This document shows, in pieces, positions 1 through 64,000 of a DNA stretch of 64,000 nucleotides. The DNA is from Coleophoma eucalyptorum (Eukaryota > Ascomycota > Leotiomycetes > Helotiales > Dermateaceae). Every line of letters begins with the position of its first letter. Position 1 is the first letter of the stretch. The translations under genes and the position numbers were made by a program. The notes under the pieces were generated by a model. The model worked only from the letters and a program-made list of their open reading frames with translations, ran no database searches and was not told where the DNA came from. The stretch is taken from the NCBI GenBank assembly GCA_026120035.1, contig JALRME010000007.1:124001-188000 (forward strand). Reading direction: 5' to 3'.

Positions 1-408
1 AAGCATCCAATTTTCTGCTGGTAGGGCATCCATTTTATTACCCATAGACTCTTCATGATTTTTATCGCGTGAAGTATTGATCTGGATAGTCGTTTCGATT
101 GCTTTGACGAGTGCTTCGACAACAAGAACAAGATTTGCATGCTGTGATATCAAAGGCAATTCAGTGTTTAATCCTTTGAAGATTTCTCTATCACACGGAT
201 CATGGGCAGATAGTTTGGCCATGTTATTTGAAATGGTTATTGCTGATTTTAGAGAAGCCTTTTGATACCGGCAAGCCTTTGAGATTGATTTGCAATCAAG
301 AGGGATGAGGCCAAGTCTATGAGCAATTTCTATCTGTTCGACAAGGGAGAGAACCCCCAAAGTCCAAAACAGTATTAGAAACCCTGGATATATGGTATGC
401 TTAGCAAA
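1..408. other. intergenic, no gene seen
   Basis: No reading frame here has recognisable family motifs or credible splice-linked exons. The only open frame on the plus strand is a 62-codon stretch without signal peptide or domain. The stretch lies downstream of the regulator that ends at 409 on the minus strand, so it probably holds that gene's 3' untranslated region. Confidence 0.5.
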
Positions 409-2454
409 TCAAATAGGGTTTGATGACGGATTCTGAAACATACCAGAAGATGCCTTGGCAGTTCGGGAAAGCTTGTCAAATTCGCATGTACAGTTTTCAC
501 AGAACTGACCATAAATCGAGTCGAATTCATCCAAGGTTGTCATAGCTCCATCTACGAGGGCAGGAATCTCCAAACCATCATTTATGATATTTCCTATGTG
601 TAAAACTTTCCTCAGATGAATAAATTGCCTGAATAAGAGAAGGATGTGACTGATTGCTCGTCGGCATATGTTTGGTATTTCGACGTCATTAAGAGGAATA
701 CTTGTCCACATTAGCTCCGATGGCGAGAACACCGAAGAATAAAGATCTGATATCACAATCAGGCTATGAATCAATTTATTGAAAACGGGCAAAATGACAA
801 TACCTGATTTAATAGGAATATCTTGGAGAATACATTCTCGGTCAGAGACCATCGATGCCATTGTATCTCGCATATAACCAAACCAGTGGAATATTTTGAT
901 AGAAGACTCCAAAAGGGTGCGATACGTTGATGTTAAACTCAGATGCTTACTATAATATTCTTCCACTAATTTTTTCAAAGCCAGAAATTCTTCTAGACCT
1001 TGGCGAAGAACATCATTTAATTCCTGGGTTAGGTTTCTGGCGTCGGTTGGGGCATTCATAATGTTGAACAAGAACATCGTATATATGCGTGTGAAAGAAT
1101 GGTGCGGCTTAGTATTCAAGATTTGAGACCGGGCGTTGAACCAAGCTATAGCAAAGACGCGAGCATTGCTAACAGTAAGGCCAAAGTTCCCATCTTTCCA
1201 TGGTTGATGGCTATTGTCATGGGTTGAGCTGATTGAAGAGTTTCTGACATCCAGATCATCGCAGGCTGACCATTGAAGTGCGAAAGCACGCTGTGTCGCG
1301 ACCAAGGCATCTTCATCTTCTTGCTTTGTTTGTTTATCGAGCCTATTGCCGTAGAGATGACTAAAATGGTCGAGAAATCGAGCAAGGCCAACAAAGGTAA
1401 TCTTCCTTGCTTCTTTCTCCTCTAAAATCTTTGAGGATCTGGGCGAATTCAAGCATCCTGGTGATGAAAATTTCTCGGGAGTCATTCCCGGGGTCTGTTT
1501 TGCACCAGGTCTGTCAACCGAATTGTCAGACACAGGCGGAAAGTCGGAGATGTTGTGAGCTGTGATCTCTTCTTCTCCTTCAACAAAATAATATCTGTCC
1601 ATTGGCAAGTATAGATTGCAGGTATAAGACAAATACCGAGACTCAATTCCATTCATCATAGTCCTGTACACGTCATCGAGATAGTCACCGAGTAGACTTC
1701 TTGTGGTGGTTGAGTTGAGCAGTTGGATAGGGCTGCCATCCCAGAGTCCAGGATTATACTCCTTGGAGATTGTACACATCTGTGTAGTATCAAATCCTGA
1801 GGTTTCCATAACCTCTGGAATAACGTAGGTCGGCCAATCCTCCCCAAGAGCATTGAAACCACCAAACTCTGTAGTAAGGGCGAGATTAAGCGCAGAACTC
1901 TGTGTCTCTTCCATCTTGCTTCTCAAATCTGCTTGAGAGGGTAGTACACTGTAATTCTGGTCGTTATATGGTGATTGAACGGGCTGATTTGGATCGGGCT
2001 TTCCTGGTATGAGGAACTTGTCGGCGACTAAAGCACCCGGTGCTGAAATGTTAAAGCTCGTAGGTGCATTGAACTCAGGCATCAAAGATTTCCACTCTTC
2101 CCCCAGATCACCGAGGCTGGTAAAGCTACCAGTAATAGCGAGATCAAAACTAGAACTTCGTGGTTCTTTGGAATTGCTTTCTGGGTCTGCTCGGAAGGTT
2201 GATTGGCTGCTTTTCTGATTGCACTTGTCTCGTGGATGTGATCGGGCGATAGCCTCTATCCATCTTGCCTTTTTCTCTTCTTTACGAGCAGTGATAAAAT
2301 CAAAGGTACATCTGCGTTCTACATAGGTGCAGTTGAGGCAAGACTCTCCTGGGGTGCCGAGAGCTGCCGATGGAAATACACATTTGCGCTTCGAGTGGCG
2401 ACATTGATCGCAACTAGAATTCTGACGCCGTGTAGTCATGTTAGTACAAGGCAT
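409..2454 (-). CDS. Zn(II)2Cys6 transcription factor, intronless
   Basis: A nuclear DNA-binding regulator of 681 aa read from one uninterrupted frame. The binuclear zinc cluster sits at residues 15-49 with cysteines 15, 18, 25, 39, 42 and 49 (C-x2-C-x6-C-x13-C-x2-C-x6-C), followed by a basic lysine/arginine stretch near residues 57-66. The first ATG at 2454 is used; a second Met lies at residue 6, also before the cluster. The middle is Ser/Pro/acidic rich and looks disordered. The C-terminal half is helical and leucine-rich, but I could not recognise a canonical fungal_trans domain. It is isolated by about 2.9 kb of empty DNA upstream, so no target pathway can be read from position. The zinc cluster identification is secure; the regulated genes are unknown. 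Confidence 0.93.
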   Translation of the reverse strand: MPCTNMTTRRQNSSCDQCRHSKRKCVFPSAALGTPGESCLNCTYVERRCTFDFITARKEEKKARWIEAIARSHPRDKCNQKSSQSTFRADPESNSKEPRSSSFDLAITGSFTSLGDLGEEWKSLMPEFNAPTSFNISAPGALVADKFLIPGKPDPNQPVQSPYNDQNYSVLPSQADLRSKMEETQSSALNLALTTEFGGFNALGEDWPTYVIPEVMETSGFDTTQMCTISKEYNPGLWDGSPIQLLNSTTTRSLLGDYLDDVYRTMMNGIESRYLSYTCNLYLPMDRYYFVEGEEEITAHNISDFPPVSDNSVDRPGAKQTPGMTPEKFSSPGCLNSPRSSKILEEKEARKITFVGLARFLDHFSHLYGNRLDKQTKQEDEDALVATQRAFALQWSACDDLDVRNSSISSTHDNSHQPWKDGNFGLTVSNARVFAIAWFNARSQILNTKPHHSFTRIYTMFLFNIMNAPTDARNLTQELNDVLRQGLEEFLALKKLVEEYYSKHLSLTSTYRTLLESSIKIFHWFGYMRDTMASMVSDRECILQDIPIKSGIVILPVFNKLIHSLIVISDLYSSVFSPSELMWTSIPLNDVEIPNICRRAISHILLLFRQFIHLRKVLHIGNIINDGLEIPALVDGAMTTLDEFDSIYGQFCENCTCEFDKLSRTAKASSGMFQNPSSNPI

Positions 2455-5395
2455 TGAATTGAAATCATAAGATGCACATAGAATTAAAAAAGTTTATGGT
2501 TCCCGCCTTGCTGTAACTGACAAGCAGCTGATAGTAGTTGTGGACGAAGCAATATTAAGGAGTCAAGAACTTTGCTAAATCCGACGCTCCCGGCATCAAC
2601 TCCATTATCGTGTGGGGACACCCAGACCCCAGCGTGGAAGAGTGAAAGACATCATCCGTCTCCACTGTGCGTCTTGTATACCGTGATAATGATGTATTGT
2701 CTTCTTACCCTAGGTCTCAAGACCTTCCTTGGGCACCCTGAAATTATGAATTACAACTTGCTCATTGGTGTTAAGCGGTATCGATCTAGCTATGCTCAAA
2801 TGACTGAAGTTAATACTCCAGAGTTCTCCGTGAGCTCTTTTATCGATGCCGAATACCAATTTGAGACGATCAATTTCTTCGCACGATCTTCTCTACCGAA
2901 TTATTCCAGAATTTTGCTGGAACAACAGAATCAGAATCCGGGCTATAATCCTCTCTTATAAATGCTCAATCACAGGAAATAAAACTTATAGCGCATGTAA
3001 GCAGGCCAAAACAGAGACAAACTTCCTTTCCGACTTTGTTTATACTTTCTGTACAATAACTTGCCAAAGGGATTGAACAATAATATGTTGCTGAAACTAG
3101 AATGATTGAAGCTACTTTCACATCGTGCGATTGCTTCTACAACCGCTCCGCGGTTCCCGACTGGTCAGCCGTCGGATCCGCGGCACGTCAGAGGATACCA
3201 CTGCCGTCTACATTAACCTGAAAGGTATGACGAAAACCAAGCCTTGGGAGTCCCACTCATCATGCATTGCACTGGTGTTTTACAATGTGGGACCTGGTCT
3301 AGGTTCAAGTAGTCCTCGTCACGTGCTATCTGAAGTCATCGACGCACTGTTCCGTGCCTTTTGGATTGGCGAGAAACCAATTCAACTTCCACATACTTTC
3401 AGAAGCGTTCTATTCGATATTTCAGGCACACTGCTGTTAATAAGGATAGGAAAAATGGTAACAATTTCTTATGCTCCTTGCCCGCGAGATAGCTTGGCGG
3501 TATAATTGGTTGATCGAAGCACAGCTTTGCGGCACAACACTAGTAAAGCAGTAGAGAATGGAGCTTGTGGCTTGCCCTAGATGAGCGCCATAAAGGCGGG
3601 TGAACACGAGGGGTAGTGTGGGCTTGACTATATGAGACAAGTTGCTGCATTCCTTAAACTTCAGAGACTCCCAACCTCACCATAGATATCCTTCCGTGGA
3701 ATGCTCAAGATGATTAATCCAGAAAATATTTTCTTTAGTTGAACTGATTAGGAATCTCTATTTAAGCCTCAATACCTAGTATTTCAATCGATGTCTAGTA
3801 GTACCCCCAGTGAAGCAAGGTCCCAATTAAATTCTAAATTTTAACTTTTCAAGGAATTTTTGACCTCCACGGAGGTTGCCAGATACTTAAATTCCATTTT
3901 TTGTCGATCATAATTCTCTCACGACGAGCAGACTTTCCCTCTTTCTGTCCATTGTCTTCAAGCTGAGCCTTGAAACGGGTCAATTTTCGATCTACCAATG
4001 AAGCCCACACCTCAAAACTTCTGCTGGCAATCCATCGAGATTAGATAACCAGATGGTATAACGGCCTGCTAATCACGCCCTGTTCCAGCTCCTCCACTAC
4101 CTGCCGGCCCGTCCCTATCGGGCTTATCTTAGCTTGACGCTCTTCTGGAGCGGAAAGTCCAAATTTAGCGCAAAACAGAAACATGGCATTGGGCCCTATC
4201 TAAAGGAAGGGATGCTTTTTGGTCGGTAGCATGGATAATCTTCGATATCCTCTGGCTATCTCTGTTTACTAGGTACAATGGTCACTGCGCTATTTAGCAC
4301 CATGATATGCTGGCATAAGTCTCGTCTGCATGTCGATGGTTGGCCGAATATTTTGTCAGGATTTCAACATTGTAATATAGGCTCAATCAAGATCAGAGCC
4401 TGCAATAGATTATGGTGAACCATCGATATATAAGCTCTGCGTTTAAAAGTGAGTCTCTATTGGGTGGCGGTGAGAATATAGTGCGTACAGCTATGTGCCG
4501 CACATGCTATGCCAATACCAACAGGGATGATTGGCATGCGGCCCTGGAGATCTCGGCGTTTCTTCAACTCAAGCTAGATACCAATTCAACTTAGATTGAC
4601 CCAGGGAGAGAACTTCTTGTTTGGCCTTTAGCATTTGTCCTTTAAGTACAGCCAGTCTTTTGGTTGAATTAAGCGTCATCGGCCGACTGGCAACAGATAC
4701 TTAATTCTGTAACCTCAAACATGAAATTCCCAAGACTTCTCAATTCCACAATGGAAACAGTAAAAGTTTTAATATAATAGCCTTTAGATAGACTGAGTAG
4801 TATTGATTCATGAATAGGCTCAAGTTGGATCACCTAGTTTCTTTGACCCCGATACTGATTCCCTACCTATTATGACTTTCTTGGCCGACCCCGCAGAGCA
4901 CTTCAACTTTCTGGGCTACTTGCCTAGCATCCTACATAGTCTCTTTCGTTGGACAGAAAAAATTCTTGTCCTAGGTTCTTATTTGGAAGGTTGCTGGTAC
5001 ATGCCTTGCTTCACAACAGCACCTTTAGATTAGAGATGGAATCCTGCTTGAGCCGCTCCACATTATTCTTGCTCTGTTACATGCGGCTATGAGTTCTCTT
5101 CACGTACATTCTGAGCAGGATCATACACATACGTACAACCACTATTGTTGTAGACAAGAAATTTATATTACATTTAATTGAGCAATTGTATGTCAAAAGA
5201 ATTAACGGATTCAATTTCAAGCTGAAAGGAAAGCACCCGACTAGACCACACGTAAATAAGTACACCTTCTTTGCTCCCTTTCTTCTTTATTCCTCTCAAT
5301 ACAACTTCAATATCTATCCTACCTGCCTACCTGCGCACCACGTCTTCAACAAGTTATATATCGGGGTGTTTGCAGACCCCAGAAGACTTCCTAAG
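2455..5395. other. long AT-rich intergenic region
   Basis: Nearly 3 kb with several short open frames (60-130 codons) on the plus strand, none with a signal peptide, a domain motif or splice partners. I see no transposon ends, rRNA or tRNA. A decayed repeat is possible but not demonstrable by eye. The part next to 2454 should contain the promoter of the upstream regulator. Confidence 0.45.
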
Positions 5396-6625
5396 TTAAT
5401 GCGATAAACCTGGCAATGCTATCCTCTCAACATTAAAGTGGGGACAGGCCCATTGGGGTGTTATAAGAGAGAGATAGAAAAGGGTCCACACGTATCCCAC
5501 AAATTTCTGCCATAAAGGTGGTCGCGCTACTCCCTGAGATGTGAAGCCTCGATCCGTTGCCATCCCGTAGTAAATGGCCTTGGCAATGTCCTCGATCAGA
5601 ATCCCCGTCCCTGAATACAAAAAAAACGAAACCGCTCCTGTCTTAGAGGGGGCAATGTTGCACGCCCTATCGCTGTAAATATGCAACAGGCCTGAGATAC
5701 CGAAGCAGAGGTAGATCTTGGTGTAGCGTTGTATAATGCCCGTTTTCTTTAGGCCAAGAACATGATCGGAGATCAAATTTGAGTAGCATGTCAACATCGC
5801 ACGCATGTCTTGGTGCCAGAATTCTCCCCAAAAGTTACGCATACTGTATGACGATGCCATCGAGCCAAAGTGAGGCGGCCAGTCTGCCGGTTCATCGTTC
5901 AGGACACCCACGGCGAAAATAGAAGCAGAATCGTTGCCCAATAATTGGAAAAGAAGCGTAAATATCAAGAAAAAAAATGCCACAGCACAGCGGTTGACAT
6001 ATTCCTCCATGCTGACGTTTCCTTGGATAAGCCGGATAGGAAAATTCCATCGGTGGCTGGAACGACAAATACCAATGATTCCCGGGGTTGGCTCGCCGAT
6101 GAGCACGGCCAGAGAGCTGTATATTAAGAAAACGCGCGAAATCCGGAATCTTAGGAACTGGGCCCTAGATGGCACATAGCTGGGGTTTTTTGAACTAAAT
6201 TTCGGTACGCCTTTGACCTGGTCCACGGTCCCAATCAAGCGCTTGTTGAAAACCAGATCGGCCCCTCGACGAAATATATAATGGAAAGCGGATTCGCTAG
6301 GTGACTTTTTCTTTAGGTCTATGAAGACCCTGCGATTATATAGATGGTTGATAGACTCCAGCGCGAGATTGAGGCCCATAGTCGAACCGATGAACGCTCG
6401 CATTGGAAGAAATGTATGGATATCTAGCACTGAACGAGATGTAGTCAAAGTCAAGACGGTGATAGGTAAGAGCATAAGCCATCGCCTCCGCGACATTGGG
6501 TTCTGGAGGGCGGCATAAGCGAGACAACAGATAGCTCCGAAGGTGCAGGCGTATGCAGTCCCGAACTGGGGCGCATCGAAGGATTCGAGCACGCGTACGA
6601 GCTTGCTTTGGGTCTCAGAAACCAT
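5396..6625 (-). CDS. wax-synthase-like membrane-bound O-acyltransferase
   Basis: A 409-aa polytopic membrane protein in one exon. Several hydrophobic spans are visible, for example around residues 22-70, 165-185, 212-232 and 305-400. The segment NFWGEFWHQDMR near residue 265 matches the Phe-Trp...Trp-His block of the fungal wax synthase/MBOAT_2 family, and a second conserved His follows in the later span SGLLHIYSD. Family members transfer acyl groups from acyl-CoA to hydroxyls and often tailor secondary metabolites (acetylation). No biosynthetic core enzyme lies nearby, so the acceptor cannot be inferred. The start ATG at 6625 is directly preceded by a 12-bp tandem repeat. Fold assignment is fairly secure; substrate unknown. 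Confidence 0.82.
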   Translation of the reverse strand: MVSETQSKLVRVLESFDAPQFGTAYACTFGAICCLAYAALQNPMSRRRWLMLLPITVLTLTTSRSVLDIHTFLPMRAFIGSTMGLNLALESINHLYNRRVFIDLKKKSPSESAFHYIFRRGADLVFNKRLIGTVDQVKGVPKFSSKNPSYVPSRAQFLRFRISRVFLIYSSLAVLIGEPTPGIIGICRSSHRWNFPIRLIQGNVSMEEYVNRCAVAFFFLIFTLLFQLLGNDSASIFAVGVLNDEPADWPPHFGSMASSYSMRNFWGEFWHQDMRAMLTCYSNLISDHVLGLKKTGIIQRYTKIYLCFGISGLLHIYSDRACNIAPSKTGAVSFFLYSGTGILIEDIAKAIYYGMATDRGFTSQGVARPPLWQKFVGYVWTLFYLSLITPQWACPHFNVERIALPGLSH

Positions 6626-6630
6626 TGTAT

Positions 6631-6678
6631 TGTATTTGTTACTGTATTTGTTACTGTATTTGTTACTGTATGCGTTAC
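6631..6678. repeat. 12-bp tandem repeat before the acyltransferase start
   Basis: Three exact copies of TGTATTTGTTAC (6631-6666) and a fourth degenerate copy (6667-6678) lie 6-53 bases upstream of the minus-strand start codon, so they are probably in the 5' untranslated region or core promoter. Copy number may vary between strains. Confidence 0.8.
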
Positions 6679-7192
6679 GACTTCAATGTTCCTTTGCCTT
6701 CATTTGTAATTTTTGACAGTGGTAGTTAGGTAGATAAGGACAGGAAGCAACCCCTTGTTCTATCCGCCCTTGACAAGCATGGAATGTATAATATACCACT
6801 AAACTCTGACAGTACAAGTTACTTATGCTTGTGCGTCTCTTACCCCTTGCTTAGCTCTGAAAGTATAAGTATGTCGCTCTGCTATGCCGCAGGTTAACTT
6901 TCAAATGCTGGGTCTCCATGCCTGTTCGCAGGCCTAACTAGGCTAGTAGTAGAGCTATATCAGTTTACCATATTGCGACATTTAAGTTACTAGTTGACTT
7001 AAATGGTCCAAATTCGAATTCCATGATATACTTAGAGAATCTTACTAGAACACGAGCTTATGTTATTTGGATCCACACATTATAAGCACTTTAAAGGATT
7101 GAGCTAGGTAGTATTAGGCTTAATCTAGTCCAAATCCCACCATTTATTAGAAAACACTCTTTGAAACATGAATACAACAATCTCTCATCACT
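6679..7192. other. intergenic, no gene seen
   Basis: AT-rich spacer between the acyltransferase start and the 3' end of the GFA-domain gene. No reading frame or RNA gene is supportable; it should carry the acyltransferase promoter. Confidence 0.5.
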
Positions 7193-8323
7193 TTAGCCTT
7201 TAATTTTCTCCATCACCTCCGCACTCCCTTTCCAAGCCTCAGATACTTCCTCGTCAATACACTCCTCCATGAAACTGCACCTACCCCATTTCCAATCAAG
7301 CCATCTCCTAGCCATGCATCCCTCCTCGGCCCTCATAATTCCTACCGCCAAATCCAATTCATCTGGGCGTTGACCACACCAGTATGATACTGTCGCTCCA
7401 CAAGTACCACAGAAGCTTCTACACACGTCAGGTGATGACCAATAATGATTCAACGCTAGCTTTGAGTTCACATCTGGGCTGGAAATAGCGTTGCCAAAAG
7501 TCAATGGTGTCAAGGTTCCATCCAAGTTTTTTGGAGCATTGCCATTGAAAATGTTAGCAGGCGGAATCAAGGCCCATGGCACCAGCGACACGCCGGTAGA
7601 AAGACGACAAGAGAGACAGGCGCAGAGATATGTTAGATATTTTGTGGGATCCGAGGGAATATAGCGTGATTTTTCAGAGCCAGAGTTACACATGTAGTTG
7701 GCCCTTTTAATCAGGAGAGACACTCCGCTGCAATGACATTTGGCTGTGAGATAGGTGTCAGCTTCAGGCTGCGCCAGGGTACTGATGGATTGACCAGGGA
7801 GAGATAGAACGGTGGAATGTGGGAGTTCGAAAGAGTCTTGGTCAGGAAGTTGCCTGGAAGCTGCAGACCATGTTGGGATAGGGCTCCCGCCAAGACTGAG
7901 CAGGATAGGAGCCAGCCCACCATCGATGGTGTCGAACACATATTGATGCTTTGAAACTTTAATAGTGTCTGTTGAATGTGGGGTACTGTTCATGTTGTTA
8001 AGATTCTGCTCAATAATCCCTCCCAGGCAGTACCATTGAGTTTCTTGATGCTCGAGGACGAAGCAATGGCAGCCACATTTTGAGCAAAAGTAGCGCGTAA
8101 GGTTAGCAGAGCTTTTGTATGCTGTGAGTTTAGACAAGACGTCTTGGGACGGGGCTGAGTTGAGTTTCGGGAAAGAAGCACCAAGTGTCCCCGTGACATG
8201 ACGGCAGGAGTTGCAATAACATATATGCGTGGATATTGGAATTCCTAGACCGGTGAGAAGTGAGCCTGGCGCTGATATAGTGCCACAGAGGCAAGTGAGA
8301 TGCGCTGAGGATGAGGGGAACAT
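7193..8323 (-). CDS. protein with two GFA (CENP-V-type) zinc domains
   Basis: A 376-aa single-exon protein built from two tandem GFA domains (glutathione-dependent formaldehyde-activating enzyme/CENP-V fold). The first has CLCG near the N terminus, then CYCNSC and CSKCGCHC. The second has CHCSG, a Cys-x-x-Cys in the segment CACLSC, and CGTCGATV. These cysteine pairs are the zinc ligands of the fold. Bacterial Gfa was first described as accelerating glutathione-formaldehyde adduct formation, but most fungal paralogues have no proven activity. The ATG at 8323 is the first in-frame methionine; translation further upstream would need a non-ATG start. Domain call strong, function unknown. Confidence 0.88.
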   Translation of the reverse strand: MFPSSSAHLTCLCGTISAPGSLLTGLGIPISTHICYCNSCRHVTGTLGASFPKLNSAPSQDVLSKLTAYKSSANLTRYFCSKCGCHCFVLEHQETQWYCLGGIIEQNLNNMNSTPHSTDTIKVSKHQYVFDTIDGGLAPILLSLGGSPIPTWSAASRQLPDQDSFELPHSTVLSLPGQSISTLAQPEADTYLTAKCHCSGVSLLIKRANYMCNSGSEKSRYIPSDPTKYLTYLCACLSCRLSTGVSLVPWALIPPANIFNGNAPKNLDGTLTPLTFGNAISSPDVNSKLALNHYWSSPDVCRSFCGTCGATVSYWCGQRPDELDLAVGIMRAEEGCMARRWLDWKWGRCSFMEECIDEEVSEAWKGSAEVMEKIKG

Positions 8324-9205
8324 GGTGAAACGATAGAGCGAGGAGTGGGGAGGTTGGGGATTGGTAGTGTCTAGATTCCACACGCGGGAGCTCTAGAGGA
8401 TGTCCTGAGGTTGTGCTAAAATGTAAAAGACAAGGCTCTTTCGTAACGACCATGTACCGTAATCCCTTTACAAAAATGTGTACTCGTCTTTGAGATCAAA
8501 CCTCTCCCTTCTTCTATCAATGTAGCGACAAAGATAAGAAAGAGAACGTCATGGTCAGGTGCAATATCATGTGACATAATCTGGACAGAAGTATTAGGCA
8601 TCCTCTATGCATATAGTCATATAGCAGCATAATAGATTATCTTTCTGTCGAAGGGTTGATTTTGTCTTATTACGACCACTTTATATACTAGTAATTTGAA
8701 ACGAACAGATCCTGGTTAATGATAGGTATTAGCAAACAAGGGATGGGGTTTCAATCAGTTGGCGAGACGAAGTTGTCAAATGCTTGTTCCATTTTGGTGC
8801 GATAACTATTTTCTCAAAGTATTAATAATAATTTTTCTAAAGTAGATATCTGACTAATCTCTTCAAAAAAAAAAAATTTCTAAAGTCCGCACAAAAATAA
8901 TTGATACGAAAGGAACATACTCATCATATTATCGCTAGCAAATACTTAGTTTCATATTAACGAAGACCAGAATTCATATTAGCTAAATTCAACTAATATG
9001 CAAATAAAGAATGGTGAAGATCAACAAGGAAGTCAAGTTATTTCTAAAAATAAAGCGTGAAATTCATGTATAAATAAAACGTATTATGAATAGGATTCTC
9101 AGTTCCCGACATCCCTTATTTACCGATATAAAAACAACCCATTTACACCATGAATAAGGAAGGATAATTAACATTAAGCTACATATCGTGTGAAACGCTT
9201 TCTTA
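8324..9205. other. AT-rich intergenic region
   Basis: Contains an A(13) run near 8866-8878 and no supportable gene. It holds the promoter of the GFA-domain gene and the 3' flank of the oxidoreductase gene. Confidence 0.5.
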
Positions 9206-10462
9206 TCAAGATTCTTTAGCCCACTGTTTTCCACTCCATAAATTCCCTGTCGTCCAGAGCCAGTAATCTCGACCTTTGATCAGCCACACCAGGAAGCTTG
9301 GCAACTGGAATCCCATCGCGGCGCCAACACCTTTGCTCTTTCCAATTGGCACCATTTGCGTCTCCCGGATATCTTCCTTGAAGATTCGGTCCTCCCCAAC
9401 GGCATCATATTCTACCCCAGAGGCAAGAAGTAGGTCGCGCTTAATATTAGCGCAAAGAATAGGAACCGCGTTGAGAATCTGATGAACCGCAGGCCGCGCA
9501 CAAGATGCCACATCACCAATAGCATAGATACGTTGTCCAGCCTGATCAACCCGCAAAGTTGAGACGTTGGTATCGATACGGCCATCTGCTGACAAGAGCG
9601 ATGTGTCGACGAAATCAGTGTTAGGTCGCAGACCCACAGCAGGTATATAGAGATCGGCTTCCAGCGTCTCCCCATTTTCGAGTGTTACTACTGCATTGGT
9701 CGCTACGTCGTCTGTCCCTGCATTATGCGGTACTACGCTTTGGACTCGCACATTCTTGATGACACTCACGCCCAGTAAGGCGAGGTAGCCCTCAGCTTTC
9801 TTTGCAATAGCAGGGCGAAGGTCTGGTAAAATCTTCTCACCTGCAGTCACGACGGTGATTGAAACCGCAGGATTCTCCAATCTTGAACTGAACCATCCCG
9901 CGCGGCCATTCAGAAATTCACCAAGCTCAGCAGCTGTTTCAATACCTGCAGGACCTCCACCGGCGATGACAATCTTTTTCGCTGTTGGTAAAGCCTTCCG
10001 AAACGTTGCCCAGCTTTTTCGCAAGTAATCAAAATCGCGGTTCAGACTAAGTAGCGGAGAAGGCGTGGATGCGCCAGTAGCGATGATAAGAGCATAGAAA
10101 TCGATCTGCTCAGAGGTGCCGTTAGGTATTTCGATGGACACAGTACGATTTGTATGGTCGAGCTTGGTTGCCGTGCCCTCAATGAAGTGGAAGCTATTCG
10201 TAGGATATTTCCCAAACAGCTTCATGATGTCGAGAAAGAGCTTTTCTTGTGGGAACATGTCGTCTGATATTAGTGCACGAGGGCAAGCGGGACGGCACAT
10301 GACCTTCGACGAGGTAGAAACAATAGTGACCTGGTATGATGCCTGGTCTGTCATACGTGGAACAACGTGCTTGAGAACATAGTGTGCAGTAGAGATCCCA
10401 GCATAACTTCCACCGAGGATTACTATCTTTCTTTGAGACTCTGAGGTTTTACTCTGTGCCAT
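9206..10462 (-). CDS. AIF/AMID-like FAD-dependent NAD(P)H oxidoreductase
   Basis: A 418-aa single-exon flavoprotein of the pyridine nucleotide-disulfide oxidoreductase fold, closest in style to fungal AIF-2/AMID-type (FSP1-related) proteins. An N-terminal FAD-binding Rossmann motif (VILGGSYAGIS), a second dinucleotide motif (IAGGGPAGIETAAELG) and a C-terminal YAIGDVAS block that contacts FAD are all visible. No redox-active CxxC disulfide is present. It is likely an NAD(P)H:quinone-type reductase. The first true ATG is at 10462. A longer in-frame extension exists upstream with a hydrophobic stretch but no ATG, so I did not include it. Confident on fold, uncertain on acceptor and location. Confidence 0.88.
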   Translation of the reverse strand: MAQSKTSESQRKIVILGGSYAGISTAHYVLKHVVPRMTDQASYQVTIVSTSSKVMCRPACPRALISDDMFPQEKLFLDIMKLFGKYPTNSFHFIEGTATKLDHTNRTVSIEIPNGTSEQIDFYALIIATGASTPSPLLSLNRDFDYLRKSWATFRKALPTAKKIVIAGGGPAGIETAAELGEFLNGRAGWFSSRLENPAVSITVVTAGEKILPDLRPAIAKKAEGYLALLGVSVIKNVRVQSVVPHNAGTDDVATNAVVTLENGETLEADLYIPAVGLRPNTDFVDTSLLSADGRIDTNVSTLRVDQAGQRIYAIGDVASCARPAVHQILNAVPILCANIKRDLLLASGVEYDAVGEDRIFKEDIRETQMVPIGKSKGVGAAMGFQLPSFLVWLIKGRDYWLWTTGNLWSGKQWAKES

Positions 10463-11148
10463 ATCCAAGTTAGAATTGAAATTGAACGGCTTCAGCAAGC
10501 GAGCAGCAATATAAAGATTAAAGAAAGTCAAAAGAGAAGTAGGGATGCAGATCGCTGGAGAATCTTTGGTGTGTATCTGGTATAAAGCAGAATATTTCTT
10601 TAAAAGAGCCCAGTAATGGCAAGTAAAATCATGAAATATATAACCAGATCTCAAGGCAACAACAATGCGCTATCATCGAGCTGACTAGGACGAAGTTGGT
10701 CACGTGTAGTTTCGGCCATTCGCGCTTTCAGTTAAGGCCGAGGAGAAGCCATTCTGCGGTGGAAGGCGAGCATATGCTTGGACTACGTTTTAGAGTTATA
10801 TACTATAACTAAAGCCTATAAGCTTGTATTTGTTCTGCAAGATTCCTATCACGGGATTGGCTATTAGATGCATAGTCGTAGTGTCCTTACCCTCTTCGGC
10901 AGCGCCATCTTCTCTGTTTCAACGACTCCGACAGAAGTAGCATAGACCTTTCAACCAATTGTATACCATTAGCATCTCCATCCGTGTTCAATTTCACTTT
11001 TCGGTTGTCTTTGGGAAAGAGTGCCCCTAATCAATTGGAGCCAACAACTTTGGGAAATCAATACCATATGGCATGCTATTGACGGTACAACCGCTTCTAT
11101 ATTTTGCAAACTATGACCCTCTACTAAGCCGTTACCTATCTTTAGGGC
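10463..11148. other. intergenic, no gene seen
   Basis: Separates two minus-strand genes. No conserved frame visible; contains the oxidoreductase promoter and the amidohydrolase 3' flank. Confidence 0.5.
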
Positions 11149-12793
11149 CTACACAGAATCCGTGAGCGACTCTAGATTAACATGAAATGCTTTTATAACC
11201 TCATGTTCCGCCTTTATCATGTCAATCCTTGCTAACTTTTTAGCCATCAAATTTCTCCTTACGTTTGTTTCTCGCGCTACATCAACCCATGTGAGCAATG
11301 ACTTCTCCCCAGTCCATTTTTTATGGACTGGAGAAATCTCGACATTCGTTAACTTTCCGGTATCTTTCCTGATTGCACCGCCAACAATAACCATATCAAT
11401 GTCCGCGGGGGAGCTATGTAGTACCACAGCTGCAACTGGGTCGTGCTGTGCTGCGCCAATCATAGCAGGACTCAGGGCATCGAAGATGACAATATCAGCT
11501 AACTTTCCTTCCGCAAGACTTCCAATCGTGGCTTCCTCGCCGATAGCTCGAGCACCAGCTATAGTTCCCAGATTGAATGCCTCCATCACAGTTTTATTGA
11601 CATGCCAAGGAACTTTTCCGGCATCAGAAAGTTTCGCATTGTGAAATCCTCGGGCTGATTGTAATAGCAGCCGCATTTCGCTCACAAGGGATCCGCTCGT
11701 GGCGGAGTGGCAATCGACTCCAATGGATGCGTGGGATTGTATATCATGAGTGGTTGAGAATGCCATTGGCTCTCCCATCATTTGAAGCTCCGTTGATGGG
11801 GTGCTAGATATGTGGGCATTTGCAGATTTGATCAATGCAATATCACTATGGGGTACATTTGTAGCATGTGACAAAAGGATAGAGGAGTCGAGCAGGCCAT
11901 AGTCTTTGAGTTGCGCTGCGGTTGATTGGCTACCTTCGGAAATGTCAGTGTGCACATCGCAATACGACATGCGACTAACACTTACTTAAAAACACGCCGC
12001 CTGTATTATGAATTGTTATTAGTTTGACGCCTGCGGATTTCGCGGTCTCAAATAGAGATACCACAGCTTCCTTCGGAAGCCATACCGCATCAAAAGCAAG
12101 CCCAATACTGACCCGACCTTCGCCATAGGGTGCGTCAATAGCTATCTCTTCAAGTGTTTCAAGCACCCATGAAGCAAGTAAGTCCTGTCTGAGAGTGAAC
12201 GGCTCCCACGTTTCTGGTCTTGGTGTTGGGCAGTAGCAGTATACTGATCTCAGACCTGAGGTAATCGTTGCTGCAAGTGCGGCATGAGCTTTGTTTATAT
12301 TAGCTTTGGATTCTAGTCGTGCAAATCTGTGAATGATATACAATGTTCTGGAGAGCAGTTCACATGTGAATGATCAACCACTGTGGTTGTTCCGGCATCG
12401 AGACATTCTAAAGCGCCACTAATCTGACCCCAGAATATATCTTCAGGGGAGTGCAAGGAAGACGGAAAGTTTCCTATGAGACGTAAGTAGGTGCTAAAAC
12501 CAACGAGAGGAAATATCAGGACCTGATGGGAAATACTGAACCAAAGTCTCATTAGCGTGACGACCCTTCAGGAGAGTTTGCCAAAGATGATGATGAGTAT
12601 CAATGAAGCCAGGAGACAAAAGCTTATTGGTACAATCAACCACAGTCGCGTTTCCTGGGGCCTCTGTATTGGGTGCAATTCTAGCAATTCTATCCCCCTG
12701 GATGAGAAGATCGGCAAGTAAAGGAATGACTTCGTCGTTCTCGTTATGAGTCAAAATCAACCCGCCTTGAAGGAGAATGGAAGGATACTTCAT
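11149..12793 (-). CDS. amidohydrolase (Atz/Trz, 8-oxoguanine/cytosine deaminase-like)
   Basis: Four exons (12793-12523, 12473-12342, 12288-11986, 11933-11149) give a 496-aa TIM-barrel metal hydrolase. The metal-binding DTHHHLW follows strand one. The block LDAGTTTVVDHSHVN, a later His (LITIHNTGG), LSHATN and the Asp of IGVDCHS supply the remaining ligand and catalytic positions of this superfamily. Relatives deaminate or dechlorinate N-heterocycles (guanine, cytosine, S-adenosylhomocysteine, triazines). The substrate here is not predictable. All three introns restore family-conserved joins, for example PSG-NF and PEHS-HAAL. The first in-frame ATG is 12793. Neighbours include a DapA-type enzyme and an amino-acid permease, which fits nitrogen-compound catabolism (inference). 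Confidence 0.88.
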
Positions 12794-13578
12794 ACTTAAA
12801 ATCTGCTTCTTCAACTGAATAATGGGCAATTGATTTAGGGATACACGATCGCTATATAAACTCTACTCTCGGAAGAGATATTGATTACCAACACCGCTCG
12901 GGCTTCTCGCGGCGCCGAGAACGCGGACGCCGACTAAACCAATATTTCTTTAATGTCCGCAGCCCGAATCTACATGGTCCTTGATTTACATAGTATTGGC
13001 TTTGAGAACAGAAGGAAATTCAGTTCCTGAATTCACATCAATTTTGTGAATGTTAGAAGCTATGCTATTATGACCATTTCCTGTTCCAACTTTAATCTTA
13101 GCCAAATTTGTTGCTTGATACCTTACTACATTACAAAATAATTAAACTGTTGGAATATTGCTACACCACCTGCATGTGCATATATTTGGAATATCGTTAC
13201 ATCGCCTGTATGTTCCCGTGTTTGCGCTCGGATGAAAACACTATGATTGTAATACTACGGAGGTCGAATCGATTCCTAACAGGGGCATTTATAAGACCTC
13301 CATCACACTTATAAGAATCATCTACACATTTACCTCAAGAGTTTGACCTTTTATTCATATAGTTGACATAAGAGGTATACCAACATAAAAATTAAAGTTT
13401 AAAATTTTGATTGATTTATCTGATCTTTCCATAGGGGGACTGTCGACTTGCAACCTTTGAGACAACTCCGCTCCCTTGCGTGATTTAGATGATTTCATCC
13501 ACCACAAGTACAAACGTAAAGAGTTTTGATAAAAGAATTAAAATGTTTATTTATTTTATTTCGTTTGTTTCTTTTGTT
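12794..13578. other. AT-rich intergenic region
   Basis: No supportable gene. Carries the amidohydrolase promoter and the 3' flank of the DapA-family gene, including T-rich tracts around 13540-13580. Confidence 0.5.
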
Positions 13579-15007
13579 TTACAAGGAATTCTTCTCTACC
13601 TTGGCTAATTCCGCCTCTAATTCGAGCATCTCACTCAAGACAGTCATAAACGCCTCGCCTTCCGCCTCTTTCAAAGGAAGTAGAGGCCGACGAGGAGCAA
13701 CACTATAACCGTGTATTTTATTTAGAGCATATTCTAAACACAATCAAAGTGAGAACTGGTGCATATGTGTGGGAGGTTAGGACGCTTACTCATGCCTCTG
13801 ATTCCTGCTGGCACAGCAGCTACATCAGCCTTGGAGAGGATGGCTTGTAGTCGAGCGGCTTCTTGAACCTCAGTTTTAGTGGGCGATGGATTATTTAAGA
13901 GGCTCCAGAGCTTCATCGTAGCCAGAGGTGCAAAGTTAGGTATGCCGCTGACAGTTCCATGACCGCCACAGGAGACCCATGGAGTTAGATCGGCTATGAG
14001 GCCGTCAAGCAAGAGGAAGGGGAATCGTCGTCCCTGACTGATAGATGAATCATCATGAATTGCAGATTTAAGACGAATAAGCTTGCTAATACTACCACCG
14101 CATCTATAAAGCATCATTTGTTAGTAAGTACGAGGGTACACGGTCTGATAAATCACTCACGTGAGCTTTACCCCACAGAGGTTGGGGGCTCGTCGCATGA
14201 CCGCCTCGATAACTGCAGAGGACATGTCTTGACCTGCAGCGTTGGCAGGAAAGTTATAAAGCAGTAGTGGTATCTAATCACGTTTAAAAGCTTTAGCATC
14301 AGAATTTCTGCCCATGAAAGAGATGTACGCACCGGAGAACCTTCACAGATATCAACATAGTACTGTATGACTTGTTCCTGGTCCGCGTTGAGACTTGCGG
14401 CATAGTATGCCGGAAGAATTACCATTCCAGCATCTCTATTGATCGTTAATGATCAACTAATAGCAAGACCATCGAGTTACTCAATAAGTCCGCGACAATA
14501 AACTTACGCTCCAGCCTCTGCGGCAGCACGAGCCAGCATTATTGTCTCCCTGGTACTTGAACCTCCTACGCCTGCAACAATTGGTGTTGATGTAAGTCCC
14601 TCTTGGTCAAGAGTATCCCTAATGAAGCGGATGATAGTTGTTCGCTCCTCATAGCTCTACATAGAGATATATATGGTTAGTGCCTTGCCTCTACAAGAGA
14701 AAATATCAGCGTACCAAATGCACAGCTTCTCCAAGAGAGCCTGCACAGACCGGCACTTTAAAACATATCAGTTTATCGGTGTTTCTAGAAATTAGTATAT
14801 AGCAAGCTTACCGATGCCCTTAGTGGCTAGGTCTTGTACACAATATTTATTAGTCTTTGGTTTTCAAGCGATCTAAATTATGAATAACTCACTCAAAAGG
14901 TGCTTCTTGTAGCTAACAAGATCTAGGTCTTGATTATCGTCAAAGAAGGTGGGCAGTGGTCCGTAGACTCCTGGCTTGAGTTCACGAGTCTTGCTAGAAT
15001 CACTCAT
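13579..15007 (-). CDS. dihydrodipicolinate synthase/4-hydroxy-2-oxoglutarate aldolase family lyase
   Basis: Eight exons joined by seven short introns give a DapA-type TIM-barrel enzyme of normal family length (about 300-320 aa). The N terminus GVYGPLPTFFDD, the substrate loop CAGSLGEA (in place of the usual GSTGE), the tyrosine of LLLYNFPANAAG and the Schiff-base lysine in NLCGVKLT are all present. The end KYALNKIHGY-PRRPL is typical of fungal members. The family forms or cleaves a carbon-carbon bond through a pyruvate-lysine imine: lysine synthesis in bacteria, sugar-acid or hydroxyproline catabolism in fungi. Fungi make lysine by the aminoadipate route, so a catabolic aldolase/dehydratase is more likely here. 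Start ATG at 15007; stop at 13579-13581. Exact substrate unknown. Confidence 0.87.
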
Positions 15008-15619
15008 GGTGTTTTCGCTCAAAATGTGTTAGAAGCGATCGGATAAGCAGTTTGCGGCTCAGATGTCTTTCTGCTCTTGGGCACAGCCTAATAATAACAG
15101 TAGCAAATTGGCCAGGTAAGAAAGGGTGGGAAGAGCGGATGCAGAAGCGCGGCAGAATTAATCACGACGGGTCGGGATAATAGGAACTTCAACCGCGGCC
15201 TTCTATGAGAAGATCATAATCACAAAGGTGGGCGGCAAAGTGGCCGACCATCCCACTACCCCGGTCATTAGAAGCGCGAGAGATACTCCACAAGCTCCAT
15301 ACATTCGCAACCTATCCACAACAACAGATTCCTTATCAATGGTCGCTAATTTATCGAGCAACCTAATTCTTATCATGTTATCATCATCTATACCGTAATA
15401 ACCATCTCGGTCCCAAAGCCGCGATGCCGCTCCGCTCTTTCTTCGCCCACATACACTTCCCTGCGCCAGCTATCACCTGCGTATTTGTACCTTAGAGCAT
15501 GCGCTCATGCTTTTTTTCCTTCACGGTCCAGATATTTCTACAACTTCCAACTTAATATTGACCCAGCTGTGTACCCAAGATCTATCTGGCTTAGTAGCTC
15601 ATAGGTGTGCCTAGGAGCC
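15008..15619. promoter_or_regulatory. divergent promoter region, lyase and amino-acid permease
   Basis: About 610 bp between two divergently transcribed genes (DapA-type lyase leftward, permease rightward). It must hold both promoters, which allows co-regulation. GC-rich CGG/CCG triplets suited to zinc-cluster proteins occur (for example near 15170 and 15195), but no clear palindromic operator stands out. Confidence 0.5.
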
Positions 15620-18385
15620 ATGTCGATCAAAGAGGTAAGACGAGCGAACCCCACAAGCCTTTAAAATGATTTTTCTGACTTTGTCTTTGTCGCGTGACTA
15701 GATGGGCAAGACAGACACACAGGATGTTGGTGATGTGGCTATTAGCAATGGTACCGTGGAGAACACAGATGCCTCGCTGATTGCTAACAACAGCGGATTG
15801 CATCGTGATCTTAAGGTGAGATCTCTAATCTTCTACAATTTGATTTAATGCTAAGCTCTCCATTGTAGCCACGTCACTTGTAAGTTCACAAGTAAACTTC
15901 TAGCTAGTTAATAACCAGGAACTCACCGGTGGCTTTTAGACAAATGATCGCCATTGGGGGTGTTATTGTAGGTCATGCTAATATCGACATCCATCCAACC
16001 AAATCTCCTAATGCTCTCTCTAGGGAACTGGTCTTTTCCTCGGTACAGCAAGCGATTTGCAGCATGGCGGTCCTGCCGGTTTGTTGATTGGATACTGCGT
16101 AATGGCTTCCTTGTTGTACTCTGTCATGGTAAGGCGTCAAGTTTTCTAAAAGTCAAGTTTTCTGCTCTCAGCTTTTCTAACAATGTCGCGAATTTTAGGT
16201 TGCTTTGGGTGAAATGGTTTCTCAGTTTCCCATGCCTGGTGGTCAATTTGCTCTCGCCGGTCGCTTTGTAGCTCCTGAATTGGGGTTTGCCATGGGTATT
16301 CTGTACTGGTACAAGTAAGTAATCATAGACTCTGATCCCGAGGAAATGTATGCTAAATAACCTATCTTGATAGTTATATCAGTATGTGTCCCTTAATATT
16401 TTGTAAGCTACTATAATACTAACAGAATATCTGCAGTTGTGCTTCCCGCGGAGCTATCCGCGGCAGCTGTGCTGATCTCGTTCTGGACTCCCGCCGGCCA
16501 GGTAGATTCAACCTGTACAGCTGGTATCTGTAACAATGCAATGTGGGTCGGGCTCATGCTCATAGTAGTAGTAAGTGACACCTTGTTTTAAAACTGAAGT
16601 AGTGGTACTGATTATATTTTCAAAGTGGGCGATTAACTTTGGAGGAACGCGTGTTTTCGGTGAAATGGAATTCTGGTTCTGCTCCATCAAGGTGAGTGGT
16701 GACGAGAATATTGTTAGAAGCGAAAAACCTGACTTAAAATTACAGGTTCTTACTATTATTGGCCTCATTCTTGTGGGCATTATTATCACTGCAGGAGGTG
16801 GCCCCAATCATCAAACAATCGGCTTCCGGTTCTGGAATGAGACGGGAGGCTTCGTGCAATATGAAGGCATACGTAAGAACCGATGTGTAACCCATCTATG
16901 AATTGTTACTGAATTTTTTACGCTGCAGTTGGTGCGAAAGGTCGATTCTTGGGCTTCTTTAGTGGTGCGTGAATCTAGGTACGACTTGAGAGAACCACTG
17001 CTCACAATTATGATATAGTTTTGATCAATGCCGCCTTCGCTTTCATCGGTACAGAAATCACCGCCATTGCGGCTGCTGAAACTGCAAACGTAGGATACCA
17101 GACCTCTATACCCAAGCCATTACTAACAATCATTGCCTAACAGCCGCGCCGTACTGTACCTCGTGCTATCAAGAGCGTGTGGATTAGACTTGTTCTCTGT
17201 AAGTATTCTATACCTTGTTTCCTGACGTCTAGCTAATACAAATCCCAGTTTACCTCTGCAGCGCATTCCTCGTAAGCACCATATCAAGTCCGGCTTTCGA
17301 AGAAAGAGAAATTAACCACTGTGTTTCCATTCCAGATTGGAATGTTAGTTTCACCAACGGACCCATCGCTTGACCTTGCATCTACCGCGGCCAAGAGTCC
17401 ATTTGTGATTGCCATCAAGGTTGGATTCCTTGTTAATTTTCGTGATTAGTAGTGCTATAATGCTGATATAATATAGAATGCTGGAATCCATGTCTTACCT
17501 TCTATCATCAACGCTGCCCTGTTGACCAGTGCGTGGTCTGCGGGGTGTGCCGATCTTTTCGTCTCCTCGCGTGCTTTACACGGACTTAGCGCTCGTGGCC
17601 ATGCACCAAAGATTTTCCAAAAGACACGTAAAGACGGTCTTCCTTGGGTCTGTGTGCTATTTTGTGGCGCCTTCTCCCTGTTGTCGTTCATGGCAGCAAG
17701 CAAGAACGGCAAGGCGGGAACGGTTTTCGGATACTGTAAGAGGACCACCTTGAAATTAACATTAGAAAGAACAAAATGCTCATCCTCTAATAGTCTCAAA
17801 CATGACAGCCATCTGTGGTATAATCTCGTGGTCTGGAATTCTTTGGACCAGCATTCGCTGGCATAAGGGCTTAAAGGTTCACGGAATTGACCGCAGCACT
17901 CTCCCTTACAGGGCACCATTCCAGCCTTACTTGAGCTATTGTAAGTACAAGTAGAGGCTCTAACGAAGGATTGGCTAACACATATGCTTCATAGACGGAT
18001 TATCACTCTGTATTCTGGTTATCATTTTTGGCGGATTTTCTTCTTTTAGTAAGTTGAAGCTCACGATCCACCTATTTTCAATCCAAATAGCCTTTTTTAC
18101 TTACATTGCTGTTTCTTTCCAGTCAAGGGATTTGATGTATCATCCTTCATCACCACCTATTTCCCAATCCCATTCTTCGCTGTTCTGTTCTTCGGTTACA
18201 AGTTCTGGCACCGCAGCAAGATCATCGACTACGCAGATCTTGACTTTGTGACAGGTTCATCCTTCGATATTCCTCACCAGGTATGTAATCCTAAACATTT
18301 AATATTGATTGTCCAGTACTAATTTGGTGCGATGTAACAGCCTGCTCCACAAAGTATCTGGAAGAAACTTACCGACAATATCTAG
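15620..18385 (+). CDS. amino-acid permease of the fungal YAT (APC) family, 20 exons
   Basis: A plasma-membrane amino-acid/proton symporter with about 12 hydrophobic spans. It reads from ATG 15620 through 19 introns to the stop at 18383-18385. Conserved YAT blocks appear in order: LHRDLKPRHLQMIAIGG, GTGLFLGTASDL, GEMVSQFPMPGGQFALAGR, PAELSAAAVLISFW, INFGGTRVFGEMEFW, FIGTEITAIAAAET, PRRTVPRAIKSV, and the late NGKAGTVFGYFSNM. Two exons are tiny: 15869-15879 (11 nt) and 16374-16381 (8 nt). Both are required to keep the frame and the conserved sequence. A 23-nt exon also exists near 17250. It is divergent from a DapA-type lyase and followed by a zinc-cluster regulator, so it may import the substrate handled by the local catabolic enzymes (inference). 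Confidence 0.9.
15869..15879 (+). other. 11-nt microexon of the permease gene
   Basis: Flanked by ...TTGTAG and GTAAGTTC. It supplies the residues PRH and part of the next codon of the strongly conserved LKPRHLQMIAIGG block, so it is required by homology rather than only by signal matching. Confidence 0.85.
16374..16381 (+). other. 8-nt microexon of the permease gene
   Basis: Flanked by ...TTGATAG and GTATGTG. Joined in phase it completes WYNYIIVLPAELS, a conserved YAT segment. Leaving it out breaks the frame. Confidence 0.83.
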
Positions 18386-18894
18386 GCTGGGTGGGTTGAT
18401 GGACTAATTGCTACGGTTCTGGTTATAGATATTATAGACTGTACTCAGGAAATTTATAGAGTGTTCCATTTCTGGAGCGGATATCAAGAATTCTCTTTAT
18501 TGTATTACTATTTGGCTTAATCTTACAAGTCTAACCACCTAGAAAACCACAGGTCGTATTCTCCCACTTTTGATAACCAATCACGGGTCTGGAACTGATG
18601 ACATAAGATCCCTTCATCTCTTTTCAATCTCAGGGATTTATTGTTAACATCCAATCAGAGGCCTACATGTTATCGTGTAGAAGTGGGTTATCAACTGCCA
18701 CTAACTGTTATGATTGATTTTGGTGACACTCCTAACATGACATACTTTCTCTTGCTCTAGATTCTTCAAAATAACTAACTCCCTGGTCGGCTTGCTTTCC
18801 AAAACCCGCCCCCCCTCTTCTCTGCATCTTGGCTTCTAGTTACATATCGTTGACGGTTTAAAACAAAGATTCTGTTCTTCCCCACCACTTGGGC
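18386..18894. other. intergenic between permease and regulator
   Basis: About 510 bp, no gene seen. Contains the permease 3' flank and the promoter of the downstream zinc-cluster regulator on the same strand. Confidence 0.5.
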
Positions 18895-21642
18895 ATGGAC
18901 AAACGCCCACCGTCCCCATAGTAAGCTTCTCTCCCCTTACATTATGCAGCATCTCGGCAAGGCATAACACGGGTCCCTTCTTCGTTTAGTTCTGGAGATG
19001 CAAGTCAACATTCAGTTTCCAAGACACGTAGGATTGCACGTGCATGTCTGCAGGTACGTTACTCCAACCTAATATCCAATTAAAAATTAGTACATCTGGT
19101 ACTGATGGTACTCAACCTCGTGATAGTGTCGAACACGCAAACAGCGCTGTCTACCCTCATCTCCCACAGCGGGTTTGCAAGCTCCTTGCAAACGCTGTCA
19201 GCACCATGTAATCACTTGCTCCTTTGAGACTGATAATATCCCCGGACCTGATGTGGCTCCGAGTCCTTCACGTATGGCACAAATAGTGGTCGAGTTACAA
19301 AAGAGGTATACACTATTATATGACTTTATAAAATCTAGATTGGCAGCAATAATAACCCCCTCTCCCTAGACTCAACCTCCACGAAGCTCGGATAGCAGAA
19401 CTTGAAGGGAGACAGCTTGGACCTTCACAGCCAAACTCGGCACACCCTCTTTCTCCTCCAACTCGATTGGATCCCGAAGATGCTGAAACTGCTGATGGCG
19501 ATAATGATAATGCCCATTCAACGAATGGTTCCTACACCAATGACCCGGTCTCGCAATCGCCAGGTTTTAGTATGGATTCCATTGATTTGGGCCCGCCCAT
19601 TGCAACGCTTCGCTCGCTAGGTGCTCTTTCCAAAGAATCCGCAACCCCGTCCGATTCACACTTGAATAGTTTGCCTAGCCGAACCACACTCAACAATACC
19701 GGCCGCTCTGCGTCTTTTGACCCCATATCTAGGGGCATACTCTCAGCGCGTGATGCTCAGAGGGTTATTAACATGTACGTCCCCAGAAAGTCTCTTGGAA
19801 TTGCTTAATTAATAGCCACTACCTTAGCTTCTTCGATCACTGCCACCCTCATGCCCCACTGTTGAGTGAAAAGCTCCGTCATTCTTGGCTAGACTGGAGA
19901 GCCACAAGTCCTACACTTTTTCTCGTAGTATGCTCGATTGGTGCTCGCTTTTGGGATGATGATAACTCACGGTAAGCGAAACGGTTGATATACACTCACA
20001 TGAATTCTGGCTGAGGGTTTTCTGGACAGGCCAAATTCTAATCAAGGTCTGCACCCGCGCTTCTTCGACCTTACAGCGCTTTTCGACACCACTGTCTCAC
20101 GACTTCTTCTGCAACCAACACCTTCAGATGTGACCCTTGACTCGATTCGAGTATTACTTCTATATGCGCAGTGGATGCCATGCAGTCAGGAGGACGACAA
20201 TCGCGATTCTTTGAGAGCAACCAATGGCCGCCCTCGATATAAAAGCAGATATAACGATATCAGTGCTTGGTCAGTGCTTGGACTTGCGGTTCGATACGCC
20301 GTCGTTCTTGGCCTTGATCGAGCAGCTATCGCTCCTTTTCAAGGAAACGATGAGCCTATTTCCGAGGAAGATATGTCGCGATTGAGGGTGTGGCATAACT
20401 TGATCACATGCGACTGCAACCTAATGCTGCAGTCTGGTTTTCCTGCCTCCCTTGATCCCGCTCCAGCAGCAAGTGTTGCGCGAGCCTTTGGCACTCACAG
20501 TACCGCACAACAGCCGGAAGATCTCCGTATCACAGCATTAGTTGAACTTGTGGTCATCGCTCATCGTGCCACTCGAAGCTCTGGCGATTTTTCTGGTCGC
20601 CATTTAGATGCTTTCAGTTTGAAAAAAGTAAATACTGATTTGGATGAGTGGGAAAGGTTAGTTTGGGTGTCTATTCCTGCCTTGTGACATTGTTAACGTT
20701 TCTAAAACTACCATAGATCTTGGGTAGTTCGACTGAGTAGGTACTTTTCTTGGAAGCCGCTTTCCCACAATTTAACATTTCAAATTTTGCAGGGCATACG
20801 GAGTCACAACATAATCAACTTCCGTTTACATCGGTTCGGGTAAGTTCTTAATCTCACGGCGGAGAAGTCGTCAAACTAATCGGATCAAATAGTGGTACCG
20901 TCTCGCATTCAACAGCGCCTCTCTTGGGCCCATTTTGTCAAACTTAAATCGGTCAGAACCACAACCGCTCCAGATCTCGCTTTTACAGTCGCTTGAGACA
21001 AGCCTCACAGCAGCCTCTCAGATACTTTTGTCACTTTCTAACCATGGTGCCAAGTATGTGTGGCAATTAGAATCTCAGAATACTACTAGCTTTCCAGAAG
21101 GCCCATTCTTGGCCGATGCAGCGGCACTTAAGCGCTTGAAGTATACAGTGGATCCGACATGGATCTCACTCACCTTTGCTGTCACTTTTCTAGTCTTATG
21201 CTATGTTCGTAGAACTATAGATGGTAAGCGTGCCCTGCCAAATCTACCTCAGCATTTAAACTAATTGCTGGCCCTAGACAATCTGCACATCTGCGGTCTT
21301 TCCCCTGTCAGTTCATTACAGACCTGCGCCCCAGTCTCCCCACAACCCACTTCTGTAATAACTCGGCTTGTGCGGCTTGCACTGGATATATTCGACGGTG
21401 TCTGTCAGACTCAATCATTCCACCCAGCCCGCGACTTTCAAGCAATCGTCCACAATGCTTCGTTACTCATCTTACCCCCAGGACAGACAGATTCTCACAA
21501 CGGCCAAGAAATAGACAACTCCGCGATGCAATCCCTTCTGGACCTTATCGATGACTCAGGACTGGAGTGGCCAGGAAATTTACTGGATGCTGGAACGGAT
21601 TTCACAGGAGGATGGGGGGTTGAGGGGATGCTGGGCGTCTAA
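18895..21642 (+). CDS. Zn(II)2Cys6 transcription factor with fungal_trans-type region
   Basis: A multi-exon regulator starting at ATG 18895 (MDKRPPSP, then an intron). The zinc cluster is assembled over a splice join: ACLQCRTRKQRC, a 13-residue loop, then CKRCQHHVITC. A Ser/Pro-rich linker follows, then a middle homology region: FFDHCHPHAPLL, LDWRATSPTLFLVVCSIGARF, LLLYAQWMP and AWSVLGLAVRYAVVLGLDR, which is the fungal_trans signature. Conceptual splicing keeps an open frame to the stop at 21640-21642. It sits between the permease and the DUF3830/TauD genes, so it is the natural candidate for a local pathway regulator (inference). Exact boundaries of two short exons near 20700-20900 are less certain. 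Confidence 0.87.
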
Positions 21643-21803
21643 AATACACTTATATAAATATAATTTCAAATTCATCATAACTTGGATGCTATGCTTGTTT
21701 TTCCACCCATTGCTAAGCGACCCTCTCTGAATTTTCGAACTCTGTGTTGATGATTAGCAGTGGAAGTGAAGAGGGATGTTCCGATTTTGGCTGTAACAGC
21801 GAC

Positions 21804-22235
21804 TTACTTGTCTTCGTCGGCAATTTCAAACTTCACGTCCTGAGCACCTTTCCATAGCACCCTTTCTCCTAGCGCCCTCAGATTCTCGCTACCCTCCGTA
21901 ATAGTCAAGAAGTGATTTGCGGCCAACATTCCCATCTTACTAGCAAAGGCGACTCCTCCATAACAAAACAAGAATTCAGTCTCTGAGATGCCGCCAGGAT
22001 ACAACAAAATTTGACCAGGAGCAGGATGAGCAGTATGGTTTTCAAAAGACACACCAAAATCAGTCTCGCCTAGGGGGATCCACATGCCCTCACCGCTCCA
22101 GCGGACGTGAATGAGTTTCTGGGAGTAGGGCAGGAGACTGCGGAACATAGCTACAGTTTTGGGTGCGGCCGACTCGAAGCTTGCCAGAAACTGGTAAGGG
22201 CCGGCAGTTATGAGGACAGTATCGGATTGAGACAT
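21804..22235 (-). CDS. DUF3830 (cyclophilin-like) protein
   Basis: A 143-aa soluble single-exon protein. The segments SGEGMWIPLG, HPAPGQILLYPGGISETE and GMLAANHFLTITEG match the small DUF3830 family, whose bacterial members adopt a cyclophilin-like beta barrel and are often encoded beside amidohydrolases or transporters. No catalytic residues are known to me. The neighbourhood here (amidohydrolase about 9 kb away, dioxygenase 360 bp away and divergent) agrees with that pattern. Family call good, function unknown. Confidence 0.85.
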   Translation of the reverse strand: MSQSDTVLITAGPYQFLASFESAAPKTVAMFRSLLPYSQKLIHVRWSGEGMWIPLGETDFGVSFENHTAHPAPGQILLYPGGISETEFLFCYGGVAFASKMGMLAANHFLTITEGSENLRALGERVLWKGAQDVKFEIADEDK

Positions 22236-22592
22236 GGCTTCGGATGTTGTACGTGGCGTTACTTTGAAAATGTTGTGTGTGGATGGATGTATAGATGCGT
22301 GAGAGTGAGGGTGTATGGGTGTATGGATCCTGCCAATAACAAGGTACGATTAGACGATGGGGGTTAAGTAAGGGGACAGTCCGACGCGGGAGTTTCTATT
22401 TGAGAGTCAAAGATAAACGTTTCCCGACGGGACATCGGCGGTCGGCCCGCTCGGCTTTCTATCCGCACATCATGCTATCGTACTTGGTCGTTATCTCTCG
22501 TAGCTTTATAGAGTCAATGCTGTCATGTTAATTCAGTAGATATTCCAACTCGACACAATAGCCAACGGAAACCCCCCGGAAAAGAAGCATCC
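22236..22592. promoter_or_regulatory. divergent promoter, DUF3830 gene and dioxygenase gene
   Basis: A 357-bp gap between divergent start codons, so the two genes probably share regulatory sequence. It is CGG-rich around 22383-22455 (for example CGGCGGTCGGCCCGCTCGG), a composition typical of zinc-cluster regulator sites. Confidence 0.55.
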
Positions 22593-24044
22593 ATGTCGAC
22601 TCCTCTTATCACCACCTACCAAAACACGTGCCCAGCACGCGCTGCCACGGGAGTTCTTCACCTAAGAGGCGCACCGGAACCTGAATCTATTCAGGATGGC
22701 TCATTAACTATTAAACCTGTGTTAGTTTCTACTAATTCAGCCTTTGGAGCCGAAGTTTCCGGTGTCGATTGGAGTCGTCCCATCTCCCCTGAAATAGTAA
22801 AACAGGTTAGATTCGGATTCCTATGCATCTCATTGTAAGAACACTGAGCTAACGGGATATTTAATGCTCAGCTTGTCGCTCTGCAAGATAAATATGCTGT
22901 TTTGATCTTTCGCAAAACTGGCTTAGATAACGCCCGGCATATCGCTTTCTCTCAGCAGCTGGGAGACAAACTAGAAATTAACCCTTTTTTCTTCGGAAGA
23001 GAGAATGACCGTGTTGGAGAACCGTTGTTGTTTGATGTTGCCAAGTAAGTAGTGTAACTAACTACCATGAAATCTATTATTAGAGACACTTCTGACATTG
23101 CGTCTTTAAAGTATCGAGCTTGATGGATCGCTGGTAAAGCGGGGCAGCCGCAGATGGCATCACAGTCTAGGAAACGCACTGTGGCATACCGTACGTCTCT
23201 CGATCTCTAATCTTTTAAAACCCCTAGTTCTAGTCTTGGAAACTAAAAGAATATCCCACTAAAATATAACAGGATTCATCGTATCACCAACAACGTTCGA
23301 AATATTCAATTCTGCTCTCACACGGCAACCCCAGCGTGGGTGGATCCTGGACGCACTTTGCTGATACCCGCCGAGCATATGCAGATCTGCCGCAGGCGAA
23401 AAAAGATGAAATTGAGGATTTAATCATTGAACACGAGTGAGCATCCCTTTTCCATGACTTCCGCCAATATTGATCTCATTCTAATCAATGTTTGCTCTAG
23501 CCTTTGGCATTCTCGCTGGCTCGCCTCGCCAGCAGCCTACACCAAGCCGCTCCCACATGAACTAGCTGCCAAACCGCCAGCTTTCCACCGTCTAGTCCAA
23601 GTCGGCCCCGATGGACGTAAGACGCTATATCTCGCGGCTCATGCCAAAATTGTTTTGGGCCGGTCATTTGAAGATAGCCAGAAGCTAATCTGGGAGCTGA
23701 TCGACCATTGCACTCAACCACAGGCAAGTTATATAATAATACGGCTTTTTTTCCATATAATACTGATACCACGAAAAGTATGTTTTTAGCATGGAATGGC
23801 TTTCCGGAGGAGATATGGTCTGGTGGGACAATAGGTACGTCTCGTAATATATACCGACTCAAGCCGTTATTGACATAATTCTATCAGGCAATCAATGCAT
23901 CGCGCAAATGCCTACACAGACGAGATGACGGCAAGAGATGTGCGACGGTCAACTATTATTGATGAAAGTGCGTTGGCCTTTGGGGTTTCGGACGAGGAGA
24001 AGATTGCTGCGGGTTGGATACCACCATCAACTGCAGACTCTTAG
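22593..24044 (+). CDS. TauD/TfdA-type Fe(II)/2-oxoglutarate dioxygenase
   Basis: Seven exons (22593-22805, 22872-23044, 23112-23190, 23273-23436, 23501-23723, 23779-23834, 23888-24044) give 354 aa. The iron-binding His-x-Asp is in LWHTDSSY. The distal His is in WDNRQSMHRA and the 2-oxoglutarate-binding Arg in the following RDVRRSTI. Relatives hydroxylate sulfonates, 2,4-D or other carboxylates and release CO2 and succinate. Intron 5 (23724-23778) appears to be a GC-AG intron. No GT donor in that place keeps the conserved join to YVFSMEWLSGGDMVWWDNR. It is divergent from the DUF3830 gene. Fold and cofactor use are well supported; substrate is not. Confidence 0.9.
23724..23778 (+). other. GC-AG intron
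   Basis: The donor reads CAG|GCAAGT, the classic strong-context GC donor, and the acceptor is ...CGAAAAG. Only this pair joins the two halves of the dioxygenase in phase 0 with the family sequence intact. Length 55 nt. Confidence 0.8.
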
Positions 24045-24220
24045 ATAATTTCCCATTTTATCTTACATTTACTTTGTATTATCTAGGACGCTTTTCAAAA
24101 ATGTTTAACTGAATCTCTAAATATGCCATATGTATCTAGTAATGACCCGATGAGAACATCCGAGCATAGATTCTCAAAAGATGGGTTAAAATTGAGGAAA
24201 CATGCTCCTTATGTAGTACA

Positions 24221-25376
24221 TCAAGATAGGGGTAGGACCTCAATAATGTGCCTGTCTCCTGTATCATCATAATGCAGTCTAACTTCCACATCACCAGCCT
24301 TCTTCTTTCTCATTTCAAGCACAACTGGTCTTCCACCATAGGCTGTGCTAAGTCCAGTATCAATCAGCAGAACGTGACCACCACAACGGATGATAGCATG
24401 CTCAAAAGACGGAGTGTGGCCCATTACCAGAAATTCTGCGCCTAGCTCCTTCATTACCTGGAAAGCCTCTGTGCACGCTTCCTCTTCTGGAAGTGTAGCG
24501 TAACCCCGATACCACATGGGCCCTGAGCCGCTCCAAAATCGGTGTTCTCTAGCAGACCAATATCGACCTTCTCGATTGCCCTCTAGGAGTCTCTGCATAA
24601 AATGAATGCCCAACGATTCATTATAGTCTCTCGAATGATCGTAGTCCAGTCCCGCATGCATGAAATGAGCTTTCATGACTGGGTCGAGATAAGTGACCCC
24701 GTAATCTTCCATCCAATCCGAGCCGATAGAGCCATTAATGGAAAAAGCCTCCAGTCTGCTCTTCTCGTGAGGGACTGGAAATGATTCCAGATCACGTGGA
24801 TCAACATATCTCCAATCATGCATAGCGTTCATGAATTCATGATTTCTAGATCACATTGTGAGCTTGGTGGAATAATTGCGGGAAGGGTCCCAAAGTAGTG
24901 GGGTACTCACCCCCAGAGCTTAACAACCTTTCCCCCTTGCTCTTCCGCCTGAGTTGTCAACTGCCTTGTCCATTTATACAACTTCTGGGTGTCTGGTCCT
25001 CGATCAACCACGTCGCCAGTTTGAACCTGTTATAACACCAGTTAGTTCTTTCCGCCGACGTACTGTTCTGATACAGCTTTGGGCCCATGCCAGTACGTAC
25101 AAAAGTCGCATTCCCGGCTTTCCAGTTGCCCTCCTCATCCACCACACCAGCATGAACGAGAGCGGCTAGCGCTCGAGGATAATCCCCATGAATATCAGCC
25201 ATTGCGAACAGAGATGGGATTGACAGGTCAATATTTGCATCATGACTACTGCTACGGTGTCCAAATGGGAATGATGAGAAGAGTAACGGGTACTGTTTAG
25301 AAATAAAGGCGAACACCAGAGGAAACGTGGCAACTAAAGGGACAAGCACGACGAGGATATGGGATATTCGGGGCAT
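24221..25376 (-). CDS. calcineurin-like phosphoesterase, Shewanella-like phosphatase type
   Basis: Three exons (25376-25101, 25026-24911, 24845-24221) give 338 aa. A hydrophobic N-terminal segment (about residues 5-25) looks like a signal peptide or anchor, placing the enzyme in the secretory pathway or at a membrane. The dimetal phosphatase motifs follow: MADIHGDY (D-x-H), TGDVVDRGPD (G-D-x-x-D-R-G), WGNHEFMNA (G-N-H-E) and VMGHTPSFE (G-H-T). This arrangement resembles the Shewanella-like PPP phosphatases of plants, fungi and bacteria. Both joins fall inside the motifs and restore them exactly. The first in-frame ATG is 25376. Confidence 0.88.
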
Positions 25377-26264
25377 TGTTGCTATGGTAGAGTTGCTGTG
25401 AGAATGAGGACAAAAGTCAGGTGGATGAAATCTCAAACGTCTTCATGGGGGCACACTCTATTCTACAGTAGACTGTAACTACACACTACGACAGTCTGAA
25501 AGCATAACATTAATTTCACATTTGGGTGCACAATCCGAGACATAAGCCGCTCAAAAACGACATGTAAACCTGAAGCCTTACTGTATCTGATTTTAGACTA
25601 AAATCCAATTGCTTCAATGGCATTTATCACTTTGAGTGGTCATGATTTCAAACTGCATAACCCCGGAAGCTCTGACGCATAAACTTTATTCCGAACCGAC
25701 GCTTTATCAATACTGAAGAGAGTCGCGAAACTAGTAAATGGTAGGAACATAAAAAGTCAATATGAGTTTTGATGATAGATTAATGGCAGAAATTTGGCAT
25801 TGAATCATTCGAAGCAGAGTATCAGTAAATAATGAAAATAGTCTCCTTGTAGGATGCACGACATATATGACCCAATAAGAGGAAGGCTACTTAATATCAA
25901 AATAAGCCACTTTATTTAAGCATTTATTATGAGAACAAGACATTAAAGTATCGCATGAAGCTATAATATTTCCAAGATACTTTATTCTTTTTATTCGGCC
26001 TTCGGAGTGTCAGACGCAGTGGTGAGCGATGCTGACCGGTGTAAGCTGGGGAGAGAGAGCCAATCAATCTGATGAAACTCACCATGTGCAATCCACGAGG
26101 CGTTTCCCTGTCAACCACCACATGGTAATCGTCTCTTAATATTACAATTTTGGATAGTATATCTTCCTCTATCTCGCAGCGGGTTTCTTATTTTTCTTCT
26201 CGTGTATTTAATTGAATTACCCTTATATTATTAAACTCGTTTGACTCCGTACTAAATCATAAAC
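25377..26264. other. divergent intergenic region
   Basis: About 890 bp, AT-rich, no gene seen. Contains the promoters of the phosphatase (leftward) and of the membrane protein at 26265 (rightward). Confidence 0.5.
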
Positions 26265-27212
26265 ATGGCTGCGCCAAACCCGAAAGAACCGGTTACAAAA
26301 CACCCTGGCGAACGTCTGTCAGACTATTTCGATAACTTCTTTAAGACCATCGTGGGAGTTTCCACGCTTGGAGGGTCCATCACCTTTGCAAAAATCATCC
26401 AAACTCCTGTAGTACCTTGGATTGATTACGGGGTCTCCAAAGTCACAGTTCAAAAATACCTTGCTATCTCCTGGCTTTGCTTTATCCTTGACTTAGTCAT
26501 TACGTCGTTCGCTGCGTCGGCGCTCTCTTTGTATCGCCCGCAAGCTATAAAGTACTTTGGAACGGTTGACAGTCATGAGAGACGGATAGTCATGTGGTAT
26601 GCAACACTTGTTAGCACGACACTCTTCGGACTGCTCATAACTGCTTTTATATTTCTATGCCTTACGGTCGCAGCGTATACTGGTCCCACTGGATGGGCAG
26701 GAGTTGGATTTTGCGCCATTTTTGGATTACTAGGCTTGGGGAGCATTGTGTGGCAAAGCCCAATTGGTGAAAAGGCCGTTGACGAGAGTCTAACTTTGCG
26801 ACAACGGCAACATCAAGACTACGGAACGCCAGAAAAGAAATTTGGCCTAGGCGAATCACGAGTTTCATGGGAAAGCTACCAGGAGAATAATGGAACGGTG
26901 GTAGGGCGCCGTTACGTGGAGGATCATTTGACCACAATCGCCCCTCTATCTGCTGCTGTTCCGTACTACACAACTGAACTACGTGCGAGCCGAGCAAATA
27001 GGAATTCTGCAGCACCAAGCTACAATGATAGAAGGTATGAGAAAGCTCAAAACCGCACAGAAAATACCAATTTGCCAGCTCAGTACGATGAAAAAGCCAA
27101 ATCGATCACGAGTAGTCTTGAAAACAATGAATATGACGAGGCTCTACGCTATGACAGCCAATTTTCAGCTCCCAACGAAGGAGACAGATATGATAGGTAC
27201 TCTCGATATTGA
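26265..27212 (+). CDS. hypothetical membrane protein, about four spans
   Basis: A 315-aa intronless protein that I cannot assign to a named family. Hydrophobic spans are visible near residues 65-88, 106-132 and 140-165, with a weaker one near 30-50. The C-terminal 140 residues are charged, tyrosine-rich and low-complexity (repeated Arg-Tyr and Tyr-Asp), probably a cytosolic disordered tail. The ATG at 26265 has a good context (ACATGGC). Length and arrangement resemble small fungal plasma-membrane proteins, but no motif supports a role. Confidence 0.72.
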   Translation: MAAPNPKEPVTKHPGERLSDYFDNFFKTIVGVSTLGGSITFAKIIQTPVVPWIDYGVSKVTVQKYLAISWLCFILDLVITSFAASALSLYRPQAIKYFGTVDSHERRIVMWYATLVSTTLFGLLITAFIFLCLTVAAYTGPTGWAGVGFCAIFGLLGLGSIVWQSPIGEKAVDESLTLRQRQHQDYGTPEKKFGLGESRVSWESYQENNGTVVGRRYVEDHLTTIAPLSAAVPYYTTELRASRANRNSAAPSYNDRRYEKAQNRTENTNLPAQYDEKAKSITSSLENNEYDEALRYDSQFSAPNEGDRYDRYSRY

Positions 27213-27597
27213 GGGCAATTACTATTACGACAGTGTTAGGTGCTTGGGTTGCGAAATACATATCATGGAGTTGTGGTTCTTTTGATTTCTACACGGCCTT
27301 GAGTTTTGCTTGCTCTTTTCAAACGCAATTAAAAGTTCTAGATAATCGTTTCCACGATTCAATTTTATTCTATTAAGGCCAGAAAAGATGGCCAACTCTC
27401 TCTATTGATTCTTTTATGGAAAAATGGAGTAAAAACATCAATATGTTGTGATTTTACTAGTACTTTAGCGGGAACGTTTTGGTGCTCTATTTCCCATTTG
27501 TCACTGTCTAAGCTCTTTCAGATTACAGCAGATATGACTTTTACTCCATGGCCTAGTCATTATTTCGTCAAAGTATAGATCGAAGTCGACACTGTGT
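27213..27597. other. intergenic between convergent genes
   Basis: 385 bp between two convergent 3' ends; AT-rich, no gene seen. Expected to contain the polyadenylation signals of both neighbours. Confidence 0.5.
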
Positions 27598-28571
27598 CTA
27601 GATACATTGCCCTGGAATACTCTCTGTAGAGTTGATTACATAGTTTCTCAATACGGTGGCATTAGAGCTTGCGCAGACAAGAGCCTTCACAAAAGCTTGT
27701 GAAACAACTGTTGCCCCTATTCGACTGGTATGTGTATGATCTTTCTAGGACGACAATTAACAAATGCTGTGTGAATATAACAGAATTTGTTCTTACTGGG
27801 AAGTAGCTATCTGCAACCACTTCTCCAAGTTGCTGGTAGATATTTGCAACATATTGTCCATGATCAATAAATGCTACTCCACGAGCAGGGCCGCCGAGAT
27901 CTGCTGCAACAGCTGCAGCGTATCTTGTATAATTACTTGGCGTATAAATGAAAACACCTTGAGTATTGTTGTAGGGATTGGAGGGTGTAGGGGGACTCAG
28001 AATTACGGTTGCCCCTTTAGAATGGAACAGTTGGGTTGCGTTTGCATAGTAGGCAGGATAGGTGTATACTATCTCCGTAACGTTGCTAATTGAGATATCA
28101 ACCAATTAGCTAGTGTTAAAAAGCCTTGTATTTGCAAAAGAATTATAGGGGTAAATATACTCAAAGATCGTGATACACGTCTGATTACCACCTCCTGGAC
28201 AATCCCCTCTACATCGCGATATCCGTTGGTGTTAATGCTGCCCCATCATTATGTCCAAATTCAATAACCACAATATCTCTCGGTTTCAGCAGGTTAGCAA
28301 TAGCACGGAAGTAGCCTTCGCGCGTATAGCTGCGCGCGGATGTTCCGGCGACTGCGGAGTTGTTGACAGAAATACTGCGCTTATTGAGGGAGTAGTGCAG
28401 GAACTCTCCCCATCCCTGAGTATAGTTTGTGTTGCCCCCACCGAGAGACATTGTGGAGTCCCCAGCCAAGTATACCACAGGGTTCGGATGATGATCTGTG
28501 CCGCTAGCAGCAGAGACGACGGCAGTCATCCCAGTTACCGCTGCAATGCTTGTAAATAATTTGAGGCACAT
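27598..28571 (-). CDS. rhamnogalacturonan acetylesterase-like SGNH hydrolase, reading frame interrupted
   Basis: A secreted pectin side-chain deacetylase by family. Exons 28571-28161, 28085-27797 and 27744-27598 carry every SGNH block: signal peptide, LAGDSTMS (nucleophile Ser), GTSARSY, EFGHNDG and the terminal KDHTHT (Asp and His of the triad). Inside exon 1 the frame meets TAG at 28209-28211, one base out of step with the conserved [11 protein letters not shown] segment that follows at once. The summed exon length leaves a remainder of one, so a single-base surplus (or loss of two) is indicated. A cryptic donor (AT|GTAGAG at 28212) joined to the acceptor at 28086 would stay in frame but delete the conserved segment. 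It is either a recent pseudogene or a sequence error. Confidence 0.8.
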
Positions 28572-30508
28572 GATTACCGATTGTTATTAACTGTGCTGAT
28601 TTTGAATCATACCATAGAAATTTGTGGGTTTACATAGAATATGACGTAATAACGTCATGGTAAACTAGTATTGCGCAACAGTAAATCCAATGTATTTGTA
28701 CCTTGCAACAAAACTCAAGGTGTCTACGATGCAGGGGAGGTCGTTATGGTGATGAAGTAAGTGGTTTGTAGGTGGATTGACGCAGATTCGTGGCGTTTTC
28801 ATTGAGCAATATCCCCAAAGGTCACATCACTTATAATACCTAAATACTAGCCTCAGAAGCTGGTTTGGCGTTTCCACAAACAACTTGTCAACGCTCGTAT
28901 TAGACACTCTCTGCACAAATAACCTTTCGAGTGGACCAAAACACTCCACCGCTAATAAATTGGACTTATGCATAGTTCTGTGTATTGGCATTATCTTGGT
29001 CTTTAAGGACATCTCGGTATGACCGACTTTTGTCCATGGGGCACTATAGATCTATGAATCATTATCAATACAGATATCACGCAGCAACTTCTACTACCTT
29101 TTAATTATCAATCTACATACGCCAAAGAAATGAAAGGCATATAAGGGGTAAAAAGCGGATTATGGGTTTGATCGCGTCCTATGAAAAGGAGAAAATCTGC
29201 AAGTGTCAGGCGTGTGACTCAACAGTTCACTAATCCGAACGGTAACCAAGAGCTGAGAGGTGGAAGACAAAAAAGAAGTTCAGTTCCTATTCTAAGATTA
29301 TTCAGATACGAGATTCAGGGACAAGGAGACTGTATTTCTCAGGTCCAGTAGGCATACGGCTCCGCTTAAATCACGGCTCGGAAATTGCTGATGTAGTGCC
29401 TTGAACTCTTAAGCAGAAACGGCAGTTCCTGTCGTGTGACAACGTGTCACGAAACACTATCCTTAGCGGATATCATCTAACTAATTCAGAGCACAGCCCA
29501 GCTACTATCTACAACCTCTGTCGCTACACCTTAACCTTTGTCAGATGTCCGGTGATCGATGGGATCTCTAGTTTTCGGAGTCAGCACTGCTTTTGTTATG
29601 TGCTCTACGCCACGAGCCACGGATTTATCAATACTGATCGATCGAGATCATATTCTGCCTCCAACTTTTACGTTTAATAAGCAGTTGGAATTTTTAGCTG
29701 ACAATACTTTGCATCTTCTAAGCCAATTTCCGAATCCGCTCAGTGGCTAAAAGCTAAGAGGAATAGCAAGATCTTCCCAAGTTTTAATCTTTTCGAAATA
29801 AAGGAGCGACCAGATGCGACAGCCTATCTCTAATAGGCCATATATTAGCCATTTAATTTTGAGGCAGAAGAAGTGGCGCAGTCATCGTGCGGGGTCTTTG
29901 ACTAAGCTTGAGATATTGGTCGTCTATGATTTCAACCTCTGGTTCGGCTAAGCTGAAAATATTACGATTTCACAGGAGCAAGGAATTTGACGAATAGGCA
30001 TGAAGACATTACAGAAGTGAGCAGCACAACTGCTCAGCTGAAATCACAGAGAGCCAAAGCTCTCATGACTTGCAAAATTCTCTCAGTCCGGAAATACCGA
30101 AAGAGCCTCAACTACGTCTGCGAATATTGTCTGCTCTTGCGTGGAGTGTTATGTAGATGACAACGAGACTGCTGCCTTGTCTCATTGCGCTTAGCACAGA
30201 GAATATACATGGTTGTATGGATAGACTCTTAGATATTGTATAGCGTCACGCTTGTAGCTCAGGTAACAGGCTCAGCTGAGGACGGCAAGTTGCGTCGAGT
30301 CTGACACAGCAGCATAATACGAGCTGACATGGAGGGTGCTTGTGTAATCCTCCAATGTCCCTAACTTCAGCTCGAAAGAGCAAAGGGGAGATTAATACTT
30401 AAGGTCCTTAATTCCAGCACTTGTTCTCTTGTCTTTAATACCCTCTGTGTTGTTATTATCTATTACTACCACATCATTACTATCATAACTCTCACTGGTT
30501 CTTTTATC
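28572..30508. other. long intergenic region
   Basis: About 1.9 kb with no supportable gene. Several 60-77-codon frames lack motifs, signal peptides or splice partners. It must hold the promoters of the esterase (leftward) and of the 414-aa protein (rightward). No transposon or tRNA recognised. Confidence 0.45.
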
Positions 30509-31753
30509 ATGGCAGCTCAACAAATCATCTCTCCAGGCAGTACTTCTGCAAACCCCGTCCAAACAGCTATAACTCTTGCACCAAATTTCAAAATCCATGA
30601 GATCGACGAGAAGTTTGAGCCCGAAGTCAAGAGCCTCACAACCACTCCAACACCGCCACTTGGTGTATTGTCGAGCTTCAAGGGAAAATTCAGTGGAAAT
30701 GGCTTTAATTTGATCTTCCGTCCCAACAGTGGACCACCGACGACAACGACTTTCCCCAACCCAGTCACACCAACTCCACCAACACCCCCAAGTGAGAACG
30801 TGTTAGAACTCAACCTTACAACAGAAACGCTCTCCTTCTCTGATCCTCTTGGCAGCATACCAAACCGTGGGTTGGAGACACAGAATGACATCTTCCTTAA
30901 CGGTGTGCCGTATGTGCAATCCATAAACGACGTGACCAATACTGCTACTGGAAAAGCCGATGGCACACCTACCGGCATTCACTTTGAACCCGGCTTATGG
31001 ATGCATGTACCGGCGACTACAACCGACCCGGTCCTTGGGGAATCGTTGACGCGGATGGCATCTATACCACACGGCACCACTATCAATGCTCAATGTCTGG
31101 CACCTACTACCAGCATCGCAGGCCCACCAACCATCGGGTCTGTGGATATCACTCCATTTGTAATCGCCAATGGAAAGAAAGTGAAGTTTGCCAGTCAAAC
31201 TGCATCCGACACAGCAACCCCTCGATTACCGCAGGATCTTTCCAAATTTATTGCGCAGGGCACCATCACCCAGGCTATACTGGACGATCCAAATACCATA
31301 TTACGCAATGCCAATGTGGGAAAGACCATCACGAAGACGGTCGTCTTCCAAGTTTCCACGTCACCTACAAGCCCAGAATTGGGTGGCGGAACCGCCAATA
31401 TTGCATTCTTGCAAGGTAACAACCTAGGGCCAAATGCTAGTGCAGTCCAGATGACAGCCACATTTTGGATCGAAACAGTCCAGCATAAGATCTTGGTTCC
31501 CATCTTCAAGCCTGGGCAACCTGCATTGAAGATCAAACCCGCCACACCCCATGCAGGTGCTCAGGTGCCCGTCTTCGTGATCAATCCACCGCACGAGATT
31601 ACTGAACCCAAAACGATCACCGTCACCTCAACTCAGATCCAGTATTCGCAGGTAGTATTCCTTAACTTCGCCAACCTGACCTGGCCGCACGTTTCAGTGG
31701 CGACCTTGGTCCCTACGACAGAAGTGATTCCTCCACCTTCAGTCTGGAACTGA
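30509..31753 (+). CDS. conserved-looking hypothetical protein, 414 aa
   Basis: An intronless soluble protein that I do not recognise. There is no signal peptide and no clear membrane span. A Pro/Thr-rich loop at about residues 75-97 interrupts a region rich in beta-type patterns (FKGKFSGNGFNLIF, LELNLTTETLSFSDPLG, GIHFEPGLWMHVPATT). The second half carries repeated alternating hydrophobic strands and ends with Pro-rich loops. The GxGxxxxF-like start and many short strands are suggestive of a lipid- or heme-binding barrel, but this is only an impression. The open frame is long, uninterrupted and of normal coding composition, so the gene itself is secure. Confidence 0.82.
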   Translation: MAAQQIISPGSTSANPVQTAITLAPNFKIHEIDEKFEPEVKSLTTTPTPPLGVLSSFKGKFSGNGFNLIFRPNSGPPTTTTFPNPVTPTPPTPPSENVLELNLTTETLSFSDPLGSIPNRGLETQNDIFLNGVPYVQSINDVTNTATGKADGTPTGIHFEPGLWMHVPATTTDPVLGESLTRMASIPHGTTINAQCLAPTTSIAGPPTIGSVDITPFVIANGKKVKFASQTASDTATPRLPQDLSKFIAQGTITQAILDDPNTILRNANVGKTITKTVVFQVSTSPTSPELGGGTANIAFLQGNNLGPNASAVQMTATFWIETVQHKILVPIFKPGQPALKIKPATPHAGAQVPVFVINPPHEITEPKTITVTSTQIQYSQVVFLNFANLTWPHVSVATLVPTTEVIPPPSVWN

Positions 31754-32730
31754 TACCTTATTGGGAGTCTCCTATAGTAGCCTAGTTCCTCTGTCACTCT
31801 TTAAATAACGAATCAAATTGTAGGTACATTCTAGCCTTGTATTCCTGCTGGGTGTTTTTGTATGGTTTCTTGGCTTTTTTTACATCGGGAGATATAACGT
31901 CAAAAACGTCTCCTTTTTATTATCCTATAGTATCAATTTTTATTATTAAAACAGCCTCATGTGCTTGCTATATTGCGAAATATCGTGAAACACTTGCCTA
32001 GGTCTGACCCTGATTTGATCACAAAGCAAAACTACTACCACTTGAGCTTTCCACTATGCATCCACGAGGATAGCCAGTTGAAGATATAAACCTTTCCTGA
32101 TACATGACTCAATTCCCTTTTAGACTACAAAACTTTCCTATTTTATATAGTTCCTGGAATCTGAAATGAAACACGCCAGTCACATGCGTGATAGACTGTA
32201 CACGTGTATTATACAGCACTCTGCTGCAATTATCCTTCTAGCCGATTATGCAATCATCAACCAATCTTGCGCAACTATTTATAATTCTAGCAATGGCATA
32301 GTAACGTATGAAACTTCACCAGTTAGGAAGATAACACTATGATAAGCATTAAGGCCTTGAAATGGCGTGATGTGAACCACAGATTAGAACTTTGATGGTT
32401 TGCCAAATCAATGATGTCGAATTCTTGTTGTGTAAGACCAATCTAGAAAGGCGTGATAGGCGTTACAGTAAAGCAAAGACTTCAGAAAACTACATACCAA
32501 GGAAAGCGGGGAAATAAAATAGTATTTCCGGTAAAGACCGAGAAGTTGCTTGTCTTGCGTTAATTAATTCGCACGACGAACAACAGCTTTATTGCGAATA
32601 TGGGTTGCTTGGATTGACATAAGATAGCCTTCGCAGACGGTTTTAGAGCATATGAAGTTTCTATTCCTTCAATCAGCTCCCTTCTCTTATACTCACAAGG
32701 CAGATTATTTCACCGTCACAGTGTTTCACA
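31754..32730. other. intergenic, no gene seen
   Basis: About 980 bp of AT-rich DNA between two genes in the same direction. No conserved frame; contains the promoter of the dioxygenase at 32731. Confidence 0.5.
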
Positions 32731-34317
32731 ATGGTACCTCCAGCTGCAGACGTCCAAGTGGAGCAGGCATCTGTCCCAAGCCCCTCCCCCGTCCAACAAA
32801 AGCACAAAATTACTCCAGAGGTTAAAAAAACCGTCGGAGGCTTGACCCAAAGTGTTACATTCCCAGCTCCTCTACAATATAGTGGCACCCTTGACAACTA
32901 TGAATCTTTCGATGTGACTGCAGTTATCGGTCGGGAGTTTCCAAAAGTTCAGCTCAGCGAGTTCTTAAAAGATGATGCTAAGCTCCGCGATCTAGCTATT
33001 CTAGGTGTGTTCACTCGTTTTAACACCCGATATATATACTAACATTTTTTAAAAGTTTCACAACGCGGAGTAGTATTCTTCCGCAACCAGGACATTAGCA
33101 TTGAGGACCAAAAGATTTTGGGCCAAAAGCTTGGGGAACTCACAGGAAAACCTGAGACATCAAAGGTATAAATTTGTCCAATTCAAAGCATGTACATGGA
33201 TTCTGATGAGTGCCATAGCTGCATAAGCACGCTCTGTCGAACAGTAAGCGAGGCATCGCTGTTGATGAGAATGGAAAGCTTGATGATGAAGTGTCCGTCA
33301 TTTCCTCCGACGTATGTTAAATTTCCGAAAACTTCGTGAATTTATCAGATATCTAATTAGCTATTGTGATGCAGCAAAACCGGAAGTACTACCAAGGCAG
33401 ATTCTTCAGTTCCAAGCGACTTGCAAGTGAGGGATGGCATGCTGAGTTAGAAATTTGCCATATCTTAATTCTCTGACCAGGCATTGTTCTAAGCTGACTT
33501 CTGTTCTATTCAGTATTACTTTCGAGCGTATCCCTTCGGACTACACCATTTTGAAGATTGTTGAAACCCCAGAGGATGTTGGTGGCGACACCCTTTGGGC
33601 CTCTGGATATGAAGTATTTGACCGCCTATCTCCCTCCTGGCAGAGATTTGCAGAAGGTTTGACAGCTACCCATCATCAGGTATAATACAAATAGGCAGAA
33701 ATATTCAAATGATTACTAAATTCTGTTTCAGCCCAATTTCAACAAAGTTGCCGCTGAGCACGGTATTGAGCTTATTGAAGGAGAACGAGGGGCTCCCGAG
33801 AATAAGGGCCTTGATTTCACGGCTTCACAGTATGCTTAGTTTATGTCTATCTTATAGAGATGGGTAGCTAACCAAGTATAGCCCTGTGGTTCGAACCAAT
33901 CCCGTGACTGGGTGGAAGAGCTTATTCGGTGCTGGGCACCAAGTCCACGCTGGCTGGATTGACAACGTGACCGAGACTGAGAGCGAGGTTATCAAGAACT
34001 ATTGTGAGTATAGTTTCGTCTATCCCGGACACAATGCTAATTCACTCCAAGTCAATGCTCTAATTGCTGAAAATCACGACCTGCAAGTTCGGTTCCGATG
34101 GAACAGAAATGATCTCGCGATCTGGGACAAGTAAGTATCCATGTTTATAGCTTTTAGGGCTAAACTATGCTAAAATTTCCATAGCCGTTCTGTCTTCCAT
34201 ACAGCGACCAACGATTATGCTGGGAAGCGTCAGGGTAATCGTGTTGTGTCTCTTGGGGAGAAGCCGTTTTACAACCCAGCATCGAAGTCACGACGTGAGG
34301 CTCTTGGCCAACTTTAG
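32731..34317 (+). CDS. TauD/Jlp1-like Fe(II)/2-oxoglutarate dioxygenase
   Basis: A second, clearly different TauD-family enzyme, about 385 aa over nine exons. Typical fungal sulfonate-dioxygenase blocks are intact: SFDVTAVIGREFP, SQRGVVFFRNQDI, QKLGELTGKPETS, HALSNSKRGI, GWHADITFERIPSDY (iron His-x-Asp), GGDTLWASGY, LTATHHQP, VVRTNPVTGWKSLF, VRFRWNRNDLAIWDNRSVFH (distal His) and GNRVVSLGEKPF. Yeast Jlp1 uses taurine and related sulfonates; fungal paralogues are numerous, so the substrate is open. Every splice join regenerates a conserved block, for example HA-D-ITF across the fourth intron. Stop at 34315-34317. Confidence 0.92.
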
Positions 34318-35656
34318 GTTTATGCTCCTGAACTGAAACACAAAGAAAACTTTATGTTAACTGCAAGAATTAGGTAACTCAATCACAAGTTTTTAGCGTT
34401 AGTAACTTATTGTGCCCCTATCTGGCCATTGAAAACGTTGTTTAGCTCATGAGCAAAATATGTCCGCCCAGCATACTCCCTGGCAATATTTTGAAGCCAG
34501 CTACCTGGTATATGATTTCATAATCCACGTGTGAACTGCCGCAGCAAAACCTCGATTGTTTGCATAATTATGTGTGGTAAAGAAACTTCCCTCCTCTTGC
34601 TAGACTATGCGGGTCTCAGATAGTATCTTGAGATACTGTGAATATCGACCTATTAACATCTGCAGTACAGTTATCGAGCTGCATAACCAACCAAAGACAC
34701 TGTCTAATTTAGTCATTGAGACCAATGAGCTGCTCGTTCGACCTGCATTCAGTGGAAGTGTTTATGATTCTGTTAATCTAATCAGTTTCGATATGACGTT
34801 GTTGCTCCAAACTATAATTGTAACAGTCTGCAATTGATCAGCACAAAACAAATCATGGTTTTGAACTATCTCCACCATTTAACACAAAGATTACGAGAAC
34901 ATGAGGGAGGGGCTTGCTTTCATAGCGATGCAAGCAATATGCACTTCCTTTCCACCCAGGGGCGGTTATATGGCCCTCAAAGCAGTGGTTGCCCAAGCCC
35001 CCAAGAAACACAGCATTTCATTACCTTTTGTTCTTTCAATTGGAGAATTTGGCTTCATAATTAGGTTACTACCATATGTATAACTGCATGAACAGATCCA
35101 GAGCTATTACTTCAATACTATTGCCCATGTGACTGTCCTAGGTATTTATACTTCGACCGACACTTGGTTCCAAGGCACTACTGCACTCTGCTTACGCGCT
35201 TGGGCCATGGAAACAGCTGTACAGGCTGCCGACCATCGGTCACAGCTCGGGATCCAATTTAGTGGTCGTTTAATATCAATACTTTATGCGGAATTATGTC
35301 CACTGCCATGATTTCTTTTTTGCTTGATGCCAAAAGGATGAACTATGAAGATCTCCGAGAATGATACCGATATCTCTTGGCTCTATCCTCTCCCATGATT
35401 GGCACTGCTGCCCGCTGCTTTCACTCAGCAAAGTCTATCAATTGCTACAAGCAAATATCGTGCATAATCTGATTTCAGATGGCTTACGGACGTCAGCCAA
35501 GTGCACTACCAGCTTCATTCTTTATCTTTATCAGTAACCAAATGCCAAGACATGATATCTGAAGTTATAAGAGCGATATTGGAAGTATATAAATCAGATG
35601 AAAGCGGGAGTTTATCGTCTTGCACATCATCGCTGTCTTCCTATTCTCTAACAATC
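34318..35656. other. intergenic, no gene seen
   Basis: About 1.3 kb without a supportable gene. Short frames near 34607-35311 and an extension upstream of 35657 have no motif support. Contains the alcohol dehydrogenase promoter. Confidence 0.5.
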
Positions 35657-36848
35657 ATGGCGTTAAGCAATCTCACAACAATGCGCGGTGTCGTATACAA
35701 CGGCATCCCATTCAACGTGACTGTTCAAGATCTCCCAATTCCTACTATCTTGAACGCTAGAGATGCCATCGTCAAAATCACTACATCAGCAATCTGCGGC
35801 TCCGATTTACATGTCTATCATGGAGTGAGTGGAGGAACACCACCATGGAATATGGGCCACGAAGCCATGGGATATGTTGCGGAGATCGGTAGTGCTGTTT
35901 CTTGGTTTAATGTTGGTGATTATGTAGTCATTCCCGATACAATCTCGACTGGCCATGTGGAGATGGAGCCTGATGACTACTCGTTCTTTGGAAATGGTGC
36001 AGCGTTGACTCAAGGTCTTCAATGTGAGTTCTTTTGCTGGAGTAATGCAGATGTTAAGGTTCAAGGAAAGCTGACTTGGTGTAGCTGAGTATGCGCTGGT
36101 CCCCTTCGCCGATGCAAACCTGATACCTATCCCGCTCACTCAGAATACGACGAACGCAACTATCGAACAAGACTACCTCACTGTCTCTGACATATTCGGC
36201 ACAGCTTGGTCTGTCATCGACTGGTCCGGATTCCAACCTGGAGATACCGTGGTTGTCTTTGGTGCCGGCCCTGTCGGACTTTTAGCAGCATACTCGGCGA
36301 TTCTGCGTGGTGCTTCAGCCGTCTACTCAGTGGACCATACTCAAGATCGGCTCGATCGAGCAGCATCGATCGGAGCCATCCCAATCAACTTCGTTTCCTC
36401 CGACCCTGTAGAGCAAATTCTGGTCTATGAACCAGCTGGGGTAATGCGAGCAGTCGACTGCGTCGGCATGGAAGCTGTCAAACCCCAGCTCGAGATTCAG
36501 CAAGATCTTCTCATCAATCAAATGGTTGCTGTAACTCACTCTGGCGGTGGTGTTGCACAAGTTGGTGTAACTTCGACACAAAGCGATTCTGCTGGTGCGC
36601 CCTTAGGAGACTCGCTTTCCGCCAATGTCACGTTTCCAATGAGCGATTTCTTCAGCAAGAGGTTGAGTTTCCAAAGCGGCGCCGTTGACCCTAAGGATGT
36701 TGCTCCGATGTTAGTTAATTTGATTGCATCCGGCAAGGCAAAGCCAGGGTTTATTGCGTCCGCTCAAATTGGGATTGAAAAGGCTCCAGAATACTATCAA
36801 CGATTTGATCATCATGAGGAAATCAAAGTCTATATTCGATTTTCTTGA
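35657..36848 (+). CDS. zinc-type alcohol dehydrogenase lacking the structural zinc
   Basis: Two exons (35657-36023, 36085-36848) give 376 aa of the medium-chain dehydrogenase family. The catalytic zinc region AICGSDLHVYHG and GHEAMGYVAEIG, and the NAD(P) Rossmann motif VVFGAGPVGLLAAYSAI, are clear. The four-cysteine structural zinc lobe is absent: between VGDYVVIPDT and EYALVPFAD there is no cysteine at all. That is usual for one fungal clade related to formaldehyde/threonine dehydrogenases. ATG 35657 precedes the GroES-like start MRGVVYNG; a longer upstream frame is not needed. The enzyme should oxidise or reduce an alcohol/aldehyde in the cytosol; substrate unknown. Confidence 0.88.
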
Positions 36849-37392
36849 GCTCTGTATCGTGGTATATTGAGCATGTAGCGATACTTTATATGCCAGCTTT
36901 ACTTCATACGTGAGGATCCAAGAGGTATGGAATTAGGTATCTTGAAAATTGATTCCTTCGAGCGCGAGTTTTAGGAAGAGATTGAACAAATACTTATACA
37001 CACTTTGTTCCTATATTTATAGTACTTTACTTGTTTTGCAAATCCAAAATCCAAATATAAAGGTCGATAGCATCATCTTGGCAATATAAAGTAAACTAGC
37101 ACAGTCTTAGGTACAGTGTGGACGTGCCAAAAGACGATAAAAGGGTGCTCATCTCCAAGGCTAAAACCTATTAAACACGAGATTCCATCTTATTTTATTC
37201 TCATTATATTGTTTTCATTATAGAACTTAAGGATATTGGGACCACCTCTGCTGATTTTTGCGGTGTCCAACTTGCGCCAAATAAAACTTTACTAGGAATG
37301 GTGTTCTCAAATAGTCTCTCATAAAATCAGATTCAGAAATGTTAATTAGACAAAATTGGATTCATCAACGCCTGCTGCCCATAGTTAACGTC
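36849..37392. other. intergenic between convergent genes
   Basis: About 540 bp, AT-rich, between the 3' ends of the dehydrogenase and the SDR. No gene seen. Confidence 0.5.
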
Positions 37393-38351
37393 CTAAATAC
37401 ACGAGTATGCTCCATCAACGATAATATTTGATCCTGTCATGTACGGGCATGCATCCGAAGCGAGGAACGTGTACAGCTTTGCACACCTGAAGTTAGCGAG
37501 AGTTCCGTGCAACATTGTAAATCAACCATACGTACAGCTTTGAGTTCCTCTGGTTTAGCAATTCGTTTTTGAGGAATCCCGGAAAGCCAGCTGTTTCTAA
37601 GGGGCTCTGCTTGATTCAACACCACTATAAAAACATGAAATTTTAGCAAAGGGTAACCAAAGATAAAAAAGGAGCTTGCGATCAGAACACAAATCCTAGT
37701 AGGGGCAATCGTACTCTCTGTGGCAATATAACCGGGTGAAACCATGTTCACTCGAGCAAATGGTGCCCACTCCATGGCCAAACATTTCCCCAAATGTGCA
37801 ACAGCAGCTTTGGATGCGTTGTAGGCTGCCTGCTCCTGTGGATAGTTGACCAGGACGGAGCTGACCGATGCGGTGATAACTAGATTGCCTCGACCCTGAG
37901 CTTTGAAGATTTTGCCCGCCGCTTGAGCCGTCCACATAGCACCATCGTAGTTGACGCTGTTTATGTGATGCCATGATTCCTCGGTATACTCCAAGTTTTT
38001 GATGTTGGAGCATACGCCGGCGTTGACCACAACAATGTCTAAATGTCCAAAGTCACGTGCAATGGTGTCGATGACGGTGGTAATGCTATCCCTAATGGTG
38101 ACATCGGCTCTGTAGGCTTTGATATGGACGCCATTGGCCTTTGCGATGCTGGCTGCCTTCTCCGGGGCATCCTCTGTTGTCCGATAGATCAGCGCGACAT
38201 CTGCACCGGCTTCAGCGAGCCCTTTGACAACCTCCAGTCCAATCCCCCGCGAACCTCCAGTCACGGCAGCGACTTTGCCCTTAAGCGAGAACTGGCTCAA
38301 AACATGTGCCGAAGCATCAGGAGCTGGTTGCTGGAGCTGTGAGATAGCCAT
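37393..38351 (-). CDS. short-chain dehydrogenase, mannitol/sorbose reductase-like
   Basis: Three exons (38351-37715, 37624-37536, 37476-37393) give 269 aa. The nucleotide motif TGGSRGIG, the NAG of VVVNAGV, the serine of ITASVSS and the YNASK pair form the complete SDR active site. The C-terminal blocks WLSGIPQKRIAKPEEL and FLASDACPYMTGSNIIVDGAYSC match fungal NADPH-dependent mannitol 2-dehydrogenase/L-sorbose reductase (Sou-like) enzymes. The reaction would be interconversion of a ketose and a polyol. The ATG at 38351 fits the usual start of the family; an in-frame extension upstream reads through what should be the 5' leader. The final acceptor is the second of two nearby AGs (CAAAG), chosen for frame. 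Confidence 0.9.
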
Positions 38352-40534
38352 TATGGGAATAAAATGGGTTGGACGAGAAGATGGGAGGTAGTGCAGATGA
38401 TTGAGGGTGAGTTCACAAAGTTGAATGGGAGAACTGGGCGAAATATAACGACCTTCACACCGTCTAAACTTGTGTCTGAGGTGCCATCGGTACCACGCTT
38501 TCAGCAAACCGAGATGAGGGTTGTTGACTCTCGAATAACCGACGGGTCAGTTCATTGGCCATTTCGTAAAAAGTTATCCATGGGGATATCCGAGCCTACG
38601 TGCTCAATTCACGCTCTTAGTCAAGCAAAATGCTAAAATTATTCACTGTGGGGAGAAACGGAACCCCATACGGAGCCTCGATGCGAGGACGAACCACCAT
38701 CCCCTTTAAGATACTCCCATCCTCTAAGAGTATAGATATTTGTTCTCAACTATTTTCATAGGTCGGTATCCTTCCTCAGTGTTCACGCATCTACACAATG
38801 CGCCATTAGGACGATATATTAGAAGACTAGCATAAAGCCTCCAAGATGCAAAATTCAGGTATAAGATGTCCGAGTCTACCCTTGTAATTTCCTCGGTCAT
38901 TAACAGAATCCATCCCATCCAGCCCTAGCAGCCAAAATGATATCAACACCGATGCTTTGGATGTCGTCTTACCATAGAAAGATGCGTTTCCCAACACACC
39001 ATTCTGTCATATTCATCCAAATCTATCACCCCATAGGTATCGATCAGCACGGCAATGGCCAGAAAGCCTTTCGGCTAGGAATTTGGGCGCGTCTCGGGTC
39101 CCAAGGGATCGGATCCAGATTCGCTCTAGCCCGTCCCGTGATTTCGGAATCCCAATCAGACAACCGACATCCGACATTCTGACCTCAACAGGACGGACAC
39201 CTTCCCACCCACTGGGTATTCAGAGTCCAGCTCCGTCACTCTATCACAATCCTCTCCCGCCTTAAGGTAGGGGCTCCCAAATCTCCATTCCAAATTCTGA
39301 ACTCCGAAATATCCTCGATAACCTGTCTGACTGCATCCCACCCAAGGAGATCCGCGGGACCGGGCCACCGTCAACTGGCTCCATGTACTCGTCCACCTGA
39401 TAATCCTGATGGGGGTGTCTTCATTCCACTCAAGTTGAAACTCGCGATCGTTAAACTCAGGCTGCTGCTACGGGTAAGGATATTCGTACGCTAACCAGGA
39501 TAAGCAAAGAAGTTCCTAAGCGTTTTAAGCATACGTAGTGTTGCATTCTTCGTCAAAGACTGCATGATTCTTCCTACGGGAAGGTTTGCACTACGGACTA
39601 TGTATTACACGAGCCGAACCGCAGAACAGTGGCTTGTATCCTGCAAGTGGAACGTCATCTATAAATCCAAATGCCAGTCTGTTAGCTCCGCCATACCAGA
39701 TCTGATCCTGCCGATGCTCTATGAGCATCTCACTGCTTATATTATGTAGTACATAACTTTGTTTATACTCTATTGTTCAAAGGAGGGGTATGTTACATTG
39801 AGGATAGGAGGTGAATAGGCTAGCAAAGATTAAATTTAGCCTCTATAAGGACTGCACTTGCGATTTTAGTGCACTGTTAAGAGATACAACCCAAATTCCC
39901 CGCAAGTTCTGACCAGGGAAGGGCCACGTGAATCAAAAGCAGCAGATCTATATTGGTCGGTTGTACACCGTATAACTCGGTCTATGCTCCTTGCATCGCA
40001 CAGGGTGAGATCGGTTCTCCCTCCAGAGTCCTAAGTCTGCTTAACCAGATCAAAATAAACTATATTATTCCAGAACCAGTTACGATTTGTTGGGCCTCAT
40101 ATGTGCGGGGCCGGTAGCTTCAAGGCAAAGAGCTTATGATGCTTAAGTTGCTTTTGTATATTGACTTGCAAAGGGAGAGAGTTCAAAGCATATGTACATT
40201 ATGATATCATCTTGATTTCCGTCCAAACTCTGTCTAGGTATTCCTTCATCGTTTGGATGCTCCAAATCGATTAACGAACTGGTTATAATTGACACTTGCT
40301 GCCCCATCATTTCAAGAGACCCTCATCTGCATCCTCATCTTCATCCTCATCTTCATCCTCATCTTCATCATTATCCTTATCTTATCCTTATCCTTGTCTG
40401 TATTGTTAAATCACAGCAACAAGAATACAGAATTATCCTATGTAAGAAGTCTTCATAACTTTTTTATAGCGTTTATACTAAAGCTATTGGGTCGAAGCCA
40501 TTTACGACTTACCTAGCTCAAGAAATCCTTCACT
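38352..40534. other. long intergenic region
   Basis: About 2.2 kb. Short frames at 38937-39374 lack motifs and are probably chance. Contains the SDR promoter at the left edge and, on the right, the promoter of the microexon gene with a CT-rich tandem repeat (40321-40395). No transposon ends found by eye. Confidence 0.45.
40321..40395. repeat. CT-rich 12-bp tandem repeat upstream of the microexon gene
   Basis: About four copies of CTTCATCCTCAT (40321-40370), followed by short TTATCC repeats to 40395, ending about 140 bp before the start codon. Pyrimidine tracts of this kind are common in fungal core promoters; repeat number could vary and modulate expression (inference). Confidence 0.75.
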
Positions 40535-41925
40535 ATGAAGCTTCAACAAATTTTTATTATCGCTAGTCTGTTAGGATTTAGCACCGCTATGCCAACCCAA
40601 GAAGATGTCAAAATGGTTCGAAACTTAGTCAACACTGATTGTAAAGAGGAGGGTGACCCATGTACCATTGTAGAAGTAAGTAGTATTCTATTATATCATG
40701 CCATGTCTTATTCATTTTATTGTGATAGGTCGATAAATTAGACGTACCTGGTGTATGCACTGTAAGTCCTTCCCCTCTTATTATACCACTATTAAAAGAT
40801 ATGAGTCTAAACAATGCTGGTGAATATAGTTGGTAAGACTTTACCTTGGTTCGGTTTATTATTTAAAATAACGTATCTATAATTAATGCTGGCAAATATA
40901 TAGGAAGTAAGTCCTTATTTTACTTTCAGCCTTTTATTAAAAAAAAGAATATATCTAATCATTGATACTAATGGGCATAGATTGTAAGTCCTTAGCCGCT
41001 ATTGATGTTCTACTAAAAGGCTATATCTCAAATTAATGCTCCTGGATATAGGATGTAAGTTTATTCCTTGCTTTTGGTCTGTTATTAGTAGTATGTATCT
41101 AATGATTGCTCATGGATTTAGGATGTGAGTCTTCACCCTACTGTGAGTTTATTAAAAAGAGATATCTCTAATTAATACGTATTTGATGGATACAGTTAGT
41201 AAGTTCTACCCTACTGTGATAAAAAAAGATATGCCTTTAATTATTACTAATAAATACATAGTATGTAAGTCTTTATCTTGCTTTGAGCTGCTTATTTAAA
41301 AGAGAATATCTCTAATTCGTACCAACGGATATAGCCCGTAAGTCCCTACCATGCCTATGATCCATTATACTACCAAAAGGATATATCTCGAACTAATGCT
41401 TTTGGATATAGTTGGTAAGTTTTACCCTACTGTCAATAAAACGGATGCATCTCTAATTAATAACGATGGATATAGCTTGTAAGTTCTTATCTTGCTTTTA
41501 GGTGCTTGTTAAAAACGATCATTTCTAATTCGAACTGATGGATATAGCCCGTAAGTCCTTCCCATGCCTATGGTCTATTAATACTATTAAAAGCATATAT
41601 ATCGAACTAATGCTCCTGAATATAGGCTGTAAGTTCTCACCCTACTGTTAAGAAGATATATCTCTAATCACTATGTATTGGTGGATATAGTTTGTAAGTT
41701 TTATCCTATGGCTAGTTATTAAAAAGAGATATCTCTAATTGCAACGGATTGGTGGATATATAGTTTGTAAGTTTCACCCACCTAAATTTACCCTTGGAAG
41801 GATACATCTTTAATTAATGCTGATATTTATTAAATATAGGTCGTAAGCTTTCACCTTTCTATTTGTTTACCGATAGTAGAACACACCTCTAATATAAATT
41901 TACGATATAGTGCATTACTGCATAA
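40535..41925 (+). CDS. small secreted four-cysteine protein encoded by 18 exons, fifteen of them 3 nt
   Basis: Exon 1 (40535-40675) encodes a signal peptide (residues 1-18) and Cys36 and Cys43. Exon 2 (40729-40761) encodes eleven residues ending with Cys57-Thr. Then come fifteen phase-0 exons of exactly three bases, starting at 40830, 40904, 40981, 41052, 41122, 41196, 41262, 41335, 41412, 41476, 41548, 41626, 41691, 41764 and 41840. Their codons give L, E, I, D, D, L, Y, P, L, L, P, A, F, F, V. The last exon (41911-41925) encodes C, I, T, A and a stop. Total 234 nt, 77 aa, cysteines 36, 43, 57 and 74. All array donors are GTAAG/GTGAG and all acceptors end in AG after a CTAAT-like branch site. 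No family recognised; small size and paired cysteines suggest a secreted effector-like or defensin-like peptide. Splicing is inferred, not shown. Confidence 0.72.
40762..41910 (+). repeat. tandem intron array (16 introns, 61-75 nt each)
   Basis: The region is a diverged minisatellite in which each unit is a complete intron plus a following triplet: donor GTAAGT, a CCTAC/CTTGCTTT-type middle, an A-rich stretch with ATATCTCTAATT (branch site), then GATGGATATAG. Lengths in order are 68, 71, 74, 68, 67, 71, 63, 70, 74, 61, 69, 75, 62, 70, 73 and 68. The block 41265-41478 (three introns plus three triplets, 214 bp) is plainly duplicated as 41479-41693 (215 bp). Confidence 0.88.
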
Positions 41926-42607
41926 CGAAACAGTAAGTTTTAATAACGCAAAAATACTTATGAAGAGTTATACTCTTGTAAGTAGTATAGTTAACTATGG
42001 CTAGATGCTTCATCCTGATTCTGCGTTTATTACTCTGAGCGATGGTTTTGCCTACCGGGTTTCCCACGCTTATAACGCGAATGCGAGAGTAGTATAATTT
42101 ATACATAAAAAAATATATTTCAATTCTTGATTCGGGGGAGATTAACAGAGGTGACACTGACAATGTATTGACTATGTAGAGTGAAAGTAAACACTGCCTG
42201 GAAAGCCCCTCTGCATGTTGTGCCTGTCGCATGGTGACACGACCATTTACTTTCAACATATCAGGCGGCAAGTAGTCATAGTATGTTTACGTTAGGTATC
42301 ACTTACGAATTAATTTACTTCAGATTTTGTCATTATTAGAGTTAAACTAGAGATTTCATGTTCTTTTGCGCTCTCTTTCAAGGCCAAATACCGAAAGGAC
42401 AAGTCTTGGTGAAGTCTTCACGGTCACTAAAATCTCCCTAGTCTGATAGTGCTGATTTCAAGCACGATGCCACAGAGGTCTTATTCACATCTATAAGAGG
42501 GAAGTATTATGACTCGGTCTTGACATTTCATATCTTGGAGAATCACGTTATCAAAGAAGAGTTTTTTAAATTTGTAAAAAGACATCATTAAAATACAAAA
42601 GCAGGTG
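41926..42607. other. intergenic between convergent genes
   Basis: About 680 bp between the microexon gene and the 3' end of the next gene on the minus strand. One further GTAAGT at 41932 has no convincing downstream partner. No gene seen. Confidence 0.5.
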
Positions 42608-44089
42608 TTAATAACCGTACTTATGTACCCTCTCTGTATAGGCTTCAGCTACTTTGGGGTCTACGCTTTTCAGCGCCTCCTGAGCTGCCGCCAATTGTTT
42701 TTCATCCTCTGGGATTTTCTTCTGCGACTTCTCGAGGTCTTCTACAAGTTCCTTCCTATACTCACTCGGGTCTTTACCGTCAGGAGTGCTACCTCCTGCA
42801 TCGATGCTTGCAATCTCTTTCATCTTTCTTAGTACATTTTCGTGGTCCCACCTAAGCCATGACTCAAATTTCTTGACTTCTCGAAATGGCTGTTCAGACT
42901 CAAAACGGACGCTTTCCTCTTCTTCTAATTGAGCACGAGCAGCCAGGAAGGCGTCGTGGTCAAATGCCCCAGGCCAACCATTCTCGCGGTAAAGGCGTGC
43001 AAGATTATCTCCGTCGAATCCTCCGAGAAAAACATCTCCTGGCATCCACTCTAGGTTGGTGAATCTTTGAATGTAGTCTTTGAGAGCAACTCGTGCTGGT
43101 CTTGAAGGGCTGGAATTTATTAGCAAAAAAACACAAATTAGAGTGTTCATCAGGGCCATACTAATTATCCAATGAATTCTCATTGTTAGATATCTCGGTC
43201 TCCAAGGGCTTCAGCGTCGGATCGGCATTTCCGTCTATCTGGTTGATGGTCCAAAGTTTGTCTACAAAAGATTAGTCAAATTTTACTTCGTCCTTTACAT
43301 CGGCCACGTACAGTTTTGTAAATTCAATATCATGGCAGAACCATGATTCCCCATATCCGAGAGCTGGACATAGTCCGGCTTCATGTACTTTCCTCCAGGT
43401 TCATCAAACCCGGGAGTGTCTTCGTTGGACCCCAAGGCATAGAAAGGATCAACAGTGCTTTCCAATCCGCCGTCTTGCCTCAAGTCTAACATGCATCCAT
43501 AGAGTAGAAACTCGTTGTTCTCGGTACCGCGCATCCACTCGTCCTCGTATGACTCGTCATACAAGTTTAGGTAGGGTAGCATCTGCATGAACTCGATGGC
43601 CTTAGGAGAATAGCCTAATGATTCTGCAAGAGTAGTATTGATACCAGGTGTGTGTGGGGCGCGAGCGATAATGCGAGCATCATAGTAACCCATCTTCGCA
43701 AGTAATTCGTATAGCTCACCCATGAGGTCAGCAATCTCCTCTGACGTCTGCGGGTGAGTGAAAGCCTCGAAACTATCCACAAAGGTACCAGTTACGGAAC
43801 TATACGTCTTGAAAAAAGTCGATGTCGCTAGCTCAACAACATGTGAGCCTTTGTCCTCTACAAAGCCGACGGTATAGAAGATAAACATATATACCCCGGC
43901 AAAGTAGCTAAACAAGAGCCAGAAGACGAAAACCTTTTGCAACCGATTCAATTCAGCCCAGCGTTTACGTTTGGGTTTTTCGCTTGATTGGCATTTGCTT
44001 TCTGGTTGCATTAGAGGTCGAGATTGATCTTCAGGTTGTTGAGCTTCCAGATCGAGACTTCCTGACGGTCTCTCTAGCTTGGTGTCCAT
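42608..44089 (-). CDS. hypothetical single-pass membrane protein of a fungal family
   Basis: Three exons (44089-43312, 43261-43162, 43109-42608) give 459 aa. A charged cytosolic N terminus (about 50 residues) is followed by one strong membrane span, VFVFWLLFSYFAGVYMFIFY. A long extracytosolic part follows, with motifs seen in many fungal hypotheticals: YVQLSDMGNHGSAMILNL, LWTINQIDGNADPTL, YRENGWPGAFDHDAF and WLRWDHENVLRKM. The last 70 residues are charged and helical, probably coiled coil. The two halves look like separate genes if the introns are missed, but both joins are in phase and the summed length divides by three. No enzymatic motif; not a UstYa/DUF3328 protein because the HxxHC motifs are absent. 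Function unknown. Confidence 0.82.
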
Positions 44090-44546
44090 GGCCAACCGTC
44101 CTGAGAACCTAACAGGCCCCGTTACCAACTCACAAGATTTGATGTCAACAATCACTTGAAGGAAGTGGCTAACATGATCAATAGGACTATGTGTATGTGA
44201 TGATTCTATTAAGAGCACCCAGACCACAAAATAAAGGGGGCTTCGAGGCAGCATCTCTTGTGGCGCAGCGGGCCTTGAATAAAATTGATTGCCCTGTTGC
44301 CTAATCGGGTTAATGCCCGACATGATGTCACAAGACTTCTGTCAGGTGACCATGCACTCATTCACTCTGGTGATTCAGACGATGCATTCTATAATGCTTA
44401 TTAAGCTATAACTTATCTCTTTTGTATCGACTTCCTTGGATAATTAGGGTTCTGTAATTTCACAGCATAAACTTCTTCATTGACTGAGCAATATTCGATT
44501 TTCCAATTATCATCTGCAATGCTTTATTCATTCGGGTGCCTTATGG
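44090..44546. other. intergenic, no gene seen
   Basis: About 460 bp between two minus-strand genes. An open extension of the membrane protein's frame up to 44323 is probably its 5' leader. Confidence 0.5.
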
Positions 44547-45944
44547 TTAAAAGGCCCATGCATGCATATCTTCAATCATCCCAACAGCTTTGCCATCTTG
44601 CTTCCAGACCCTAGCATCTTTCATTACAAATGACACCTTTCTCAGCGCTTCTTTGTCAGACCTGGGGTCGGCATCTAACGCAATAATGTCTGCGCGGACG
44701 CCTTCCTCGAACCAGCCAAATCTGACCCCACAAAGATTGCCACCGCAAGCTTCCCATCCCCCAAGCGAGCATGCTTCAAGCACTGCTTCGATCGGAACTC
44801 CAGATTCCGCCATCAATTCCATTTCACGACAATTTCGTCCGTGTCCAACTATTACACATCAGCTAAAGCCAAAAGATAAAGGTCATAAAAGCATACCGGG
44901 CCCAGTATCTGCGCCACATGCCAGTCGAACTCCCATGTCATAAGCCAACTTGACCTGCGCTTTTATATCCGAGAAGCGTTTGGCATGGAGAACTTCACAG
45001 ACCCCAAGAGTTGGCACAAATACGCATTTGTTCCTTTTCATGGCTTGAAATAGCTCCTCGTTCGCATAATAGGCATGCTCGATAGTATTGACTCCCGCTT
45101 CAATCGCCATCAATGCCCCTTCGAGAGTGCCGCAGTGACAAGCAACCGGTGCTTTGGCTAGTTTTGCTTCGCTTACAATCATATTCATCTCCTCCTGCGC
45201 AAATACCAAGACATCAGGATTGGGATCCTCGGGCAAGTGCTTGATGTCAGCAATGTATGGATGTTGCTGATATGGCGGGAATCGCATAACCCTGCGTCGG
45301 TAGTCGGCGAAGAACTTAATCACATCAGCCCCAGCAGCAATGCGACGTCGTACTGCACTTCGTGCACTTTCCGGCCCATCCACTGCTTCACCTCCAGCCG
45401 GAAGACAAGTATGCTCGCTTTCAGTTCGAGGCTCGTAAGATCCCGTACTGGCAAGAACTTTGGTGGCAACAAATAGCCGCGGTCCTGGTATTAGCCCTCT
45501 GTTGATGGCATCGCGCATGTTCGCATCGCTGTTTCCCATTGATTCAGAGCCAAGATCCCTTTGCACTGTCAGCATGATACCTTTCCACTTCAATTGAAAG
45601 AAGTTTCACCTATATGTAGTATAGCCAGCAAGCAGGGCTGTACGGCAGTGGTTGGCCGCTCGCAGAATCCTCTCCACCACACTCTCATCGCGTTTCTGGT
45701 TCACAGATGGTCGCTCTCTGTAGTCATGGAGGAAGATGTGTGTATGTGCGTCAACGAATCCCGGCATCACGATCTTGCCTCGAAGATCAACATCTCCTTC
45801 TGGAACATTTTCTCCGAGTTCCTCTGATCTCTCCGAAACTTCGACAATAGCTCCAGTGCTTGGATTGACCGTAATTGAAATGTCTGTCAAGAAAGCCTTC
45901 TTTTTTGGATCGAAAAGTGTTGACGTATGTATCTTGAAGGTCAT
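44547..45944 (-). CDS. amidohydrolase (imidazolonepropionase/prolidase-like)
   Basis: Three exons (45944-45610, 45558-44897, 44848-44547) give 432 aa. TIM-barrel amidohydrolase marks: VMPGFVDAHTHIFLHD (first metal His pair), GADVIKFF (lysine position), VACHCGT and NTIEHAYY (further His ligands) and the Asp of LACGADTG. The last exon gives VGHGRNCREMELM and the C-terminal barrel-closing beta sandwich GVRADIIALDADP. Members of this clade hydrolyse cyclic amides or Xaa-Pro dipeptides; the native substrate is not predictable. It is divergent from a Dal5-type transporter, which suggests an uptake-hydrolysis pair (inference). Confidence 0.89.
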
Positions 45945-46552
45945 GTCGGCGGTGCAGCAGAGAGAGGTGGCTCGACGTAATGGGCGAAAGAAGTAGAACT
46001 TCACTACTTGTTTTTTTTATTATGAGGACTAAGAAAACTGACGCTTGTAAAGTGATGGCCAGAATTGCCGATTCAAGCATACGGTCGACTTGCGATAATG
46101 CATCGTGAAGCTCTCCACTTTCGGGGCGTAAATATGAGGGGCATGCATTTTGAATCACTATCGTAAAACGATATCGGAGATGGTCACTTTTACCACTGTG
46201 AAATCGCCCATCTCCGATCCCCGCAATAACTGCAGCTGTTGATCCTCGAATCACATTCAGCATCAATTGTATGCCAGTAGCCCGAACCCACTGTGAAATC
46301 CCCCACTAACGGCTTTGGCCTTTCTGAAGATGGTCTGCAAGGATCTCTTTTGTCCAATCGCTAACAACGTGAATCTAGATACCGAGAGAACCCTCTGCCC
46401 GTTGATCTTTGGGCTTTATCATGTGGAAGAACTGTGTATCGCTATATTTGAGGCCTTGTCCGTTGGATAACAATGATTGGAGTTTTTGCCTTTTATAATT
46501 GCACTGTGCTTGTACGAGTCTCTTGCAACACAATTTCTGCACCTCAAACACA
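45945..46552. promoter_or_regulatory. divergent promoter with inverted repeat
   Basis: About 610 bp between an amidohydrolase and an MFS transporter on opposite strands. A perfect 11-bp inverted repeat, ATCGGAGATGG at 46173-46183 and CCATCTCCGAT at 46208-46218, is spaced by 24 bp. It contains the CGG/CCG triplets that zinc-cluster proteins bind. The phrase CCACTGTGAAATC also occurs twice nearby (about 46193 and 46289). A shared operator is plausible. Confidence 0.6.
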
Positions 46553-48448
46553 ATGTCCTCTCCGACTACTACAGATGAGAAGATCGCCACACAAGATACC
46601 GTAAATTTTCCCGAAAATGACAGCATTGAGGAGGGTATTATGAAAGATGTCAAAGGCAAAGATGAAGCTCTGAATTATGTTCAGCTGACGGCAATGGAAA
46701 TCGATGAGGATACAGATAAGAAAATTCGTCGCAAAATCGATCGTCATCTTTTACCATGGATGTGCATTCTATATCTTCTACAGTATCTTGACAAGACAAC
46801 TTTGAGTTACGCGTCCGCTATGAATATTAAAGCTGAAACATCTATGAGTGCTATCGAATACTCCTGGTATGACAAATTTCTCTAGAATAGGGAACCCGAG
46901 CTGATAATGCGCCAGGGCCGGTTCGATCTTCTATTGCGGATATCTCGTCTTCGAGTATCCTCATAACCGCTTGATGCAGAAGCTCCCGTGAGAACCTTTC
47001 TTATTCTACATGGTATTTTGTCTAATATTTGTAGTCTTGGGCGGTACATCTCTACATCTGTTATCATCTGGGGTGGATTGCTTGCCTGTCATGCTGCCTG
47101 CCACAATGCGGCTGGCATATTACTGTGTCGGTTCTTCTTGGGTGCTATGGAAGGTGCTGTAACAGCAGGGTTCGTTTTAATCATGTCGCAATGGTACCGT
47201 AGTCAAGAGCAAACCTTCCGTACGGGGATATGGTTCTGCTTCAACGGCACCTCCCAGATTGTAAGTGCTAGCCTAAATGATGATTATCCTTGCTGACAGT
47301 CTCAAAGGTTGGCGGCGTCCTTGCATATGGCGTTGCTCGGGGCTTCCAGGAAAACCTATCGATCACATTTTCTTCCTGGAAAGCAATGTTCCTCATTACT
47401 GGACTCACAACAGCAGCATTTGGGGCCCTGATGTACTACTTCCTCCCGGATTCTCCAGCAAGTGCAAAGTGGTTGGACAAAGAAGAACGTATGATTGCCA
47501 TCGAGCGTCTCCGTGGAAATCAACAAGGCCTCGGAAGCAAGGTTTTCAAGATGTATCAGGTCAAAGAAGCGTTCACTGATCCACGTGTACGTCTATCTCC
47601 CTCCATATTTCTCTTTGTAATATTAATTTATCATAGACTTACCTACTCATTCTTTTTGGCATTACATCTAACATCCCAAACGGAGGAATCACCGTTTATT
47701 TGTAAGAAAAGCGCATCATCTTTTGTTAGCGAACTAACAGTAATACAGCACTCAACTTATCCAGGGGTACGGGTTTGATGCACAGACGACCTTTCTAATT
47801 GCAATGCCTGGAGGAATTGTCGAAATATGGTCTGTTTTATTCATACCTTGGATCGCAGAAAGATACCAGCAAAGATATCTTGGTGCGGTGGCCGGTATGT
47901 TGTGTGGTTTGTTCGGAATCAGCCTTATGGCTGGACTAGGTAAGCTACCACCGTGAGCATTACAGAACTTTACCTTACATTACACAGCTATGAAGGATCC
48001 ATTGCACGATACAATCGGACAGCTTGTTGGTTATTACATTACAATTGGGAATTCTGCTACAGCATTGACCATTATTCTTGGCAGCATTTCTTCGAACACA
48101 GGTAAGGCTTGAGTTACTCGTAAAAATTTTAGGAACTAAGAGTTTATAGCTGGCTATACTAAGAAGACAACTGTCAATGCCCTCAATTTGATGGCATATT
48201 GTATTGGGTTCATCATAGGTCCTCAAACTTTCCGCGATGGGCCACATTACTACAAGGCAAAGTACAACATTATTGTGCAATGGACTCTTGCAGCAGCCTG
48301 TTGCCTAGGACTCTATTTTGTTAACAAACGTGAAAACAAGAAGAGGGAGGAGCAGTGGCAAGCTGATGGTTGCCCTCCCCAGCCAGCCGGTCAAGAATTT
48401 TTAGACTTGACTGATGGAGAGAATAAATACTTTAGATATGCTTTATAG
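46553..48448 (+). CDS. MFS transporter, anion:cation symporter (Dal5/Tna1-like)
   Basis: Eight exons joined by seven introns give a 12-span transporter of about 500 aa. The N terminus is acidic and cytosolic. Typical Dal5-family blocks are KIDRHLLPWMCILYLLQYLDKTTLSYA, YSWAGSIFYCGYLVFEYPHNRLMQKLP, LCRFFLGAMEGAVTAGFVLIMSQWY, YFLPDSPASAKWL, ERLRGNQQGLGSK, FTQLIQGYGFDAQTT and the C-terminal FLDLTDGENKYFRYAL. Relatives import allantoate, nicotinate, ureidosuccinate, biotin or dipeptides. Start ATG is 46553. The divergent partner amidohydrolase makes a cyclic amide or dipeptide substrate attractive, but this is inference. Confidence 0.91.
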
Positions 48449-49091
48449 GTGGCCTATGATAGAAATAATCACCCTTTGGAGTATTTTAGTTAGATTATAT
48501 GAATTGTGTAAGGGATGTAACTTTTAGATTTAGCAGGATTATTACTAGCCATTAGGGGATAAGGTTATGAAGTGCAGATAATAGCATATCGGTTACAGCT
48601 ATTGCACATTTGGAACAGACTTACAATCATTAAAATTCTATTCTGAACTTCAATGGCCAAATGAAATAAGTATTGGGTTAGTAGAAGATAGCAAAATATC
48701 AAATTTAAATCTACACCTACTTGTGGAGATAACCTTTGTACATGTGATGGCCTATGGAAATGATCTAATAAACTATAAAGATACATCTGCCGTGTTGCCG
48801 CAATCGAAAAAGTATCTATACAATACCTTATCGGCTGCAGATAGAGCGGGTAAGCCATATTGGCCGTGGGCGGAAAACACCACAATTCTTGTCGTTATCC
48901 GCGCGGACTTCGCAATCCTTGTCTGCAAATCCTCCTTGTTTTTATGTCTTTGATATTTTCAGGTACCTTGGTCCCAAATTTAGATTAATCAATTCCCAGA
49001 TCTCTATCAATATAGGAATATCTTAATCAACCTCAGAATGTGAAGACGAAGTTCCATTCGAATCGTAAAACGGCCTTTTCTATCATTTACC
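48449..49091. other. intergenic, no gene seen
   Basis: About 640 bp, AT-rich. Carries the 3' flank of the transporter and the promoter of the acyltransferase-like gene at 49092. Confidence 0.5.
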
Positions 49092-50204
49092 ATGTCTGCA
49101 AAGCTTTCCTCATCAGTGACAATGGAGCACCCCATTGTGAAAACAGTCCATTGCTCCGGCTCCCCATACGAGATTGGCTTCACACATGGAAGTTGTGCTT
49201 CAACAGAAATCCACAACAACATCGCCACCTACACTTTCTTCTTTGCCGAAACAGCTAAGATTACTTGGTCCCAGGCTCGTCTACGAGCGACACAATTCGT
49301 CCCAACTCTTCAAGAAAAGTACCCGGAGATACTCGAAGAAATGAAGGGCATTGCTGATGGGGTTGGATCTGGACTGGTTATGGAAGATGTTCTTGCACTC
49401 AACGTCCGTAGCGAAATTGCCCTGACGAACTATTCAGACGGGTGTACTGCAATCGCTCAAATAACCTCTGCTAGCAGAGCATTCCTAGCACAAAATTGGG
49501 ATTGGTTAGCTGAACTGAATGCGGGCATGGTGTTCTTGGACATCAAGCCGGCAGGCCAAGACATCACTATGAAGTTTCTCTCTGAAGCCGGCCTTGTGGG
49601 AAAATATGGGATGAACTCGTATGGGTTAGGATTGGTGACAAACGCATTACGGTCAGGGTCTATTAACACGACAAACTTCCCGGTCCACGTAATGCATAGG
49701 AAGATCATGGAAAATGCGAAAACTTATGATGAAGCAGTTGCTATCATTGAGAAATATGGGCTGGCATGCACTATGAATTACATTATTGGAGACAAGCATG
49801 GAAATTTTGGAAACATCGAATGCTCACCTTTGGGGAATACCATCACCCTGCCTGGAGTGGACGGTTTTGTCGCTCACACGAACCATCTATGCGGGATAAA
49901 TCGTCCAGCAAATCTTCGAGACCACCCTTCGCCAAATTCGTTTTCGAGGCTGGAGAGAATCAAGGAGTTGACGGAGTTGGACAAAGTTAGAGGAGTCGCT
50001 GCATCGTTTCAGAGTATTAGAGCAAGATTATCGGACGAACAGGGCTCTCCTTATTCAATATGTCGAGACAGACCCCCAGGAGCTGAGGGTATGGAGAAAA
50101 TGACAACCTTGAGTACAATCATAATGGATCTGGCAGCTTCTACAGCAAAGATCACAATTGGACGACCCTGTGACGATCTACCTGTTATTGAATGGTCTTT
50201 TTAG
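49092..50204 (+). CDS. acyl-CoA:6-aminopenicillanate acyltransferase-like Ntn hydrolase (C45)
   Basis: A 370-aa intronless protein of the PenDE/C45 family. These proteins cleave themselves before a cysteine that becomes the N-terminal nucleophile. The expected site is the Gly117-Cys118 pair in YSDGCTAIA, at the same relative place as Gly102-Cys103 in PenDE. Further family marks are SPYEIGFTHG near the N terminus, FLAQNWDW, GLVGKYGMNSYGLGLVTN and FVAHTNHL. No peroxisomal SKL-type C terminus is present (it ends EWSF). Fungal relatives outside penicillin producers are common and hydrolyse or transfer acyl amides. It neighbours an SDR and a CYP504-like P450, suggesting a small aromatic/acyl-amide pathway (inference). 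A second Met at residue 11 is an alternative start. Confidence 0.9.
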   Translation: MSAKLSSSVTMEHPIVKTVHCSGSPYEIGFTHGSCASTEIHNNIATYTFFFAETAKITWSQARLRATQFVPTLQEKYPEILEEMKGIADGVGSGLVMEDVLALNVRSEIALTNYSDGCTAIAQITSASRAFLAQNWDWLAELNAGMVFLDIKPAGQDITMKFLSEAGLVGKYGMNSYGLGLVTNALRSGSINTTNFPVHVMHRKIMENAKTYDEAVAIIEKYGLACTMNYIIGDKHGNFGNIECSPLGNTITLPGVDGFVAHTNHLCGINRPANLRDHPSPNSFSRLERIKELTELDKVRGVAASFQSIRARLSDEQGSPYSICRDRPPGAEGMEKMTTLSTIIMDLAASTAKITIGRPCDDLPVIEWSF

Positions 50205-50396
50205 CGTATATTGATAAATCAACTGTGCTTCTATAATTGTGCATGTCCACAAATATTGACAACCGCATAGATATTCAACTGCTCTTTTTATCGATAATTA
50301 AAGACATGGAAGATTCAAATTAGAATCAATCTCTATATTTAATTCTCCATAAATCATTATGTCATCTTCAGGATATCATGATAAGCATTGATACAG

Positions 50397-51384
50397 CTAC
50401 AATCTACTTGAAATCTTTCCTGCCGCCACGAGCAATCGACCACCATCAACAACTAAATTTGCCCCTGTAACATATGCTCCAGCAGACGACACTACATATA
50501 GAACAGTAGCTGCCATTTCTTGTTCAGTACCTGCCCTTCTAGCAGGCATCTGAGACGCGAATCGCATGTTGGATTCAGGATGTTTCGGGTCGCTTGGATT
50601 CATATTGCTGGGGAACAATCCTGGATTGATTGAGTTGACACGAACTATATAGACTTGTTAATTTAAGTTTCCCTCAAGATAGTTGAGAATCGGCTTACTG
50701 TAATGGTCTGCGAACTCAGCCGCCATGATCTTTACTAAATGATCCACAGCCGCTTTCGACATCTGGTATGCGGGAACAAATTGAGCAGTGTGCATACTTG
50801 CAGCACTACTGAACATTGTGATCGACCCTCGTCCGTCGCCTTTCTTCGCTGCGGCACCGAGTAAGTCTAGAAGTCCTGCGGCCAGATAATATTGCGCATA
50901 GAGATTGATCCGGAACGAATAATCAAGCTCCTCGAAGGAGAGGGAGTTTGTGGCTTCAACCAGCTTTTCCAATGACTGGCCCGGCTCGAATGTAATTTTG
51001 TTGGTCTTTCGAATACCAGCGCACATAATCAACATGTCGACTTCTTTGTGAGTAGACTTGATCTGGGTAACTACCTGTGCCAAGCTAGATTTGTCGCTCA
51101 AATCGCCTTGGACTCTAAATTATTGCATTAGTTGTTCACTCAGCTGTTTCCATGCCGACATCTTACTTATTAATACATCCAGACAGCTTCAACTCTTTGC
51201 TCATCGCCTGCAACTCTCCTTCCACCGAGTCTAGACGGTCTTGGAACATATCGATTAACGTGACAGAAGCGCCGTTCGCATACAAACCTTTGGCAATCAT
51301 CCTCCCAAGCCCGCTACCTCCCCCGGTAATAACAGCAGTACGTCCGGAGACATCGAACATATTCTTTGCCAGAAATTTTGCCAT
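50397..51384 (-). CDS. short-chain dehydrogenase/reductase
   Basis: Three exons (51384-51177, 51112-50699, 50644-50397) give 289 aa. Rossmann motif TGGGSGLGRMIAKG, then the structural NAG-like CAGIRK, the active serine in MFSSAAS and the YQMSK catalytic pair. The end RVNSINPGLFPSNM and GAYVTGANLVVDGGRL is classic for the family. ATG 51384 has a good context (ACAATGGC). The second exon's acceptor is the second of two overlapping AGs (TAGAG), required by frame. Redox partner of the adjacent P450 pathway is plausible; the substrate is unknown. Confidence 0.9.
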
Positions 51385-51909
51385 TGTATTGTTGTCGCTT
51401 TTCAATGTTTTCCACGTGTAGTTTTCACAGTTTAATGTACTTGTAGTAGATGTTAGAAAGATCTTGTCTCAAATGCTTTGGATGCCTCAACTATCATTGC
51501 ATCATGCATATATCTTTCCCTTAACTCCTCGAATGAAATCGGGATCTATTTTGTGGGGTCCAACATGGTTATCAAGAATGCGCTGCATATAACCACATAC
51601 GCTAGGTGATCTCCGTCTCAATCCCTTATCTATGGTAACAGAAGTGGGTTGGTAGCCGGGCTACGGCCGCGTCTCAGTAGTTTCCAAGGTCAAAGCCGTA
51701 ACTCATGAAATTTCACACAACCGAGCGAAAGGGCTTGCAGAGGGGTATACCAAATGGTACGATTGGAGGAAGCACATTTGGAGGTAGCTTGAACTGCTGG
51801 TTCTGCATCACTCCGGAAAGCCCTCAGGATTGTTCAAAACCAGCAATAAAAACCTACTACTGCAGCTAAATATCAAAACGCATTTTCGAATTATCTTTTT
51901 CATGCCAAA
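51385..51909. promoter_or_regulatory. divergent promoter, SDR and P450
   Basis: 525 bp between divergent start codons of the SDR and the P450. No gene seen; CGG/CCG triplets are present (51655-51670) but no clean palindrome. Confidence 0.5.
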
Positions 51910-53686
51910 ATGGCCATAGCTACACTGATATCAAACAACACAGTCGCATTGTTAGGAGTATCGTTGATTGGGAGCTTAATTGTCTGGATTTACAAGCATG
52001 CGTTTGGCACCGATATTCCAAAACTTGCCGGGATACCAGAACTACCGGGAGCTCTTCCGTTTTACGGTCATCTAAAAGTTCTGGGCAAAGACCATGCGAC
52101 AGCATTCCAAATGTTTGGGGAGAAAGAAAATGCTGGTGTTGTGCAAGCTAAACTTGGAAATCGCCGAATTATCGTCTTGAACACTTTTGAAGCTGCTCAA
52201 GAATGGATTGTAAAGAATGCCACTGCAACCATTGACCGTCCACTCTTTTGGACTTTCCATGGAATTTTGAGCAAGAGTCAAGGCGAGAGAAACTTCCTAA
52301 CTTATCACTCACTTAGAAGAAAGCTAAGTGTGTATTAGGAGGCACAATAGGTACAGCACCATGGTCAGAGAGTGCGAAGCGTCGAAGGACAGCTGTCGGT
52401 GCAATCATGACAAGGCCAGCCATCCAAAAATCAGCCAAGATGCTCGATTTAGAAACAAGCGCGTTAGTTGAAGGCCTGTTCCTCGCCTCGAAGTCAGAAA
52501 CTGGCAAGACGAGCATAGAAGTCGATCCAAGAATCTACTTCTCGCGAGAAGCACTCAATCTGACGTTAATGATGTGCTACGCCAGCCGTATTGCAGATAT
52601 TGATGATCCACTCCTTCACAATATCCTTGAGGTCGCACATTCTGTCTCCAGGTGAGATTTATCTCTATCATAAATGAGCTTGGACTAATGAGGTAGCTTC
52701 CGTTCCACCAACAATAACCCTCAAGACTATGTCCCTTTCCTTCGCTATCTTCCCACCAGCGAAAGAACTAAGGTAGCAATTCAAAACCGAGAGCGACGAG
52801 ATCAGTGGCTGGATGAGCTTCTCAATAGAGTTCGAAATGCCATGGACGAAGGCAGATCGCTTCCTTGCTTATCTGAAGGGCTTCTGAAGGACAAAGGAAC
52901 TAGTAAGCTTACAGATAGTAAGTTTTCTGTGAACATTGTGTGAAAATTAAGTCATTGATTCTATACAGGTGAACTTAAATCCATCAATGTCTCGCTGGTT
53001 TCTGGCGGGTTTGAAACCGTCTCAATGACTTCTCTCGCTGGCTTGGCATACCTCTCTACCAAGGACGGGCTTAGGATCCAGGAAAGAGCTTACGAAGAAA
53101 TCATGAAAGTTTACACCAGGCCTGGCGAGGCATGGGAGAAATGCATAACCGAAGAGACTGTGCCATACGTTGTTGCCCTCGTTAGAGAAATGCTCCGATA
53201 TTATGCAGCAATTCCTATTCTCCCGCCCCGCCAGACGATGACAAGCTTTAACTGGAGAGGAATCATTATTCCTAAGGGATTGAGTGTGTACATGAATGGG
53301 CAAGCTATAAACCATGACCCACATGTCTATGGACCTGATGTAAATCTTTTCCGCCCAGAGAGATGGCTTGGTGATGAGGCGGAGTCTTCACCACCATTGC
53401 CTCACCATTTCTCCTTTGGGGCTGGATCAAGAGCATGCACAGCCATTGCTTTAACACACCGAATAATGTATGCAACATTCGTTCGTCTAATCGTCAGCTT
53501 CAAGATCACGGCTTCTAAGACATCGACTCCTGTTACTGACTACATTGATTACGCCGAGGACAGAGCCGCGCAAACTTCAATGTGCAAACGATATAAGATT
53601 GTGCTGGAAGAGAGATCGGACCGTGAAGTGTTAGTAAATAACCTCGAAAACTCGAGAGCCGCCACTCAAGGTATTACTCTTTCATA
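51910..53686 (+). CDS. cytochrome P450, CYP504-like (phenylacetate hydroxylase family)
   Basis: Five exons give about 520 aa. An N-terminal anchor (residues 12-28) is followed by GTDIPKLAGIPELPGALPFYGHL. Then come ATIDRPLFWTFHGILSKSQ, GGTIGTAPWSESAKRRRTAV, SFRSTNNNPQDYVPFLRYLP, the I helix VSLVSGGFETVSMT (the usual acidic-threonine pair altered), the K-helix ExxR in REMLR, LFRPERWL and the heme loop FSFGAGSRACTA with the cysteine ligand. The overall pattern matches the CYP504 phenylacetate 2-hydroxylase clade. Intron 1 (52283-52338) best fits a GC-AG intron. Endoplasmic-reticulum bound; likely oxidises a small aromatic acid or amide. Substrate not proven. Confidence 0.9.
52283..52338 (+). other. 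candidate GC-AG intron in the P450 gene
   Basis: Donor CAAG|GCGAGA and acceptor GTATTAG restore SKSQGGTIGTAPW, matching the family's SSQGFTIGT block. A GT donor seven bases upstream (AGA|GTCAAG region, A|GTCAAGG) also stays in frame but drops conserved Ser-Gln. Transcript data would decide. Confidence 0.6.
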
Positions 53687-53797
53687 GATAAGTGTCGATT
53701 GGTGCTATCAAGGGTAATCTAGCATACCTTGAGACATCCTAGTCGCCAGGTATAAAGCAAAGTACAAACCAGAATAACGCGCTTCTACTAAACATGG

Positions 53798-55636
53798 CTA
53801 CTCCATAACTCCCCATAGTAGTGACAAGAACGTTTCCCAGACTTCTACATAGATGGATCCTTCCTTCCAACGCTCAGAAAGTGATGACAAAAGTGCTGAA
53901 CATTTGGTTAAAGGACTCATGGCTGTACTTGTTCCAATGCTCGATAGACCGCCTGGAAAGGTTGTAGTCTGGCGTAGGATGATAATATAGACTGACCAAA
54001 CAGCACCAGCTTCAAGTATGCGCTCAAAAGCCAGCCAAATACTGACAATCTTCGCATCTCGTCGTGCCTGCACAAATTTGTTGATAGTTACAGATGCGGC
54101 GTTGGCTATAAGACGAATTAAATGCGGAGCGACTTCCAGTGGTTGATTGGCGAGTATATCGTCGATTTTTGATGTGAAAACCGGATGTAGTGCAAGGTAC
54201 ATAGTTGAAGATGCCATATTCATAGATGATGACAATACCCCTGGCTGGAGTCTCAGTTCTTCCGGTATCAAGCTCTCTAAATGAGCAGCAGTCTCATTGC
54301 GACCTGCAGAGAATGTTTGCATGATTTTCTGCAACTGTGCAAGGACGATTAAAGTTTCTGAGCTGTTGTTCGAGCTAAAGAGCTTGTCAGCCTCCACAAC
54401 AGGCCATATTTCAAATATGCGCAATTGGTGTCGGAAATGGCGTGCGAGGCATCTAGTATTTCGATTAGCTTAAACAGTATAATTATCGAGACGTTCCTAC
54501 CCTTCCAATTTCAGAACACAGTATTGAAGGCGTCGAAACGTGATGTCGTAAGGTTGTGCGCTAAAGCAATACTCTGAATCAAGTTGTTCCATACTTGCAA
54601 GTGCGCGGCCAAGCAAGCTCCAGATCTCATTTGAGGTAGGTTTCACGAGCTCCAGTACAGCGGCAAAGCAGATGGCGCTAATGACCTGTTGCAGTCGCAG
54701 GATTGAATTCTGTGGCTTAGTAACTCGAAATTCAGAGTGCGCCGACATGAAAGAATCTTGGCAAAGGTCTGCAATGGTTGCAAGAGTTGAGTCAAGGTCC
54801 CTGGCCGCGAGAGCAGAGCCAATGGCAAGAACTGCAGAAGTAGCTAAGCTATCTGCGTGGTCAGGATTAGACACGCTCCACCGGAGCGGGTTCTCCTGCT
54901 CCAAAAGATGGGATTCTTGATTTCTTGAAAGAAGGGGGTATTCTGGCTGAATCACCTTTAAGAAATGAGAAATGAATGAGTTCTGTATTGGTGGTGTGAG
55001 AACAGAAGGAAGGTCAACCTTCTTTGCCGTCCTTGGGGGAAATGTAATCGGGAAGGGTGAATCCGCTACTATAGACGAGCCCTTCAGTAGAGAAGCCATC
55101 GAATATTCTATATTCTGGGGCATATATTTCAAATGCCACTTTCCAATGGCTTTCAATAGCTGCTGCATGAGCCGTGCAGAACTGCCTGGCCCAACATAGG
55201 TGGTTGATACATAGACAGATTTTGTCGAGTCACTGCTAATGCCCAGTTGATATTCCTGCTGGGTCCTTGGATTTGAGCGCATATCATTCTGTTCTCTAGG
55301 GAATTGCTGAATATTCGTCTCTTCCTGAAGACTCTGTATCTGGAGCCTTAGCTCCTTTGTTCTCTGCTCCAGGGAATGGCAATATCTGTGCTCACTATTA
55401 GCAGGAGCACCTTTCAGGTCGGAGCCTTCACACACCGACGAGGAATATCTTCTTTAAGAGCCTCGTCATAGAACAGACATTCAATATCGGCCAAAAAACA
55501 ATTATTACATCCTAGTATATTGCGGTCACACTGCTCTTCATCTCAGAATCTAGTCGCCTGTGAGGACATGTGATCGTCTGCCCACCTTAATCCTGCGTTT
55601 CCTGCATCTCTTGCAGGTTTGTAGTACTATTGACAT
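53798..55636 (-). CDS. Zn(II)2Cys6 transcription factor
   Basis: Four exons (55636-55586, 55530-55436, 55394-54501, 54452-53798) give 564 aa. The zinc cluster is split by the first intron: CKRCRKRRIK, then CDRNILGCNNCFLADIEC (C-x2-C-x6-C-x6-C-x2-C-x6-C). A short coiled-coil segment (CHSLEQRTKELRLQIQSLQEE region) follows. The C-terminal half is helical and leucine-rich, without a clear fungal_trans domain. It is convergent with the P450 gene (about 110 bp between stops) and head to head with another zinc-cluster regulator, so it is a candidate controller of the local cluster (inference). Confidence 0.86.
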
Positions 55637-56024
55637 GCTGTGACTTTTGATTGTTTACAATTCTTGTTAACCAAATATTGAATTCTGTATTCAACCAGAC
55701 CATGAGAAGCACGTTACCCCCACTAATAGAGAAGGAGACCCACAAAGCTTAGCTTGGCTTTACCCGCAGCGACTTTGCTTGATAAAGCAAGTTGAAGTGT
55801 TTGTTTCAGTCTGAAAATGAAGCGATATTCACACTGATGACAATACTATATACACTCCATGGTTAGTAGTCAAAGGGTTCCTCTCTGGCGTTATACGAGA
55901 AAATCAATAACCATAAAACGACGCTGCTATAGTGGGGGGCACCTGATCCATATTATTTCCCACCCACTTAATCGCCATAATCGCGACCATGAATTAAAGC
56001 ACAATATTCACGGATCTTCGTACA
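55637..56024. promoter_or_regulatory. shared promoter of two head-to-head regulators
   Basis: 388 bp separate the start codons of two divergent zinc-cluster genes. Short enough for a shared or bidirectional promoter; no distinct operator recognised. Confidence 0.5.
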
Positions 56025-58362
56025 ATGCCACCGCATATTTCTTCTTTAGGAACTCGCAGAACCACCAAAGCATGTGCCCGCTGCCGCCGTAGAAAGATCA
56101 AGGTTGGTAACACAAACGCCGCAATCGCTGTAAACCAGACACAGTGTTAATTCAGATACAGTGCAATTTTGCTTATCCGACTTGCGCGGCATGTGCCAGT
56201 GCAAAGGCAGAATGTACGGGTTACAATGCAGAAAAAGGAACTGAGAGTCCTCGAAGTACAATTGCGCACCTTGAACAGCAAGTTGCTCTTCTGGAACTTG
56301 AGTTGAACGAAATTAGGCCGACTCAACCACCAAACACCTTGGAATCAATTGAAACAGCTGTTGATACTCTAACTAGACGTCTCGCAAGCACCATTAGCAA
56401 TCCAGGTGGGCAGCTTCTGACGAAAAAAGCTTGCAAAGGTGATATTCCTTTGGTCTCGCCAGTATTCTTGTCTCAAGGACCGGCGCCCCTGTTTGGTGAC
56501 AGATCAGCAATACCGTCCTCCCTGGATTCGTCATGGCAAAGTACAAACATCGCTTTGGTTCCAAGACAAGTCATAGACATCTTACTAAAGAATTATTGTT
56601 CTATCTACCTTCTTCAGTATCCAGCTGTGGATGAAGCGGAACTCTATGCATCTTGTAATAGGATATTCAGCAACAACAACCCATCTCATTACGATATCTT
56701 CACAGTCGCAATTACTTTGGCGATAAGCGTAAGAATCCAGGTCAATATCGCTTCCGACCATGCTAAATCTACTAGTTAAACACTCTCATACGCTACGACG
56801 AGCAGCGAGCAGTAACCGCGGCAGGGGAGTTTTGGGCAACTGCTGTGGAACATTTGCAGCACATCGGAGACGATCTGTGGGAAAAGCTTCAGGCTCTACT
56901 CTTACTATCACATTTTGGGCTGCTTAGCCCAACCCTGGTCAATTGTAGCAATTGTGCTGCTGCAGCCACAAGATTGTGTCTTCAACTGGGACTTCATCGC
57001 GAGTTGCCTATATCCGAGAGAAACAAGATAACATCACAAATACTCAACAGGCGACGAAGACTATTTTGGGTATCCTATAGCACTGATGCGTATGATTTAA
57101 CAAGCTGCAAATAGGGTAAGGCTAAATTCTTCATAGTGCTATACATTCTATACTTCTAAGACCCTTTGCATGGCCGAAATTAGCTATATCTGTTGAGGTT
57201 GGTGGCTGTACATCTGCATGTTGTGTCAAAACTAATTTTCCAGTTTCCGGAGTTCGAAAGTCAGCCTGCTGAGGGCATTCAAACCTCCACCACTATTCAT
57301 ACTTGGACCTTTCGTAGGCTCGAAGCCGAAGTCACGTTGAAGGTGTATCATCCGAACATAATTGATCATGACGATATAGAGTTTGATAGCTGGTATCTAG
57401 ATGTGACCAATCGCCTGGATCAATGGTATAAAAAGGTGAACGAAAATAGAGCTCTAGCTGACAGGATTGAGTTCTACGAGACGCATTACCGGTCCCAAAT
57501 TTTCAGATGCAATAGAATCTCACCTCGATGTCCGTGGCCGACTGCAGATATGAGGGTCAAGGCTATGAGGTGCGCACTTGGACTTATCAGTGACTTTCGC
57601 AACATACAGCGACTGGGTCGGCTGTTCTACAGCTTCCACCATTCGCACTATCTTGTAGAGTTTACTCTGAGCTTACTTGAGAGTATAGCTGTCGGACTCG
57701 ATTCTTTGGACCAAAAGCCAAACCATCTTGATGGTTTTGATTTTGCTTTGCTAAGCAATGCAATTCGTTCCGTACCTGTGATTCTCCGGCAGATGGCACG
57801 GAGGTGGTCAACTCTCTACGAATCAGCTGCAGGGCTGGAGCTGCATTCTGTCACCATATTGAATAACCTTCAACAGGTCGCAAGTGGGTTGCCACCCACG
57901 CCTACTGCGCCGTCTTTACACCTACTTCTCCGTCAGTTGTTGCTCGGGTTCAAATCACCCTATGCTACCCAAGAAAACCTTCATGGTCATTGCCCATTGA
58001 AGACAATACAAAATCATGATCTAGGCCCACTCATCTCAGCCTCGCAATCAGTCTCTTCGCTTGGCACGCCCTTAGATCGGTTGGCCGTTTCGCTATATTC
58101 TCAATCAGATAACGATCCTCAGGAGTCTATTCATATTAGACAGCATAGTTCTTTCACCATGCAAACTTCGCAAAGTACCACGGGAACAATCGGCATGAGC
58201 TATGGCTTACAGCCGTTTCAAGATTGTAGATACACTGGCTCTGTATCAGATGCTGACCTTGGCTTAAATACCACGGATATCTCGTCGTGGAACTTTTCGG
58301 GTCTCGATACCGACGAAATATTTGCAGGGCTGATAGCGGGTAGAGATATTATATGGCAATGA
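56025..58362 (+). CDS. Zn(II)2Cys6 transcription factor with fungal_trans domain, probable frameshift
   Basis: Exons 56025-56102, 56162-56728, 56776-57115, 57161-57197 and 57244-58362. The zinc cluster CARCRRRKIK + CNFAYPTCAACASAKAEC is complete, with a coiled coil behind it (HLEQQVALLELELNEI). The fungal_trans region follows: YLLQYPAVDEAELY, LQALLLLSHFGLL, ATRLCLQLGLHREL and RRRRLFWVSYSTD. Here the frame breaks. The next conserved piece, LQIGRPFAWPKLAISVE, is out of frame with WVSYSTD, and a TAG at 57112-57114 ends the original frame. Treating 57071-57105 as a 35-nt GT-AG intron would restore the frame but remove conserved residues and is unusually short. It is either a recently inactivated regulator or a sequence error. 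Confidence 0.8.
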
Positions 58363-58468
58363 AGGCGAGGAACTAGAAAGTTACACAAATGGGTATATCT
58401 AAAATCACATTCGTATAACTTAAACGCTTCTCTCAACTAGGATTCCATAGATTCTTTTCAACCTTACC

Positions 58469-58512
58469 AAGATAAGATTACTAAGATAAGATTACTAAGA
58501 TAAGATAATACT
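58469..58512. repeat. 14-bp tandem repeat with GATAAG boxes
   Basis: Three copies of AAGATAAGATTACT (the last diverged) lie about 115-160 bp upstream of the gene at 58627. Each holds GATAAG, the consensus core of fungal GATA factors (AreA/Nit2 type). Two reverse-strand copies (CTTATC) follow at about 58542 and 58549. Confidence 0.75.
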
Positions 58513-58626
58513 AGTGTGGCACGTGGAACGCTAAGCTAGCCTTATCGCTTATCGGTATCCGCCCTACGCGCAACAGTGTTGCGCAATTATTTACTTTCAC
58601 AACTTTCTACATTCCAGTCGAGCAGC

Positions 58627-59548
58627 ATGTCGGAGCCAGTGGAACCAGTAGAATCAGTAGAGCCAGTACACAAAAGCAAAACTTCGAAGCTAAGTTCGTT
58701 CTTGTGAGTATTCAATATATCTCCTGTCACCAAAGAAAGCACTGTTGATTCTTGCGAGGCACGATGGATGGTCCAAGGGTAAAGAAAAGGGCATGGATGA
58801 ACTCCTCAAGGGCAAGCTCGCGCTCCAACACTCCCTCGGACTCGGCGCAGTGCCAAATGTCATTCCTCCTGGCGAAGCGCGCATTGATGCAGACCATCGT
58901 ACTGTCGAGATTGGCTGGCACCCTGTCGCAGGTATGGGGGGCAAGTGGCTCGCGGAAAAATCGGGTCTAGGCAAAATGATCAACAAAGGCATCGGCAAGT
59001 ACCCGGATCCGACACAACACTGGGCTGTGCTTGTGGGGGACTATGTCCACCAGCTTTGGATGGACGAGGAGCTTGATGTGATATATATCAACGCAGTGAT
59101 TAATCGGGCGGAGTGGCATACCTTTGAGGTGGGGAAAACGAGATTTACGGACCAGGCATTAAGACAAGCCGGTAAGTATGCGTTAATCTTGCCTTGATAC
59201 ACCAGTCTGAAACTTGTCATTTTTTCAGCCGAGATGGTAATCCACAATATGAGGACGAAACGGCCAGCGTACAACCTCATCAGCAACAACTGTCAGAATT
59301 TTGCCGTTGCTCTACTCGATGCTATACAAATCGGAGCCCACAAGGAGTTCGCAACCAGCTTTGCAGTATATAAAGCAGCTACTGGATCTGGGACCATCAA
59401 AGATCTCTTCATTGACAACCATCCCGAGGAACAGAAAGTCGACTCCGGACGCCCGGAAATGCATCGAACCGATACGGTACACACCGCTCAGCAGGTTATG
59501 GATGAAAACACTACAAAGCTAGACAACCATCACTCATTCTTCCACTGA
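58627..59548 (+). CDS. hypothetical protein with PPPDE/NlpC-P60-like region, start unresolved
   Basis: Two firm exons read ...LLILARHDGWSKGKEKG to AAEMVIHNM (joined over the intron after 59170) and on to the stop at 59548, about 265 aa. HWAVLVGDYVHQLW supplies a histidine and ISNNCQNFAVALLDAI a cysteine, in the order and spacing seen in circularly permuted papain-like folds such as PPPDE and LRAT. No third residue can be fixed by eye. The ATG at 58627 opens a short Glu/Pro/Val-rich frame, but its natural GTGAGT donor (58704) is out of phase with the next exon. A GTACAC donor (58669) would be in phase. The true first exon is uncertain. GATAAG repeats upstream hint at nitrogen control. Confidence 0.65.
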
Positions 59549-60226
59549 AAGCTCTGGAACGGAGCTTATAAGCTAGTTACCTTCTAGAATTTCATATGGG
59601 GAAGTACTTCAAGGCAAAGGTCGACCCAATTTACAGTCGCCTTTTAATCACGATATTCTGACCATAGATTCTTCTGTTTGTACTCACTTGGTCAATCTGG
59701 CCTTAAGAGTTAAGAATTTGAGACTGCGCTTAATATTCGTTATAGTACCTCAGCATGGCCATCTCGTGATTCCATTCCGACCAAGTTACAACTTCTACTT
59801 TTAAAGATGACGTCGTGGTGTGGGTCTTGAAGCAGATTTTGGGAGTTGAGTCAAAAGTGCTAGGCACTTTTTCTTTGTACATAGTCTTCATCATTGGGCT
59901 AGGATGGCATCATGTAAGGTTTTTGAATGGCCATTCTCAATTCCCAGACCTCTGGCAATAGTTTACATGCTCATCACCTTTTCGTCCATGGGACTACTCT
60001 GATCGGCCTTCCTCCGCATCTCACAAGTATTCGTCGTAATTATATTAATCTATTAAAATATGAGTAACACCTGTGATGATCTTCGTTGTTAGAATTCGAC
60101 CGTGTTCTTTCTTTGTAGCCGAAAGAATTTGAGATAGTGGGAAATCTACAAGATTTATACAGCCGTCTCCACTGTCCAGAAGGAAAATTAATTTTTAGAA
60201 TGAGTGGTCTCATAAACGGTTCTAAC
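59549..60226. other. intergenic between convergent genes
   Basis: About 680 bp, AT-rich, no supportable gene; holds the two 3' flanks. Confidence 0.5.
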
Positions 60227-62008
60227 CTAATAAGAGTACCTAAAGAAAGGATTCTCCATATCCGTCAAATCTCTGAAAGCAGTTACTGCCTGCTCCTCAT
60301 AACTGGCATTTGCTTTGCCAGTGTCGACCAGATTCTGCTCCTTCTTTTTGTTGCACCAAGCCAAGTATGCGGCGAATAGGACCAAGACGACAATCTCTAC
60401 GCAATACCCGACCAAAATGGCGATAATTCCTGATCTGTACGTTGGTGCCTCATTGCTCTTGAAAGCAAAGGGTCCAATGATGTTCCCAGCGCAGTAAGAA
60501 ATGAAGAATAGAGCATTGACCGTCGTGCGCTTTGTACTTCCGGCGACGTTCGCAGTCACAAGAGACATGCACATTGCAAAGGAGGCTGTGTAAAGCGCTG
60601 TGAGCTAAAGAAAGTTAGTTATAAGGTACGCTTAGCGGATCTCTCAAATAACATACGTAATAACAAGCAAGCCTTGCATGGCGGTGGGTGGTTGGCAGAG
60701 CAGTCAGTCCCGCTACGCCTGCCAATGCTGGCAATACATAGAGGCCTGCGACAACGCAACGTTTCTGCCCTGGGAGCCATCTTTGTAGGTACATCGCTGA
60801 GAGAACAGCAAATATGATAATAGCGCCATACGGAATCTGGAGAAGCGTGGTCACGAGACTGGTATATCCAAACCCTTTGATAATCAAGGAGCCAAAGTTG
60901 GATACGGATCCATTGACAACCTGCGTAGACATGCCGAACAAAAACAAAAACCAAGTCTTAGGATCTGTGAGTGCTTCTACCAGCTGGTAGGATTTGAAGG
61001 TTATGTTTTTGACTCCGGTTTGGTTGCCTCGCAGGCGCTCAACCGCCATTTTCTTTTCCGAATTCGACAGCCATTTACTACATTGGGGTCAGTGGGTACT
61101 GCCAAGTAGGCGGGGGATAGTTGGAATTCTTACGCGCTGACAGGACTTTCCGCAAGGAAGAAGAACATGAACAATCCCCAAGCGGCAGAGAATGCTCCGA
61201 CGATGATGAATTGATATCTCCATGTATCGAGAGCGCCGTTCTTGATGTTTCCAATACCATACGCAAGCAAGCCTCCAAATGAATTGGCCAAGCCTAGGAA
61301 TGTGGACCAATATCCGATCCGAATCGGTTGTTCTTCGACCTTATACCACATGGAAGTCAAGAGCAGGTATGCGGGTGTCGAACATGATTCAAGCATGCCG
61401 AGGATGAATCTCAGAGCTGCAAGTGCTTCAAAATTGTTACAGCCTCCCAGAGCCATACAAATGCCGCCCCAGATAAACACGTTTATTGAAAGCCACTTCG
61501 CAACGGACCATCGCTGCATAGCAAAGCTAGTAGGGTACTCGAACTAATTCAAGTCAGTAAAGATCGGGAGAATCAAAATACAAGAGTTCGCATCATCTTA
61601 CAAACATATAACCAAAGTAAAAGATTGAACCCAACCAACTATATTGTGTACCATGTAAACCAACGTCTTTGTTGAGGCCAAAAATAGCCGCTGCAGATTC
61701 AATTAGCCAGGTACCAAGAGAGCCACGACAACTGCAACCGAGGAGTACTCACCATAGCTCAACGTTGCTTTGTCAATATACGTGATAAGATAAGTGATGC
61801 AGATGAAAGGAATGATGTACATGTCAATCTTCCTAACAAGTCTGGCCTCCGCTTTCGGGTCAATAGTTGCAGCAAGGTCATGGAAATCCTCAAAGATATT
61901 CATGCCAATATCTCCACTGACGGTCTCATGCTTGGCAATCTCTTCCATGAACTCTTTGCTGGATTCGATATTGCCTTCGACATGTTCACCGGTTGGTTTG
62001 TCTGCCAT
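60227..62008 (-). CDS. MFS transporter, anion:cation symporter (Dal5-like)
   Basis: Five exons joined by four introns give about 510 aa with 12 spans. Blocks in order are KIDMYIIPFICITYLITYIDKATLSYA, IFGLNKDVGLHGTQYSWLGSIFYFGY, FEYPTSFAMQRW, RFILGMLESCSTPAYLLLTSMWY, FFFLAESPVSAKWLS, ERLRGNQTGVKN, SYCAGNIIGPFAF and the terminal FRDLTDMENPFFRYSY. Same subfamily as the transporter at 46553 but clearly a different paralogue. It is divergent from the cyclase-family gene at 62755, giving another transporter/hydrolase pair. Start ATG 62008; substrate unknown (organic acid, amide or vitamin-type anion). Confidence 0.91.
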
Positions 62009-62754
62009 TGTGGTTCTGGGCTGACGAGAGGTACAAAAACACGCGTGAAGTGTGATTTAGTGGAGACTTAGCGTGTTGGGTTAAAGGGTGGAAATATCGA
62101 TGAACAATGTTTAGAATTTCCTGCGACAAAGCGTCGAACTTATTGGATTTCCAAAGCAGGGCAAATCGAGAGGAATTGCGACATTGGACAACCGAGTCAG
62201 ACTCCTCGTCCTATACTGACCATGGCGTGTCTAGATATTTTGGCAGGCTTGATATTTGCGCCTCTGTTGTGGGATGCGGAGCTCGGAATGCTGGGACCTG
62301 GCATCCTATGTGGAGTGCCACGCCCGCCACCCCTTACCCCAGAAAAGATACCCCGCGTTCGGAAATGCGACGTGGTACTAAAAAGAGCGTCTTTTCGCCC
62401 CCGTTTCTGCAATTCCGAGTCGGATAAATGACCCATCCAAGCGGAAATGTGTAGCTCGTCCGCTGACTTCGGTAGTAACTGATTTGGCTGACCTCTCTTC
62501 CACCAGTTCCCAGCCTCGTCGCTCGCTTATTGCAGCATAGTCCCCCATTTTACCCATTGTTCGTGACACCTACGAGGCTGAAGAGCGGGGAAGAGCAAGT
62601 CCGCGGTCCACCTGAAGTTTTCAGATGGCAAGTTGTCGGTCCTCTGGATTTATGGGAATTAGAATCTTATCAAGAACCTCTTGAGTCACTCACAGCCCCA
62701 GTTCACGACGTCCAACTTGTTTCCTCAAGATCTCGACTCTATCCCTCTGTGAAG
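62009..62754. promoter_or_regulatory. divergent promoter, MFS transporter and cyclase
   Basis: About 750 bp between divergent start codons. An in-frame extension of the cyclase frame up to 62530 has no ATG-led support and is probably 5' leader. GC-rich around 62270-62360. No distinct operator recognised. Confidence 0.5.
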
Positions 62755-63883
62755 ATGAATACCCCACCTTTTGACTCTTTGCCGTTGCAGAAAGACGGGC
62801 CTCGTGGCAACGCATGGGGACTATTTGGCAAAGACGATCAACTTGGCATGCTGAATCGACTGACACCAGAGACCACACTCGCAGCAACAAAAGAGATTGT
62901 TCATGGTGTCCGAATTGCAACAGACTGGCCGATGGACCAACCCAAGGCCCCATGTTTCAACCGACAACCGATGCATCAAAGAATTCACCACAAAGCTCCG
63001 AGGACTGTAAACGATGATATTATCACTTTCAATACACAGACCAGCACCCAGTGGGATGGTTTCAGACATTTTGGTAACTATGCCGCGGCTTTTGGGCAAG
63101 GGAACAAAACTAACTCGCTGTTATCAGGATACCAAGACCACAAAGTCTACTTCAACGGGTGCAAACAGGATGAAATTCATAATTCCACCAGGATTGGACT
63201 TCAAGGTACGTCTGTTTCATGCTATCCTAAGTTTTCGGTGATGTTTATTTTCACGAATGGCTGCTTACATTGTATAGTTTGGGTCGAGAATGGAGGTGTT
63301 GTAGGCCGGGGTGTACTCCTCGACTACGCATCGTGGGCAGAATCACAGGGCAAGACTGTTTCAACACATGAATACAACCCCATATCACTTTCCGACCTCA
63401 AAAAAGTTGCCGAGGCTCAAAATATCACCTTTAAACCATCCGATATTCTATTTATACGTACCGGATTCGTAAAGAATGCCAATTCCTCTACCCACGAAGA
63501 GTCCGCAGCGTACGCGAACCACACGGGCGGAGTCGCAGCCATCGGTGTAGAATCATGCGAAGAAATTCTGCGTTGGATTTGGGAGAACGAATTTGCAGCC
63601 GTCGCAGGTGACCAGCCGGCATTTGAGGCCATCCCATTCAACAGCACCACCCACTGGCTACATGAATGGCTGCTAGCTGGGTGGGGTTTGCCAATTGGTG
63701 AGTTGTTTGATCTTGAGAAGCTTGCTGCCGCATGTAAGCAGTACAATAAATACACATTTTTCTTCAGCAGTGTGCCTATCCATGTAAGCCAATTGTTGAT
63801 ATAGATTCTTCTCAACGGGTGCTAACCCTCTGCAGGTTCCAGGAGGTGTTGCAAGCCCCCCGAATGGTGTAGCCATTTTATAA
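62755..63883 (+). CDS. cyclase-family metal hydrolase (kynurenine formamidase-like)
   Basis: Three exons (62755-63205, 63278-63783, 63836-63883) give 334 aa. Fungal cyclase-family marks: WGLFGKDDQLGMLNRLTPE, the metal-binding region TSTQWDGFRHFGNYA (replacing the bacterial HxGTHxD), GRGVLLDYASWAES, PSDILFIRTGF, AAVAGDQPAFEAIP and the ending VPGGVASPPNGVAIL. The bacterial family cleaves formylkynurenine or isatin; the fungal branch has few tested members. The first intron can be read through without a stop, but its splice signals and homology (G-VWVENGG) show it is an intron. Divergent from the Dal5-type transporter, so a transported cyclic amide or acid is a reasonable guess. Confidence 0.88.
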
Positions 63884-64000
63884 TTCTAGAATTTATAATT
63901 TAGCTAGCCTCTGATAGCAATCGAAGTTTATAATGAATTTACTGTCTACTGGCCTTTAAAATAGCAATGACCGCCCCATGGTCTTGGTTTAAACTAGAAT
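63884..64000. other. window end, no gene seen
   Basis: AT-rich 3' flank of the cyclase gene; nothing else visible before the window ends. Confidence 0.5.

Follow-up and report, generated by a model that had tools for sequence, protein, structure and literature searches.

Tandem arrays of predicted single-codon exons in three genes of Coleophoma eucalyptorum

A predicted secreted-protein gene with an intron-rich block

The window analysed here is a 64,000-nt stretch of C. eucalyptorum DNA (assembly GCA_026120035.1, contig JALRME010000007.1, positions 124,001 to 188,000 of the forward strand), and positions in it are counted from its first letter. As read from the sequence, a gene on its plus strand comprises two leading exons separated by an intron, an array block, and a short last exon. 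Its predicted parts are the following.

40535..40675, plus strand: exon 1, 47 codons, beginning MKLQQIFIIASLLGFSTAMPTQ... and holding Cys1 and Cys2
40676..40728, plus strand: intron 1, 53 nt, GTAAGT...TAG, outside the repeated array
40729..40761, plus strand: exon 2, 11 codons (VDKLDVPGVCT), ending in phase 0 and holding Cys3
40762..41910, plus strand: array of 16 related introns (61-75 nt) with 15 exons of 3 nt between them
40830..40832, plus strand: single-codon exon TTG (L)
40904..40906, plus strand: single-codon exon GAA (E)
40981..40983, plus strand: single-codon exon ATT (I)
41052..41054, plus strand: single-codon exon GAT (D)
41122..41124, plus strand: single-codon exon GAT (D)
41196..41198, plus strand: single-codon exon TTA (L)
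41262..41264, plus strand: single-codon exon TAT (Y)
41335..41337, plus strand: single-codon exon CCC (P)
41412..41414, plus strand: single-codon exon TTG (L)
41476..41478, plus strand: single-codon exon CTT (L)
41548..41550, plus strand: single-codon exon CCC (P)
41626..41628, plus strand: single-codon exon GCT (A)
41691..41693, plus strand: single-codon exon TTT (F)
41764..41766, plus strand: single-codon exon TTT (F)
41840..41842, plus strand: single-codon exon GTC (V)
41911..41925, plus strand: last exon, TGC ATT ACT GCA TAA (CITA and stop), holding Cys4

The predicted spliced frame stays in phase 0 throughout and is 234 nt long including the stop, giving a product of 77 residues that starts with the signal-like MKLQQIFIIASLLGFSTA (a secretion signal judged by eye, without a program) and has the Cys3-Cys4 interval LEIDDLYPLLPAFFV. 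A preliminary description of this DNA had reported fifteen AG-NNN-GTRAG sites with their triplets, phase-0 flanks, and an open frame of 234 nt. All 15 sites and triplets were recovered exactly where it had placed them, and the flanks and frame (77 residues and a stop) are borne out by the sequence.

Exon 1 matched nothing in the genome at E <= 10 except itself, and a word-based search needing three shared 5-residue words returned no homologues of exons 1 and 2, so conservation of the secreted protein has no support. A Pfam scan of the product detected no domain, and thus no HET domain, and no known RNA family reached its gathering score within 39800-42600. A pyrimidine-rich CCTCAT/CTTCAT tandem repeat at 40321-40394, which lies about 140 nt ahead of this gene's start codon, could be promoter-related. 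Three neighbouring genes might belong to one biosynthetic cluster.

37437-38507, minus strand: short-chain dehydrogenase
44883-45593, minus strand: amidohydrolase
49092-50204, plus strand: acyl-CoA:6-APA acyltransferase family (AAT)

The spacing of the array sites is highly specific. Within 40701-41960, no sites were found at any other spacing from 0 to 11 nt. Over the whole plus strand of the window, the array holds 15 of the 22 sites with 3-nt spacing, and other spacings gave 3 to 12 sites each. Outside the array there are seven 3-nt sites on the plus strand and six on the minus strand, or 13 in 128 kb over both strands. Given this background of about one site per 10 kb per strand, the whole genome should hold about 0.0005 runs of four with intron-like spacing, a value estimated from the site rate with no simulation. 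Since even a run of four would be that rare, the run of fifteen is not due to chance. A slightly looser pattern likewise gave no run of at least two sites 45-120 nt apart on either strand of the rest of the window. The units are tandem copies that have diverged to a mean pairwise identity of 0.64 (14 internal introns, 61 well-occupied columns); because they were copied from one another, they share an origin, and the 15 sites do not represent 15 independent events.

Two further arrays in HET-domain genes

The same genome (45.26 Mb in 101 contigs) was scanned for two consecutive TAG-NNN-GTAAG sites, which yielded 40 matches, with 1 in the reversed control. Ten were in the window, and 30 fell on the minus strand of another contig, here called C57 (43282-45808). 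A corresponding scan with a CAG acceptor gave 5 matches (control, 3), two of which lay about 190 nt apart and marked a third, shorter array on contig C46.

C57 about 43291-45807, minus strand: 38 predicted single-codon exons and 39 introns in a HET-domain gene
C46 213568-213888, minus strand: predicted exons TAT, AAT, GAC, and CTC with five introns of 49-74 nt

The 38 C57 sites comprise 36 of the strict form and 2 with a GTAAAT donor, one of which also has a non-YAG acceptor, so some units may be weak. By eye, the C57 introns bear no relation to the window introns. Two of them, introns 10 and 22, match perfectly over 71 nt, and the first and last introns have unique outer ends and repeat-like inner ends, so that the array looks as if it had grown inside one ordinary intron. 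On its 3' side, the sequence continues in phase 0 with NEPWIYYLDEQFCC..., followed by one ordinary intron and then a HET domain (Pfam E 2.4e-31). The start of this gene is uncertain, with the closest upstream reading being MYAILHFRD in phase 0. The exon before the array ends in TTTCGCGAC, which equals three consecutive array codons (TTT CGC GAC) in phase (reverse strand 2992-3000 of locus L032, C57:39000-48900); random 9-mers occur in the joined C57 codons at 37 per 100,000. This match, a single post hoc observation, possibly stems from intron loss via a spliced intermediate. For the exon after the array, no further match was found in the genome. No copy of the joined C57 codons turned up either, though in a search of this kind an empty result carries no weight.

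HET proteins form a large family, and the C57 HET domain had 1013 matches. Among the best 120 of these, the two top-scoring named ones came from Xylaria arbuscula (63%, covering 80% of the query) and Ustulina deusta (59%, covering 89%), with a Coleophoma protein (62%, covering 70%) and others close behind. Residues 1-115 of the C57 product gave 13 candidate homologues, none at E <= 10. By eye, P0001, P0007, and P0008, predicted HET proteins of other fungi that match this domain, start just before it and are without the N-terminal segment on the array side; their gene models may have overlooked N-terminal exons.

The C46 introns look unlike each other, yet the exons between them are exactly 3 nt long. 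On the 5' side lies an open frame of 364 codons with a protein-kinase domain (Pkinase E 2.9e-21), which ends in phase 0 at the first donor. On the 3' side, a 125-codon open stretch runs in phase 0 from the last acceptor. Further on, a HET domain (E 7.8e-27) lies in another frame, an arrangement that implies at least one more intron between them. The locus is apparently a kinase-HET fusion gene. The segments just 3' of the C57 and C46 arrays resemble each other weakly (16 of 50 residues identical; pairwise E 0.005 with composition adjustment off), and the two arrays may therefore be equivalent in position within related proteins. All three arrays are bordered by an open frame on either side.

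Additional scans of the genome gave little beyond these loci. The pattern GTAAGT-N38..68-TAG-NNN-GTAAGT had 38 matches (control, 6), of which 37 were in the two long arrays and 1 was isolated, and its version with a 6-nt exon had 0 matches (control, 7). Scans for TAG/GTGAGT arrays (0 matches; control, 0), strict CAG/GTAAGT arrays (0; control, 1), and GTATGT donors (2 isolated matches; control, 5) found no others. Around single matches (loci L038, L069, and L072-L075), there was no run of at least three sites. Two-site runs were seen at L069 (GGA, TCA), L073 (ACT, TAA), and L074 (TAA, TGA), and 3 of these 6 triplets are stops. Since all of these scans demand consensus donors, shorter or weaker arrays would escape them, and three arrays is a lower bound.

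Splice signals and codon variability

The sequence that the window units have kept is concentrated at putative splice signals. All 8 invariant columns of the unit alignment (8 of 10 with slightly different unit ends) lie in the acceptor, donor, or branch motif by our own assignment, most of them being the AG that precedes the codon, the donor that follows it, or branch-motif bases. Of the 16 window introns, 13 have a CTRAY branch motif close to their 3' end, compared with 2.8 expected, and none of 500 shuffles reached 13. The motif was also found in 33 of 39 C57 introns and in all 5 C46 introns, counts that again none of 500 shuffles reached. GTRAGT donors are carried by 14/16, 33/39, and 5/5 introns of the window, C57, and C46 arrays, respectively, and YAG acceptors by 16/16, 38/39, and 5/5. 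The array introns therefore have the sequence characteristics of U2-type introns, namely, a GT donor, an AG acceptor, and a CTRAY branch motif. If the introns were retained, 12 of the 16 in the window would introduce a frame-0 stop. Seven folded sequences, namely, 5 of the 16 window introns and 2 stretches of C57 whose limits do not coincide exactly with intron ends, showed no more RNA structure than shuffles (z, -0.83 to 0.72).

Two properties of the triplets were considered as evidence for coding and set aside. The preliminary description had pointed out that none of the fifteen is a stop, which is true but carries no weight, given that a stop-free set arises by chance with P of ~0.33 from intron triplets and 0.55 from shuffled bases. 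The same holds for the 38 C57 triplets (P, ~0.24 from intron triplets), and absence of stops was rejected as not significant. The residues K, N, Q, S, T, G, C, W, and M are missing from the 53 codons of the two long arrays; this bias is weak against a background of equal base composition at each position (P, 0.06 and 0.03), and N does occur in the C46 array.

A more informative pattern emerges when codons are compared with the introns around them, most clearly in C57. Mean identity in that array is 0.86 over 63 intron columns and 0.44, 0.26, and 0.73 at exon positions 1, 2, and 3, with 2, 0, and 11 of the 63 intron columns, respectively, being more variable. Expressed as pairwise difference, positions 1 (0.56) and 2 (0.74) vary four to five times as much as the intron mean (~0.14), and position 3 (0.27) varies about twice as much. 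The third bases are 32 C and 6 T, all mutually synonymous, and only seven residue types occur among the 38 codons (pN, 0.573; pS, 0.371). Among pairs of C57 units with no more than one difference in 36 flanking intron bases, compared without alignment and with splice-site letters included, 21 of 33 encode different residues, a description rather than a test since pairs share members and are not independent.

The window array is less distinctive. Identity at its exon positions is 0.27, 0.35, and 0.31, with 1, 8, and 4 of 61 intron columns more variable, respectively, and in an ungapped comparison 0.53 of flank sites outside the consensus differ versus 0.69 in the exon. Furthermore, pN (0.69) is about equal to pS (0.68), and the third position is without bias. 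Given this, together with the variable intron columns, it is C57 that carries the coding signature. When three columns are averaged, the exon surpasses in variability all 59 intron windows in the window array and all 61 in C57 at two gap settings, and at a third setting one intron window per array is not exceeded, although intron alignments optimized for identity exaggerate this contrast. Two-column intron windows as variable as exon positions 1 and 2 numbered 1, 1, and 3 of 60 (window array) and 0, 0, and 1 of 62 (C57) at the three gap settings. Codon identity was nearly uncorrelated with identity of the adjoining introns (r, 0.15 and 0.06 in the window array; 0.12 and -0.04 in C57).

Variation in C57 is what would be expected of a translated phase-0 codon under diversifying selection, as judged from a comparison of variability and not from a formal selection test. 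We infer that the triplets reach the protein and that selection diversifies them, with the introns serving as homology for recombination. Alternatively, the third position of C57 could be held by a requirement of splicing at the final base of the exon, and the splice sites of this array could be kept just because the copies are recent.

Interpretation and comparison with known systems

The window probably contains a gene for a small four-cysteine protein, predicted to be secreted, whose Cys3-Cys4 interval would be assembled from fifteen single-codon exons that arose through unit duplication and selection on codons. Single-codon exons, as put forward in the preliminary description, remain the best reading of the block: splice signals are kept despite divergence of the units, CTRAY is present in 13/16 introns, two more arrays exist, and the codons are variable. 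Splicing itself is predicted. The accompanying proposal of peptide diversification is supported as well, most clearly by the C57 array, where codons are more variable than introns. Its restriction to a secreted peptide was too narrow, since the other two arrays, C57 and C46, belong to HET-domain genes. The presence of three arrays in one genome suggests that proteins can be built and varied by single residues, a mode that had so far escaped notice.

Other origins of such a block must also be considered. It could be a tandem repeat within a single large intron, removed either by joining the first donor to the last acceptor or stepwise by recursive splicing, with the triplets absent or occasional in the mRNA. 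The flanking exons would remain in frame with all triplets dropped, and the part-unique, part-repeat end introns of C57 look as if that array grew in an ordinary intron. However, unused sites would not be expected to keep their splice signals in 15 of 15 window units while the rest stands at 0.64 identity, nor does a large intron readily account for triplets that are more variable than the introns or for a third base that varies only synonymously in C57. In addition, the C46 exons are exactly 3 nt long even though the introns between them are mutually unlike. We therefore consider a single large intron unlikely. The least plausible origin, in our estimation very improbable, is a degenerate or noncoding locus (a pseudogene) in which the tandem introns are fossils. 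Such decay would fit a secreted protein that has no homologue in the word-based search and no Pfam domain, as well as the one or two weak units of C57, but frames are open on both flanks of all three arrays, and the HET and kinase domains near two of them are still recognizable.

Diverse exons beside similar introns also fit, at first sight, an invasion by introners, in which mobile intron copies would have entered successive codon boundaries of an old exon and codon diversity would be that of the old coding sequence. Introner-like elements (PMC4457414) as well as proliferating stwintrons and introns (PMC8469720) have been described in fungi. Such an invasion should leave near-identical copies at unrelated gene positions, yet BLAST of the genome against itself with the window array and 1 kb of the C57 array found no copy outside the arrays, within a search that scored the best candidates alone and skipped very common words. 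Furthermore, all 38 C57 codons have C or T as their third base and specify just seven kinds of residue. The exon downstream of the array in that gene is not of this sort, and the codons thus look descended from a repeated unit rather than from an ordinary exon. The tandem order, common strand, and block similarity (C57 intron 10 matching intron 22) fit local duplication, and we regard invasion by introners as quite improbable.

Short fungal introns are recognized across the intron, so a 3-nt exon need not bind factors on both sides together if the introns leave in order. In the mechanism we propose, each short intron would be recognized as a unit and removed largely in 5'-to-3' order, with every step setting one more codon beside the next donor. 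Since every exon is 3 nt long and in phase 0, any exon skipping would keep the frame, and partial isoforms may be tolerable or useful. At the DNA level, the unit of ~70 nt (codon plus intron; about 64-78 nt) would duplicate in tandem and pair with its neighbours, such that introns supply homology for unequal exchange and conversion and codons move as cassettes. Every exchange event would add, drop, or reshuffle single residues with all recombinants in frame, and selection would prefer different residues at each codon. The resulting payload would be a peptide of rapidly changing length and sequence, which in the secreted protein would form a loop that is probably closed by a disulphide.

An exon of 3 nt is regarded as being at the limit of what splicing can handle. 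If spliced, 15 and 38 consecutive exons of this size would severely test, in nature, both intron-defined splicing and the use of a donor three bases past the preceding acceptor. If also translated, the arrays would be a repeat system in which recombination acts on introns and selection acts on single codons. They would tend to be overlooked by gene finders and short-read aligners alike.

Among the matches listed in our searches of open-access literature, none describes a gene with an array of single-codon exons, which does not prove that no such description exists. The components are known (tiny exons, short U2 introns, and homogenized repeats with selected codons), and the whole is without a known described match. 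Aphid (gall-forming) bicycle genes encode secreted proteins from many small exons; these exons are larger than one codon, unlike those of the arrays described here, and we know of no tandem intron repeat in them. The micro-exon genes (MEG) of Schistosoma mansoni likewise encode secreted proteins from many tiny exons, mostly multiples of three and mostly 15 bp, with a minimum of 3 bp according to the abstract or 6 bp according to the text and with introns of 0.1-5 kb (PMC10526429). The window gene would share with them frame-preserving tiny exons after a signal-like start, here 15 predicted exons of 3 nt in phase 0. It differs in that the predicted array exons are all one codon, array introns are 49-95 nt and form tandem copies in the two long arrays, and the organism is a fungus rather than a worm.

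Exon size alone does not argue against splicing, as a single-nucleotide exon with read support has been reported in a fungus, in Fusarium CYP621A (PMC12940212), and another in Arabidopsis APC11 (PMC4674806). Each of these is one isolated exon per gene, neither part of an array nor hypervariable. Adjacent short introns in complex arrangements that are removed in consecutive reactions are described for the stwintrons and sister introns of Hypoxylaceae (PMC8469720 and PMC9024468). In stwintrons, a splice signal is split and no exon lies between the introns, whereas donor and acceptor are uninterrupted in all 16 window introns, and a triplet separates each intron from the next.

A parallel to the HET-domain arrays is found in fungal recognition genes. 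The HNWD proteins het-d and het-e of Podospora anserina carry a HET domain. Their WD40 repeats are homogenized by exchange while a few codons are under diversifying selection, with four strongly selected codons (7, 9, 25, and 27) in the WD40 unit (PMC1805685 and PMC12222747). The arrays resemble these genes in having tandem repeat units in recognition-type genes, with a HET domain in C57 and C46 and codon hypervariability in C57. It is conceivable, and we suggest this tentatively, that spliced codon arrays form a novel class of genes for generating diversity, with each recombining ~70-nt repeat contributing one residue to a fast-varying recognition surface, both in intracellular HET proteins of self/non-self recognition and in a secreted loop bounded by cysteines. 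If true, they would supply fungal HET-type genes with variable residues in a new way, the best-described system there being one that uses protein-coding repeats. The WD40 repeat is protein throughout, whereas the repeat described here spans about 64-78 nt, of which one codon would be protein and the rest intron.
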